Below are positions 1 through 64,000 of a DNA stretch of 64,000 bases, in pieces (the stretch's first letter is position 1; each line of letters opens with the position of its first letter). Below the pieces are notes generated by a model that ran no database searches, had not been told where the DNA came from, and saw nothing but the letters and a program-made list of their open reading frames with translations. This stretch comes from Conchocele bisecta. Its lineage: Eukaryota; Mollusca; Bivalvia; Lucinida; Thyasiridae. The DNA lies in contig CM055265.1 in the NCBI GenBank assembly GCA_029237695.1, positions 216,927,679 to 216,991,678 of the forward strand. Reading direction: 5' to 3'. The position numbers were made by a program, and so were the translations under genes.

Positions 1-862
1 TATACTGGGGGTTAAATTTTTTTTTTTGTAATGACATGTTTTCTGCGTCAGTCCATTTGTTTTATTTATGATACTGGCGTACTGTTATTGTAATGCCCAA
101 CATTTGTTTTCTGCGTCAGTCAATTTGTATTATTATTATACTGGCGTATGTATTGTAATGCACATGTTTTCTGCGTCAGTTCCTCATTTGTATTTTTATT
201 ATACTGGCGTTACTGTTATTGTATATGACATGTTTTCTTGCGTCCAGGTCCCATTGTATATTTATTATACTGGGTACTGTTATTGAAATGCAATGTTTTC
301 TCGTTCCCCAGTCCCATATAATTATTATACTGCGTACAGTTATTGTAATGCACAGTTTTCTGCGTCTCCCATTTGTATATTATATACTGGCGTACTGTTA
401 TTGTAATGCACATGTTTTCTGCGTCAGTCCCATTTGTATATTTATATACTGGCGTACTCGTTATTGTAATGCACACTGTTTTCTGCGTCAGTCCCATTTG
501 TATATTTATACTGGCGTACTGTTATTGTAATGCACATGTTCTGCGTCGTCCCATTTGTATATTTATTATACTGGCGTACTGTTATTGTAATGCACATGTT
601 TTCTGCGTCAGTCCCATTTGTATATTTATTATACTGGCGTACTGTTATTGTAATGCACATGTTTTCTGCGTCAGTCCCATTTGTATATTTATTATACTGG
701 CGTACTGTTATTGTAATGCACATGTTTTCTGCGTCAGTCCCATTTGTATATTTATTATACTGGCGTACTCGTTATTAGTAATATTTGCACATGTTTTCTG
801 CGTCAGTCCCATTTGTATATTTATTATACTGGCGTACTGTTATTGTAATGCACTGTGGTTTT
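1..862. repeat. 63-bp minisatellite array (about 13 copies)
   Basis: A 63-bp unit containing CTGGCGTACTGTTATTG and TTTTCTGCGTCAGTCCC repeats head to tail; consecutive CTGGCGTACT words lie at 571, 634, 697 and 760. Because 63 is a multiple of 3, reading frames stay open across units on both strands and look like small proteins, but they are repeat translations. The left half (1-480) carries many small indels and the right half is nearly uniform. The array runs off the left edge of the window. Confidence 0.95.
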
Positions 863-901
863 GCACTGCGAAAGCCCATTTTAAGCTATAAATATAAATA
901 C

Positions 902-1147
902 CTGGGGCCCGTTTCACTAAACATCATACAACTAAAATGTTTGTAAGTGCAAATTTATGATAGTCTGTACATTTCACATTAGCAATGTTTTCTTGTTAAC
1001 AATTATTGGATTTACATGTATTGACCATAGGCTGCATATGCAGCCTATGCTCAATAAATGTAAATCCATTAATTGAAATTTCCAGACGATCCTAAATTTG
1101 CACTTACGAACATCTTAGTCGTACGAAGTTTAGTGAAACGAGCCCCT
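902..1147. mobile_element. Foldback MITE family A, copy 1
   Basis: This is a 245-bp near-palindrome. It opens with GGGGCCCGTTTCACTAAAC, ends with the inverse (GTTTAGTGAAACGAGCCCC) and has a central GGCTGCATATGCAGCC dyad. It is the most abundant element in the window: about eleven complete, partial or nested copies (4377, 5267, 29183, 33257, 33465, 34634, 41446, 43795, 45822, 47755). No coding capacity. No convincing target duplication was seen at this copy. Confidence 0.85.
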
Positions 1148-1888
1148 GTACCACATTTCATCTGTTTGGTATCACATACATGACAATAACGTGCGTTTTT
1201 CACGGTTTTATTACAAAATGTTTATGGCTAATAATAATTACAAAAGGTTGATAGAAGTTACAATTCTACAAGCAAGATTTCTATATACAGTGGACAGCAG
1301 AATGTCACCTCACCTCGGACAATACCAGGGATCCTCATTACTTCTGTGTTGTAATTTTTAATGTTAAATCTGAGTAAACAAACCAACTGATCTATCTGCG
1401 TGTGAATTTAATTTTCTGTCATGATTTCAATTTATGAATGTTATAGTGTAAACATGGTGCTAATCACTGACAGACAGAAAGGCAATGTATATACATATGA
1501 AATATGAATGAAATTATTAATGACTTTTTACATTTTTGTTCCCATTAAATATGTGTCCATATATCATCAGGATCAGCACTTTTTGCAAGTAATTTTCATA
1601 TTTTGTTTAATATAAACACCTTTTTTTAAATGGACTAGTCAGAAAATCATTTTGTGACAACTAGATTTGTTGGAAAATTAACATATCACAGTCCATTCCA
1701 GTTATTTAGGGTTGAAGTGTTAAGAGAAAGTGTTACGAAAAGTGGTGATGTGATATCCGCTGATAGTCTTGTTGATATAAATGGCACAAATAACAGCACA
1801 GATTACAGGGAGAGTCGACTGGTACAGTTTCAAGCTGGTGGAAATATGTTTAAAGACAATTTATTTTGCTTAAGCGACACACTGCAAG
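1148..1888. other. Non-coding; relic of MITE family E at about 1575-1735
   Basis: No gene is recognised. Positions 1575-1735 match the half of family E seen at 24190-24330 and 52990-53130 (GCACTTTTTGCAAGTAATTT, then a segment ending CAGTCCATTCCAGTTATTTA). A short open frame at 1654-1893 lies within and just after this relic and is not credible as a gene. Confidence 0.5.
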
Positions 1889-2269
1889 TATAATACAGAG
1901 CTCCAGATAAGCTTTGTGTCCAAAGCGTACTACACCCCCTGATTTCAAATTGCGTATTTTACTTTTACAAATGAATTATTGGTTTTCTTCAATACTACGG
2001 TAAATAGGGAACGAATGATAAAACAAATATAACAAATTTAAAAATTCACTTATTTGAGCTGCAAAAAGCAAACACTGTGCTTTTTGCAGCTCAACTAAGT
2101 GAATTTTCAACTTTATGACAGTATTTTCACTACTCAAAATGAAAGTCAATGTGTATTTTCACATTGCTGTGCGTATTGTGTACTCCCACTTTTGATACTC
2201 AATGCGTATTCAGCTAAAATAATTGCGCAAAATACGCCAATACACATCTATCTGGAGCTCTGTATAATA
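1889..2269. mobile_element. hAT-like foldback MITE family C with 7-bp target duplication
   Basis: The element runs from CAGAGCTCCAGATAAG (1896) to ATCTGGAGCTCTG (2262). It is flanked by the direct repeat TATAATA (1889-1895 and 2263-2269). Its interior is a large palindrome around a TTTGCAGCTCAA stem. CAGRG termini with short duplications resemble hAT elements. Related copies are at 35088 and 46391, and longer relatives (family B) at 9339, 17411, 24429, 29707 and 45058. Confidence 0.7.
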
Positions 2270-2596
2270 CAAGACAAACATGTCCACACTTAATACTAAC
2301 ACAAACATACATGTACAGTTGAATGATTTAAGGTAAAGAAATCATGGAGATACGATGGAAAACACACAGTTCGGACTGAAAGTTTGATTTGTCAATTATT
2401 TCAGCAATCAGAAGGTCTATGTACCAGAGTTTGAGATAGATACTTCATGTTCTCGTATTTTACAAAGAGAGTTGGCTCAATAGTAATCTAACCAATCAAT
2501 TGCTTGATATAGGCATGACATAATTGAAATTTACATCCGTTCAATAACAAGGTGATACCTGAGGTAACGACATCTGGGACATGATCAGGAAAACCA

Positions 2597-2901
2597 GTAG
2601 CCTAGTTCAGCAACACAGCAAAGTATACTTTTCCAGCAAAGTATACTTTGAGGGAGAAATTTTCAATTTTAGGACAAATTTATTAATTTTTATTATACTG
2701 AATGTATTACATTATCACAGCCATTTTGGCTGTGATAATGTAATAAATTCAGTATAATAATTCTGCATACTTTTAATCATCAAATATGTGCAGTGGTTAG
2801 TTCTATATGAAATAATGCATTTTGGGAAAAATAAATGATTACTCCCTTAAAGTATACTTTGCTAGATAAGTATACTTTGCAATGTTGGTGAAATAGGCTA
2901 C
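2597..2901. mobile_element. Foldback MITE family F, copy 1
   Basis: A 305-bp palindromic element with subterminal AAAGTATACTTT repeats at both ends and a central stem around CACAGCCATTTTGGCTGTG. A second copy is at 10081-10384. No open frame of note. Confidence 0.75.
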
Positions 2902-2920
2902 AGGTCAGTGTAGACCCAGA

Positions 2921-3312
2921 CATAGAGAATACCAGGCGAGTGTATTTTAATATCAAGTTTATCAAGCGAGGCTATGAAACGTGTAGGAATTCCGAGGCTT
3001 GCCGAGGAATTCCTACCATTTCGGAGTCAAGCCTGATAAACTTGAAATTAAGACAGTAACCTGGTATTCTATTTATCAGGTAACGTTTTATACTCGAAAA
3101 TGACTACAGATGACGTCGTTATCTATGGACAGAATGCAAACATGTTTACGTTGCATCATTACACTGACGTCATTCGATAACGTCATCCGACCAATGGAAC
3201 ATCAGTTTTTACTTCGTTGTACCCCAGATGTTTGTATCAGGTCAATGCCTGATACAATAATATGTTATCAGTCAGTACATATTCGGCCAATATACGACAG
3301 GTTATCTAATAA
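2921..3312. mobile_element. Repeat family G, copy 1 (foldback head plus unique-looking tail)
   Basis: It starts AGAATACCAGGC, folds back to CCTGGTATTCT near 3073, and then continues with a tail (CTACAGATGACGTCGTTATC, then CAATGCCTGATACAA) that is repeated at 8551-8912. The two copies share both the palindromic head and the roughly 230-bp tail, so the tail belongs to the element. Open frames in the tail are not conserved as proteins between the copies. Confidence 0.65.
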
Positions 3313-3935
3313 AAGCTTGTTTGATGATGTGTGTAAACTTGACTTCAGGCTGGATGGTCAGGATCTACACAGGCCAGGGGTAAGATAAGCCTGGTTTTGT
3401 CAGACCTGCCCTACACATGTATAATCAGAAGCAATGACTAGACCGAGTGACTAGCATTTAAACAGCACCTTAACAATCATGTGCACTAACTATGAGAATG
3501 CACTAACAAAGACCAGCACAACTTGTCACATATAACATAATCACGACAAACACATTGTACATGGATGTGTCTTAGACAATAGAGCTGCCACCACTGTCTA
3601 CACTGTCTAGTACATGTATCACTACTTACATGAACATGGACAGGATGGGTAACAATTGCGGCAAATGAAGATTTTCTGTTCATAAAATTCCAGCAACCCA
3701 ATGTAGGAGTATATGCTACAGAGCGCTATAAGCAGTGAAGCATATTTAGCAGCATTGAATGATTGCAACATTGTTCTGTGCCTGTGTACCTAGACAAAGA
3801 GCCAGAAGCTGACAAAATGGACCGTACAGCATTTACACCGATTGTAAAACAGTACTATTAGGTTCTATTCAGCTTACAGGTGGCATGAGGGCTAATGCAA
3901 CGACACATGTTAGAAGGTACCATTTGTAACATATG
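3313..3935. other. No recognisable feature
   Basis: AT-rich non-coding sequence. I see no coding signal, RNA or repeat boundary that I can support. Confidence 0.4.
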
Positions 3936-3996
3936 GGTGGGGTTGGGGTGGGTTGGGGTGGGGGTTGGGGTGGGGGTTGGGGTTGGGGTGGGGAGT
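3936..3996 (+). repeat. TTGGGG/TGGGG-rich tract, candidate G-quadruplex
   Basis: The plus strand carries many runs of four to five G separated by one to three bases (TTGGGGTGGG-type units), enough for several overlapping quadruplex folds. TTGGGG is also a telomere-like word, but the tract is short, irregular and interstitial. Confidence 0.8.
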
Positions 3997-4376
3997 ATGT
4001 AGCCATCAGAGGTGGTGGCCACCTGCCTCCAGACAAATATAGAAACAGTACATGCCATGCATAAGCACTAACCCCTATATAACGAAATGATTCTTAAGTG
4101 CTGCCAGACCATGTTTTAATGAGAAAAATAGAAACTAAAAAAAACCAGCAGACAACAACATTTAATTCAGCATTGAAAGGGTTAAGCAGTCAATCATATG
4201 ATTGTTGCTTGGCTTTACAATACATTTGTGATCTACACTGGTTGTCATGGCGATAGGAGTCATTGTTTAGATACTGGCCATACAATAAATACATTAATGC
4301 AGATATGAATATGGATTCTACTTGCTGTATGCAGGAAAGAATGTTGAAGATTTGTGAAGCGAAGATGGCACGACAC

Positions 4377-4621
4377 AGGGGGCCGTTTCACTAAACGGAA
4401 TACGACTAAAATGTTCGTAAGTGCAAAATTATGATAGTCTGTAAATGTCACATTAGCAATGTTTTCTTGTAAACAATTATTGGATTTACATTTATTGAGC
4501 ATAGGCTGCATATGCAGCCTATGCTCAATAAATGTAAATCCATCAATTGAAATTTCCAGACGATCCTAGATTTGCACTTACGAACATTTCAGTCGTAAGA
4601 AGTTTAGTGAAACGACCCCCA
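4377..4621. mobile_element. Foldback MITE family A, copy 2
   Basis: Same structure as the copy at 902, with the intact central dyad GGCTGCATATGCAGCC and termini GGGGGCCGTTTCACTAAAC / AGTTTAGTGAAACGACCCCC. Confidence 0.85.
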
Positions 4622-4714
4622 GTTGTGTAGATGAAGGTATATTTGTGTCAATGGTTTGTAGTGAAGGTGAGGCACATACCAGCTCACTGCAGGTCACTGA
4701 AGGCAGCATTTCTC

Positions 4715-4812
4715 AATAAAAACATGTTTTGACAACACTTTAGAATCATTTCCATTGGAAATGATTCTAAAGTGTTGTCAAAACATGGTTTTGATGACAA
4801 AAAGTTTCTACG
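4715..4812. repeat. Hairpin core of a piggyBac-like MITE (family P relic)
   Basis: An inverted repeat around ATCATTTCCATTGGAAATGAT with arms reading AAAACATGTTTTGACAACAC and its inverse. It matches the core of the TTAA-flanked family P at 30252, 32684 and 40811, but lacks the TTAACCC termini. Confidence 0.6.
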
Positions 4813-4974
4813 AAGGCATATGTACATAAGCGGTAGCTAGGATCATACACAGACTGACTGGCGAACTGTGTAGCCCTTGAACGGCAGTCCTCAGTGTGCG
4901 GGCTACTCTAGAGCTAAATAGCTAGCATAGGTATTTTAACACTTCTGAGAAAAAGCAACATTTGAGATAAAGAT

Positions 4975-5120
4975 GCGAGACAAGCCATGTGATTTTGTAC
5001 CTAAGAAATAGCGTGATATATCTGATGACAAATAAATGACGTTAAAGCTTACAAAATATCACAGTTTGTGTAAACAAAGGTACAAAATCAATTGGTTCGT
5101 CTCATTTAGGCATTAAATAC
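4975..5120. mobile_element. Foldback element with GAGACAAGCCATGTG ends
   Basis: The left arm GAGACAAGCCATGTGATTTT and a diverged right arm (AAATCAATTGGTTCGTCTC) share words with a better-preserved copy at 44585-44790. Boundaries are approximate. Confidence 0.45.
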
Positions 5121-5439
5121 TGGTTTTATATGCAACGTTCTGCACTGTTGGTCATGTGTACATTTGTATGTTAGTAAAACAATGTAACTGGTTTGGATGC
5201 ATAAATCAAAGCATGCTCTCAATAGAAACAAAGCAAATCATGAAACCAAAACATTTTAATGTCCTCGGGGCCGTTTCACTAAACTTCGTACGACTAAAAT
5301 TTTCGTAAGTGCAAAATTATGATATTAACAATGTTTTCTTGTAAACAATTATTGGATTTGCATTTATTGAGTATAGGCTATGCTCAATAAATGTAAATCC
5401 ATCATTTGAAATTTCCCGAGGATCCTAAATTTGCACTTA

Positions 5440-7478
5440 GGGCTGTTCCAGTAAAACATACATGGGAGGGGGGGGACACCACTTTTAGATTTGGGTAGCC
5501 TACCATAGATGCGAATTAGTAGCTTTGGCACCCACCCATAGATGTGCCTTTACCTTGAAAACACCGACCCATAGATGTGATTTAATTGGTTGTGAAAACA
5601 ACCACCCATAGATGTGATTTAATTATAGTGATTTACGAGTCTCCGTTGTTGATGAAATCCAAAAATCAGTTCACATGCATATGAGTGGTGCGTAATGACA
5701 TTTAGAGACATACTGCTGGCTATAACTTTACAGGTCCTGGTGAACACAATATTTTTGCCAGCCCGAATGAAATTTTAGGACACACGAAAACCGACCAAGA
5801 AAATAAAAAATTAAAAAAATATCAAAGAAAGTTTATACTTTTACAAGCACTTTAGGTTATTTTCCCAATATTTCATTTTACCTGTCGGAACCGACGTATT
5901 TCGCATACTCTGCTGATCGTACACACAAAGAAAAATTTCGCGGGAGACATTACAGTTCTTTAGGGTATAGCGGATCGCTAAGCAGATTATTGCTGCATAC
6001 TTCTTTAAAATATAACGTTTGGAAAAGTACCTGGTACCAATAGACAGGAAAAATGTGTCTTCTTTCCAAATTGGGTTACCTTTTTAATTTATTTCAAGGT
6101 TTTCCTCGCATAGTTCCTTGTTTACCTAACGCATTGAATTAGTCAGTAACGGATAGCGTTGGGGTTTACCGGATCGCTGTGCGACAGTTGCTGAGGGGGG
6201 AGTCTCAAAACATTCCAAATCATGTATTTGTTTTGTAAATGACTTGGAAACATGCTTACATGTATATTACATTCAGACATGCCAAGTCTCACGATTTGAT
6301 CGGGAGTCTCCCGATTAGAGACTCAAAGCCCGATTCTCATGATCGGGATGAAAAAAATCCCGATTTGAAAAATGTAAAAAATTAATAAAAATGCAAAAAA
6401 TAACACAGTTACATTTTACTTTATTTGGTAGATATAAAATTCCAAAAAAACATTTATAGCTTTAAAAAATACATTTGCTATAGTGTTTTCAGGTCATATT
6501 TTGTTTGAGACGATCCCCGCAAATATGCAAAATCGGCGATCCGCTACTACCGGAATCAGTTGCGTTATTATTGACATCTGTGTTCAGTGACATGGCGTGA
6601 TTTATGAGAGTTAGTTTTTTCCAAACTAACTGTTTATACATTTTTAGTGAAATTACTCTGGAGCAACCTACTTTCGCTTTAACTGGTGTAAACTTCCGGT
6701 TACGTCATTGTGTTTCTTGAAGCTATACGCACGGCAAGGAAACTGCTATATCAAAGTAAACATGTCATTGTGTGGGGGATAGATCACTCTTCCTAACGGT
6801 AATATTTTATTTATTTTAAATGTACATTATAAAAAAATATGTTGATACAAATCTACACCGATCCGCTATACCCTAAGATCCGCTATACCCTAAAGAACTG
6901 TATTCAGATTATAACCAAAGCCTGCCGAATATAGGGGCATGCCGAATATCGACCATACGACGCAGTTTTCCCAATTTTAAACTCACGGGCCCCATTCCCA
7001 AAATACTAAACACTGTTATAGGCAAGCCGCTGCTGATTTACCCAATATGTTGCACACTAATTCATTCTGCTCGTTGCCGAGCCAGGCAATCAGTTGTTCG
7101 GTGTTCATTGAAGCCAGGCTCGCCATTTTATTGTTGTTGTTGTTGTTGTTGTATGCGAGATCCCTGCGCTGATATTTCACTCCTCCCGGAAAAAACGACG
7201 CATTTCCGTGATTTTTTTTGCACAATTTAATGCGGCATCTCGATTTCGATAGCGAATAGCGATTTGAAAGAATGACGACGTTTAATACCAGAAGGCATGC
7301 TACAAATCACCCATAGATGTGATTTTAGTGTGAGAACCCCCACCCCACCCACCCATAGATGTGATTTTAGTTGGATCTCACCCACCCATAGATGCAATTT
7401 TTAGGCACAGACACCCTGGCATGTATTTTCTTTTTTCTGCCGTCCCCGGGTGCCGTGTATGTTTAACTGGAACAGCCC
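5440..7478. mobile_element. PIF/Harbinger-like non-autonomous element, 2039 bp, TTA target duplication
   Basis: The ends GGGCTGTTCCAGT and ACTGGAACAGCCC are inverse. TTA occurs on both sides (5437-5439 and 7479-7481), and removing element plus one TTA restores the family A sequence. A 3-bp TTA duplication is typical of PIF/Harbinger. Subterminal repeats of CCCATAGATGTGATTT lie inside both ends (5514-5615 and 7309-7400) and are candidate transposase-binding sites. No transposase remains. A mariner-like element is nested inside. Confidence 0.8.
5953..6900. mobile_element. Tc1/mariner-like MITE nested in the Harbinger-like element
   Basis: Inverted ends CAGTTCTTTAGGGTATAGCG and CGCTATACCCTAAAGAACTG are flanked by TA on both sides (5951-5952 and 6901-6902). 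The 948-bp interior has no transposase but contains dyads such as GATCGGGAGTCTCCCGATTA. This is the third level of nesting at this locus. Confidence 0.75.
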
Positions 7479-7916
7479 TTACGAACATTTTAGTCGTACG
7501 ATGTTTATTAAAACGGGCCCCTGATGTGCCACCAGCTCACAAAGGCAATGTGCTCCCGTCTCACAATGACCATATACATGTATACGGTTTGGGTCAAGCA
7601 CATTTTAACACATCTAATTCCAGATAAACATCATATAGTTTTCCCACAGTTTTCTTTTTTTTTGAAAGTATTCATGTTTTTTCCCAAAAAAAAAATGGTG
7701 TATTATCACAGTGCAATGATGGCAATTTACAAATGGAGGATTATAAATATTTTGGTTCCATAAGGCATTCCAACAAACAATGTGTTGTAACAGCAGTAAG
7801 AACAAGATGCATCAAAATGCAATAGGCGGTCTACATCAGGAAATGCTTGCAACTGAGTGTCAGAGTTAGTCAAGCTCGGGGAAATGTTTGCAGGCTGGCA
7901 AACCTCGTCGTGCGGC

Positions 7917-8002
7917 CTACATCTGCTTGCCTTTACCTCGGCGCCCCGCCTTCCGTCGGTTACCTCCCTTCTTGCCCCGCTTACCGTTCTTGCCACGCCC
8001 GC
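7917..8002 (-). CDS. Exon 5: basic C-terminal tail and stop
   Basis: Acceptor TGATTCACAG|GCGGGC at 8002 and stop TAG at 7919-7917. It encodes 28 residues almost wholly Gly, Lys and Arg (GRGKNGKRGKKGGNRRKAGR and on to GKQM). Phase 1 joins exon 4 in frame. The 3' UTR lies below 7917; no clear poly(A) signal could be fixed. The acceptor abuts the arm of a large hairpin (8013-8134). Confidence 0.75.
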
Positions 8003-11000
8003 CTGTGAATCATACAGGACAATGTACATGTTTATTGCTTTAAATGGACTTTCACAGTAATACTGTAATACTGTAATACTGTAATACTGTAATACTGTGA
8101 AAGTCCATTTAAAGCAATAAACATGTACTGTATGATATTTAATACAATGTGTTCAGTATTATACTGAACACATTGTATAAATATCATAATATACTAGACT
8201 AGTATAACTATCAGGCATGGGAGTGGAACACTATCCCAAATCCTGAAAATTTATTTGAGCAGCGTATTGCGCTAAAAAAATCTTGTAAATGGCGATAAAA
8301 AATTACAATTTTCGAAAAAAAAAAAAAAAATTGTAATTTTTTATCGCCATTCTCAACGGATTTACAAGATTCACAAAAGTAGTCCCTGGGACCTCAAATC
8401 CGGATTTCCGGATTAATCCGGAAATTTCCCATGCCTGAACTATAGAAATGAGATGGCTACAGAAACCAGGCTTGGTAATCAGGACAGCTTCACTGTATGA
8501 TCATGTGCTTATGTCATAAATAGAATCCAACATATGTTCACTGTTCATAGAGAATACCAGGCTAGTGTCTATTGATATCAAGTTTATCATGCAAGGCTAG
8601 GAAACATGTAGGAATTTGTACCGTTTCCGTGCCGAGTCTGATAAACTTGATATCAAAAGACACTAGCCTGGTGTTCTATTTATCAGTTAATGTTTTATTC
8701 TTGAAAATGACCACAGATGATGTCGTTATCTATGAACAGAAAGTGGACTTGTTTACGTTGAGTCATTACACTGACGTCATCATCACGTCATCCGACCAAT
8801 GGAACGTCAGTTTTCACTTCGTTGTAACCCGGATGTTTGTATTAGGTCAATGCCTGATACAACAATATGTTATCAGTCAGTACATATTCGGTTAATACAG
8901 GGCAGGTTAAATGATAAGAAACTCAACATAGACTCATCTCTCAGGAAATCAATAAACTTGTTCAATAAATATCCTATTAAATTGTCACTCATGAAATACC
9001 CTCTGTGTATGAAAATCATGAGTTAACAGACACGACATGACAGCCTTCAAGCCTGTATTCAACACTTTGCAAGTACATATTAATTTTCATTTTCAAATGC
9101 ACTTTTCAGTAATATCACCTGATTATTAAACCTTTGTTGTATTGTTAATATTGATAAATTAGTAGTTTATTGTTTCAAATGATAATACACTGGGTGGGGT
9201 GAGTGAGAACCTAGTTCATGTGTTGCCATGTTCTCAGTGATACATTACTCCTAACAAAATTTTGGCTGTGAAATTTCTATAAATATGTGCTGAAAACTAT
9301 GCAACTTAGCAGTAGCTCTGTGACTAACAATTTTCACTCAGCGCTCCAGATAAGCTGTGTATTTGCTTAAATACCCAATTAAAATTGCCAAAAAAAACAA
9401 TTGAAATCAGAAGTAGCGAGTATCAAAAAGCAATAGTTTGTGGTACCTTTATCATGCTGCAGAAAACAATAAACAGACCACAAATATAGCATATTTTTCT
9501 TATTTTCCATGAAAACACATCTTGGTATTTCATTAGAATTGTCTCCAAGGAGACAATTCTAATGAAATGCCAAGACATGTTTTCATTTCGAAGCAATCTT
9601 GGCACATGTATTTCATTAGAATTGTCTCCAAGCAGACAATTCTAATGAAATGCCAAAACATATGTTCATTTCCAAGAAACCACTCAATGAGTGCTGTCTG
9701 TTGATGTGTAAACAGTAGTGTTTTATTTTACTCAATTAAAATTTTGAAATACCCAATTGATGCAGAAATGATGGAGTGACAAAACTCAATTGCAAATTCC
9801 TTATCTGGAGCCCTGTGTAGGTGTAAATAGAGGACATGAGCGATGATTTAATACAATATTCATTTAACCCTTACACCGCTATCTTAATTTTTTGTCGTCT
9901 GCTGTATATTTTCGATTTTCGATTTTTATCATCAAAAACATTCTTTGACAGCACTTTAGAATAATTTATAATTTGCTGTCAAACCATGTTTTGATTGAAA
10001 TACTCAATTGCAAATTCCTTATCTGGAGCATTGTTGACTAATGAGCTCTTTTCTAATATTTTCAAATGATGTAGATCCTGTAGCCGATTTCATCAACATT
10101 GCAAAGTATACTTTTAGTAGCAAAGTATACTTTGAGGGAGAAATTTTCAATTTTATGATAAATTTATTAATTTTTATTATACTGAATTTATTACATTAGC
10201 ACAGCCAATTTGGCTGTGATAATGTAATAAATTCAGTATAATAATTCTGCATACTTTTAATCATGAAATATATGCATTTGTTAGTTCTATATGAAATAAT
10301 GCATTTCAGGAAAAATAAATGATTACTCCCTCAATGTATACTTTGCTAGTAAAGTATACTTTGCACTGTTGATGAAATCGGCTACTGATGTGTTGGCTCA
10401 TAACGAGACGTCTAATCTGGAACTGCACCATTTTTGGATATTTTATTATTTTACAAAATGACCATTTTTTTCTGAAAAATGGAATAGTCTCAAACATAAC
10501 ATGAAATAGTCCATGCCAGCTACTTAGGGGAGAAAACAAGGTGCATGATCACGTGGTTACAACAACAACAACACTAACAACATTTACTGCAACTTTCAGA
10601 AGTGCCTCCGATTCAAAGTACGTATTCTGTTATATTGTCCTTATTATGTAACGGATTTTAATGAAATATGGCGCATCAAACGCGCCTTGTTAAGCTTCAT
10701 TTGGTGGTCTCGGTACTTTGGCCTAAACTTCTGTCATTTTTGCGAATAATCAATTTCCGTGTTTACTGTCAACACCGACACGGAAATCTATTCTTCACAA
10801 AAACGACATAAGTATGTGCCGAAGTCCCGAGACCAACAAATGCAGGTCATGAAGACGCGTTTACTGTGCCATATTTCATAAAAATCTGTTGCATATTAAG
10901 GAAACTACCGTATCAAATAATATTTACTTTGGGTTGGGCGCTTTCAACACTTTCAGACAATGTTATTGTTGTGGTAACCACGTGATCACACACATTGGAA

Positions 11001-14000
11001 AGGATTAATGTAATAATAATTCCAGCACAAAAATATTTAAAATCCCAGTAAACTCCCACGCCGAACTACTCTCCGTAACCGTGAGGCGCAGTTAAAATAA
11101 TTCTTAAGAAAACGGAAAAAAACATATTTTCCAAGTTCATACCCCGATAAATTCCACAAAAAGGCCATTCATTCCTATAATAACCAATAGGATAAAAATA
11201 AAGTATTGGCGATCAAAAATTACAAAAAAAAATTTCTTGAAAATTGTAATTTTTTATCGCCAATTCTTTATTTTTATCGCCAATTGCGAAAGTGGCTTTT
11301 CCAAGTTTATACCCCGATACATTCCACAAAAAGGCCATTCATTCCTATAATAACAAAATTTACCATGGAACAATCAATGTCAGATATTTCGGGGTTAAAG
11401 TGTTAACATGCATGAAATGGTGGTAAAGATAGATACCTCGTTTTCCGCCGCCGCCCATCTTCATTTTGCGGGGACACTTGGGGAAGCAGCAGGGGACCTG
11501 GGCGGGGCACAGTTTGAGCCCGTCGGGCACAGGGCCCAGCAGGGTGACGGGCTTCATGAGGCCCTCGCTGTCACACTGGGCCGTCTTCATGTCCGAGTAC
11601 TGGCAGCCTGTAATATAGGGTTGGGGTATTTAACCCGGGATACAGACATAATCCCCACCCCATGATTTTTGACACAGGAGGACAAAATCCCTCCCCTGTT
11701 TAAAATGCAGGTAGGACAAAATCCCCCCCCCCCCATCAATATGTTTTGAAAGAATCATTGCATTAATTGGTTTTCAAATTTCACCCTCTAATCCTCTTTA
11801 ATCAGGGTAATTGAATTGTAGTAGTTGATTAAGGATTACGTTTTATTAAAACAAACAGAAATGAATGATTGTTACAGGATTTACCTAGTATCGTTTTGAC
11901 GAATAATTCTTTGAAATGGTAATCGATTCCTCACTAAATGGTTTGGGACCTACATCAGTATACAAATGTACAATCGATACATACATATTCTTGTTCGACG
12001 TTCATTGTGCAACTGAAAATACTTTATTAAATGTCCTTCTGTGTCAAAAATCATGGGGGGGGGGGGGGAATTATGTCCGGGGGGGATTTTGTCCTACACT
12101 CATTTAACCCATTAAGACGGGATACAATTATAGTAGTATGAAATTGTTAAGAGAAAAAACTCCATATTTTCTTTATTTCATCTCGAAAGTATGTGTTGTT
12201 ACCACTCATTTGAACCATCTTGACAAGACAGCTCAAATGAATGATAACAACATATACAACATGTACCTTTATGCAGAAACAAACAAATTATTGAGATTTT
12301 TTGTTAATTTTTTTTTTATGGTATCCTTAGACTGAAATGGGTTAAACATGAACAGGTAAACTATGATATTTACTGTCACACTGAGCTGTCATCATGTCGC
12401 GAGTATGGACACAAGCGGACTTGATTGACTGATGGATTGGGGTTTTATGTCTGTCCAACAGATGGGAATACGTCTGTATGACGAGAGCTCCATACATGTC
12501 CACTCCGCACTATAATTTGCAACTAAATATTATGTTTATTAACCCTTTCAACCCTAAGGAACTGGAATGGACTGTGATATGCTAATGTTCCGACCAATCC
12601 AATGGTCACAAAATGATTTTCAGATTTGTCCATTTATGAAAAGGGGGTGTTTTTGTTTGTTCTAAGAAATATTACAAGAGCTCCGCAGAGCAAAATGTCC
12701 CACCTGGCGCAGTTTGATAGTATATATGGAGCTTGTAATAACCTTGGGGTTAGTGAGCACCATGGGCTTTCTGTAGAATGATGTGGGATGTTGTTACAAA
12801 TGCATGTATGGAATATTAAAACATAAACTGAGCGTTAACTTTTCCAAACACGTAAATTTCTAAGTCAGTGACCTTGACCTTTGGGGTTAGCGGGCACCAT
12901 GGGCTTTCTGTAGAATGATGCGGGATGTTGCTACAAATGCATGTATGGAATATAAAAGCATAAACTGAGCGTTAATATTTCCAAACACGTAAATTTCTAA
13001 GTCAGTGACCTTGACCTTTGGGGTTAGCGGGCACCATGTGCTTTCTGTAGAATGATGTGGGATGTTGTTACAAATGCATGTATGGAATATTAAAGCATAA
13101 ACTGAGCGTTAATTTGTAAGTCAGTGACCTTGACCTTGGGGTTAGCGGGCACCATGTGCTTTCTGTAGAATGATGTGGGATGTTGTTACAAATGCATATA
13201 TGGAATATTAAAGCATAAACTGAGCGTTAACTTTTCCAAAACACGGAAATTTCTAATTCAGTGACCTTGACCTTTGGGGAGGGGTTAGCGGGCACCATGG
13301 GTTTTCTGTAGAATGATGCGGGATGTTGTTACAAATGCATATATGGCATATTAAAACATAAACTGAGCGCTAAAACTGAGCGTTAACTTTTCCAAACACG
13401 GAAATTTCTAAGTCAGCGACCTTGACCTTTGGGGTTTGCGAGCACCATGGGCTTTCTGTAGAATGATGCGGGATGTTGTTACAAAAGCATGTATGGAATA
13501 TTAAAGCATAAACTGAGCGTTAACTTTTCCAAACACGGAAATTTCTAAGTCAGCGACCTTGTCCTTTGCGGTTTGCGGGCACCATGGGCTTTCTGTAGAA
13601 TGATGCGGGATGTTGTTACAAATGCATGCATGGAATATTAAAGCATACATAAATTGAGCGTTAACTTTTCCAAACACGGAAATTTCTAAGTCAGTGACCT
13701 TGACCTTTGGGTTTGCGGGCACCATGGGATTTCTGTAGAATGATGCGGGATGTTGTTACAAATGCATGTATGGAATATTAAAGCATAAACTGAGCGTTAA
13801 CTTTTCCAAACACGGAAATTTCTAAGTCAGCGACCTTGACCTTTGGGGTTAGCGGGTATCATAGGCTTTCTGGAGAATGATGCGGGATGTTGTTACAAAT
13901 GCATGTATGGAATATTAAAGCATTCCATTGAGGGAAACAGAAGTTACAATGAATTAACCTGAGCGCTAAGTTTTAGAAACAGAGCTAAACGCAAAAACTG

Positions 14001-17000
14001 AACGTTGAATGCATGTGAAAAGTAGGTCAATCAACCATGAAAACTAGGTCAAGGTCACATGGGCTCCCTCTGTGTGAGATGGTTACACCACAGTGTTGAT
14101 GTATACCGAAGCATTCCATCAAGGATAACAGAAGTTGTAATACATTAAACCGAGAGTTAACTTTTCCAAACACGGAAATTTCTAAGTCAGTGACCTTGAC
14201 CTTTGGGGTTAGCGGGCACAATGGGTGATTTCTGTAGAATGATGCGAGATGTTGTTACAAATGCATGTATGGAATATTAAAGCATTCCATTGAGGGAAAC
14301 AGAAGTTACAATGAATTAACCTGAGCGCTAAGTTTTAGAAACAGAGCTAAACGCAAAAACTTAACGTTGAATGCATGTGAAAAGTATGTCAATGAACCAT
14401 GAAAAGTAGGTGAAGGTCACATGGGTTCCCTCTGTGTGAGATGGTTACACCACAATGTTGATGTATACCAAGTATGGAGGTCGTAGGAGTTATAGTTTTC
14501 TGGAAACTGACCTAAATGCAAAAACTTAAAGCGAAACGCCGACGGAAAAGCTATGCCTATGTCCCGCTTCTGCTAAAGCAGGCGGGACAAAAATTACTTT
14601 CAAAAAGTGCAGATCCTGATGAGACGGCTCATCATTACGAGCCGGCTCATCTGGATCTGTACTTTTTGCATAAACCGCTATAGCGGGATTTCAGGTTCAA
14701 AGGGTTAAACATGGATATGCCCCATTGGCATACTTGTCTGTAAAAGTGTTTGAGTGACCTTGTCAAGGTCATGTAAATTGTCAAAAGTGTATGTCACATA
14801 TTTACACACATACAGTACAGTTGATCCGTCTGGTAAGTTTGTTTGTTTTTTGTTTGTTTTTTGTTTTTTGTTTGTTTGTTTGTTTGTTTGTGTTTATTGG
14901 TGTTTTACGGCTTATCAACAGCTGAGGTCATGTAAGGCCGGGCAAACGGGTTTGATCCCGTTTTAACCTGCTGCATTGGGGGGAAAATTCCAAAATCGAA
15001 CTGAATATTTACATCGAGAAACAATATATTCAGCCCTGAAATTAGAATAACCTGACCTGGTGGCAGGTCCATACCACACCAAAGTCACTTGGCCCCTTCC
15101 CCTAAAATAGGATTATGAATAATCGTAATACTCACATAAGGGGTATCACCAGATTCAACTGTCACATACAAAATGCCAAAGACGTATGTGAGGGCCAAAC
15201 CAGGTCTCCAGTCGGAATTCCGGTAAGGATGAACCCCGATCGTCTGGTAGGAGTTCCTCGATCATACCATACCTTCATATTAGTGTGTCAATGTCCAAGT
15301 AATCCATGTAGTAATTAATATTGAAGGTATGGTATGATGGAGGATCCCTTACCGGACGGATCAACTGTTCTGTACCTGCATGGAGGGAGCCCTGTACATT
15401 CAGCAATATAATATCATGTATAAGTATGTAGCTTTAGCCGGGGGCTGAGGATCGTGGATTTGTCACAGCATGATAGAGCACCATCAGAGGAATGCATGTG
15501 TGAAATATGAAGCAGCTACGTGAAAGGAATTATGACAAATTTAACCAAGCGTTATATTTGTGATGGACGAGACGGGACGTACAAATGCTGGTAACACTAT
15601 ATGCCCCCATCACCATTCGGTGGCAGGGACATAATAAAACCTAAAAACCTATTGTAGGATTCATTCATGTCTCTTACGGAGACCCTAATAATAGATTGAT
15701 CAGGTTATATACTGTACACATGAATTACTATTTGAGACGATAGTGGTCACTGTAACCGTTATCTCATAACCATACCCACCTGTACACGGGTACTCGGCGG
15801 TGGGGGGACAGTTGGGCTCGCGCTTCCCGTTCTTCAGATGGACGGTCGTGGTGCCAGTGTCGGGGTTGGAGCACTCGGCCGGTCGCCGTCCATACTTACA
15901 GTCTGTAACACAAAAACCACAAGTGGTCGGTGTGATGGTAAAGATAACACAACAACCACAGGTGGTCGGTGTGATGGTAAAGATAACATAACAACCACAG
16001 GTGGTCGGTGTAAAGATAACATAACAACCACAGGTGGTCGGTGTGATGGTAAAGATAACATAACAACCACAGGTGGTCGGTGTGATGGTAAAGATAACAT
16101 AACAACCACAATTGGTCGGTGTGATAACATAACAACCACAGGTGGTTGGTGCAATGGTAAAGATAACATAACAACCACAGGTAGTCGGATGGTAATGATA
16201 AAACTACAACCACAGGTGGTCCGTGCAGTGGTAATGACAGGTCGGCTTAATATACTGATTTACATAGTTACACAATAGAAACAAACAAAAAACTTTATTT
16301 GTGAGAACATACACTTTTGTGTAAATGTCTAAATCAGTATATGATATGAACCTATCATCGAGCCGACCACCTGTGACAATAATAGTCTGCTCATGGCATA
16401 TGCATGGATAATTTAACAATTTTGATATCAAGTACAGAAATTAGTGACATTTTCAAAATACCGTAGTACAACAAGGACCAGCAGTGAAACTGTCCTTGAC
16501 CTTGTCAGGGTGAAGGTCACATTGAATAGGGCTCAAACCATGCTGAATATGAATATCAGAATATGTATGTGAAGCATAGCGAAGATTGGTTAGGTGGTAG
16601 GTTAGGTGGTAGTATTGCAGGAAACGAACAAACTGAAAAACAAACAATCTATTTTCAGCAACTATGATCTTGATCTTAAGGGGATGAAGCCGATATTGAA
16701 AATGGTTCTTCTAATTTTTAATAGGAATATGCATATGAAGTATCATGAAGGTCAGGTAGCTGCTAGTAGAATTATCACATGCATACAAAAACTTTCTATT
16801 GGGCTTGACGTCCGTTCAACAACATGGTCAGATACAGACAGGATCTATGGTCGGACAGACATATGAACAGACATGGTAAGCACTAGACAGGGACACAATA
16901 GAACACCCTGAGGTTCTCTACACTACAAAATATGTGCCATATGAATTTCATATGAAAATGATATAAAGTGAGCCACTATGCAATTCATATGCAAATTATT

Positions 17001-20000
17001 CATATGAAATGCATATGAAAAGTCTGCATATGAAATTCATATGAACATCATATCAGCTCTTTTCATATGAATTTAATATGCAATTCATATGTTTTTCATA
17101 TGTTTTACATTTTTCATTATATTTTACATATGAACATCAAATGACTTTTTTCATATGAATTACATATGTGGCACAATTTGCTGTGTAGTACGTGTCCGGT
17201 TGTACTGCCGATACTTACTGCAGGGGAATGGGATGGAGACGGGACAGTTGGCCTCGGACACGTCGGTCAGTAGGTCAGCCACGCGTTCAGAACACAGCTT
17301 CTGGCGTGCACCCTTCTTGTCATACTTACATGCTGAAATTGGTTACAATCACAGGTGGACAGTTTGGAGATAGGGTGGTATACTATACTGTTTAGACATG
17401 GACACAATAGCAGGGCTCCAGATAAGGAATTAGTAATTGAGTATTGTCACTCCATCATTTCTGAAACAATTGGGTATTTCAAAATATTAATTGGGTAAAA
17501 TTAAATCACAATACTGTTTACACATCAACCAAGAGACAGCAATTATTGAATAGATTGCTTCGAAGTGAAAACATGCTTGGCATTTCATTAGAATTGTCTC
17601 ATTGGAGACAATTCTAATGAAATACCAAGATGTGTTTTCATGGAAAATAAGAAATTTTATATTTGTGGTCTACTTATTGTTTTCTGTAGCATGATATAGG
17701 TACCACATAATTTTTATTGCTTTTTGATACTCGCTACTTCTGATTTCAATTGGGTTTTTGGCAATTTTAATTGGGTATTTAAGCAAATACGCAGCTTATT
17801 TGGAGCTCTGCAATATATTTGATTTATTGGTGTTTAACGGCCTATCAAAAGCTAATTTAGAGCCGAGGTACACAATAGAAAGAAACACAAAAGAATGTTC
17901 TCACAAATGAAGTTAATAACTCTATCTGTGAGAACATACTTTTCTGTTTGTTTCTATTGTGTAATTGTCTAAAGCAGTATATTTTAGTATATATGGTCCT
18001 TCAACCAAGCCGACCACCTGTGGTTGCAATGGGCCGAGTTATTTATGACTGTGATACAGAAGGAGTCACTGGACTATTCACCTATAAGGGCTACCATATA
18101 TGTTTAGAATGTTTAACTCTTTCACCCCTAAATATTGGATTGTTAATTGTTCTAACTCGTAATGAGGAGGTTACGGCGTGTAACGAGGAGGTTATGGCGT
18201 ACAGGTCGAGCCTGTTAAGGCTTCGTCAGTGAAATACATTTTCCCACTGACGTCAGATGGACGCACGGACATAATGACACAGATACAATGTATACGAGAT
18301 CCAGATATCATTGTGATCACAAAAATTGTCTTAGATAATTAACATGTTTAATATGATTTACTTTCTTCACTTGATAGACTGTAAATCATCTTTATCAGCA
18401 AAAAAAACACCATTTCATTTGATCAGATTCCAAGTATTTTGTGTTTTTTTCTACCACATATATCACAGACAGTGATAAACAGGGGAGGTAATTTTGTAAT
18501 GATTTTCTGCCATTACTGTAAAAGAAACACAATTTGTAAAACATAACAGCTTTTAGTTGTGAAATGAAATGAACACTATACCAAGATTTATTTGAAGTTC
18601 GAAGTAAATCAGAGTAAATGTTGTGGAGATATAAGGTATGTAAAAACACAAATTTCAAAATCATTTGACAGTGACCTTGGCATTTGATGGTCTCAGAATG
18701 TATTTATTTGAAGTTTGAATTAAGAGTTGTGGAGATATAAGGTATGTAAAAGCGTTAACGCAAACTTTAGTCATTTGACCTCGATCTTGGGCATGTGGGC
18801 CATATGGGTGGGCTATAGAATGAAAATATGGATGATAATAGAGAATTATTTGAAGTTTGAAGTAAATCGGAGTAAGTGTTGTGGAGATATAAGGTATGTA
18901 AAAACTTTAACACAAATTTAAAAGTCATTTGACCTTGACCTTGGGAATATGGACCACATGGGCAGGCTATAGAATGAAAATATGGATGATGAAAAGGAAG
19001 TATTGGAAGTTGAAAGTAAATTGGAGTAATAATTGTGGAGATATAAGGTATGTAAAAACTTTAACGCAGATTTTATAATAACACAAACTTCTAAGTCATT
19101 TGGCCTTGACCTTGGGGCATATGATCCGCATGAGTGGGACACAGAATGAATATATGGATGAAGCCCAATAAGCATACAAAGTTTCAAGCAAATGTGACTT
19201 ACGGTTACAGAGATAGTAGGTATGTGAAAACTTTAAACGCACATTTTGATAAACTTTAACGTAAACTTCTAAGTCATTTGACCTTGACCTTGGGGCACAG
19301 GGGCCGCATGAGTGAGACACAGAATGAATACATGGATGATGACCAATAAGCATACAAGTTTCAAGCAAATCCGACTTACGGTTACAGAGATAGTAGGTAT
19401 CTGAAAACTTTACAAAAACATTTAACCCAAACTTCTAAGTCATTTTACCTTGACCTTGGGCACAGGGGCCACATGAGTGGAACACAGCATGACTATATGG
19501 ATAATAAGCATATGAAGTTTCAAGTCGATGTGACTTAGTACTGCAGAGATATAAGGTATTTAAAAACTTTAACACAGATTTCGGATGGACGGACGGATGC
19601 ACAGACGGACGGATGCATTGTCATTGTGATCACTGTCTCGCTTTCCGCAAGTGGGCTCGACAAAAAATTCCATAATTAACCATCGATTGCACGAACAAAC
19701 AGCATTAACAAACAAGTTACATTTCAGTATTATAAACATTTTTTTAACAGAACCCAAATTTTCTCACGTACAATTGGGTTCAGAAATACATGTGCACAAT
19801 AGAACTCTGCCATTAAAATAATTTACACAAATCTGTTTTATCAAGTTTCTGCACAAACCTGAGACCCAGAGCCTTATCCCCCAACTATAAGGAATGGATG
19901 TTTCTATGTTAGTTTCCAGGCTATCCAGCTAATGATCCGGAATGAGCCGCCAGGTTATCTGCATCTAATCTGCTGTCAGGTACCCTTACTACATCTGATC

Positions 20001-20424
20001 AGATGGCCCAAGCAGAGATCCAGTTAAGGTGCGTAATTTGGAGGTAAATTTCTTATTTCTCCATCAAAAATGGCAAGTTGGGAGTGCTTTAGAATCGTCT
20101 CAATGAGACGATTATAAAGGACTCCCAACTTGCCATTTTTGATGAAGAAATAAAAAAGAAAACACCCCAAGTTGGTCAAATTACGCACCTTAACTGGAGC
20201 TCTGGGCCCAAGGTGTGAATCCCAGTAAAGGACCATTTTACACACCCACCATAAACAACACACGGTCACTGGGAGAGCATACCTTTCTTATTTCTCTTGT
20301 TCTGCCGTAGCTCCAAGCGGGCGGCCTTGCGTTCTGCCTTGGATTCAGCCTTGGAGAGTTTGAGGTTCTGTGCCACAGCGGCCCCCACCAACACCACAAA
20401 CAACGCTATATACGCCCACCGCAT
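7917..20424 (-). CDS. Secreted three-module cysteine protein, pleiotrophin/midkine-like (5 coding exons)
   Basis: Joining 20424-20283, 17332-17219, 15902-15780, 11607-11437 and 8002-7917 gives an open frame of 211 residues plus TAG. Every intron is GT...AG and phase 1. Residues 1-18 form a signal peptide (MRWAYIALFVVLVGAAVA) and 19-47 a Lys/Arg/Ala-rich basic stretch. Three cysteine modules follow: 48-85 (starts ACKYDKKG), 86-126 (NCKYGRRPAEC) and 127-183 (GCQYSDMKTAQC, with extra Cys in CCFPKCPRK). Residues 184-211 are a Gly/Lys/Arg tail ending GRRGKGKQM. The CKY/CQY start, a CP...PC close and basic ends match the heparin-binding growth factors pleiotrophin/midkine, secreted ligands of proteoglycans and receptors. 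Vertebrate members have two modules, so three is unusual. Codons are GC-rich against AT-rich introns. The gene structure is strongly supported and the family name is likely but not certain. Confidence 0.8.
8013..8200. repeat. Two adjacent hairpins with an 8-bp microsatellite in the loop
   Basis: The arm containing CATGTTTATTGCTTTAAATG (about 8028) is inverted at about 8124 after a loop of five AATACTGT units. It is followed directly by a second palindrome, ATGATATTTAATACAATGTG / CACATTGTATAAATATCAT (8138-8190). The first arm also supplies the branch-point/acceptor side of exon 5. Confidence 0.8.
8213..8438. mobile_element. Foldback MITE with CAGGCATGGGA ends
   Basis: The ends CAGGCATGGGA and TTTCCCATGCCTG are inverse. 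A core stem pairs TGGCGATAAAAAATTACAAT with its complement across a poly-A loop. The same core hairpin occurs at about 11200-11285. Confidence 0.7.
8551..8912. mobile_element. Repeat family G, copy 2
   Basis: Head AGAATACCAGGC...GCCTGGTGTTCT and tail matching 3080-3312, as described for the first copy at 2921. Confidence 0.65.
8913..9338. other. No recognisable feature (intron 4)
   Basis: AT-rich intronic sequence with no gene, RNA or bounded repeat that I can support. Confidence 0.4.
9339..9815. mobile_element. hAT-like foldback MITE family B, copy 1
   Basis: Ends CAGCGCTCCAGATAAGC and CTTATCTGGAGCCCTG. The central stem ATTAGAATTGTCTCCAAGGAG is present twice (9532 and 9609 regions), so this copy has an internal duplication of the hairpin arm relative to the copies at 29707 and 45058. 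Confidence 0.8.
9864..10032. mobile_element. Truncated family P MITE joined to a family B end
   Basis: TTAACCCTTACACCGC at 9864 begins a piggyBac-like MITE, which breaks in its core near 9985 and continues as CTCAATTGCAAATTCCTTAT (family B terminus) to about 10032. A recombinant of two elements. Confidence 0.6.
10081..10384. mobile_element. Foldback MITE family F, copy 2
   Basis: Ends TAGCCGATTTCATCAACA and TGTTGATGAAATCGGCTA are near-perfect inverses, better preserved than at 2597. The subterminal AAAGTATACTTT repeats are conserved. Confidence 0.8.
10540..10992. mobile_element. Foldback MITE, 450 bp, GATCACGTGGTTAC ends
   Basis: GATCACGTGGTTACAACAAC at about 10547 is matched by GTGGTAACCACGTGATCAC at about 10973. 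The arms extend inward through diverged CGGTACTTTGG / CCGAAGTCCCG words to a loop near 10770. No coding. Confidence 0.7.
11118..11395. repeat. Direct duplication flanking a TATCGCCAAT hairpin
   Basis: Two copies of a 60-bp segment (TTTCCAAGTTCATACCCCGA...CATTCATTCCTATAATAAC, at 11129 and 11298) flank a hairpin pairing GGCGATCAAAAATTAC with its inverse. Likely a segmental duplication caused by foldback insertion. Confidence 0.6.
11437..11607 (-). CDS. Exon 4: cysteine module 3 with extra Cys
   Basis: Acceptor TATTACAG|GCTGCC at 11607 and donor G|GTATCTATC at 11437. It encodes residues 127-183: CQYSDMKTAQC, a longer loop, then CPAQVPCCFPKCPRKMKM and a Gly-rich end. Six Cys rather than four. 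Strongly GC-rich against an AT-rich surround. Length 171, phase 1 at both ends. Confidence 0.85.
11640..12108. repeat. Foldback with poly-C and poly-G arms
   Basis: AGGACAAAATCCCCCCCCC near 11711 is inverted as GGGGGGGATTTTGTCCT near 12079-12097, and CCCCATGATTTTTGACACAG (11657) as TGTGTCAAAAATCATGGGG (12038). A foldback element with homopolymer runs of more than ten bases. Confidence 0.65.
12114..12345. mobile_element. piggyBac-like MITE with TTAA on both sides
   Basis: TTAA|CCCATTAAGACGG at the left and AAATGGG|TTAA at the right. The internal stem is GTTACCACTCATTTGAACC with its inverse. The same hairpin occurs near 23945 and 40010. Confidence 0.7.
12540..14706. mobile_element. MITE family E split by a rolling-circle-like element
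   Basis: TTAACCCTTTCAACCC at 12540 pairs with GGTTCAAAGGGTTAA at about 14692. The left part ends ...TAAGAAATA near 12669 and the right part resumes TTACTTTCAAAAAGTGCAG at 14592. The uninterrupted relative at 52897-53130 (inverse orientation) is contiguous here, so 12670-14591 is an insertion. Confidence 0.75.
12670..14591. mobile_element. Helitron/HINE-like non-autonomous element with 137-bp core array (H1)
   Basis: It starts TTACAAGAGCTCCGCAGAGC and ends with a stem-loop of GTCCCGC...GCGGGAC followed by AAAAA. The core is about nine units of roughly 137 bp (GTGACCTTGACCTTTGGGG, GGGCTTTCTGTAGAATGATG, TGTTACAAATGCATGTATGG), with starts spaced 137, 137, 118, 143, 150, 137, 140 and 137 bp, followed by longer variant units. 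The host site shows no clear target duplication. A terminal hairpin, a tandem core and AT-site insertion without duplication fit rolling-circle non-autonomous elements known from bivalves. Confidence 0.65.
14835..14893 (+). repeat. (TTTG)n microsatellite
   Basis: Repeated GTTTGTTTTTTGTTTG units, followed by TTGGTGTTTTACGGCTTATC, a word that recurs at 17830 and probably marks an old SINE-like repeat. Confidence 0.8.
15180..15360. mobile_element. Foldback MITE with ATCATACCATACCTTCA arms
   Basis: ATCATACCATACCTTCATAT (15259) is inverted as TTGAAGGTATGGTATGAT (15322). Outer GGAATTCCGGTAAGG and CCCTTACCGGAC words also pair. Confidence 0.6.
15361..15779. other. No recognisable feature (intron 3)
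   Basis: Intronic sequence between a foldback element and exon 3; nothing supportable seen. Confidence 0.4.
15780..15902 (-). CDS. Exon 3: cysteine module 2
   Basis: Acceptor GTGTTACAG|ACTGTAAG at 15902 and donor G|GTGGGTATG at 15780. It encodes residues 86-126 with four Cys: CKYGRRPAEC, a Thr/Lys-rich stretch, and CPPTAEYPC. Length 123, phase 1 at both ends. A 39-bp tandem repeat begins only a few bases into the upstream intron. Confidence 0.85.
15905..16230. repeat. 39-bp minisatellite in intron 2
   Basis: About eight imperfect copies of ACAACCACAGGTGGTCGGTG + TGATGGTAAAGATAACAT. The unit contains the dyad CCACAGGTGG. Its length is divisible by 3, so it yields long repeat-peptide frames in several phases that are not genes. 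Confidence 0.9.
16205..16380. mobile_element. Foldback with AGCCGACCACCTGTG arms
   Basis: CCACAGGTGGTCCGTG...GGTCGGCTTAATATACTGAT is inverted in ATCAGTATATGAT...GAGCCGACCACCTGTG. The 39-bp minisatellite appears to be an amplification of this arm, since both contain CCACAGGTGGTC. A related copy is at 17870-18030. Confidence 0.6.
16925..17165. repeat. CATATG palindrome-rich tract
   Basis: Over about 240 bp just downstream of exon 2, the palindrome CATATG recurs at short irregular intervals in TTCATATGAA / GCATATGAAA contexts. It is not a simple tandem repeat; many nested short inverted repeats are possible. Confidence 0.75.
17219..17332 (-). CDS. Exon 2: cysteine module 1
   Basis: Acceptor TTTCAG|CATGTAAG at 17332 and donor A|GTAAGTATCG at 17219, the best donor match of the gene. 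It encodes residues 48-85 with four Cys: CKYDKKGARQKLC, then a 15-residue spacer, then CPVSIPFPC. Length 114, phase 1 at both ends. Confidence 0.85.
17411..17820. mobile_element. hAT-like foldback MITE family B, copy 2
   Basis: CAGGGCTCCAGATAAGG to TTATTTGGAGCTCTG, with near-matching flanks CAATAG / CAATAT (one mismatch). The core hairpin is ATTAGAATTGTCTC / GAGACAATTCTAAT. Confidence 0.8.
17870..18030. mobile_element. Foldback with TTCTATTGTGTA arms
   Basis: CACAATAGAAAGAAACACAA is inverted as TTTGTTTCTATTGTGTAATT, with GTGAGAACAT stems between. It ends in AAGCCGACCACCTGTGG and is related to 16205-16380. Confidence 0.6.
18590..19668. mobile_element. Helitron/HINE-like element with ~130-170-bp repeats (H4)
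   Basis: About seven diverged units, each with TTTGACCTTGACCTTGGG, AGACACAGAATGAATA-type and GTGGAGATATAAGGTATGTA words. It ends in a GACGGACGG-rich stretch and a stem-loop near TCTCGCTTTCCGCAAGTGGG followed by CTCGACAAAAA, the same architecture as H1 (array, GACGGACGG, hairpin, A-run). The 5' end is uncertain. It lies in intron 1. Confidence 0.55.
20005..20212. mobile_element. hAT-like foldback MITE family D with 8-bp target duplication
   Basis: The element 20013-20204 (CAGAGATCCAGTTAAGG to CTTAACTGGAGCTCTG) is flanked by perfect GGCCCAAG repeats (20005-20012 and 20205-20212). Eight bases and CAGRG ends are the hAT signature. The core pairs AATGGCAAGTTGGGAGTGC with its inverse. A second copy is at 49645. 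Confidence 0.85.
20283..20424 (-). CDS. Exon 1: signal peptide and basic linker
   Basis: It runs from the ATG at 20424 to the donor G|GTATGC (GT at 20282-20281) and encodes residues 1-47 plus one base. The first 18 residues are a typical cleavable signal; after it comes QNLKLSKAESKAERKAARLE, rich in Lys/Arg/Ala. Just upstream on the minus strand, TTGCTGTATTGCAG|GACAATG looks like a 3' splice site four bases before the ATG, so a non-coding 5' exon may lie further up. Confidence 0.8.
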
Positions 20425-20600
20425 TGTCCTGCAATACAGCAATTAACACTTTTATTATATACCTACCCATAAATACATAGGTATACGATGTAAATAAAAG
20501 TCATATGTTCTCATCGATGAAATAACAACTTCCGGTGAAAATACGACTACTTCCGCTATCTATATTCATAACGCGCATCTGCAGTGCCGGACTGCAAACC
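20425..20600 (-). promoter_or_regulatory. Upstream flank of the growth-factor-like gene
   Basis: This is the short, comparatively unique stretch between exon 1 and the repeat arrays. No TATA box or initiator can be fixed. A candidate 3' splice site (TATTGCAG|GACAATG) four bases before the ATG suggests this may be an intron rather than a promoter. Low confidence. Confidence 0.25.
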
Positions 20601-23600
20601 TTAACCAAGGTTGACTAAAAAGATTAACCAAGGGAAACTAGAAATGTGGCCTGTCGGCACACGAATACCCCCACTGGCAGCCAAAGAAAACGAGGCATTT
20701 TTGATTATAAGCCATTTAGCCGAGCGTTAAGGTTTGAAACGCATCAAGTCTGTGACCTTGACCCTGGGCATAGTGTGATAATCCATGCATCGGTGTAGAA
20801 GATATAGAGCGGAAGGGAATTTCAATAGGTTTGACCTTTGACCTTCAACTGTGACCTTGACCTTGGAAGTAGGTGCGTGGTTATTGATTGCGACACACCT
20901 TCTCATCATGAGAAACATTTGTGCCAAGCCATTTGATAATCCATGCATCGGTGTAGAAGATATAGAGCGGAAGAGAATTTCAATAGGTTTGACCTTTGAC
21001 CTTCAACTGTGACCTTGGACGTAGGTGCGTGGTTAGCAATTTGATAATCCATGCATCAGTGTAGAAGATATAGAGCGGAAGGGAATTTCAATAGGTTTGA
21101 CCTTTGACCTTCAACTGTGACCTTGACCTTGGACGTAGGTGTGTGGTTATTGCTCGCGACACACCTTCTCATCAGGAGAAACATTTGTGCCACGCCATTT
21201 GATAATCCATGCATCGGTGTAGAAGATATAGAGCGGAAGAGAATTTCAATAGGTTTGACCTTTGACCTTCAACAGTGACCTTGACCATAGGTGCGTGGTT
21301 ATTGATCGCGACACACCTTCTCATCGTGAGAAACATTTGTGCCAAGCCATTTGGGAATTTCAATATGTTTAGACCTTTGACCTTCAACTGTGACCTTGAC
21401 CTTGGACGTAGGTGCGTGGTTATTGATCGCGACACACCTTCTCATCCTGTGAAACATTTGTGCCAAGGCATTTGATAATCCATGCATCGGTGTAGAAGAT
21501 ATAGAGCGGAAGGGAATTTCAATAGGTTTGACCTTTGACCTTCAACTGTGACCTTGACCTTGGACGTAGGTGCGTGGTTATTGATTGCGACACACCTTCT
21601 CATCATGAGAAACATTTGTGCCAAGCCATTTGATAATCCATGCATCGGTGTAGAAGATATAGAGCGGAAGGGAATTTCAATAGGTTTGACCTTTGACCTT
21701 CAACTGTGACCTTGGACGTAGGTGCGTGGTTAGCAATTTGATAATCCATGCATCGGTGTAGAAGACATAGAGCGGAAGGGAATTTCAATAGATTTGACCT
21801 TTGACCTTCAACTGTGACCTTGACCATGGACGTAGGTGCGTGGTTATTGATCGCGACACACCTTCTCATCATGAGAAACAGTTGTGCCAAGCCATTTGAT
21901 AAACCATGCATCGGTGTAGAAGATATAGAGCGGAAGGGAATTTCAATAGGTTTGACCTTTGACCTTCAACAGTGACCTTGACCTTGGACGTAGGTGCGTG
22001 GTTTTCCAAGTATGGTTGCTGTAGGCCCAGGAATATTCCATATACAAGCTTGAGTAAAAACCGTAACCAAGGGGAGATATCTAAGTAATCCAAGGATAAA
22101 AGTAGGTCAAGGTCAAATATAGGTCAGGGATTATTGATGTACATCACTAGGAGATGAAGTTGTCCAAGTATGGTTGATGTAGGCCCAGAAGTATTCCATA
22201 TACAAGCTTGACTATAAACATTAACCAAGTAATTCAAGGTTAAATGTAGGTGAAGGTAAAATAAAGGTCAGGGGTTATTGATGTACATCCTATGAGAAAA
22301 AGTTATCCAAGTATGGTGTCTGTATGCACAATAGTATTCCATCTACAAGCTTGACTAAAAACCTTAACCAAGGTTGAGTAAAAATCTTAACCAAGGGAAT
22401 TAAGTAAGAAGTAATTTAAGGTTAAATGTAGGTCAAGGTCAAATATAGGTCAGGGGTTGTTGATGTACAACACTAGGAGATGAAGTTGTCCAAGTATGGT
22501 TGGTGTAGGGCCATGAGTATTCCATCTACAAGCTTGACTAAAAACCTTAACCAAAGAGAATTAAGTAAGTAATTCAAGAGGAAATGTAGGTGAAGGTCAA
22601 ATATAGATCAGGGGTTATTGATGTACATGACTATGAGAAAAGGTTGTCCAATTATGGTGTCTGTATGCACAATAGTATTCCATGTACAAGCTTGAGTAAA
22701 AAGCTTAACCAAGGTTGAGTAAAAACCTTAACCAAGGGGAATTAAGTAAGTAATTCAAGGTTAAATGTAGGTCAAGGTCAAATATAGGTCAGGGGTTGTT
22801 GATGTATATCACTAGGAGATGAAGTTGTCCAAGTATGGTTGGTGTAGGGCCAGGAGTATTCCATCTACAAGCTTGACTAAAAACGTTAACCAAGGGGAAT
22901 TAAGTAATTCAAGAGGAAATGTAGGTCAAGGTCAAATATAGATCAGGGGTTGTTGATGTACATCACTAGGAGATGAAGTTGTGCAAGTATGGTGGGTGTA
23001 GGGCCAGTAGTATTCCATATAGAAGGTTGACTAAAAACCTTAACCAAAAGGAATTAAGTAAGTAATTGAAGAGGAAATGTAGGTCAAGGTCAAATATAGA
23101 TCAGGGGTTATTGATGTACATACCTATGAGAAAAGGTTGTCGAAGTATGGTGTCTGGATGCACAATAGTATTCAATGTACAAGCTTGAAAAAAAACTTTA
23201 ACCAAGGTTGACTAAAAACCTTAACCAAGGGGAATTAAGTAAGTAATTCAAGAGGAAATGTAGGTCAAGGTCAAATATAGATCAGGGGTTATTGATGTGC
23301 ATCACTAGGAGATGAAGTTGTCCAAGTATAGTGGGTGTAGGGCCAGTAATATTGCATATACAAACTTGACTAAAAACCTTAACCAAGGTTGACTAAAAAC
23401 CTTAACCAAGGGGAATTAACCAAGTAATTCAAGAGGAAATGTAGGTGAAGGTCAAATATAGATCAGGGGTTATTGCTGTACATCACTAGGAGATGAAGTT
23501 GTCCAAGTATGGTGGGTGTAGGGCCAGTAGCATTCCATTTACAAGCTTGACTAAAAACCTTAACCAAGGCGTGACGGTGACGCTGACGCCGACGCCGACG

Positions 23601-23650
23601 CCGGGGTGACAACATAAGCTCTACTTATTCTTCGAATAGTCGAGCTAAAA
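20580..23650. mobile_element. Helitron-like composite with two tandem arrays (H3)
   Basis: The first array (20740-22005) has units near 160 bp, some shortened to about 107 bp (CCATGCATCGGTGTAGAAG, TTTGACCTTTGACCTTCAAC, GACGTAGGTGCGTGGTTA). The second (22010-23575) has units of about 160-210 bp (AGGTCAAGGTCAAATATAG, TCCAAGTATGG, CTTGACTAAAAACCTTAACC). The 3' end is GACGCCGACGCCGACGCCGG, then a stem-loop GCTCTACTTATTC/GAATAGTCGAGC and CTAAAA. A hairpin followed by CTAA matches the canonical Helitron 3' end. 5' boundary approximate. Confidence 0.65.
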
Positions 23651-23699
23651 ACTGCTAAAAACCATGGAGCGGTATATAATAAATAGAATATTCATATTT

Positions 23700-23880
23700 T
23701 TGCAACAAATATGACATATATGTTCATCTCGTGGTGTGAAATGTCCTTGGGCACTTGTGAAATATGGACATTCTCGTGGTGTGAAATATGGACCATCTCG
23801 TGGTGTGAAATGTCCTAACGGCACTCATGAAATATGGACATTTCACACCACTCGATGAACATATATCCTCTATACATGCT
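23700..23880. repeat. Tandem/inverted TCTCGTGGTGTGAAAT repeat
   Basis: Three direct copies of CTCGTGGTGTGAAAT with AAATATGGACAT words, then an inverse copy (GGACATTTCACACCACTCG). A small foldback with internal duplication. Confidence 0.7.
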
Positions 23881-23929
23881 GGCAATGCTTACACAATTGT
23901 CCGCCAAGAAAATTAAACAGTTTTCTCAA

Positions 23930-24330
23930 TTCTTTTCAAAACTATGTCGTGACTGCCATTTGGACCATCTCCTTGAGACAGTTCAAATGAATGGTCACAG
24001 AATACATTATGATTGAGAAATATTTGTAGGAAAGATATTAAAATTGCGATGTCCTTAGAAGGGTATATATTCCGTATGTAAAGTGTTATTAACCCTTTCA
24101 ACGCTACACATGCTACAGCCCTCTACAACGGTGTTCGCAAACAGTGTAGATCCAAATGAGCCGGCTCGTGACGAGCCATCTCATCAGGATCTGCACTTAT
24201 TGCAAGTAATTTTCATATTTTTTAGAATACACCCCCTTTTCATAAATGGACAAGTCTGAAAATCTTTTTGTGATGATTGGATTGGTCTGAAAATTAACCT
24301 ATTAAACTCCATTAATTTATTTAGGGGTGG
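23930..24330. mobile_element. Two adjacent MITE relics (CATTTGGACCATC hairpin; family E)
   Basis: 23945-24005 is the GACTGCCATTTGGACCATCT / inverse hairpin. At 24091 TTAACCCTTTCAACGC begins family E, which runs through GAGCCGGCTCGTGACGAGCC to TTTATTTAGGGGTGGAAGGG without a right TTAA. Confidence 0.6.
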
Positions 24331-24428
24331 AAGGGTCATGTTGTCAACAAGACAGATCACACGCTGTATTCACAGCATAGCAAAATGGCCATCTGATGGA
24401 TCTGAGGGGCATGTTTACGTTACACACT

Positions 24429-24800
24429 CAGGGCTCCAGATAAGGAATTAGTAATTGAGTATTTTCACTCCATCATATCTGAAGCAATTGGGTATTTCAA
24501 TATTTTAATTGGGTAAAATAAAATCACACTACTGTTTACACATCAACAGACTGCAATTATTGAATAGTTTGCTTCGAAATGAAAACATGTCTTGGCATTT
24601 CATTAGAATTCTAATGGAAATACCAAGATGTGTTTTCATGGAAAATAAGAAAAATATGCTATATTTGTGGTCTGTTTATTGTTTTCTGTAGCATGATAAA
24701 GGTACCACAAATTTGTTATTGATACTCGCTACTTCTGATTTCAATTGGGTTTTTGGCAATTTTAATTGGGTATTTACACAAATATGCAGCTTATCTGGAG
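24429..24800. mobile_element. hAT-like foldback MITE family B, copy 3
   Basis: CAGGGCTCCAGATAAGG to CTTATCTGGAG. The central hairpin is collapsed (CATTAGAATTCTAATGG only), so the palindrome centre has been partly deleted. The right tip is lost. Confidence 0.8.
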
Positions 24801-26613
24801 TTTTTTTATAGTACATAAGGAGCTTGTAATAACCTTGGGGTTAGTGAGCACCATGGGCTTTCTGTAGAATTATGAGATTTTTAACAAGAGGGCCATGATG
24901 GCCCTAATTCGCTCACCTGACTCCATGAACACCAGAGGAGAATGTGACATTGAGTTCATGTTTTAAAACAAATTGTGCTATTTTTAGATGGCGGTCATCT
25001 TGGATTAAGCGATGACTCTCATTTTACCAAATCTGAAAATGCTTCACCCAAGGATCTTAACTTACTATGAAGTTTGGCCAGCATCGGCCATGTGGTTCCT
25101 GAGAAAAAGACGTCTGAGAAAATTTGACCCCACGGGCTACGCCCATCTTTGACCCCGGGGTCACCATTTTAACACCTTTGAAAGAGCATTGTACATCGAT
25201 CATTCCTACCAAGTTTCGTCGAAATCCAGCTGGCGGTTCAGGAGGAGATTTTTTAAGAATTTGTGCTATTTTTAGATGGCGGCCATCTTGGATTAGCGAC
25301 GACCTCCGTTTTAACAAATCTGAAAAGGCTTCACCCATGGACCATAACTGTGAAGTTTGGCCACCATGGGCCAAGCGGTTTGTGTGAAGAATAATTTTGA
25401 AATCTCTAATAAAAGAATGACCTTTTGACCTTTCAGCGGCCATCTTGGATGACAAGACCATCCAATTTCGACAAAAATGTACCAGAGCAATAGCCTTTTT
25501 GATACCTTCGATTTGATATAGACATGACCATATTTGGTCAAAAATGAAATTTGACCCCAATTTGACCCCACGGGCCACGTCCATTTTTGACCCCGGGATC
25601 ACTATTCTAACAACTTTGAAAGAGCATTGTACATCAATCATTCCTACCAAGTTTCGTCAAAATCCGGCTGGCGGTTCATGAGAAGAAGATTTTTTAAGAA
25701 TTTGTGATATTTTTAGACGGCGGCCATCTTGGATTAGCGATGGCCTCTGTTTTAACAAATCTGAAAAGGCTTCACCCATGGACCATAACTGTGAAGTTTG
25801 GCCACCATGGGCCAAGCGGTTCGTGTGAAGAAGAATTTTGAAATCTAATAAAAAAACGACCTTTTGACCTTTCGGCGTCCATCTTGGATGACATAACTAT
25901 CCTATTTCGACAAAAGTGATCACCTGGTTGATACCTTCGATTTGATATATAACATGACCATATTCCGTCAAAAATAAAATTTGACCCATTTTTGACCCCG
26001 GGGTCACCATTTTAACAACTTTGAAAGAGCATTGTACATCGATCATTCCTACCAAGTTTTGTCGAAATCCGGTCGGCGGTTCTTGAGAAGAAGATTTTTG
26101 AAGAATTTGTGATATTTTTAGATGGCGGCCATCTTGGATTACGTAATGACGTCATTTTAACAATTTTGAAATCCCCCTACCTAAGGACCATGACCATGAA
26201 GTTTGGTGACTATAGGCCCAATGGTTACCGAGGAGAAGACGTTTGAAAATGTTCATGGACGACGACGGACGGACGACGGACACATTGCGGTAACAATAGC
26301 TCACATGAGCTTCGCTCAGGTGAGCTAAAAATACACCTATGAAATATTAAAGCATTCCATTGAGGGAAAGAGAAGTTATAATGAAGTGTAAAGTTTTTGA
26401 AACAAAACATTTTCTAAGTCCTTGACCTTGGGGTTAGCGGGCACCATACGCTTTCTGTAGAATGATGCAGGATGATGTTACAAATGCACCAATGAAACAT
26501 AAGTTATTGCAGATTAACGCCAATGTTAATGTTTGTGATGGATAGACGGACGAACAGACAACTTTTGCATCCCTATATCCCCTTTTCGTTACGCGAGGGG
26601 ATAATAAACTGAA
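24801..26613. mobile_element. H1-family fragment split by H2
   Basis: 24815-24888 (GGAGCTTGTAATAACCTTGG...TTCTGTAGAATTATGAG) matches the start of the H1 array at 12728. The sequence resumes at about 26330 with CACCTATGAAATATTAAAGC, the next part of the same unit, and runs to a stem-loop CCCC...CGTTACGCGAGGGGATAATA near 26610. Confidence 0.65.
24890..26330. mobile_element. Helitron-like element H2 (AACAAGAGGGCCATGATGGC)
   Basis: It starts AACAAGAGGGCCATGATGGC (hairpin GGGCCATGATGGCCC) and ends with GACGACGGACGGACGACGGA, a stem-loop AGCTCACATGAGC/GCTCAGGTGAGCT and CTAAAA. The core is three to four diverged units of about 455 bp containing GCCATCTTGGATTAGCGA and CCATGGGCCAAGCGGTT. Long minus-strand frames across these units (up to 197 codons) reflect the repeat, not a gene. 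It interrupts an H1-family copy. Confidence 0.7.
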
Positions 26614-26639
26614 ACCAAAACACTTATTTTCCAACAAAC

Positions 26640-28620
26640 ACAGCTAAACACAAACAAGAATGCCGCCAACGACATGTATCTCCTGGCACCGATGCTAAAT
26701 TTCTACACTAGACATTTTTGAAGTCCGTGACCTTGACCTTGGGGTTACCGGACACCATGAACTTTATGCAGATGATGTGGAATGTTCTTACAAATGCATG
26801 TATGAAATAAAAAAACATTCCATCAAGGGAAACACAAGTTACAATAAATTAACCTAAGCGTTAAGTTTTCAAAACTGAGCATTTTCTAAGCCCGTGACCT
26901 TGACCTTGGGGTTAGAGGGCACCATGGGCTTTCTGTAGAATAAGGCATGATGTTGCTATAGTTTACACCTAAGAAGTATTCAAGCATTCCATCAAGGGAA
27001 ACAGAAGTTGTAATAAATTAAACCGAGAGTTAAGTTTTCCAAACCCTGAATTTTCTAAGCCTGTGACCTTGACCTTTTGTAGAATGATGCGAAATGTTGT
27101 TTCAAATGCATGTATGCAATTTTAAAGCATTCCATTGAGGGAAACGAACTAACCAACCTGAGCGTTAAGTTTTAGAAACATAGCAAAACGCGAAAACTTA
27201 ATGTTGAATGCATCTGAATAGTAGGTCAATGAACCATGAAAACTAGGCCAAGGTCACATGGGCTCCTTCTGTGTGAGATGGTTACACCACAGTGTAGATG
27301 TACCGGTATACCAAGTTTGGAGGTGGTAGGACTAAAAGTTTTCCGGAAACTGAGCTAAATGCAAAAACTTAACATTGAATGCATGTGAAATGTAGGTCAA
27401 TAAACCATGAAAACTAAGTCACGGTCACATGGGCTCCCTCTGTGTGAGATGGTTATACCACAGTGTTGATGTGTACCGAAGCATTCCATCACGGGAAACA
27501 GAAGTTGTAATAAATTAAACCGAGCATAAAGTTTTCCAAACCCGGAAATTTCTAAGTCAGTGACCTTGACCTTTGGGGTTAGCAGGCACCATAGGCTTTC
27601 TGTAGAATGATGCGGGATGTTGTTACAAATGCATGTATGGAATATTAAAGCATTCCATTGAGGGAAACAATGAATTAACCTGAGCATTAAGTTTTAGAAA
27701 CAGAGTTAAATGTGAAATGTTGACGCTGTAAAAAACATGAATATTATATAACTTGACCTTGAACTTATAACACACCTGTAGCACAATAGAGGATCATCAG
27801 ATGAATGCATGCATGAAATATCAAGGCGTTCCTTGTAAAGAAACAGAAGTTATAAAAAGACATTTACTCCAACGTTAAGTTTATGATGTTGATCTTGGGG
27901 GAAAAGGATGGGGGGTGGGTCATGGATTTGCTGTAGCACAATAGAGGATCATCAGATGAATGCATGTATGAAATATCAAAGCGTTCAAAGTGTAAAGAAA
28001 CAGAAGTTACACAACATTTACCCCAACATAAAGATTATGAACCTTGACCTTGGGGTAAGGGTTGGGTGGTGGGTTGTGGATTTGCTACAGCATGATAGAG
28101 GGTCATCTGAGGAAAGCATGTATGAAATATCAAGGCGTTCCATAACGGGAAACAGATGTTATCAGACATTTACCCCAACATAAGTGTATGAATGTGCTAA
28201 GTTTGTGACCTTGACCCTGGGGTAAGGGGTGGGCGGTGTGTCATGGATTTGCTATAGCACGATAGAGTATCATCAGATGAATGTGTGTATGAAATATCAA
28301 GGCGTTCCATGAAAGGAAACAGATGTTACAAGACATTTACCCCAACGTTAAGTTTATGAATGTGCTAAGGTTGTGACCGTGACCTTGGGGAAAGGGGTGG
28401 GGGTGGGTCATGGATTTGCTATAGCACAATAGAGTATCATCAGATGAATGCATGTATGAAATATCAAGGCGTTCACTGTAAATAAACAGAAGTTACACAA
28501 CATTTACCCCAACGTTAAGTTTATGAACATGCTAAGTTTGTGACCTTGACCTTGGGGTAAGGGATGGGCGGTGGGTCATGAATTTACTATAGCATGATAA
28601 CATCCATGGCTTTGGGTTTT
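26640..28620. mobile_element. Helitron-like array element H5
   Basis: It begins near ACAAGAATGCCGCCAACGAC (26655). Units contain GTGACCTTGACCTTGGGGTT, GGGCTTTCTGTAGAATGATG and AAAGCATTCCATTGAGGGAA, close relatives of H1. From 27770 the units change to a type of about 140-155 bp with GGGTCATGGATTTGCTATAGC and ATGAAATATCAAGGCGTTCC (about six copies). No terminal hairpin was found, so the right end is probably truncated. Confidence 0.6.
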
Positions 28621-29182
28621 TTGCACGAGATATTTTTTTTCTTAAAATCGGTAAAGGTTGCGCTAGATTTTAATTTTATATTTTATATTAGAAAGAAATA
28701 ATTGAGCAATAGACTGAAAATTTGCATCGAGTTAACCAGATCTGAAACATATAGTTGTGCGGGAAACTGGGCCCCGGCTACATCGGTCTACAAATATGCT
28801 GCCGATCATTGTATGTAAATAAAAAATGTAGCTTGCACATAGTTTTAACCTGTAAATGGTGGTTGATAACAGTTAATGCCCGATTATAGATATATTTGGG
28901 AATGTATCTTACACTGAACTAAAGTTCAAATACAATTTAAACAAATTTATAATGCTCACATTGGTAAACATGCATTACAATAATAAAAACACCGGGGTGC
29001 GTTGTTCGTTAGATAACTTTAACACCACGGAACAAACCTAACATGGCGATCTGACAAACGTCGATAATTGGAAATCTCTGCGGAAATTACGTCAGCTAAG
29101 TTCACGATGTCATATCTTGTGACGTCGTTAAGACTCCCGAAGACAGGTTTTCTCACGACGCGGCTCATATTAAGGAGAACAG
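28621..29182. other. No recognisable feature
   Basis: AT-rich and apparently single-copy within the window. 29030-29170 is GC-richer, with several ACGTCA-type words (CGACGTT, GTGACGTCGTTAAG), but no coding exon could be defined. Confidence 0.35.
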
Positions 29183-29292
29183 GGGCCCGTTTCACTAAGC
29201 TTCGTAAAACTAAAATGTCTGTAAGCGCAAACTTATGATAGTCTGTAAATTTCACATTAACAATATTTTCTTGTAAACACTTATTGGATTGG
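29183..29292. mobile_element. MITE family A, left half only
   Basis: AGGGGCCCGTTTCACTAAGC through AAACACTTATTGGATT, then an abrupt switch to unrelated GC-rich sequence (GGACTGCGAGGCCCCCTC). Confidence 0.75.
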
Positions 29293-29640
29293 ACTGCGAG
29301 GCCCCCTCATAAAAAATGGTTAATGATGTGTGAGCGCGATGCGCATCATAGGGCGGGGGGTTGGGGGTGTTCCCCCAAGAAAATTTGGAAAACCAGAATG
29401 CCTCAGACGCGATTTCCCGGTACACATGTCACTATTTCCCCTGCCGCAAGTTGCATAAGTAACCGATTCAAAGGAAGTCTTTTAATATTAGGGCCGCACT
29501 ACCTCCGCCCAGCTTACCAAAATATTGGGGCCGGCATGCCAAAATACTGGGGCTGCGATGCCAAAATATTGCAGTCGCGACCTGCGCCTCTACATCAGCC
29601 TGGTGTTCTCTTATGTGTCATGTAATAGCTATACTAGCCT
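29293..29640. repeat. GC-rich unclassified repeat fragment
   Basis: Contains GGCGGGGGGTTGGGGGTGTT and GAAAATTTGGAAAACCAGA, words I associate with dispersed mollusc repeats, then three short direct units CCAAAATATTGGGG / CCAAAATACTGGGG / CCAAAATATTGCAG (about 29517-29575). The open frame across it is not credible. Confidence 0.4.
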
Positions 29641-29706
29641 ATTTGTCATGTAGCCCTACAATCTAATGTTACAACATGAAGTATAAGAATGTTAAGCACT
29701 CTGGTA

Positions 29707-30097
29707 CAAAGCTCCAGATAAGCTGCGTATTTGCTTAAATACCAAATTAAAATTGTCAAAAACCCAATTGAAATCAGAAGTATCAAAAAGCAATTACAAT
29801 TTTGTGGTACCTTTATCATGCTGCAGAAAACAATCAACAGACCACAAATATAGCATATTTTTCTTATTTTCCATGAAAACACATCTTGGTATTTCATTAG
29901 AATTGTCTCCAATGAGACAATTCTAATGAAATGCCAATACACGTTTTCATTTCGAAGCAAACTATTCAATAATTACTGTCTGTTGATGTGTAAACAGTAG
30001 TGTGATTTTACTTTACCCAATTAAAATTTTGAAATAACCAATTGCTTCCGAAATGGAGTGAAAATACTCAATTATTAATTCCTTATCTGGAGCCCTG
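29707..30097. mobile_element. hAT-like foldback MITE family B, copy 4
   Basis: CAAAGCTCCAGATAAGC to CTTATCTGGAGCCCTG, flanked by CTGGTA on both sides (29701-29706 and 30098-30103). A complete palindrome with a GTCTCCAATGAGAC centre. Confidence 0.85.
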
Positions 30098-30251
30098 CTG
30101 GTAATTATGACCAAGCCAATAAAGCAACATGAAACTATGGAAGTGATTAAGCTTTTTGATATGACTTACTTATAGTTGCTTGACACATATCTGGTTTCCC
30201 ACAACAAATTTTCTTGTGACTCAACGTCTAGTGTTAGTATGGTTGTACTGG

Positions 30252-30465
30252 TTAACCCTTACAATGCTGAATTAAATTGTGTCGTCTGCTGAATATTTTT
30301 TATTTTCCGTTTTTCTCATCAAAAACATGGTTTGGCAGCACTTTAGAATCATTTCCATTGGAAATGATTCTAAAATGCTGCCAAACCATGTTTTTACTGA
30401 GAGAAAAGACAAAATATGAATTAACAGCAGACGACTATTTTCGGTTCCCGCATTCTAAGGGTTAA
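30252..30465. mobile_element. piggyBac-like MITE family P, copy 1
   Basis: TTAA|CCCTTACAATGCTG ... CATTCTAAGGG|TTAA, with a core stem ATTTCCATTGGAAAT. A TTAA duplication with CCCTT ends is the piggyBac signature. Related copies: 32684, 40811, 49992; degenerate copies 9864 and 39745. Confidence 0.85.
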
Positions 30466-32044
30466 TTGTAATAACACTATATTTGGATACAATTTGTTTT
30501 GGGAAACCTGATTTTATAGGAATGGTGTCCGAATATTTATGGTTACATGTATTACAATATTATACATTGAGATGGCCGACTTTGTCTTTGGTGGTCTTTG
30601 TCCTGACTACAGTGTTTACTGCATGCAATTCTGTACCTTATTGTTTACCCTAGTTTCTCGACCAATGAAAGAACAGCCTTTAATCTCAATTAATCGCATA
30701 TTGTGATATCTATTAAATTAATCATTAAATGTTCAGTACTATATATATAGAACTTATTTTACGCCTTGTTGTCATCAGTTCACGAGATGCAAAGCATATT
30801 ACTGCCCACACATGCGCTCACTTTGTGTCACACAGCCAAACAGGCACCAATCACATACTAGTATAGTGATTCGAAATCACATTTAGGGGCAGAAATTCGC
30901 GACTGGGCTGGGTAAACAATAAGTAAGTTATAGTTCACAAATTGAATTTTTAATAAATTAGTTTCGAGCTATTACTTAGAAGACTGATTGTTGAGGCAAA
31001 ATATTGACAAGGGCTGATATTTTGCGTAAATGAATTTAAAAGTTGACAAAAGTTGCATAGCAAATGCTGGAATCTATTCCGCATTGGCTCTGAAAATTTC
31101 ATCAACTTTTGATGTCATTTGCAGAAAATATCACAAATTTTGTAAATAGTTTTCAAGAAAAATAGCACATCTTATTTACGTTTGTAAAACATGGATAATT
31201 TTCTGCCCCCTTGGCATACTCGTTTGTGAAAATGGCAAGTGTTTCAGCGACCTTATGAAGGTCAGAAAGGTCAAGGCCATGTTAATGGCCGTTGTGTGAG
31301 TGTGTAGCATATGTCCACACGTAACAAAGGTGCGAATATTAACTCTTTGCATGCTGGGAAAAATGGCTGCTATAAATAGTTCAAAACTAGCGGACAAAAA
31401 TTCAACATATTTTCTTGTATTTCTCCCCGTAAATATCATGAATATGTCTTGGAATTTCATTAGAATTGTATGAATGTTATGGATGTTAAAAGAAACAGTA
31501 TGTATGTAACCATAGGTCCCAACCAGAGGTCCCTGGTTAGAGTCCCAGGTCGGATGCACACATTTCTCCCCAAGTGACAAACAATTGCATTCCTCCGTAA
31601 AATTGAAATGCGTCACTGAATTCCATTTTATTTTGTCTCCGAATTCCATCTTAGAGTATTTATCAGTGACGGTCCCTCATTGCCATTGGGTGCCAATATG
31701 TGACTGGGTAAGAAGCATACAGCAGCCCAGGACTCAAACCCAGAAACTCTGGTGTGCCATACTATCACTCTAACTGACTGAGCTAACAGGGCACAAATAC
31801 AATTCTGCCCATCATGAGTTTTATATGCACACTGTGGTGACATTGATAGAAACATATTGCTAGATGCATGTGATATAATTCATACTAAACATGCTAATAA
31901 AGTAATACCTCTCTAAACCGGACACAGATAAATGTTAGTTTTGCTTAATTCCGATCGGGTTCATTGCCATTTATCTCCGATGATAATGTCTGTTCATGAT
32001 TGCAAAGCACACACGTGTCATGAGGAAATCATCTGTATGTTTGA
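30466..32044. other. Mostly non-coding; two dispersed-repeat fragments
   Basis: 30640-30760 (GACCAATGAAAG, TTAAATTAATCATTAAATGT) recurs at 41945-42035. 31010-31140 contains a diverged foldback (AAAAGTTGACAAAAG / CATCAACTTTTGATG). A long minus frame at 31176-31649 has no recognisable domain and is interrupted by repeat words. Confidence 0.4.
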
Positions 32045-32113
32045 CAGTGGAATCTCTCTAAACCGGACACCCTGGGGACACCCCAGGGTGTCCAGTTTAG
32101 AGAAGTTCCACTG
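32045..32113. mobile_element. 69-bp pogo/Tigger-like mini-MITE
   Basis: CAGTGGAATCTCTCTAAACC and its inverse GTTTAGAGAAGTTCCACTG meet at ACCCTGGGGACACCCCAGGGT. Almost the entire element is stem. A second copy is at 41110-41178, and a single end is near 41310-41332. Confidence 0.75.
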
Positions 32114-32683
32114 TAGAAACATGTGAAAAAAATTCAAAAAATTAGAAGCATGTGATAAAATTCATACTAACATTCATAGAAACATGTTATACAATTCATA
32201 TTGAAACATGTGATGCAGTTCTGCTACTTTTACCTGTTTATAAGTTTGTAAATCCAACAGATTGTGGTATACCAGTCACACTTGTATTTAATCAACTAGA
32301 CTGACACAAACAGCTACTTAATTCCCGCTATAAGAACAGCCACATCAGAGATGACGCAGTACAACCATTAGGAGGCTGAGCGACCCAGATCAATATCCAT
32401 TCTCCAGAATACACTAGTGCTGGAGGAATTCACACAACAAGCACTGTCTGTTTGCATAACCCTGTACAACATCCAGTCAACATGCAATTGTTTGAGAAGT
32501 GGTCGACAGTTGGTAAACACAGCGGTAAACATGTACAGCCAGTCTCCCAGTGTAGACTAGATTACAGGCAACAGTTGGCCAGTCTGAGCAGGGTCTACAC
32601 TGATCATGGTCTACACGGACCAGGGCCTATACCGCGAATCAGTCATTGATCTATCCAAATTGCCATCAGCAACAAATTGTGAC
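32114..32683. other. No recognisable gene
   Basis: 32545-32625 contains TCTGAGCAGGGTCTACACTG, resembling GTCTGATCAGGGTCTACACT at 47019 and 47588, so an old dispersed repeat is likely. Nothing else seen. Confidence 0.4.
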
Positions 32684-32897
32684 TTAACCCTTACAATGCT
32701 GAATTAATTTGTGTCGTCTGCTGAATATTTTTTATTTTTCAATTTTTCTCATCAAAAACTTGGTTTGGCAGCACTTTAGAATCATTTCCAATGGAAATGA
32801 TTTTAAAATGCTGCCAAACCATGTTTTTACTGAGAGAAAAGACAAAATATGAATTATTAGCAGACGACTATTTTCGGTTCCGCATTGTAAGGGTTAA
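32684..32897. mobile_element. piggyBac-like MITE family P, copy 2
   Basis: TTAA|CCCTTACAATGC ... GCATTGTAAGGG|TTAA, with perfect inverted termini. About 214 bp; nearly identical to the copy at 30252. Confidence 0.85.
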
Positions 32898-33256
32898 ATA
32901 TTCAAATGTGCAGACTGATTATAATCTACACTTGCTGTATATGCCCTAAGGCCTGTTTTCATCCACACCCAGCACAATTATATCAGAGCATACATTCTGG
33001 ATACAGTTGAATGCCTGACATCATTTGCATATAATTATCTCCTCACTGGATTCTCTGGCACAGATAACTAGTTTTGTTAGGAGACAATGTCGATTTTCTC
33101 CAACTTATCCTCCCTGGAGATAATTTCCCAATAATTCAAAACTCTGCATTCAGCAGGAGGTACTGGAGCTACCAGATGGGATTGTGTAACCGGAGCTCAA
33201 CACCAATCTTCCTATTCCAAACTATTGGTAATAATCATAATCATTCTTACCCACCA
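32898..33256. other. No recognisable feature
   Basis: AT-rich non-coding sequence between MITEs; no supportable signal. Confidence 0.4.
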
Positions 33257-33690
33257 GGGGCCCGTTTCACTAAACTTTGTATGACTAAAATGTTCCTGTA
33301 AGTGCAGATTTAGAATAGTCTGTAAATTCCAATTGATGGATTTACATTTATTGAGCATAGGCTGCATAAATAACTGTAAATCCATAAATTATTTACAAGA
33401 ACACATCGTTAATGTGAAATTTACAGACTATCATCATTTTGCACTTACGAACATTGCTGGGCTGTTTCACTAAACTTTGTAGGAGCAAAATGTAAGTGAA
33501 AATTTAGGATCAGCTGGAAATTTCAATTGGTGGATTTACATTTATTGAACATAGGCTGCATATGCTCAATAAATGTAAATTCAATAATTGTTTACAAGAA
33601 AACATTGTTAATGTGAAATTCACAGACTATCATAATTTTACACTTACAAACATTTTAGTCCTATGAAGTTTAGTGAAACTCCCCTGTTCC
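33257..33690. mobile_element. Two MITE family A copies in tandem
   Basis: Copy 5 (33257-33463, partly deleted right end) is followed directly by copy 6 (33465-33690). Both have GCATAGGCTGCAT centres. In copy 5 the central dyad has lost one side (GCTGCATAAATAACTG). Confidence 0.8.
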
Positions 33691-34285
33691 TTTTGTCTAT
33701 CTTTCTACCAGGTGGTGCCACATATTATGGGAAAAGGGTATTTTTCTAGACTGGTTTTAGTCCAGTAAGTTACAAACTCTAGTGTTACTGCTGCAGACTG
33801 GTTCCAACCTGCTTATGCTGGGTAACCAGTCTTGGAACAACTCCTCATTTTGTAGCTACAATAATTCGCCTCCGATATGTTATCTACGGCTACAATTTGT
33901 CCAATTCAAAAAATGTGAGCAACCGAAGTGCATACCCAAACCTGTTGCATGTAGGTCAAAATTTAGTAAACTGTATATTGTATACCTTTAAACAAACCAT
34001 CTTTGATGTAGAACAAGTAAATTGCAAAATTAAAACAGGGAAATAATTTTCCCATGGAAGCCATATTTTTTCTTGTTGTTGTTCAATATTCAACATAACG
34101 AAATGAAGCTTTCAAATTTACAAGATATACATGTAAATTTCAGATAAACACCTTGACACGGTAAAATAACCAATTTCTGCATGTCTATCTTCTTTATTAA
34201 TAATTTATCGATACAGCTTTGACAGTTTTATATCGCGAAAATATCAAACACGCCGGATAACCGAATCACTCTTCCATTTGTTAGA
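33691..34285. other. No recognisable feature
   Basis: AT-rich. A 69-codon frame at 33782-33991 has no recognisable domain. Nothing else seen. Confidence 0.35.
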
Positions 34286-34514
34286 TTAACCCTTTCCCTG
34301 ATAGAGACGACTTTTCACGCCTCTGCAGAAGATGTCTTTTGAAAACATTGTGGGAAAAGGAGAAATTGCTTGTAACAGGCAATTTCTCCTTTTCCCACAA
34401 TGTTTTCTACTCTATCAGATAATTTAACCATCATTTGACCCAGCATTTCATTCTTTTATTCAGATGTTTTGGATTTGGACGAGTCGAAATATCGCAAAAC
34501 AGGGAAAGGGTTAA
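34286..34514. mobile_element. piggyBac-like MITE, TTAACCCTTTCCCTG type
   Basis: TTAA|CCCTTTCCCTG ... CAGGGAAAGGG|TTAA with a strong internal hairpin TGTGGGAAAAGGAGAAATTG and its inverse. Distinct in sequence from family P but with the same termini logic. Confidence 0.85.
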
Positions 34515-34633
34515 AGGGATGGGGTTAAATTGCTACCCTGGTGAGAGGTATGTAGCGGGATATCAAGTTTGTTTCTACTCATTATGGAGCATGATAGAAG
34601 CAGGTAAGTACCATGACCTGATAATAATGGCCT

Positions 34634-34752
34634 GGGGGCCGTTTCACTAAACTTCCTACGACTAAAATGTTTGTAAGTGCACATTTAAGATCTTCTGGAA
34701 ATATCAATTGATGGATTTACATTTATTGAGCATAGGCTGCATATGCAGCATA
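34634..34752. mobile_element. MITE family A, left half only
   Basis: GGGGGCCGTTTCACTAAACT up to the central GGCTGCATATGCAGC, where the right half is missing. Confidence 0.75.
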
Positions 34753-35087
34753 TTGTCTAATATACACGCCGGCGGGACAATTAATTGTTTTCGGTGTCCA
34801 TTTATTGGAGATATATGATCACGTCTTTCACCTGTGATTTTTCCATGAAAGTGAATGCTGTGACCACTCAACAAGATGAGAAAAATTGTGCTTTCTCAGT
34901 AGGAAAAGTGCTAAACACCCAAATACATTCCAGGCAAACCCTGCTGGCAAATATAGGAATATTTATAATATTTTGGAATGTAAATGTATATGGCGATGGG
35001 AAATTCCATATCAAATATTGAAGACAATTTCTGGTCCAGAGAAACCAGCCAAATTTAATTTTGAGACATAACCAGAATCACATATAG

Positions 35088-35405
35088 AGAGCTCCAGATA
35101 AGGTGCGTATTGGGGTATTTTACACACATATGTTAACAGAATATGCACTGATTATCAAAAGTAGGAGTACAAAATACTCACACCAATATGAAAATACGCA
35201 TTGATTTTCAAATTGAGTAGTGAAATTTACTTAGTTGATCTGCAAAAGGCAAACACTGTTTGCTTTTTGCAGTTCAAATAAGTGAATTTGTAAATTTGTT
35301 TTATCATGTGTTCCCTATTTAATACGAAAGAAAATCAACAATACATTTGTAAAAGTAAAATATGCATTGAACTTGAAAGAAAATACAAACTTAGCTGGAG
35401 CCCTG
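35088..35405. mobile_element. hAT-like foldback MITE family C, copy 2
   Basis: AGAGCTCCAGATAAGGTGCG to ACTTAGCTGGAGCCCTG. The core palindrome contains GCAAAAGGCAAACACTGTTTG, shared with the copy at 1896. Confidence 0.75.
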
Positions 35406-36097
35406 CAGAAACACATATATAATTTATATTGGCCTAATCTTCAGCACTTGACACACTGTCTGACAGGAAACTGGGTTAGTGGCACAGTCTCAAGTCCCAA
35501 GATGCGGTAATGACCTGTAATAGCGTAGACCTGTGTTTACCACCCTACCACCTAGTAGACAAGACAAATAATTGTATAATGAAAAAGTTCTGTCGGCATT
35601 TTTTAGTAAAAGTGGTACGTCTAACTTTTTAACATAATTCGAGTATGCTGAATCCAAAAATGGCGGATACCACGAAGAATTTTGAGGCAAAAGGCTTCTA
35701 ATTTGAAAAACAAAATGGCCGCCAAATTTTCATTTTTTTATTTTTCTAAAATGTATTTAAGTGGTATTATGGTACCAGTATAAGCAATTCAGTGGCAAAA
35801 GAGTAATCAGATTGTTTTTTTTTCTCTGTCATTCACTAAAGTTGGTATATGTGAGCAGTTGCAATACTATGGCTTGTATATTGGTATAGTGATTAAATAC
35901 ACCACAATGATGTACTAAATATTCCTTTTTCTATTGGAAAATATGTTTGAATGCTAATACATAATATTGAACGCAAATGATATGCCATGTGTAACATGCA
36001 TGTATTACACAGTTAAGGAACCTAGACAAATATTATTTAAATCAGTCACCATTGTTGATTTCTCCAGTAATGAAACTATGCGTCTTTCGAACTAAAT

Positions 36098-36390
36098 CGG
36101 CCCCCACATATCGGTCGCGGCACCGGCCCGACTCGTAAAACCACAGGTGAAAGAATCGTACCTGTGATATTAAATTATGTACAGGTCCATTAAGAATGCT
36201 TACATACTACAAGTAACCCAAAATAGCATCGCGTGTAGAGACATTTTTTGCCAGCTATCATTAATTTTGATTATTTGTAGTTTATAAGCATTGTCAATGG
36301 ACTTGTACTTAATTTGATATCACAGGTACGCGTCCTTCACCTGTGGTTTTAGGAGTCGCCCGGATGCCGCGACCGATATGTGACATGCTG
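36098..36390. mobile_element. Foldback MITE nested in the CXC transposon
   Basis: CACATATCGGTCGCGGCACC with AAAACCACAGGTGAAAGA and TACCTGTGATAT is inverted as ATATCACAGGTACGCG, TTCACCTGTGGTTTTAGGA and GCCGCGACCGATATGTG. About 290 bp. Confidence 0.75.
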
Positions 36391-36463
36391 GATGACTGTG
36401 TGCTCTGTGTGATACATGTACATCTAATCCACTATAAACCGATTCACAACCCGAAATGTCAGT

Positions 36464-38790
36464 TTAGATTATGTTCATACATGGGTTTGCATCACCGCCA
36501 TGAGCCTTACAACTACACAAAGCTGTGCAACGTAGACCAGACTTGCGACATTTGCAGCGCATGGTCTTACACTGCATATGACATGAACAGGATATCATTT
36601 CCAGACATGCCGCTGGAATAGGATCCAACGTCATAAGGATGGGTACAAAGCCATCGTCACTGCGCTCCCACCCCATAGTGTCTGGCGCAGGAAGCTCCGA
36701 TATGGCAGTGTCAGCCTGCCTCCAGATCATAGACTGATAATGTACTCGCATTATGTGAAAGCGGAGAGCATCACTTGTTGGTGGCAATGCATCAGGCTTT
36801 ACTGACTTTGAGAACAAGTGATATCTCGCTGTGTCAATAGAATCGGTTTGAGGCACGTTGTAGATTCTACACAGAAACTTCTCTGCAGATTTGAGATTGC
36901 CTGCGTGAACTCTCCTTCACCAAAATCAACGAGTAGCTCGTGGTTGCATTTGAACACTTTCCATGCTGTTCGTTTGGTGTGACCTGAAAGGTAAGATGTC
37001 GTGTCACAGCCTGTGAGAGCATGGAATGGCAGTAGCGATGCTGCTAATTGTGGTGTGAGGCTATCGAACACTCGCCCTATAGGTATATAGCGCCGTTTCT
37101 TTGATGTGCCAGTCATCATAAACATGCGCATACACTGTGAACGTGGGAAGTGTGCTATGAGTAGCAACAGTACGTCCGTGTCCCTCTAGGCCACAACGAC
37201 AGTATCAAACTGGCTATGGACAGCATGAAGAACAAGCCGTGTATCAGCTTCTTCGTGCGTTGCACTTAGCAGCGTTACATCCGTTGCATCGTTTGATGCC
37301 CGTACTTCAAGTTCGTCAGCAAACCCACCAGCTACAACTATGTCCTTATCGTGTGGGGCATTGACAAGTAGTTCCTCAGACAGGAATCTAGCAAGATCAG
37401 CTTTGTTTGCGGGAAGTGCCATGAAGTTTTCCCAGTTTTTTGGCAAGGGTACATCACAACTTTCCACAATGCGTCTGATAGGCTGAGCAGCCTTTGTTCG
37501 CCGAGCCCTAGTGCTTGTCTTAATAGACATTTTCCTGTACCGGTCAAAGACAATGTCTATTCTCTGGTACTTAGATCCAGTATGTAGCACTGATTTGACA
37601 AATACATCGGCTAGATCACCGAAGCTTTTTGCAGTAGCAGGTTTGCCAATGGCAACGACAAGTGCTTGACCATCAATGATGAGACATGATGAGTGATCAT
37701 GAAGTTCAACGGTTTCGGGACAGTCAATGCCTTGGGTTACCAAGTCTGATAATACACTCTTGTTTCCGGTACGGAGTGTGCCATTTAGTTCCGCAATTGA
37801 TAGAGGAACTGGCAGGAGTTCATTCTCAAGAATGCTGGGCATATCAACTTGGCGATCGGCTTCGAAGGCAGTGACCAACCGTTGAAGAACACTCCTGTCT
37901 GCCTTCATGACATGTTTTTGGTCTTTAGATCTGGTGTATACAATGACGCAAATGTCGGCGCATTGTTTCTAGCTAAGGGGTCATGTAGTGACATGCTTGG
38001 ATTGGCACCCTCAGTGACAACCAGTCTCTCCTGCACAAATACTTGCAACTGTGCCATGCCACGGCATTTGGCATTTAGTAATGATTCTCGTATTACTTCC
38101 GTTGCAATGTCTTTGTTTGCAATGTTTTGCAGAGTAGTACGTTCGGTTCCAGGTGTGAACACCCCAAATCTCTGGAACGTACCGAGCAATGCCTCTTCAT
38201 CAGCATTATCTCACTTTTTGCGGGATTTGGTGCTCTCATTGTGACTTAGTTTCTCACATGAGTGCATCTGGAACATGTCGTATGTCTCTACTGCAATGTG
38301 AGACCTCAGGTTGTAAGAGAGTGTCCATCTAGGTAAGGTGGAGGTAGTCTTTGTAATGCCAACAATTCCACCACCCTTCTTGCCTACACCATTCAACCAC
38401 TCTTGAGCTTGATCAGGGTCTACTTGGTTGAATTTGCGTGCCGAACGCTTGACCACAAAGTTACCCTTTTCAAACTCTGTCAGTACCGGAGCAGGAAGCT
38501 GGTGCATTTCGGCCAGATATACTGGCCCCCATCTGGCATAGTTGTAGTGGTCGTAGCGCATAAAATATGGCAACATCATCCCGAACGACTGCAGATGGAG
38601 GTTCCAGATACCATCACGCTGTGCACAGGTGAATAGCAGGAGTATGGCTGCCATGTCGATGTATTTCCACCAGAAGGACACATTTGCATGCTCACCCGAT
38701 TGACTGGCAACAAACTCATCGAGTGGCTTCTGAACGCGCGCTCCTGTCATGTATGGTGCACAGTCAGTGTCATTGAATGTTAGGACTTTT
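36464..38790 (-). pseudogene. HEEADTR / GCDTTS / CXC-domain protein of an uncharacterised invertebrate multicopy family, broken
   Basis: On the minus strand, homologous-looking blocks run in order. An N-terminal block (38790-38214) includes FWWKYIDMAAILLLFTCAQR and PVYLAEMHQLP. A middle block (38189-37189) includes SCLIIDGQALV and ATHEEADTRLVLHA. Then come RDTDVLLLLIAH and FHALTGCDTTSYLSGHTKRT (37185-36960). A C-terminal Tesmin/TSO1-like CXC cluster (CSCHMQCKTMRCKCRKSGLR and on to CSCKAH) ends at 36464. The acidic DTD and GCDTTS motifs suggest a PIN/FEN-like nuclease fold (inference). Breaks: in-frame TGA at 38213-38211, frameshift near 37910-37925 next to an A-run, in-frame TAG at 37188-37186, and frameshift near 36860-36895. 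It lies inside a long-TIR element, so it is probably a transposon protein. Confidence 0.7.
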
Positions 38791-39433
38791 TTTCTGTGGT
38801 TGTTATATCGATGAACTACCGTTTACAATATCAATCGCTTATGAAGGAATATGTTCAGGGTCAAAAGCTAAATAGCCTAGCCTAATAGGATTTAAAGGTT
38901 CATGGAGCCTGGAATATGCCATCAGTGTTGTTCCACCGTCATCGCCGATATATATGGCAAACAAAACAATGTTGTACACCTCTATAGTAACAATACTGTA
39001 GCATGTATTGCACCAATACTTAGTTGGTTCACTAACATGTTCTTGGTATGGGCTCACATTATCTCACCAGAACTATTAATAAAATATATACACATTTCTT
39101 TCTTTTTTTCGCAAAAAAATGACAAATTATTCAGATATTTTGTGAATATTTTTAGTTGTAAGCATACACAAATCCTTTGTAATGTATTGCACAACCCCTA
39201 TAACGTTATTTGCATGTTCATTTGCATACAATTTGCTTACAATAATGCACTCATTCAATTCAACTAAGACCAGGAAAGGCGAAACAAAAAAAGATTGGCC
39301 GCCATTTTGTTTTTGCAAATTTGAAGCCTTTATCCTCATTTTTTTTCGTGGTATCCACCATTTTTGGATTCAGCATACTCGAATTATGTTAAAATGTTGG
39401 ACGTACCACTTTTACTAAAAAATGCCGACAGAA

Positions 39434-39744
39434 GTTTCATTTCTTGAAATGCCGACTAGTCTATAGCATTAGGACCGCGAGTACTGCCGGTCTAGATGTT
39501 CATGAGCCAATACAAAACTCTAAACAACAAGCGTGGTGAAGTTGTGCAGCAGAAATCAATGTTTTATTTCTGGGCTGGCAATTACTTTGCCTACACATAC
39601 AATGTGACATACAATGTGGTTTCTGTCATCAACTACCAGCATTCTGACAATGGCATCTTGCTGTTGTCATTCATGTTTTCGTCCATTACATGCTGATGCT
39701 ACACAACTTTTTGTATGAAAACATAATAAAATAAATTCTCTTAT
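39434..39744. other. No recognisable gene
   Basis: A 66-codon frame at 39496-39696 has no recognisable domain. Nothing else supportable. Confidence 0.35.
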
Positions 39745-40175
39745 CCCTTACACCGCTATATCTTTTGTTGTCTGCTGCTTATTTTCCATTTTTATCACCA
39801 AAAACATGCTTTGACAGCACTTTAGAATCATTTCCGACATGCTTTGACAGCACTTTAGAATCATTTCATAATGAAATGATTCTAAAGTGCTGTTAAACCA
39901 TGTTTTTATTGAGAAACAAGGCTACATATAAAGCAACAACAGATGACATTGTTGTGTGTAGTGGTCTAACGGCTAATTATGCATAGAAGCATATGTTGTG
40001 ACCACTCATTGGAACTGTCTCAGCGAGACGGTTCAAATGAGTGGTCACAACATATACATTTGAGAAATAAGAAAAATAGTGAAAATTATTGCACTTTGTT
40101 CATTACCACGTATAGGTCATGTTCACAGGGTACGGAGTTTACAAAGTAAGAGAAACAGGTTAACCATTTCATCCT
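39745..40175. mobile_element. Degenerate family P MITE and ACCACTCATTGGAAC hairpin element
   Basis: 39745-39970 has the family P core (ACAGCACTTTAGAATCATTT) with an internal duplication of the arm. 40003-40065 is a hairpin TGTTGTGACCACTCATTGGA with its inverse, shared with 12190 and 23945. Confidence 0.65.
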
Positions 40176-40620
40176 TAAAGGTACATGCCCACTCAGTAGG
40201 CACACACTGTCAGAGAGACACCATCTGAGACATTTTCCGGCAAAACAAACATTCATTCACCATTAACCCACATATTGATTGGCATTATTATACATTTTAT
40301 ATCAGATGTGAATTTCCACACTGATATCAGGGGCGATAACCGTGTTTCCTTAAAATGTTAACGGACATTACTATTTATGGTATTATCTGTATTTATTTTT
40401 TGATGTGTAATGATCATACTTTATAATCTGTCGAAAATCTTATTTTTTTCAGTTGCCACATGTAATTAGTATAAATAATTAAAAAATATCAGGCCTCATT
40501 TGCATATAAAAATAGCCTGATACCACCACGGGTCACTATCAGTAAAATAAGATTACTAAATGATTATATCTGCATAATGGGCACTCGTTATTTTTTAACA
40601 CTGGTGAAGCATGGCAGAAT
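40176..40620. mobile_element. TTAA|AGGTACATGCCCA element, short copy
   Basis: TTAAAGGTACATGCCCACTC at 40176 opens the element. 40450-40600 (CCTCATTTGCATATAAAAAT, AGCCTGATACC) matches 52695-52780 of the satellite-bearing copy. The right end is not recognisable. It shows the element without the 17-bp array. Confidence 0.6.
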
Positions 40621-40810
40621 AACAGCTAACAAAACAGCCAAACCCCTGGAGCAGCAGGTGTCTATTCTATGGCAGATCACCTGGCAGCAATAAAACAGGA
40701 ATGGAGCTGAAATCACCTGGAACTAATGACATAATCTCCCCCCCTGCTGCCAGAACCATGATACCAACATAACCAGCAACATCCAACTGTGTCACCCACC
40801 ATGTAAACCA

Positions 40811-41060
40811 TTAACCCGTAGACCACTATCTTATTTTTTTTGTCATCTGCTGTTTATTTTCTATTTTCCATTTTTATCATCAAAAACATGCTTTTACAGC
40901 ACTTTAGAATAATTTACAACATGATTTGACAGCACTTCAGAATCATTTCCATTGGAAATGATTCTGAAGTGCTGTCAAACCATGTTTTTATTCAGAAAGA
41001 AGACAAGATATAAAAGCAACAGCAGACGACAATTGTTGTGAGTAGCGGTGCAAGGGTTAA
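40811..41060. mobile_element. piggyBac-like MITE family P, copy 3
   Basis: TTAA|CCCGTAGACCACTA ... AGCGGTGCAAGGG|TTAA, with a partly duplicated left arm (ACAGCACTTTAGAATAATTT then ACAGCACTTCAGAATCATTT). Confidence 0.8.
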
Positions 41061-41109
41061 CAATGGAGTAAATGGTAAACTATGTGCGTCTGATCCCTGT
41101 CATAACATA

Positions 41110-41178
41110 CAGTGGAACCTCGCTAAACCGGACACCCTGGGAGGTCCCCAGGGTGTCCGGTTTAGAGAGGTTTCACTG
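41110..41178. mobile_element. 69-bp pogo/Tigger-like mini-MITE, copy 2
   Basis: CAGTGGAACCTCGCTAAACC ... GGTTTAGAGAGGTTTCACTG around GGGAGGTCCCC. The left flank is TA. Confidence 0.75.
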
Positions 41179-41445
41179 TTAATCATGCAGGCATTTGATT
41201 ATTTCCAGCCATAGTTGTATGCTATGCCATCATGAACAGGCATTATCACCCGAGATAAATCACCAAGAAACCTATCAAAATTATGATCACATATGTTTCT
41301 TGTTGTCCGGTTTAAAGACGTTCCACTGTAATTCATTTCACAGTGAAATAAAACAGTGTATTAAAAATCGAAAGACACAAAGTAATAAATGTGTAAATGA
41401 GTCTGCAACATACACATGTAAAAAACATTACATGATCAGCATGAT

Positions 41446-41676
41446 CAGGGGGCCGTTTTACTAAACTTCGTAATACTAAAATGTTCGTAAGTGAAAAAGT
41501 ATGATAGTCTGTAAATGTCACATTGTAAAGCAATATTGGATTTACATTTATTGAGCATAGGCTGCATATGCAGCCTATGCTCAATGAATGTAAATCCATC
41601 AATTGAAATTTCCAGACGATCCTAAATTTGCACTTACGAACATTTTAGTCGTACAATGTTAAGTGAAACGGACCCC
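41446..41676. mobile_element. MITE family A copy
   Basis: AGGGGGCCGTTTTACTAAAC to GTGAAACGGACCCC with the complete central dyad. A short deletion in the left arm (CATTGTAAAGCAATATTGG). Confidence 0.8.
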
Positions 41677-42235
41677 AGTGTGGCTTCAATGTCTAACATG
41701 TGTATGTTGATGATGTACATTGTAATACAATATATATTAATGTGTTCTGTGAATTCATAACAAACTCGGCATAGCCTCATTTCCTATGGCATTTGTTTAA
41801 TATCATATTATATGATAAAAAGCAACTTTAATTATGGATTTATATGAAAGAGGCTCCATATAATTCATCTAACGTTCCCTTTACCAGATGAAAAAGAAAG
41901 TGAATGGGTTTAACGTGCCAGCCACAGCTACGTTCATTTATTGTTTGCCGACCAATGAAAGCACATCATTTCGTCTAATTAATCGTATATTGTGACGCTT
42001 TTGTCAATATCAATTAAATTAATCATTAAATGTTGCAATACTTGCAAAGTTATATTTACCAGATGGCCGCGGCCCGCATGTCAAGCCCGCCAAGGCATTT
42101 GATGGTCTCAGAGTGTATTTATTTGAAGTTTGAATTAAGGGTTGTGGCGATACAATGTATGTAAAAGCTTTAACGCAAGTTTTAAAGACTTTCCAACAAT
42201 GAGATCAGCTTCTCAGCCAGGGAGAGAATAATGGC
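41677..42235. other. Dispersed-repeat fragments, no gene
   Basis: 41945-42035 repeats 30655-30755. 42095-42190 (TTTGATGGTCTCAGAGTGTA, TGTATGTAAAAGC) is a fragment of the H4 element unit at 18685-18760. Nothing else seen. Confidence 0.5.
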
Positions 42236-42239
42236 TTCT

Positions 42240-43190
42240 AATGGTCAATGAACGTACCAGAGGTCAAAGACTAGGGTCACCAGGTCAGGAACTAGGATCG
42301 CCTGAAGTAAAAGACTATGCCCACCAAACGGATCAGTAGTGGCCAATGACTGGTATCACTAGAGGTCAAGGACTAGGATCGCCATAGAGGTCAATGACTA
42401 GGATCGCCAGAGGTCAATGGCTAGGTTCACTAGAGGTCAAGGACTATGTTTACTAGAAGAAGGACTAGGATCACTAATGTCAAATACTAGTATCATTATC
42501 GGTCAAGGACTAGGATAACCAGATGTCAAGGACTAGGATCACCAGAGGTCAGGGACTAGGATAACCAGATGTCAAGGACTAGGATAACCAGATGTCAAGG
42601 ACTAGGATAACCAGATGTCAATGACTAGGATCACCAGAGGTCAAGGACTAGGATCACCAAAGGTCAATGGCTAGGTTCACTAGAGGTCAAGGACTATGTT
42701 TACTAGAGGAAGGACTAGGATCACTAATGTCAAATACTAGTATCATTATGGGTCAAGGACTAGGATAACCAGATGTCAAGGTCTAGGATAACCAGATGTC
42801 AAGGACTAGTATAACAGATGCCAAGGACTAGGATCACCAGAGGTCAAGGAATAGGATAACCATATGTCAAGGATTAGGATAAGAAAGTCAAGGACTAGGA
42901 CAACCAGATGTCAAGGACTAGGGTAACCAGATGTCAAGGACTAGGATAACCAGATGTCAAGGACTAGGATAACAGATGTCAAGGACTAGGATCACCAGAT
43001 CTCAAGGACTAGGATAACCAGATGTCAAGGACTATGATCACCAGAGGTCAAGAACTAGGATCACCAGAGGTCAAGGACTAATATCACTAGGTCAGGGACT
43101 AGGATAACCAGAGATCAAGGACTAGGATCAGTTGAGGTCAAGGACGAGGATAATCAGGTCACAAGACGTGCATCACCAGACGCGAGGGAC
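42240..43190. repeat. 23-bp minisatellite GTCAAGGACTAGGATAACCAGAT
   Basis: About 40 imperfect copies, with the variants GGTCAAGGACTAGGATCACC and TGTCAAGGACTAGGATAACC. A larger block of about 300 bp (…GGTTCACTAGAGGTCAAGGA…) appears twice, at 42422 and 42672, indicating higher-order duplication. Confidence 0.9.
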
Positions 43191-43794
43191 AAGAATCAGC
43201 AAATTATTAAATGTTAGGGCACAAATGTAATTGTACACCTTCATTCCTTGGAAATTCTTCTAATAGGAATTGAATGTGGCTATTAGTAAACATGCATCAT
43301 AACTTTACTAGTGAAACTATTGATTATCAACATCTGTGAGTTTGCCTGAATTAGAGCTACAGACAGAGGGCCCAGGGGAACAGACCAGTAGCTGCAGCCA
43401 CACAGCCTGATTGTAAATGTCCTCCATAAACACCAATTATCCTCAATTAGGCCGCCAACTACAGAACACTACCAGCTCATAGGTGTTCATTTGATCACAT
43501 GTAAACGGAAAATCCATTTCACACTCGTGTCATGTCTACATAGATTATATTGCGTGAGTTTTAATTTCATCCATCACTTCATATGTCAATATTCTCAACA
43601 AGTGCTTGAGGAAATATAGAAACAAGAGGAGAAAATATAGAAACAAGAAGAAGAAATATAGAAACAAGAGTACCAAAGGTCACAAGATGCATCTGTCAGT
43701 AAACAAGGGGTGATAACTTGATGGAACAAGAAATCGGTAACACTGATGGGTGTAATTCTCAAAACCTTTCCCTGACCTTGGCATGACTAGGCCA
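43191..43794. other. No recognisable gene
   Basis: A short GAAATATAGAAACAAGAG direct repeat (43610-43670, three units) is the only structure seen. Confidence 0.4.
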
Positions 43795-44021
43795 AGGGCC
43801 CATTTCACTAAATTTCGTACGACTAAAATGTTCGTAAGTGCAAATTTAGAATCGTCTGGAAAATTCAATTAATGGATTTACATTTATTGGATAAATATTA
43901 CAATAAATGTAAATCCAATAATTGTTTACAAGAAAACATTGTTAATGTAACATTTACAGTCAATCATAATTTTGCACTTACGAACATTTTAGTCGTGCAA
44001 AGTTCAGTGAAACGGGCCCCA
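43795..44021. mobile_element. MITE family A copy
   Basis: GGGCCCATTTCACTAAATTT to GTTCAGTGAAACGGGCCCC. The central GGCTGCATATGCAGCC dyad is replaced by TTGGATAAATATTACAATAA. Confidence 0.8.
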
Positions 44022-44089
44022 GATGCGTGGACTACGGAATAACAATATGGATGGTGATAAACATGATATGAAATTTCAAGTCAATCCCA

Positions 44090-44475
44090 GAGTGTAGTCA
44101 GTAGAAGTTGACAATACACTGGTTGTGGTACACTGACAGTGCAATAAAACACAGAGTGTAGTCAGTAGAAGTTGACAATACACTGGTTGTGGTACACTGA
44201 CAGTGCAATAAAACACAGAGTGTAGTCAGTAGAAGTTGACAATACACTGGTTGTGGTACTGACAGTGTAGTCAGTAGAAGTTGACAATACACTGGTTGTG
44301 GTACACTGACAGTGTAGTCAGTAGAAGTTGACAATACACTGGTTGTGGTACACTGACAGTGTAGTCAGTAGAAGTTGACAATACACAGGTTGTGGTACAC
44401 TGACAGTGTAGTCAGTAGAAGTTGACAATACACTGGTTGTGGTACACTGACAGTGCAATAAAACACAGAGTTCAG
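44090..44475. repeat. 47/64-bp minisatellite
   Basis: Seven units of AGTGTAGTCAGTAGAAGTTG + ACAATACACTGGTTGTGGTA + CACTGAC. Some units carry an extra AGTGCAATAAAACACAG, giving a 64-bp long form next to the 47-bp short form. Confidence 0.9.
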
Positions 44476-44584
44476 TGACCTGTCAGCTGACCTGTCCAGA
44501 TTCCCCTTGATGTCAGCAATGTAGCCTCTGGCAAGAACATCAGTCAACCACCATATTGTCGTTATTATACCTGCCTATAGGAGA

Positions 44585-44790
44585 CATGCCATGGGATTTT
44601 GTACCTTCGGACAAAATTTACAATATTTTCCGTAAATGGCATCAAAAGTTGACAAAATCTTTCACAGTACAATTATATTCCACATGTACTCCAACTTTTG
44701 ACTTTATTTATGAAAAATATTGTAAACACATTTAATGAAATTATGCAGATGTCTGAAGGTACAAAACCACATGGCATGTCTCATATTATT
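44585..44790. mobile_element. Foldback MITE with GACATGCCATGGGATTTTGT ends
   Basis: AGACATGCCATGGGATTTTG / CAAAACCACATGGCATGTCT, with ACCTTCGGACAAAATTTACA and GTCTGAAGGTAC words pairing inside. Related to 4975-5120. Confidence 0.7.
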
Positions 44791-45057
44791 GTTATACCTG
44801 TGTGTTTCTGACCATCAAAACTGGGGTTATGACCTTTGTGAGCGTTTATACCGCGATCGATCAGACTGCACAATACGAGCATGGTCTACTCTGTCACAAC
44901 ATGGGGGAAATTAAAGACCCTGGGTCTCAGATATGCGCGGAAAGTGAAAAAGCAACTTTAATTATGGATTTATGTCGTACAAGTATACACACAGTATGAG
45001 TGGCCTGAAAAAAAATTGGGGTTAGTAAAAAAAATTAACTGAAAAGTAACTAGCGAT
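44791..45057. other. No recognisable gene
   Basis: A short frame (44802-44999) has no recognisable domain. AAAGCAACTTTAATTATGGA at 44949 recurs at 41819, so an old dispersed repeat is likely. Confidence 0.4.
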
Positions 45058-45460
45058 CAGGGCTCCAGATAAGCTGCGTATTTGCGTAAATACCCAATTG
45101 AAATTGCCAAAAAACCCAATTGAAATCAGAAGTAGCGAGTATCAAAAAGCAATACCAATTTTGTGGTACCTTTATCATGCTGGAGAAAACAATAAACAGA
45201 CCACAAATATAGCATATTTTTCCCATTTTCCATGAAAACACATCTTGGTATTTCATTAGAATTGTCTCCAAGGAGACAATTCTAATGAAATGCCAAGATA
45301 TGTTTTCATTTCGAAGCAAACAAATTCAATAATTGCTGTCTGTTGATGTGTACACAGTACAGTGATTTTATTTTACCTAATCAAAATTTTGAAATACCCA
45401 ATTGCTTCAGAAATGATGGGAGTGAAAATACTCAATTACTAATTCCTTATCGGAGCCCTG
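45058..45460. mobile_element. hAT-like foldback MITE family B, copy 5
   Basis: CAGGGCTCCAGATAAGC to CTTATCGGAGCCCTG, flanked by AGCGAT on both sides (45052-45057 and 45461-45466). Core GTCTCCAAGGAGAC. Confidence 0.85.
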
Positions 45461-45821
45461 AGCGATGCATAAACGCTAGTTTTTCTGCAATCGATGGTTA
45501 ATACTAATTTAATTTTATTTCTATTATTTATACACTGAAACTACTGTCTCTTTGTAAATGCGGTGGTACAACATGATAATTTCACAGCAAAAATATTTTA
45601 ATTCATGTTCCTTATTGAAAATACACAAGCAAATTATCTCTCCTGGTTTTCACAGTTTCTGATCACATATACTGGAATATAACGCAACACTGTTGGAATT
45701 CAATCAAATGAAATGGCAAGATTGTTTGTTATACATGTAGATCATTTGCAGTGTATGAAGCGAAAAAGCACACGTTGAATCTCTGAGAAATCATCTGAGA
45801 CACAGTACCTTATTCACCATG
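45461..45821. other. No recognisable feature
   Basis: AT-rich non-coding sequence; nothing supportable. Confidence 0.4.
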
Positions 45822-46062
45822 GGGTCGTTTCACTAAACTTCGTACGACTAAAATGTTCATAAGTGCAAAATTATGATAGGCTGTAAATTTCATATTAACA
45901 ATGTTTTCTTGTAAACAATTATTAGATTTACATTTATTGAGCATAGGCTGCATATGCAGCCTATGCTCAATAAATGTAAATCCATCAATTGAATTTCCAG
46001 TTAATCATAAATTTGCACTTACAAACATTTTAGTCATACAAAGTTTAGTGAAACGGATCCCA
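45822..46062. mobile_element. MITE family A copy
   Basis: GGGGTCGTTTCACTAAACTT to AGTTTAGTGAAACGGATCCC with the complete central dyad. Confidence 0.85.
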
Positions 46063-46390
46063 GTACCTTATGTTCATGCTCAAACATACATGTAATTGGA
46101 TAGCACTGATTGTCCCAATATTCAACTAGAAATACATCTAAATCTCTGCATGTTATAAAACAAATTATATTTCTAAGTCGCTGTTCAATGCTCCCTGAAA
46201 CCCATTTACTGAAAACTGACCTGCATAACATAATTACCTTGAAGTTCACTAACATATTACATGCAAATGTATATAATTGATGGTATATGACTGCTTGTTT
46301 TCTGACCATTTTCCTAGTCTAGTCTCTCAACAAAGTATGTCATGACGCTGGTGAAGTAGACCCCATGATTCTAACGATTTTGACCTTAGT

Positions 46391-46604
46391 CAGAGCTCCA
46401 GATAAAAATTGAGTAGTGAAAATACTGTAATAAAGTTACTTTAAAAGTTGAGCTGCTCAAATGTGAATTTGATTTATTTTTGATCATGTGTTGCCTATTT
46501 AATAGGAAGAAAATCAATAATGCATTTGTAAAAGTAAAATACTCACTGAATTTAAAATATGGGGATATAATACTCTTTAGATACAAAACTTATCTGGAGC
46601 CCTG
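46391..46604. mobile_element. hAT-like foldback MITE family C, copy 3
   Basis: CAGAGCTCCAGATAAAAATT to CTTATCTGGAGCCCTG; shorter than the other copies and without a clear flanking duplication. Confidence 0.7.
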
Positions 46605-47269
46605 CATTGCTATGAAAAGTTGAAACATGGTACACCACACTTTGTTATGTTACAGCACCAGTTACAGTGGTAAAAGATCCAACCAGAACTCAGTCAAAAA
46701 CATTATCCTAAGGCCTTACCGTTTATAATATTCCCTGTATGTGTATATGCCTTTGTTACACGGTCCCCAGTAGTGAGGCAACTGTATCGGCAATACGTCC
46801 CTGTAACAGCTATACGTCCCTGTATACGACTTCACCTGACCACATTGCCGGCCACTCCAGTTATGAAGGCTCCCTCTGGTAATAAACAAGGCGAGAAAAT
46901 GTCAACTTGTCAACCAAGACCCATCACATACTCAATTTTATTCAGCCACAAAAAAACAACAATGTATACAACATGGTCAGTGATCACCTTGATCGGCCTG
47001 CACTTTTGTGCAGTCTGATCAGGGTCTACACTGATTGCAAAAACTATATCACCTAAATAAGACAATTAATACAGCTTAGATAGTGCACAGGGCCACATAG
47101 CGAGACACAATGAGATAGAGCATATAGAGGCTGGTCTGGCCATGTGTCACCGACCCAGGTATCCCACAATACAGTGGAGTCACCAGCCAACTTAATCTCT
47201 CATACGATCAATGTGACCAGTGTAGCCCCAGATCAGCCGCAGACAGAATCTCAAAATCCTATATACTGC
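46605..47269. other. No recognisable gene
   Basis: GTCTGATCAGGGTCTACACT at 47017-47036 recurs at 47588; a dispersed repeat fragment. Confidence 0.4.
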
Positions 47270-47435
47270 TGGCCATGAGGACAGGTGGAAGACTCAGACC
47301 TAGGACCCAATACTTAGCTCATTTGGAAAACGTTACCCCACCCACCCATTTCCATACACTATACCTTACAGCCTTTTCCATTTCCATGGGTTAAGTATAG
47401 GGTCCTAGGTCCGAGTCTTCAACCTGTGGCCATGA
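47270..47435. mobile_element. Foldback MITE with TGGCCATGAGGACAGGTGGA ends
   Basis: GACAGGTGGAAGACTCAGAC and CTAGGACCCAATACTTAG are inverted as TTAAGTATAGGGTCCTAGG and CGAGTCTTCAACCTGTGG. About 160 bp. Confidence 0.7.
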
Positions 47436-47631
47436 GTGACAAAAAGTTGCCTGTGAAGTCTATAATTAGTCAACTGTGATCAAGGGAAGAATGTTCAGGA
47501 TCTATACTGGTCATAAATACAACGAACAAATGGAACAACATATGGTATTTGTGACCAGGATAGAATCAGATCCACCTGCAAATCTACACAGTCTGATCAG
47601 GGTCTGCACCGTTCCCATTCAGGCAGTGATA

Positions 47632-47656
47632 TTATATATATATATATATATATAGT
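47632..47656. repeat. (TA)n microsatellite
   Basis: TATATATATATATATATATA-type run of about 25 bp. Confidence 0.9.
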
Positions 47657-47754
47657 TATAAACATACACTAAAATTATCATTATCATGTACCTTGACCTG
47701 TATCCATGTTAATTGACATGCATAGATGAATGAATATATTGGAGAATGCTAATC

Positions 47755-48001
47755 AGGGGCCCGTTTCACTAAACTTCCTACGACTAAAATGTTCGTAAGT
47801 GCAAAATTAGGATAGTCTGTAAATTTCACATTAACAATGTTTTCTTGTAAATAATTGTTGGATTTACATTTATTGAGCATAGGCTGCATATGCAGCCTAT
47901 GCTCAATAAATGTAAATCCATCAATTGAAATTTGCAGACGATTCTAAATTTGCGCTTACCAACATTTTAGTTGTAAGAAGTTTAGTGAAACGGCCCCCAG
48001 G
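47755..48001. mobile_element. MITE family A copy
   Basis: AGGGGCCCGTTTCACTAAAC to TTTAGTGAAACGGCCCCC, the best-preserved full-length palindrome of the family in this window. Confidence 0.9.
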
Positions 48002-48213
48002 GGCGTAGCTAGCCAATTTGAATCTGCAGGCCCGGTTGACGACTTTGAGCACTGTTGGTGCGAGTATGCTAGGGGGGTCTGGGGCCATGCCCACCAAGAA
48101 AAACAAATTGAAACTAGAAGGTAAATGATGCACTCTGGCACATTATTTTTTCCATTTTCTCGAAAATTATGCAGGCCCGGGCCTGCAGTGCCTTAATGCA
48201 GCTACGCGCCTGC
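48000..48213. mobile_element. hAT-like MITE with CAGGGGCGTAGCTAG ends
   Basis: CAGGGGCGTAGCTAGCCAA and GCAGCTACGCGCCTG are inverse. Interior GGGGGGTCTGGGGCCATGCC is typical of widespread hAT MITEs. It abuts the MITE A copy directly, sharing the CAGGGG junction. Confidence 0.7.
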
Positions 48214-48560
48214 TATAATGGTCAAAATAATTTTAGGAGTAGAGTTGAGGCTAGAGGGAACATAGAAAAGGAGAGAGAGGTGGAAGGAGATGATAGATTT
48301 GGATCGAGCAATGTCGTAATAAGCATTAGTATGTCTTCTACTTAGGGACTCTATAAAACAAGAGCATTATATGTACATAATGTATTGTTATTCTAGTTGT
48401 ATTCCATCCCACTTTCGTTCATGTGTAGCAACGTTATTTTTATTTATAGCTATTGCTCTCTCAATATTTTATTTTTTAAATAGCTTTGAAAATCAGAAAA
48501 GTTTGGTTCTGTATTCCTTAATTTACAAGAATATATAAAATATTTTCCAAGTATAATGCA
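48214..48560. other. No recognisable feature
   Basis: AT-rich non-coding sequence downstream of the LINE remnant's 3' end; nothing supportable. Confidence 0.4.
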
Positions 48561-49880
48561 CAGGTTTAAGAATATATTTTCTGTTCATACTGTCCAAAAC
48601 TTATTAAATGCCAATCTAGGTTACATGTAACATTATGATCCTTTAAAGAGGAACCCACTTGTGACCAGAAATGCTGACTTTTATTGCAGTCCCAAAATAG
48701 ATATGTATTTGTTTCCTGGGCCATGGTACAGAAGTCACACAAATTAGAATTTACTATGTAACATTTGTACAAGTAATCATTTGTTGCTACAATTTTCATC
48801 TTAGTTTAGAACATACATGTACATGTATTGTGCTTTGAAAATAATGTGTGTTTACTATCTTCCAGTTAATACTTTTACCAACGAATTCTTCATTCCATTT
48901 TGTTCTTGCTTTATAAACGACATTTGTTTGACAATTAAGAAGCATAGTATATAGCATTTTGTTACATTCTTTTGTAGATTTAATTATTTCTATTAGTGGT
49001 GTGTTTATGTTTATTGCATTTATTCCTTCGTTTTTTATCTGTCTCTTCCAGTCTGTATTTATGCTTGTTACAATCTTGTAATATTTTAAATAATTATTAT
49101 TACTGATATTGTATAGTTGTTTTATATCTATGAATTCAAAGAATGACTTACTTCTATAATCATATATTTGTTCTATATACCGGTACTTAATTCCACGTTC
49201 ATGCCACTCTTTATAGAAAAACATTCGGCCATTTCATTTTAGCTTTGAATTATTCCCTATCATTTGTTTTCAAATATTCTCTGCAATCTTAACCCATGCT
49301 TCAAGGATTTCTGTCAAAAATATATTTTTAGTAATTTTTTTTGCATCAGTAACGTTAAAATTCCCTTCAAAAACATGAACACCACCAAAACGTTTCATGA
49401 AATTTAAATATCGTATTTTCCATCCATTTGTTTTTGAATTAGTAAGACGTTTTACCCATGTAGCCTTTAATGCATCAATAAAGGACTCCAATTCAATCAT
49501 TTTTAGTCCACCCTTTTCAATACTTTGAACAATAATTTTCCGAATATTCAATAACTTTGTCTGGTTTAGAATCCCATAGAAAATCAAACATGTTATTAAT
49601 TATTTCGTTTATGGTTTCCTTTCTCGGTTTATTTAGGACAGTTACAGAGCTCCAGTTAAGGTGCGTAATTTGACAAACTTGGGGTGAAATTTTGTTATTT
49701 CTTCATCAAAAATGGCAAGTTGGGAGTGCTTTAGAATCGTCTCATTGAGACGATTCTAAAGCACTCCAAACTTGCCATTTTTGATGGAGAAATAAGAAAT
49801 TTACCTCCAAATTACGTACCTTAACTGGAGCTGTGAGTTAAGGGGAAGACTAGTTTAGGAAATGCAGTTAATTGATTCAC
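48560..49880 (-). pseudogene. 5'-truncated LINE (L1/Tx1-like) reverse-transcriptase C-terminal region
   Basis: On the minus strand, from high to low coordinates: LNKPRKETINEIINNMFDFL ending WDSKPDK (about 49640-49550), IVQSIEKGGLKMIELESFID and ALKATWVKRLTN (49540-49420), a long Lys/Asn-rich region (49224-48800), and a terminal cysteine motif CDFCTMAQETNTYLFWDC with QHFW (about 48755-48680). The order thumb/connection then CCHC-like motif is that of the C-terminal part of L1/Tx1-type LINE ORF2. The palm with the catalytic FADD is absent, consistent with 5' truncation. Frameshifts occur near 49550 and 49230-49265. A hAT-like MITE (49645-49835) splits the upstream part; reading continues on its far side (AFPKLVFPL at about 49870-49845). 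Confidence 0.75.
49640..49840. mobile_element. hAT-like foldback MITE family D, copy 2, inserted in the LINE
   Basis: Element 49645-49835 (CAGAGCTCCAGTTAAGG to CTTAACTGGAGCTGTG) is flanked by AGTTA on both sides. Removing it and one AGTTA leaves the LINE frame open across the site, which confirms the boundaries. The core equals that of 20013-20204. Confidence 0.85.
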
Positions 49881-49991
49881 AACTAATCAGCTGTACATGT
49901 ATGTTTATAATGAACCATCCGCACGCATATCATCCTGCCAAGTCAGTAGTGCCGACGTGATATCACGAGAATGACGCTTAATGCACTTACA

Positions 49992-50195
49992 TTAACCCTT
50001 ACACTGCTGCATTAAATTAAGTCGTCTGCTGTTTATTTTATATTTTCCATTCTTTCCCATAAAAAAACATGTTTTGACAGCATTTCCAATGTAAATGATT
50101 CTAAAGTGCTGTCAAACCATGTTTTTATTGAGATAAAATGGCAAAATATTAAGCAACAGCAGACAACACGTCGTTTCTAGAATTCTAAGGATTAA
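49992..50195. mobile_element. piggyBac-like MITE family P, copy 4
   Basis: TTAA|CCCTTACACTGCTG ... AATTCTAAGGA|TTAA. Its right TTAA (50192-50195) is also the left TTAA of the next element. Confidence 0.8.
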
Positions 50196-52900
50196 AGGTA
50201 CATGCCCACGCAGTAGGTTATACTACAGTGATTAGTGATACAGGTACTATAGTGATACAGGTACTATAGTGATACAGGTACTATAGTGATACAGGTACTA
50301 TCTATAGTGATACAGGTACTATAGTGATACAGGTACTATAGTGATACAGGTACAGTAGGTTATACAGGTACTATAGTGATACATGTACTATAGTGATACA
50401 GGTACTATATTGATACATGTACTATAGTGATACAGGTACAGTAGGTTATACAGGTACTATAGTGATACATGTACTATAGTGATACAGGTACTATAGTGAT
50501 ACATGTACTATAGTGATACATGTACTATAGTGATACAGGTACTATAGTGATACATGTACTATAGTGATACATGTACTATAGTGATACAGGTACTATAGTG
50601 ATACATGTAGGTACTATAGTGATACAGGTACTATAGTGATACATGTACTATAGTGATACAGGTACTATAGTGATGCAGGTACTATAGTGATACATGTACT
50701 ATAGTGATACAGGTACTATAGTACTATAGTGATACAGGTACTATAGTGATACAGGTACTATAGTGATACATGTACTATAGTGATACATGGTACTATAGTG
50801 ATGCAGGTACTATAGTGATACAGTATATAGTGATACAGTACTATAGTGATACAGGTACTATAGTGATACAGGTACTATAGTGATACAGGTACTATCTATA
50901 GTGATACAGGTACTATAGTGATACAGGTACTATAGTGATACATGTACTATAGTGATACAGGTACTATAGTGATACAGGTACTATCTATAGTGTACAGGTA
51001 TATACTATAGTGATACAGGTACTATCATATGATACAGGTACATATCTATAGTGATACAGGTACTATCTATAGTGATACAGGTAATATCATAGTGACTACT
51101 ATCTATAGTGATACAGGTACTATAGTGATACATGTACTATAGTGATACAGGTACTATAGTGATACATGGTACTATATGATACAGGTACTATAGTGATACA
51201 TGTACTATAGTGATACAGGTACTATAGTGATACATGTACTAGTGATACAGGTACTATAGTGATACAGGTACTATAGTGATACATGTATATAGTGATACAG
51301 GTACTATAGTGATACAGGTACTATAGATGATACAGGTACTAGTGATACATGTACTATAGTGATACAGGTACTATAGTGATACTATAGTGATACAGGTACT
51401 ATAGTGATACATGTACTATAGTGATACAGGTAGTGATACAGGTACTATACATGATGTACTATAGTGATACATGTATTATAGTGATACATGTACTATAGTG
51501 ATACAGGTACTATAGTGATACATGTACTATAGTGATACATGCACTATAGTGATACAGGTACTATATTGATACAGGTACAATTAGTGATACATGTTACTAT
51601 AGTGATACAGGTACTATAGTTATACATGTACTATAGTGATACAGGTACTATAGTGATACATGTACTATAGTGATACAGGTTACTATTGTGATACATGTAC
51701 TATAGTGATACAGGTACTATAGAATGCATGTACTATAGTATACATGTACTATAGTGATACAGGTACTATAGTGATGCAGGTACTATAGTGATACATGTAC
51801 TATAGTGATACAGGTACTATAGTGATACAGGTGCTATAGTGATACAGGTACTATCTATAGTGATACAGGTACTATAGTGATACAGGTACTATAGTGATAC
51901 ATGTACTATAGTGATACAGGTACTATAGTGATACAGGTACTATATTGATACAGGTACTATAGTGATACATGTACCATAGTGATACATGTACCATAGTGAT
52001 ACAGGTACTATAGTGATACAGGTAATATAGTGATACAGGTACTATTGTGGTTATTATGTACTATAGTGATACATGTACTATAGTGATACAGGTACTATTG
52101 TGATACAGGTGACTATAGTGATACATGTATCATAGTGATACAGGTACTATAGTGACACAGGTACTATAGTGATACAGGTACTATAGTGATACAGGTACTA
52201 TAGTGATACAGGTAGTGATACAGGTACTATAGTGATACATGTACTATAGTGATACAGGTACTATAGTGATACAGGTTACTATAGTGATACAGTTACTATA
52301 GTGATACAGGTGGTACTATAGTGATACATGTACTATAGTGATACATGTTACTATAGTGATACAGGTACTATAGTGATACTGTACTATAGTGATACAGGTA
52401 CTATAGTGATACTGGTATCTAGTGATCATGTACTATAGTCATACAGGTACTATAGTGATACATGTACTATAGTGATACAGGTACTATAGTGATACATGTA
52501 CTATAGTGATACATGTACTATAGTGATACAGGTACTAATAGTGATACAGGTACTATAGTGATACATGTACTATAGTGACACAGGTACTATAGCGATACAT
52601 GTACTATAGTGATACAGGTACTATAGTGATACATGTACTATAGTGATACATGTACTATAGTGATACAGGTGACGCATTTCATTAGTATAAATAAGTAAAA
52701 CATATCATGCCTCATTTGCATATGAAAATAGCCTGATACCAACGCGCGTCACAATCAGTAAAATAAATATTATTAAATGTTTATATCTGTTTTCCGGGCA
52801 CTTGTAATTTTTAGAACTGGTGGAATAGTGACACAATTATACACTTATTTAATTCCTATAAAGAACATTTTGTGCTTACTGAGTTGGCATGTACCTTTAA
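50192..52900. mobile_element. TTAA-flanked transposon inflated by a 17-bp satellite
   Basis: Left end TTAA|AGGTACATGCCCACGCAG and right end CTGAGTTGGCATGTACCT|TTAA are inverse. Non-satellite interior (52680-52880) matches the short copy at 40450-40600. Everything else is the 17-bp array. Confidence 0.75.
50222..52672. repeat. 17-bp satellite GATACAGGTACTATAGT, roughly 140 copies
   Basis: Tandem units alternate irregularly between GATACAGGTACTATAGT and GATACATGTACTATAGT. The core GTACTATAGTGATACA holds the short palindrome GTAC and CTATAG. Indel-bearing variants (CTATCTATAGTG, lost bases) cluster at 50980-51600. There are no unique spacers, so it is not a CRISPR. Confidence 0.97.
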
Positions 52901-53130
52901 CCCTTTCAACACTACAGGCCTGTATAGTGGTATTGGCAAACAGTGTAGATCCAGATGAGTCGGCTCGTAACGACCGTCTCATCAGAATCTGCACTTTTTG
53001 CAAGTAATATTCATATTTTTACATCAGAAACACTCAATTTTTATAAATGGATCAGTCCGAAAATCATTTTTGTGACAATTGGATTAGTTGCAAAATGAAC
53101 ATATCACAGTCCATTCCAGTTATTTAGGGG
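52897..53130. mobile_element. MITE family E, nearly complete copy
   Basis: TTAA|CCCTTTCAACACTACAGG, GAGTCGGCTCGTAACGACCG, GCACTTTTTGCAAGTAATAT, ending CCATTCCAGTTATTTAGGGG. It provides the uninterrupted reference for the split copy at 12540-14706. Confidence 0.75.
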
Positions 53131-53257
53131 TGAAGTCAGTTCGACCGGGTATGGAAGGTGTTCGATCCATTTCACACCCATAAAAATAAGTCGAAATAAA
53201 GTCAGTTTGAATGCTGGAGAAGGAAGACCGATCATGAATGAATGTTCTGACAGAAAA

Positions 53258-53525
53258 CTCGTTACAACCACAGGTGTTTCTAGCGTGTCTTGGATGGTCA
53301 GTTATTGTTTGTAACATTTATATGAAACACCTTTCTAAACAATGTACAAAACAACTCAAATACGCCCAGGTTTGAAGATTATGTAATTTAGATTATATAA
53401 TCTTCAGACCTCGGTGCATTTGAGTTGTTTTGTACATTGTTTAGAAAGGTGTTTCATGTATATACAAATAATAATTGACCATCCAAGACATGCTAGAATC
53501 ACCTGTGGTTACAACTATCTCACTG
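53258..53525. mobile_element. Foldback MITE with ACCACAGGTGTTTCTAGCGT arms
   Basis: ACAACCACAGGTGTTTCTAG, GTGTCTTGGATGGTCA and AGAAACACCTTTCTAAACAA-type arms are inverted over 53400-53520 (TTGTTTAGAAAGGTGTTTCA, TGACCATCCAAGACATGC, CACCTGTGGTTACAAC). The loop is near 53385. Confidence 0.8.
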
Positions 53526-53802
53526 ATGGTAACTTCAAGACACATTGTCTCAGATCATGTCTCAGATATCCATATGTAGATTTTCCCTTCATGCACAATA
53601 AATGATGTATCAATCAATCACACCATTTTATTTTATCACATTCCCAAAAGCATGCATTATATTCAAGTACAGGCTATCAGAAACTTCGATAAGCAGGAGA
53701 GATCATTTGGCTTGGCATAATGGGACTGGGATTTTTTTGTGTGAAAGATTCATACTATGCCACAATTTATGCACCGAGCCTCTGGTGATGTGCATAATGC
53801 AC
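53526..53802. other. No recognisable feature
   Basis: Nothing supportable beyond the foldback boundaries. Confidence 0.4.
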
Positions 53803-54094
53803 CAGTCAATTGTAATCCCCGCCACCCCCAGGCCGGGACATAGCGGGGACATTGCATTTTAATTTTGCAAAGCCCCGGTATATGCCCCGCACTGCGGGGA
53901 CACAAAAATGTGTATTCCCCCGCTATCTTGAAACAAAAAAAATCCCCGCTATTGTTTTGCCCAAATGCAAAGCCCCGGGGTAGCCCCGGCACTGCAAGGA
54001 CAATTTTTTTGTCAAAGCCCCGGGTTTAGCCCCGCTATCCCCCGCTATGTCCCGGCCTGGGGAGGGCGGGGATTACAATTGACTAGTGCATAAA
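53803..54094. mobile_element. GC-rich foldback MITE with CAGTCAATTGTAATCCCCGC ends
   Basis: CCAGTCAATTGTAATCCCCG and GGGATTACAATTGACT are inverse. Subterminal CCCCAGGCCGGGACATAGCG / CGCTATGTCCCGGCCTGGGG also pair. The interior is rich in AAAGCCCCGG and GCGGGGAC words. Strikingly GC-rich against its AT-rich surround. Confidence 0.8.
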
Positions 54095-54379
54095 TTACTG
54101 ATGAGTTTCACAAATCTCATAAAACATTTGAGCCAGTTTGAGATTCTGTTTATAACGTGAATTTACACACGAAAGAGCAGAAAACTTGGGAGATATCCGG
54201 TACATTTCAGTGGGAAGACGCCACAGAATAGTTTCACACCAAGTTCCACAGAAAATGGAATGGAATAGTGCTTAATGGCCCACCAACACAAAAGAGTATC
54301 ATTTAGGGCCAACAACCGCCAAAGAAAAATAGTTTTCTAGCAATAAACATACCGTAATTATATTAATAGATCATGTTCT

Positions 54380-54660
54380 AATAAACGCCCACCCCCCACC
54401 CCCCCCTAGTTTTGACGTTGAAAATGACCAATGTTTCGCTGATTTTCTTGAAATCAATACCTCTAATAAAAGCACAGTGTGTACTTGGAACAAAATCGGA
54501 GCTAAATGTCCAACTATATTTCTTGTCTTTCAAGTATTTTGATGGCAAATTCCTTGAAAATCGAAAGGAAAAAAACATTCTACTTTCGCTTTCGGGTAAG
54601 AATGTTTTTTCCCCTAGATTTTCAAGGAATTCGACCATTTCCAGTGTCACCGTAATTTCC
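54380..54660. repeat. Partly palindromic region
   Basis: AAATTCCTTGAAAATC (54545) is inverted as GATTTTCAAGGAATTC (54617), with AAAAAACATTCTACTTTCGC and GGTAAGAATGTTTTTTCC between. A foldback relic. C-rich CCACCCCCCACCCCCCC at 54388. Confidence 0.5.
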
Positions 54661-55170
54661 TCATCAACAGTAGCTATTTGTACGGCTGCTGGACGATCAT
54701 AATTTACATGGTTATAGAGAAATTTTCAAAGCATCTCATGTATAAGTCAAATTGACATCATGGATTGATTCATGGATGGATTCATGGATGGATTGATGGC
54801 CGAAACTTCCTTGGAGATGCGCAAAAATAAATATGGCTTGTTCTGGACATCGCACAGATACAGGCCGAAATTTCCATTTTCCGAAACGTCCGCAAGCATA
54901 AATCTGATCTGATCACCATTAATGATTTATGGCGACTTGATGTTACATGTATTTTAACTATTTTACCTTCTGTACCATAATGACAACTAGAAGAAAATAG
55001 TAAACAGGGCAAAATTCCAAGTCCAAAAGGGGGAGATAATCCATGGCTTAGTGTCAAAGCAAAAATAGAAATTTACTTTGTGCATCTGCACACCAAAAAG
55101 AAGCTACATACTAAGCATCAAGCCTCCAGTTATTACAGTTTAGAAGTTTTACGGTTTAGAAGTTTTACAA
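54661..55170. other. No recognisable gene
   Basis: ATTCATGGATGGATTCATGG (54768-54797) is a short tandem. ATTCCAAGTCCAAAAGGGGG at 55014 is repeated in altered form at 55364, flanking the hAT-like element. Confidence 0.45.
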
Positions 55171-55173
55171 GTT

Positions 55174-55341
55174 ACAGGCCCGTAGCCAGGCCCGTAGCCC
55201 CCCCCCCCGCCCACCCCCGCCTCGAGGTCCACTTTTTTTAGCCTCGAGGTCCACTTTTTAGACCCCCCTAGATACCTCAGGCCTCTTGGGCCTTCGAAAC
55301 GACCCCCCCCCCCTTCAAACAAGTCTGGCTACGGGCCTGAG
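55174..55341. mobile_element. hAT-like MITE with CAGGCCCGTAGCCAG ends
   Basis: CAGGCCCGTAGCCAGG and CTGGCTACGGGCCTG are inverse and flanked by AGTTA on both sides. The interior has C-homopolymers and two direct GCCTCGAGGTCCACTTTTT units. Confidence 0.75.
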
Positions 55342-55615
55342 TTACAAGGCAAAATATGCTGCAATTCTAAGTCGAAAAGGGGGAGAAAATCCATGACCAG
55401 AGAGGCGAATACAAAAATTAAATACACATGGCACATCTTCTCATCATAAGGAAGCTACCGTATAGGTCCGTCAAACTACATCACATGGATAATACTGACC
55501 ACACGATTCTTGGCTTCAGTTCGGCAACTGTTCTGACTAATTGTCCACAGCTGCCTATGTTTGCAAATGTCGAGAATAAATGGTAAAGGGAGGCAACCTC
55601 CTTAAAGAATAAAGT

Positions 55616-55880
55616 GGTAGTAGGCTGACCCGGACCTTGGCTGATTCGGACCTGGCTCATGCGGACCTAATTTCTGGCTGATTCGGACCTCGTTGTTGCC
55701 TGATTCGGACCTTTTTCTAAGTTTATGATTTGGCTGATTCGGACCTCACGATTGGCTGATTTGGACCATATGCTGGCTTATTCGGACCTCGATGTTGGTT
55801 GATTCGGACCTCACGATTGGCTGATTCGGACCCTATGCTGGCTTATTCGGACGTCAATGTTGGCTGATTCGGACCTACTA
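55616..55880. repeat. TTGGCTGATTCGGACCT minisatellite
   Basis: About ten copies of GGCTGATTCGGACCT with 13-25-bp variable connectors (CACGATT, CGATGTT, ATATGCT). An apparent higher-order unit of about 75 bp repeats from 55735. Confidence 0.9.
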
Positions 55881-55904
55881 AAAAAATATTTTTTTCTACC
55901 GACA

Positions 55905-56930
55905 AACTTTTGGTTATCAAACACATTAAATTTAAAACATATTTAAATGTAAGTACTTTTCCATCAATAATAAAAAAAAGTCACCCTCCCTACATGAAAG
56001 AATGTAGCTCATCCATATCGCCAATACTAAACATTATTTTCAACAATCTCTCTCTCTTGGAAAAATTCCGTCAGACTGGAAGCATGCAGATGTATGTCCT
56101 GTTTTTAAAAAAGGTGACAAACAGGATGCCATAAACTACAGGCCAATATCACTTACATGCATTTGTTGCAATCTTTTAGAACATATCATCTCTAGTAACA
56201 TAATGACTTATTTAGAAAACAACAAAATTCTCTACGATTTACAACGTGGATTCAGATCATCCCGTTCCTGCGAAACTCAGTTAATTTCATTTCTTCAACA
56301 TTTATCAGAGTCAAACAACCAAGGTACACAAACAGACGTCATCATCATGGATTTTGCTAAAGCATTTGATAAAGTTTCACATCGTCATGCATCTTCTGTA
56401 CACATTGAAATATTATGGTATCACATGTAATGCGCTTCATTGGATTTCGGATTTCCTTAGTGATAGGACTTAGGCAGTTATTCTGGAGGGGGAAACATCA
56501 GACACAGTACCCGTCAAATCCGGAGTACCCCAGGGCACTGTCCTGGGACCTATCCTCTTTCTTATTTACATAAACGATTTTCCAGACTACCTAAAATACA
56601 GTACATTCAGACTTTTTGCGGGCGATAGTGTAATCTACAAAGAAATCCATAATGAAAACGATACCCGAAATCTACAATCTGACCTTGAAGCTGCATGCAG
56701 ATGGGAACAAGATTGGTTGATGCACTTCCATCCTGACAAATGTAAACCCAATTAAATTCACGTACAAATTATACAATCATACTCTCGAAAAGGTTCAACA
56801 CGCAAAATATTTGGGTATCACTCTACAAAATAATTTAAAATGGGACAAACACATCAATTCTATAACCAGTAAAGCAAATAAATCATTATGATTTCTTCGT
56901 AGAAACTTAAAAATAGATTCTTCAGTAGTA
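55905..56930 (+). pseudogene. Jockey/CR1-type LINE reverse-transcriptase fragment, broken
   Basis: In several frames: SPILNIIFNN (about 56015-56045), then NYRPISLTCICCNLLEH, LENNKILYDLQRGFRSSRSC, DVIIMDFAKAFDKVSHRH, GVPQGTVLGPILFLIYINDF, RLFAGDSVIYKEI and HFHPDKC. These are the fingers-palm motifs of non-LTR reverse transcriptases in correct order. The catalytic YADD-type box reads FAGD, so the first aspartate is lost. Frameshifts occur near 56065, 56125, 56390 and 56750, and there is an in-frame stop. Homology ends abruptly at about 56925, where a long palindrome starts. Confidence 0.85.
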
Positions 56931-57030
56931 TATAAGAGTAAAAAAGATACCACCTACTGATGGAAGCCCCCCGCTACGCGCGGTGCCTCCCATCAGTAGG
57001 TGGTATCATGTTTGACTCTTATATACTACT
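56924..57030. repeat. 106-bp palindrome at the edge of the polymerase-bearing segment
   Basis: The left arm AGTAGTATATAAGAGT...GATACCACCTACTGATGG and right arm CCATCAGTAGGTGGTATC...ACTCTTATATACTACT form a stem of about 45 bp with few mismatches. The loop contains its own GC hairpin (CCGCTACGCGCGG). It separates the LINE fragment from the GC-richer polymerase region and could be a terminal structure of that element (inference). Confidence 0.85.
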
Positions 57031-57179
57031 CGGATTTTCCCCCACTGTTCGGCGGGTATGTATGAGAAGAATGGAAAAATATTTTTCAGCAACCACGAGA
57101 CCATATATTTCCTAGAGCGGAAGGATAGGAACACCGTTGGCATGCAGTTGTAAGGATAACAAAATAAAAATAAAAAAGT

Positions 57180-57258
57180 GTTAGGTCCAGCCGAGATTCG
57201 AACTCACAACCAACGTCTCCATAGAGTGGCGCCTTAGCCCACACGAACACGAAGCGAA
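57180..57258 (-). pseudogene. tRNA-like sequence (A-box and B-box present)
   Basis: The minus strand reads GTGTGGGCTAAGGCGCCACT, then a GTGAGTTCGAATCTCGGC T-arm and GGACC. GAGTTCGAATCTC is close to the pol III B box and TGGGCTAAGGC to the A box. No matching 5' acceptor strand was found and the T-stem has a mismatch, so a tRNA-derived repeat or decayed tRNA is more likely than a functional gene. Confidence 0.35.
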
Positions 57259-57266
57259 GATGAAAT

Positions 57267-57462
57267 GCACCCTATTAGATATAAGAAATCCATTGGTTAT
57301 ACTCACTATATATGACAATCTGTCATAAATATCGGCAACTAACACCCTATTAGAGATAAGAAATCCATTGGTTATACTCAGTATATATATGACAATCTGT
57401 CATATATATTGGCAACTTACACCCTATTAGAGACAAGAATTCCCTTGGTTATACTCAGTATA
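57267..57462 (+). repeat. 75-77-bp tandem repeat immediately upstream of the polymerase ATG
   Basis: About 2.5 copies starting at 57268, 57343 and 57420 (CACCCTATTAGAGATAAGAA, ATTGGTTATACTCAGTATAT, ATGACAATCTGTCATATATA). Each full unit has the dyad ATATGACAATCTGTCATAT. The last copy runs straight into the ATG at 57463, so the repeat may act as promoter or 5' leader (inference). Confidence 0.75.
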
Positions 57463-58308
57463 ATGTCTACCATAAAGCAAATGAGAGAGCAAGCTAAGAG
57501 TTGGGAAATTTCCCTAAGAGGTTTGAGATTCAAGAAAGATATAGCAGATAGGATAAGTGACGCGCGAGCCGTCGTCTACGAGGAGAGGCTGCGGCGTGCG
57601 GTTTCGACCGGACGACTGCCTGCCGACCCCGAAAAACGATCCGAGAAATTGGAGAACGAGACGACAGCCAGTCTGCGTGCCACCGCTTACGCGCAGCGTG
57701 TAAAAGAAGATCCCAGCGAGCGCAGAAAACCACTATGCAAAGCGTACTATAATAAGATTTATCAAGGCCTGGTGGAGAGCCCTCCTAAGAGTAGGAGACA
57801 GCTCGCCAGATATTTGGTGGAGGAGGGTCCCAGGATTCTCGCCGAAGAAGCCGAAGTTAGGGAAACTGTTGATAGGGGTAGGAGGAAGATAGTATGGACT
57901 TTCGAGAGGGGGGTAGATGGGGAGATCGCGAATCGCATAATGAATAAAATTCGCCCAGAGATGACCACGGCGTGTTATCTGAGGTATTCGTGTTCTTATC
58001 ATATTAGGAACATCGAGACCGACGAAACGATGATCTATCACAAACAATCAAAGGGCAGTCCGTGGATAAACGAGATCGCCAAAGCCGAGAGTTGGATATC
58101 CGATAGAGAGAAAGGTCGAATGGACATCGACAAAGTTGATAGACCAAACACAAAATGGACCTTCGTTCGTTGGATATCGGTAGAGGTGAAGATGATCATC
58201 GATGCGCAACAACTTCTCATGGGAGCGGGAAAACAACCCGATTGGTTAAGACAGAAAAAGGGAAGTGCATTCCGTCGACACGTACGACGATTACTTGTGT
58301 CTGTTTAG
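57463..58308 (+). pseudogene. Polinton-like type B DNA polymerase, N-terminal extension (frameshifted from the rest)
   Basis: An open frame of 281 codons from ATG (MSTIKQMREQAKSW). It is Lys/Arg/Glu-rich and soluble, without membrane segments. The end (VEVKMIIDAQQLLMGAGKQP then DWLRQKKG) corresponds to the stretch that, in related invertebrate proteins, leads directly into the CLFRCIA segment found in the next frame at 58300. So this and 58268-59883 are one gene split by a single frameshift at about 58262-58270. The frame is clean and GC-richer than the flanks. The N-terminal function is unknown. It is a gene of a Polinton/Maverick- or adintovirus-related element; the true start could be this ATG. 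Confidence 0.65.
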
Positions 58309-59883
58309 GTGCATAGCCATCCATCGTGGAGGGAGAACCGACCGCTGTTGTGAGAAGGCACGAGCTCTGGCTCGCGAATACCTCGGTCACGATAACGGAC
58401 CGGGTTGTAAGGGAATCCCCCTGGACTCTCTTAGGAAGGTCGAAGAGCATTTCAAGCTGGGCATTCGCGTTTACGAGCCCACCACCGACGGAGTGTGGTA
58501 CCTAATGAAGTCTCCGGCAAATTACGACGCGGTTGGAGAGAAGACAATGACGATAGGAATGTTTGGAGGTCACTCGTTCCTCATAACGAACCTCCGCAAG
58601 ATGACGAACGAGTACGGGTGCTCCGGATGTCAACAACGGTTCACAAAGTCGTGCAACATGCACAAGCACGCGACCACCTGCATGGGTGGGAAGACCGTGG
58701 TGACATGTCCAGGTAAGAGGATAGAGAGACCGCAGTCGGCATACGAGAAGGCGTTCTATCCTAATGGGTCAGCGAGTGCGGTGTCGATTCAATGGTTGAG
58801 CAGAGAAGAGGAGAGGGTGGGAAAGCACATACATCACGCGAGATGCGGTCACGGCGGGGAGAGGTGGGTGGCCGGCGATCCGGTCGACGGCTACTGTCAC
58901 GAAATCAAGACCGTGTTTGAGTTTCACGGATGTTACTGGCACGGGTGTCCGACGCATTGCAGGAGAGGTAACGCGAGATCACTATACAGGAGGACGAAAC
59001 TCCAAGACGCCAAGATAAGGAAGGCGGGTTACGAGCTGGTGGTGATGTGGCATTGCGAGTGGTTGAATGAGGTGAATACCCACTATCCACAATCGCCGCG
59101 CGAGGAGGAGACGACTCTGTATCCTCACCAGATAGTCTACGACTTCGAGGCGTATCTCGACAAGTCGAAAACCACTCGACCCACCAAAGACCTGACCTTC
59201 GAGGTAGAGCACGTCCCTATACCGGTGTCGTTGGGGGATACGATGAACGAGGGGATCACACACATCTGCGAACGAGATCCCGACCCTCTGGTCGAGAAGT
59301 TCGTGACCGAGCTGCAGAGGAGAGGCAATGCAATCAGGGAGGGGGTTAGGAAGAAGTATCTGCCGGCCGACATAGAGATGCTGTCAAAACCTCAGCGAGA
59401 GAAGATCGTCTCATGGATCGACCAAGTCCCCGTGGTGGGGTTCAACTGCAGCAGGTACGACCTGAATCTCATCAAGCGGTACCTTGTTGAGAAGTTGGCG
59501 GCCACCGTGAATAAGGTGATGGTCGGAAAGAGAGCCAGCACGACGATGATTCTGTTTACCCCGGAGTTTAGATTTCTCGACATCATCCAGTATCTAGGAC
59601 CCGGTACCACGTATGACCGGTGGGTTAAGGCGTACGACTGTAAAACGGTAAAGTCTCACTTCCCGTATGAGTGGTTCGATAGCGCGGACAAGCTCGACCA
59701 TCCGGGATTGCCCGACTATCCTGAGTGGTACTCGAAGTTGAAGGGTGAGTTCCTACTGTCGTTGACAGAGTGGAAAGAGCGTAAGAAGGTATTCCGAGAA
59801 AAGGGGATGAAGACGTTCAAGGAATGGTTGCGACACTACAACGACCTGGAGGCTCTGACTAAAATGACGGAGTTCTACAGGGG
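58268..59883 (+). pseudogene. Polinton-like DNA polymerase B, nuclease-like and exonuclease part
   Basis: Continuous frame with, in order: DYLCLFRCIAIHRGG (about 58292), a C2H2-like finger CSGCQQRFTKSCNMHKHATTC-type segment (about 58618-58680, first residues CSGCQQRF), a HIHHARCGHGGERW segment, FEFHGCYWHGCPTHC (about 58917-58962, a cysteine-rich nuclease-like module typical of these polymerases), Exo I VYDFEAYLD (59138-59163), Exo II VVGFNCSRYDLNL (59431-59470) and an Exo III-like HYNDLEALTKM (59835-59868). These are the 3'-5' proofreading motifs of protein-primed family B polymerases that replicate linear element DNA. Homology stops at 59883, where a TG...CA insertion begins; the frame then runs 20 foreign codons to a stop at 59944. 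Confidence 0.8.
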
Positions 59884-62360
59884 TGTCAAGGTCATTACCA
59901 AAGTCAGGAATGATCTAGACAAATTGTCTCCCCTATTATCATAAGAACCAAGTATACTTCAATTGTTATGACGTTATGGCCAATATAGCTTGATCTGACG
60001 AACGAAAAGTGGTACAATGCAGTTGAAGTGTAAGGGATAGGCTAGCGTAGATAAGTACAAGTAGTCACTTAATCACTTATAATGTACACTATATTACATG
60101 GGGAACACACAGGAATACATGATACATTGATATGCGAACATCACTGTACTGTGCATGATACTATTCAATTACAAGGTTGTAAGCCAATCGACTGTTATAC
60201 TTTAACGCAACTTAAAAGCTATAGACGAATACACTCGGTATGTGGTATCTCAATGGTCCTGTAGTGGACAATACTATGAATGCACAAGTACTTTGATGAT
60301 CGCTAATCAAAGTGAAATAACATACAAGTACAACATGGCAGAACGAACATTGGAGGACAAATGACAATCATCTGAGCTACCCCAGTGCTGGCGTATCTCA
60401 ATAGATAGTGGTAACCTCTGAGTATCAATGTCCCAAGGTCTGCCTCACCCGCAGTATGAGGTCTAGTCACCAATATGGCTATTATCCGACTTTAAGTGGA
60501 TTAATCCATAAACAATATATGTAGTCTTACTACAATCCCTTAGCCATGATATGCCATGATAGGAGTATTACCATACACTATCAAAGTATACATGTGTATT
60601 GCCTATGCAATATATTTCCAAAGTATGAATGTCAAAGTCAAAGCCGGATGTGGTTACATCACATGATAGTCAATAACGATAATGTTCCGGAAGCTGTAAA
60701 GTTCCTATGGTATCACTCGACTGTAGTAACCCGGATGTGGTGGACCGGATGTAAAGTAACCATAGTGAATCAATGGGTTGTAATACCGGAAGTGGTAGAC
60801 CGGATGTAAAGTTCCGATATAATACAAATGGCGATTATCACGTTGGCTAAGACGCCGGGAAAAGTTTCACATGGGTGACATTCAACTCGGTGGTAGTATA
60901 ATGATATGATATGTATGTATGGCGTTTCACTTCACTAATCTATGGCTGTGACTGTCTGCTGAACACGATGTAGCTATCACAGACTGCTCTATACAGGCCT
61001 GTACCCGGAGCTGCTACACACACTGCGCCAGACAGACGTACGGACACTCGGACGACCCGGTACTCTGACTGATGGGGTCTGCCCTCCCTCAACGAGTGGA
61101 CCAAAAACGTCCAATGTGCCTCGCTGGAGCGATCTCAAGAGGCTACAAAAATGAAATGAGTCTCCAATTACTGGACGAATACGCACAGACAGACAGACAG
61201 GATGCACAACGGACTAAAACGGGAATCGAACAACGGCAAATCACAGCTGAAATAAAATGTTGTAGGTACATACCAAAATCCCCCGTGTCACTGGTGAATA
61301 CAGTACTATCCTTCTGTTACCAGAAAATATGTGTCCCACCAACACATAGCGTGACATCGCTTATATACGCACCAGTGAAACCATGCACGGAATAATGAAT
61401 ATGCCTACCCCTCGTTCGACATCTCACATAAATATTACAAAACCATGGCTTTTGCCATTTCACCCGTGGGTTATATTTGGCATAAATATATGTTTCCACG
61501 CCATAAATTCAACCAAACTAGTGTACAACCCTCGCGGAATAAATACCATCCAACATGGTATATCCCACACTACCATAAATCTGTACACTATAGACCCAGA
61601 TCTCATAATGCGAAATCTACTCGACTGGTCTCGACATGCGAAGGTCGCTTTTTGGCCCCGCCAAACCCTCCATATCGGTCCTACGGGCTGTACACTCAAA
61701 TGAGAGTGTAGCACATACTAAACTCAAATATCGTGGCAATTTACGGAAATATCACGACACAAAGCATCACCAGTATGGGATCTGATATATTCGTGTTGGC
61801 CAGTACCAGGCTATGCTGAAACACTAATCCGTAGCATACATAACAGGACAGACCATGGTGGTGGTCTGCGCTATATACTGGCTTCCCCTACAGAAGGTCC
61901 CTTATCTGGTGAACAACTGACCACGCGGACAAACTCGGCCGGCGACGGATAGTGGACATCCGTAATACTAAAAGGTCTTTTCCCTAGCGAAACCAGCACA
62001 CGCAGTCAACGAGTTCTCTACCACACACATGCATTAGTCTTGGTGGCAAATATGGCGTGACATCAGTAAAACAATTGGCTCATAAAATGGACGTGTATTT
62101 AAATCCGCAAAAAGGACACGCATAAACGTATTTTCACCAATACAACATAAGCCCCCTTATTACACGCACATTGTACATGGCAAATGTACATGCTAAATCT
62201 CAGGTATGTAAAAATCACAGGTGTGTGAAATCACAGGTATGTGGAATCACAGGTATGTGAAATCAATAGTACGCACAACAATACAACACAGTACCACACA
62301 TCACAAATATACAATTATACGGAAATTCGGAATGTACAAGAATGCACATGTCACGCGACA
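59884..62360. mobile_element. 2477-bp TG...CA insertion with 5-bp duplication, probable solo LTR
   Basis: It begins TGTCAAGGTCATTACC and ends CATGTCACGCGACA. AGGGG occurs on both sides (59879-59883 and 62361-62365). Ignoring the insertion and one AGGGG, the polymerase frame continues, which fixes both borders. TG...CA ends and 5-bp duplications are the LTR-retrotransposon hallmark. No gag/pol motifs and no internal copy of the termini were seen, so a long solo LTR is the best reading. Inside are three direct TATGT(G)AAATCACAGG units at 62200-62260 and PuPy-rich CAGACAGACAGACAGGATGC near 61190. Open frames here lack recognisable domains. Confidence 0.7.
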
Positions 62361-63890
62361 AGGGGAAGAGGTGTGGATATACTGAAGGATGCCGTGTCTC
62401 TGCCCGGTGTTTCCCTTCAGTACCTACTTCGTGGGACGATCGATGGGAAGGCGGACACACCCGAGTTATGGTCGCCGAAGTCTGAAACTTACGAGATGAT
62501 GAAGCAGGGATTGGTCGGTGGTCCGTCCATAGTATTCTCCAGATACGCCGAGGCTGGAAGGTCAACGATCAGGGGTCAGGTGGAGGAGTCGGGAGGAGAA
62601 GATGTGCAAGGCGGCGCTGGGGTACGATGCCAATGCTCTGTACCTATCTACTCTGTCGAAGGACATGCCGTGCGGTGAGGAGCAGATATGGACGTGTGAC
62701 GACCCGGAAAGACAGGCGTATATAGACCGTTTCGTGAGGAAGGTCAGGAGTGAGGAGTGGTTCGGATTTGCGGAGTTGGATATAGAGGTCCCGGAAACGT
62801 TGAGAGAAAAGTTCTCTGAAATGTCTCCGCTGTTCGTTAATCGAGAAGTCGATGAGACCGAGGTTTACGCAGCACATGAAGGACTACCTGGCCAGGACCG
62901 GGAGGACTAGGGTCGAAGGGCAGAGAAAAGCTCGTTGGGGCCTATCTACCAAGAATATGATCATATACTTCCCCGCTGCTAAAGTGGTATCTGGAGCACG
63001 GTCTGGTCGTCAAGGCGGTGCATAGGGTGATAGACTACACGCCCGGCTTAAAACCGTTTCAATGGTTCGTGGAAGAGGTCACTGCCGCCAGACGGAACGG
63101 GGGACGTCGACAAGAGCAAGGCGGTGTTGGCGGAGATATTCAAACTGGTTGGCAACGCGTGTTGTGGCAAGCTGATAGAGGCCCAAGAGAGAAACATGAA
63201 AACCACATATACGAAGGATGAGAAGACTGTCGACCGGGCACTGAGGTCGGCGTGGTTCGAAGACCTGGAGGAGATTGGGGAGGCTTACGAGATATCGAGC
63301 AGGAAGACTCGAGTGGTGATCAACAGACCGTTTCAGTGTGGAATAGCGGTCTACCAGTTGGCCAAGCTCCGGATGCTGGAGTTCTACTACGACTTCTTGG
63401 ACAAGTACGTGGATCGCGGAGATTTCGAACTTAATACAGATGGACACTGACAGCATGTACTTCGCGCTGTCGGAGAAGACGCTGACGAAGGTGGTGAGAA
63501 AGAAGATGAAGAGAAAGTTCAATAACGAGAAGGCCGAGTGGTTGGCGTGGATAAATGGAGCAACAGAACTCCGGGACTGTTCAAGCTGGAATTCGAAGGG
63601 GATAGAGCCATCGCTCTGTGCAACTAAGAAGTGTTACTACGTGAGCGGTGAAGGAAAACTCTAAGCATTCGGCGGCCAAGGGGAATGTCGAAGAGATCTA
63701 ACGATCTGACTTGGGGAAGGATACAAGAGTGCTCTCGAAGGGGGTAAGGATATGGCGGAGAATAGGGGATTCCGAATAGTTAACGGGTGAAGAAGACGTA
63801 CAAGCAGGAGAAGTTGGGGTTGTCGGCGTACTACGACGAAGGAGGAAGTGATGCAAGACGGGGTACACACCGAGCCTATAGGATAGGTAA
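62361..63890 (+). pseudogene. Polinton-like DNA polymerase B, palm/thumb part, multiply frameshifted
   Basis: It resumes directly after the insertion with VDILKDAVSLPGVSLQYLLR (62373). Motif A is GYDANALYLS (about 62620-62650), then a region around FAELDIEVPE and LVVKAVHRVIDY. Motif B is FKLVGNACCGKLIE (about 63140-63180), followed by FQCGIAVYQLAKLRMLEFYY. Motif C is MDTDSMYFAL with the catalytic DTD (63440-63470), and the C-terminal KLGLSAYYD block is at about 63812-63838. The pieces lie in at least four frames (shifts near 62600, 62870, 62960-63020, 63100, 63435 and 63550-63670). Catalytic residues survive, but the gene as assembled cannot give one product. No other Polinton genes (integrase, ATPase, protease, capsid) are visible before the window ends. 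Confidence 0.8.
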
Positions 63891-64000
63891 AACAAAAAAA
63901 GGACTCTAAAAAGGGGAAGAATACTAAAGACTCTGACGATCCGGGGTAGCTGGGTGTCAGAAGGTACCATAAGAAGTTCTTCGCGAACAAACCCGCGAGA
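63891..64000. other. Unassigned sequence after the polymerase
   Basis: Lys-rich reading (KDSKKGKNTKDSDD type, one frame) suggests the start of another gene of the element or the polymerase tail, but it is interrupted and cut by the window edge. Confidence 0.25.

What the first reader, a model, noticed from the sequence alone, without database searches (positions are those of the whole stretch)
35588..39433. A long-TIR transposon whose only gene is a HEEADTR / GCDTTS / CXC-domain protein
Seen: about 140-bp inverted repeats at 35588-35728 and 39294-39433 bracket a decayed minus-strand gene with the block order WWKYIDMAAIL, THEEADTRL, RDTDVLLLL, ALTGCDTTSYLSGH and a terminal CXC zinc cluster. 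Known: this protein type is multicopy and uncharacterised in many invertebrate genomes; CXC (Tesmin/TSO1) domains bind DNA. Inference: the DTD and GCDTTS acids suggest a PIN/FEN-type nuclease, so the protein may be the recombinase or accessory nuclease of an unnamed class of DNA transposon. Finding it enclosed by TIRs with no other ORF supports mobility.
Basis: partly seen in the sequence, partly recalled or inferred. Interest (0 to 1): 0.85.

Follow-up and report, generated by a model that had tools for sequence, protein, structure and literature searches.

The report
Deleted Academ-type DNA transposon copy
This is a broken, shortened copy of a jumping gene whose full-length relatives carry what looks like a cut-and-paste transposase fused to a flap-nuclease-like domain and a cysteine-rich tail; it fits the already described Academ transposons and suggests what a common unnamed animal protein is.

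The parts
35556..39463 (.). whole element, 3908 bp, internally deleted copy; termini TAGAC (35556-35560) ... GTCTA (39459-39463)
   Evidence: flank comparison of the copies with both ends, 20 of 21 examined
35553..35555 (.). left target-site duplication TAG
39464..39466 (.). right target-site duplication TAG
35584..35739 (+). left inverted-repeat arm
   Evidence: 85% complementary over 156 nt
39282..39437 (-). right inverted-repeat arm
   Evidence: 85% complementary over 156 nt
36464..38822 (-). gene remnant, open pieces 38822-38211, 38210-37905, 37968-37186, 37185-36799 and 36916-36464; corresponds to residues 766-1530 of the 1530-aa homologue P0122 (similarity to homologues begins near 38750-38774)
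38211..38822 (-). last part of the DDE region, with the conserved Glu (QEWLNG); the parts with the first and second catalytic Asp are absent from this copy
36940..37761 (-). FEN1/EXO1/XPG-type nuclease domain (IDGQAL, FDRY, HEEADTR, RDTDV, GCDTTS), with an in-frame TAG before RDTDV
36506..36592 (-). CXC-like (Tesmin/TSO1-type) cysteine cluster
   Evidence: Pfam PF03638 below its cut-off, E 0.42; nine of ten Cys columns 36-37 of 40 in long homologues
36105..36382 (.). 278-bp near-palindrome (121-nt arms, 84%) between the gene end and the left arm; seen at 40 of 40 places scored, so part of the family

Best explanation
The locus is a defective, internally deleted copy of a cut-and-paste DNA transposon of the Academ superfamily, nuclease lineage (AcademX). 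Full-length relatives make one long protein. Inferred roles: the N-terminal Cys/His modules and the C-terminal CXC-like cluster bind the ends; the DDE domain cuts at TAGAC/GTCTA and joins the ends to a target with a 3-bp stagger, giving the 3-bp duplication; the FEN1/XPG-type domain trims flapped or branched DNA during excision or after strand transfer. Shown here: the ends, the duplications, two empty sites, the domain order, the predicted FEN-type fold and the conserved residues. Inferred: DDE catalysis, DNA binding by the Cys modules, and the step that the nuclease performs. This copy cannot make the protein, so it moved only with enzyme supplied by other copies, or it was deleted after insertion.
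Against: No Academ reference protein could be compared: Repbase is not on hand and the AcademH paper is not held. No listed structural match covers the DDE part, because the nuclease domain fills the lists; one RAG1 row has probability 0.09 only. Pfam sees the DDE region only as DUF6589, above its cut-off in 1 of 14 homologues scanned. The most distant row, P0204 (21% identity), keeps D-D-E but has changed several nuclease acids, which speaks against the nuclease being needed in every lineage. The copies looked at are decayed, and no activity is shown. The host is not identified.
Confidence: 0.85

Rival explanations
1. The FEN-type nuclease is itself the recombinase of an unnamed transposon class, and the N-terminal region only helps.
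For: FEN-type fold and acids; the window copy keeps the nuclease and not D1/D2.
Against: The N-terminal region has D-D-E in 40 of 40 long homologues, with RNase H-like order; P0204 keeps D-D-E while several nuclease acids are changed. Known FEN/XPG enzymes cut flaps and bubbles and do not transfer strands (recalled). The lack of D1/D2 is a deletion in this copy: other copies such as L019 and L030 keep nearly the whole gene span.
Confidence: 0.05
2. A transposon superfamily separate from Academ that also pairs a DDE enzyme with a FEN-type nuclease.
For: No direct sequence comparison with Academ was possible; neither a CXC tail nor TAGAC termini are described for Academ in the passages that I read.
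Against: 3-bp duplication and encoded nuclease as for AcademX; elements of 5.8-6.8 kb with long inverted repeats, of the order of the 5565-bp mean for curated bivalve Academ elements. From memory, the AcademX nuclease is of XPG type.
Confidence: 0.1
3. A chance pairing: the inverted repeats belong to some other element and merely flank the gene.
For: The inverted arms lie about 30 bp inside the real ends, which made the boundary look odd at first.
Against: 19 of 20 fetched copies and the window have both arms, and 20 of 20 fetched copies have part of the gene; 7 of 7 gene-first loci have inverted repeats.
Confidence: 0.01

Closest known systems
AcademX lineage of the Academ superfamily (Kapitonov and Jurka 2010; Kojima 2020, both seen here only as citations)
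   Same: Encodes a nuclease beside the transposase, 3-4-bp duplication; inverted-repeat DNA transposon of several kb; PMC10294476 gives a mean of 5565 bp for curated bivalve Academ elements (passages).
   Different: No reference protein was on hand. A CXC tail and TAGAC termini are not described in the passages read. This copy is deleted.
FEN1 / EXO1 / XPG / GEN1 / T5 5'-nuclease superfamily
   Same: Predicted fold, acid pattern (D, D, EE.D, D.D, D) and the strands beside the acids.
   Different: Only 8-16% identity in the listed rows; fused to a transposase-like region; activity and substrate untested.
DUF6589 (PF20231)
   Same: Overlaps the DDE region of several homologues; above the cut-off for P0017 (37.6 bits against 27).
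   Different: A family of unknown function in Pfam; 13 of 14 homologues scanned are below its cut-off or without a match.
AcademH
   Same: Sister lineage according to PMC10045372.
   Different: Helicase instead of nuclease, and 9-10-bp duplications.

Membership tests
Academ, AcademX lineage | 3- or 4-bp target-site duplication | tested here: met
   3 bp in 20 of 20 copies with both ends and in 6 of 7 gene-first loci; definition
Academ, AcademX lineage | nuclease encoded with the transposase | tested here: met
   predicted FEN/XPG-type fold in the same protein; definition; the word XPG for AcademX is recalled
Academ, AcademX lineage | sequence homology to reference Academ transposases | not testable with these tools
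   no Repbase; the key paper is not held
Academ, AcademX lineage | DDE/D residue pattern in the transposase | tested here: met
   D44/D47, D209 and E450 in 40 of 40 long homologues, as a pattern only; the window copy keeps only the E part
DDE (RNase H-like) transposases | RNase H fold | tested here: inconclusive
   element order fits, but no listed solved structure covers this part
FEN/XPG 5'-nuclease superfamily | PIN/FEN fold | tested here: met
FEN/XPG 5'-nuclease superfamily | active-site acids | tested here: met
   D694, E834, E835, D837, D858, D860 and D917 each 39 of 40, D737 40 of 40; several changed in the distant P0204, which the length cut leaves out; the match to individual FEN1 residues is by recalled motif
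FEN/XPG 5'-nuclease superfamily | structure-specific nuclease activity | not testable with these tools
   needs an assay
Tesmin/TSO1 CXC domain | Pfam PF03638 above its cut-off | tested here: not met
   11.4 bits against 23.5 in the window; below cut-off in 3 of 14 homologues scanned, no match at E 1 in the other 11. Cys pattern conserved, so CXC-like, not a filed member

The most novel reading that the evidence does not exclude
A single protein with two metal-dependent active sites: the DDE domain cuts one strand and joins the ends, while the FEN/GEN1-like domain is a required partner that cuts the other strand or resolves the branched intermediate, which would explain why nuclease and helicase lineages of Academ leave duplications of different length.
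Probability: 0.25. Interest if true: 0.65.

Novelty: new member of a known kind. Interest (0 to 1): 0.4.

Why it matters
It gives a likely identity to a large set of unnamed animal proteins (HEEADTR/GCDTTS/CXC): transposases with a DDE-type region, a FEN-type nuclease and a cysteine-rich tail, to be treated as transposon genes rather than host genes. It also gives exact termini and duplication length for testing what the nuclease does. It does not establish a new class.

Tried and rejected
A 5-bp duplication AAGTT just outside CTGTCGGC was my first reading of the ends. It was rejected because the sequence further out is shared by the copies; the real ends are TAGAC...GTCTA.

Pfam on the five window pieces gave nothing above cut-off. 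Sequence comparison with solved structures gave nothing significant for the nuclease piece or for either alignment. The fold comparison succeeded for the nuclease part only; no DDE-type structure stands out for the N-terminal part, and I do not read that absence as evidence.

Public contigs: one distant locus in a mussel gill-symbiont record, none in viral contigs, none in phage records with the 260-aa piece. A search from P0203 meant to reach a helicase-bearing relative (AcademH) showed no helicase domain in the Pfam column of the best 120 of 427, so the link between the lineages was not made.

Literature, in an open-licence library only: DUF6589 in 0 papers; HEEADTR or GCDTTS in 0 papers; CXC domain + tesmin + transposase in 3 papers, none on this subject by title. 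Listings led to passages of PMC10045372, PMC10294476, PMC10799480, PMC4455052, PMC8905726 and PMC9143410; the last two are not used. No paper was read whole. The whole-genome search for the near-palindrome alone did not complete, so whether it also exists outside this family is open.

Rows dropped: the main conservation counts use the 40 of 82 alignment rows that are 1380 aa or longer. In the 82 rows: D44 57 of 57 with a letter, D47 56 of 57, D209 70 of 70, H238 71 of 71, E450 82 of 82; D694 78, D737 78, E834 73, E835 73, D837 72, D858 77, D860 70 and D917 72 of 82. The cut leaves out P0204 (1336 aa), whose nuclease acids are partly changed. The 82 rows were my choice from the 204 proteins. 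L011 has no right end within the 7.8 kb fetched and is not in the duplication count; L016 and L017 share flanks, so 19 insertions are independent. The 20 copies fetched are 20 of the 39 other places scored. L034 has inverted repeats but damaged ends.

Full report
What is there. The inverted repeats are real: 35584-35739 and 39282-39437, 156 nt, 85% complementary. The window's genome, G000, is an unnamed assembly of 1.89 Gb in 1196 contigs, and the window is C1:216927679-216991678. The host was not identified.

True ends. The left 913 bases match many places in the same genome, at 90-98% identity in the main rows and 73% in one short row (40 of 469 first-look candidates scored, so a lower bound). 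The right end gives 40 matches at 92-100%, the window included (40 of 159 scored). I fetched 20 of the 39 other places scored. Of these 20, 19 have both inverted-repeat arms within the 7.8-8.1 kb fetched, and 20 have part of the gene. Comparing flanks shows that shared sequence continues about 30 bp beyond the arms and then stops at TAGAC on the left and GTCTA on the right. With these ends, 20 of 20 complete copies (19 fetched plus the window) have an exact 3-bp direct duplication; pairing left and right flanks of different copies gives 14 of 380. Two copies (L016, L017) share flanks, so 19 insertions are independent. Complete copies are 3144 to 6899 bp long. In the window the element is 35556-39463 with TAG at both sides.

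Empty sites. For each of these 20 insertions I joined the flanks with one 3-bp copy kept and compared them with the 20 fetched loci and the window. Gapless 150-of-150 matches came for L019 (97.3%, at three repeat units in the same locus; two more units match with gaps) and for L013 (92-93%, at two units of a tandem array in the window, 12859-13008 and 13407-13556, and at one unit in L013 itself). The other 18 of 20 gave no gapless end-to-end match; the rest of the genome was not searched for this. The two sites confirm the ends and the duplication.

Gene-first test. Seven loci were therefore chosen from the protein search of the genome (31 of 16260 candidates scored), without knowledge of their repeats: L030-L036. 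All 7 have long inverted arms, and 6 of 7 have TAGAC...GTCTA with a matching 3-bp duplication. Forty-one TAGAC/GTCTA pairings around the genes were looked at; the six that match are each the pair next to the arms. L034 has damaged ends. Six of the loci match P0122 at 64-78% in pieces of 80 residues or more; L031 is a divergent relative at 44-49%. The ends and the duplication length are therefore shared beyond one family. In the four elements scanned (L030-L033, 5.8-6.8 kb), no open frame outside the gene exceeds 112 codons.

The protein. A read-through of the remnant found 138 homologues, and a search with residues 1-420 of P0012 found 107. Many are about 1530-1550 aa. The remnant corresponds to residues 766-1530 of the 1530-aa P0122. 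In the 40 long rows there are two groups of conserved Cys/His near the N-terminus (C18, C21, H78, C81 and C129, C132, H180, C183 in P0122; 37-39 of 40), a region with D44, D47, D209, H238 and E450 in P0012 numbering (40 of 40 each), eight further acids in the second half (39 or 40 of 40), and a C-terminal Cys cluster (nine of ten Cys at 36-37 of 40). The nuclease part is about as conserved as the DDE core (mean column identity 0.601 and 0.598). Against this, the most distant row, P0204 (1336 aa, outside the 40), keeps D-D-E while several nuclease acids are changed. Pfam's DUF6589 overlaps the first region, above its cut-off in 1 of 14 homologues scanned.

Transposase half. D44 and D47 lie on the first strand, D209 directly after a later strand, and E450 in a helix after a long helical insert. 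This is the order expected of an RNase H-like DDE enzyme with a helical insertion (recalled). No listed solved structure covers this part, so the fold is supported by order and conservation only. The window copy lost this half apart from the E-containing end, so it is a deletion derivative.

Placement. PMC10045372 (passages) states that AcademX generates 3- or 4-bp duplications and AcademH 9 or 10, and relates this to the nuclease and helicase encoded by them. PMC10294476 (passages) reports 100 curated bivalve Academ elements with a mean length of 5565 bp. The element fits AcademX in duplication length, encoded nuclease and size. I could not compare it with an Academ protein, and the key paper is not held. 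Best reading: AcademX, 0.85.

Mechanism. Shown: ends, 3-bp duplication, single gene, predicted FEN-type fold, conserved D-D-E. Inferred: DDE cutting and joining with a 3-bp stagger; binding of ends by the Cys modules; processing of flaps or branched intermediates by the nuclease. The bolder reading, that both active sites are needed for the reaction, is open (0.25; lowered from 0.30 on checking, because of P0204).

Verdict. It is most likely wrong on the recombinase and on the class being unnamed. It is a new member of a known kind, decayed in this copy.

Noticed in passing
window 36105-36382: A 278-bp near-palindrome (121-nt arms, 84%) between the gene end and the left arm, seen at 40 of 40 places scored, computed folding energy about -164 kcal/mol. 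L030 and L032 have a comparable one on the other side of their gene. Its role is unknown.
   Followed up: partly
window 57343-59944: Two overlapping long open frames (321 and 564 codons); the second has a weak match to DNA polymerase type B, organellar and viral (PF03175, E 0.001, below cut-off). Possibly another large mobile element; described only.
   Followed up: partly
window 12859-13833: Tandem array whose units match the empty insertion site of copy L013 at C1:189670690-189678500.
   Followed up: partly
window 39786-39921: Nested direct and inverted repeats (31-nt units, 33-49-nt arms) outside the element's right end.
   Followed up: no
proteins P0001, P0025, P0146; locus L001: Proteins of this family are filed under a Sedimenticola sp. 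MAG, and a gene piece sits in a mussel gill-symbiont record. This may be host DNA left in symbiont assemblies.
   Followed up: no
P0203 and the 427 proteins: A second large branch (P0203, DNIDHN type). P0203 has the same D-D-E, nuclease acids and Cys tail; the others were seen only as a listing of 120, with source names of cnidarians, an annelid, amphioxus, fish and a crab.
   Followed up: partly
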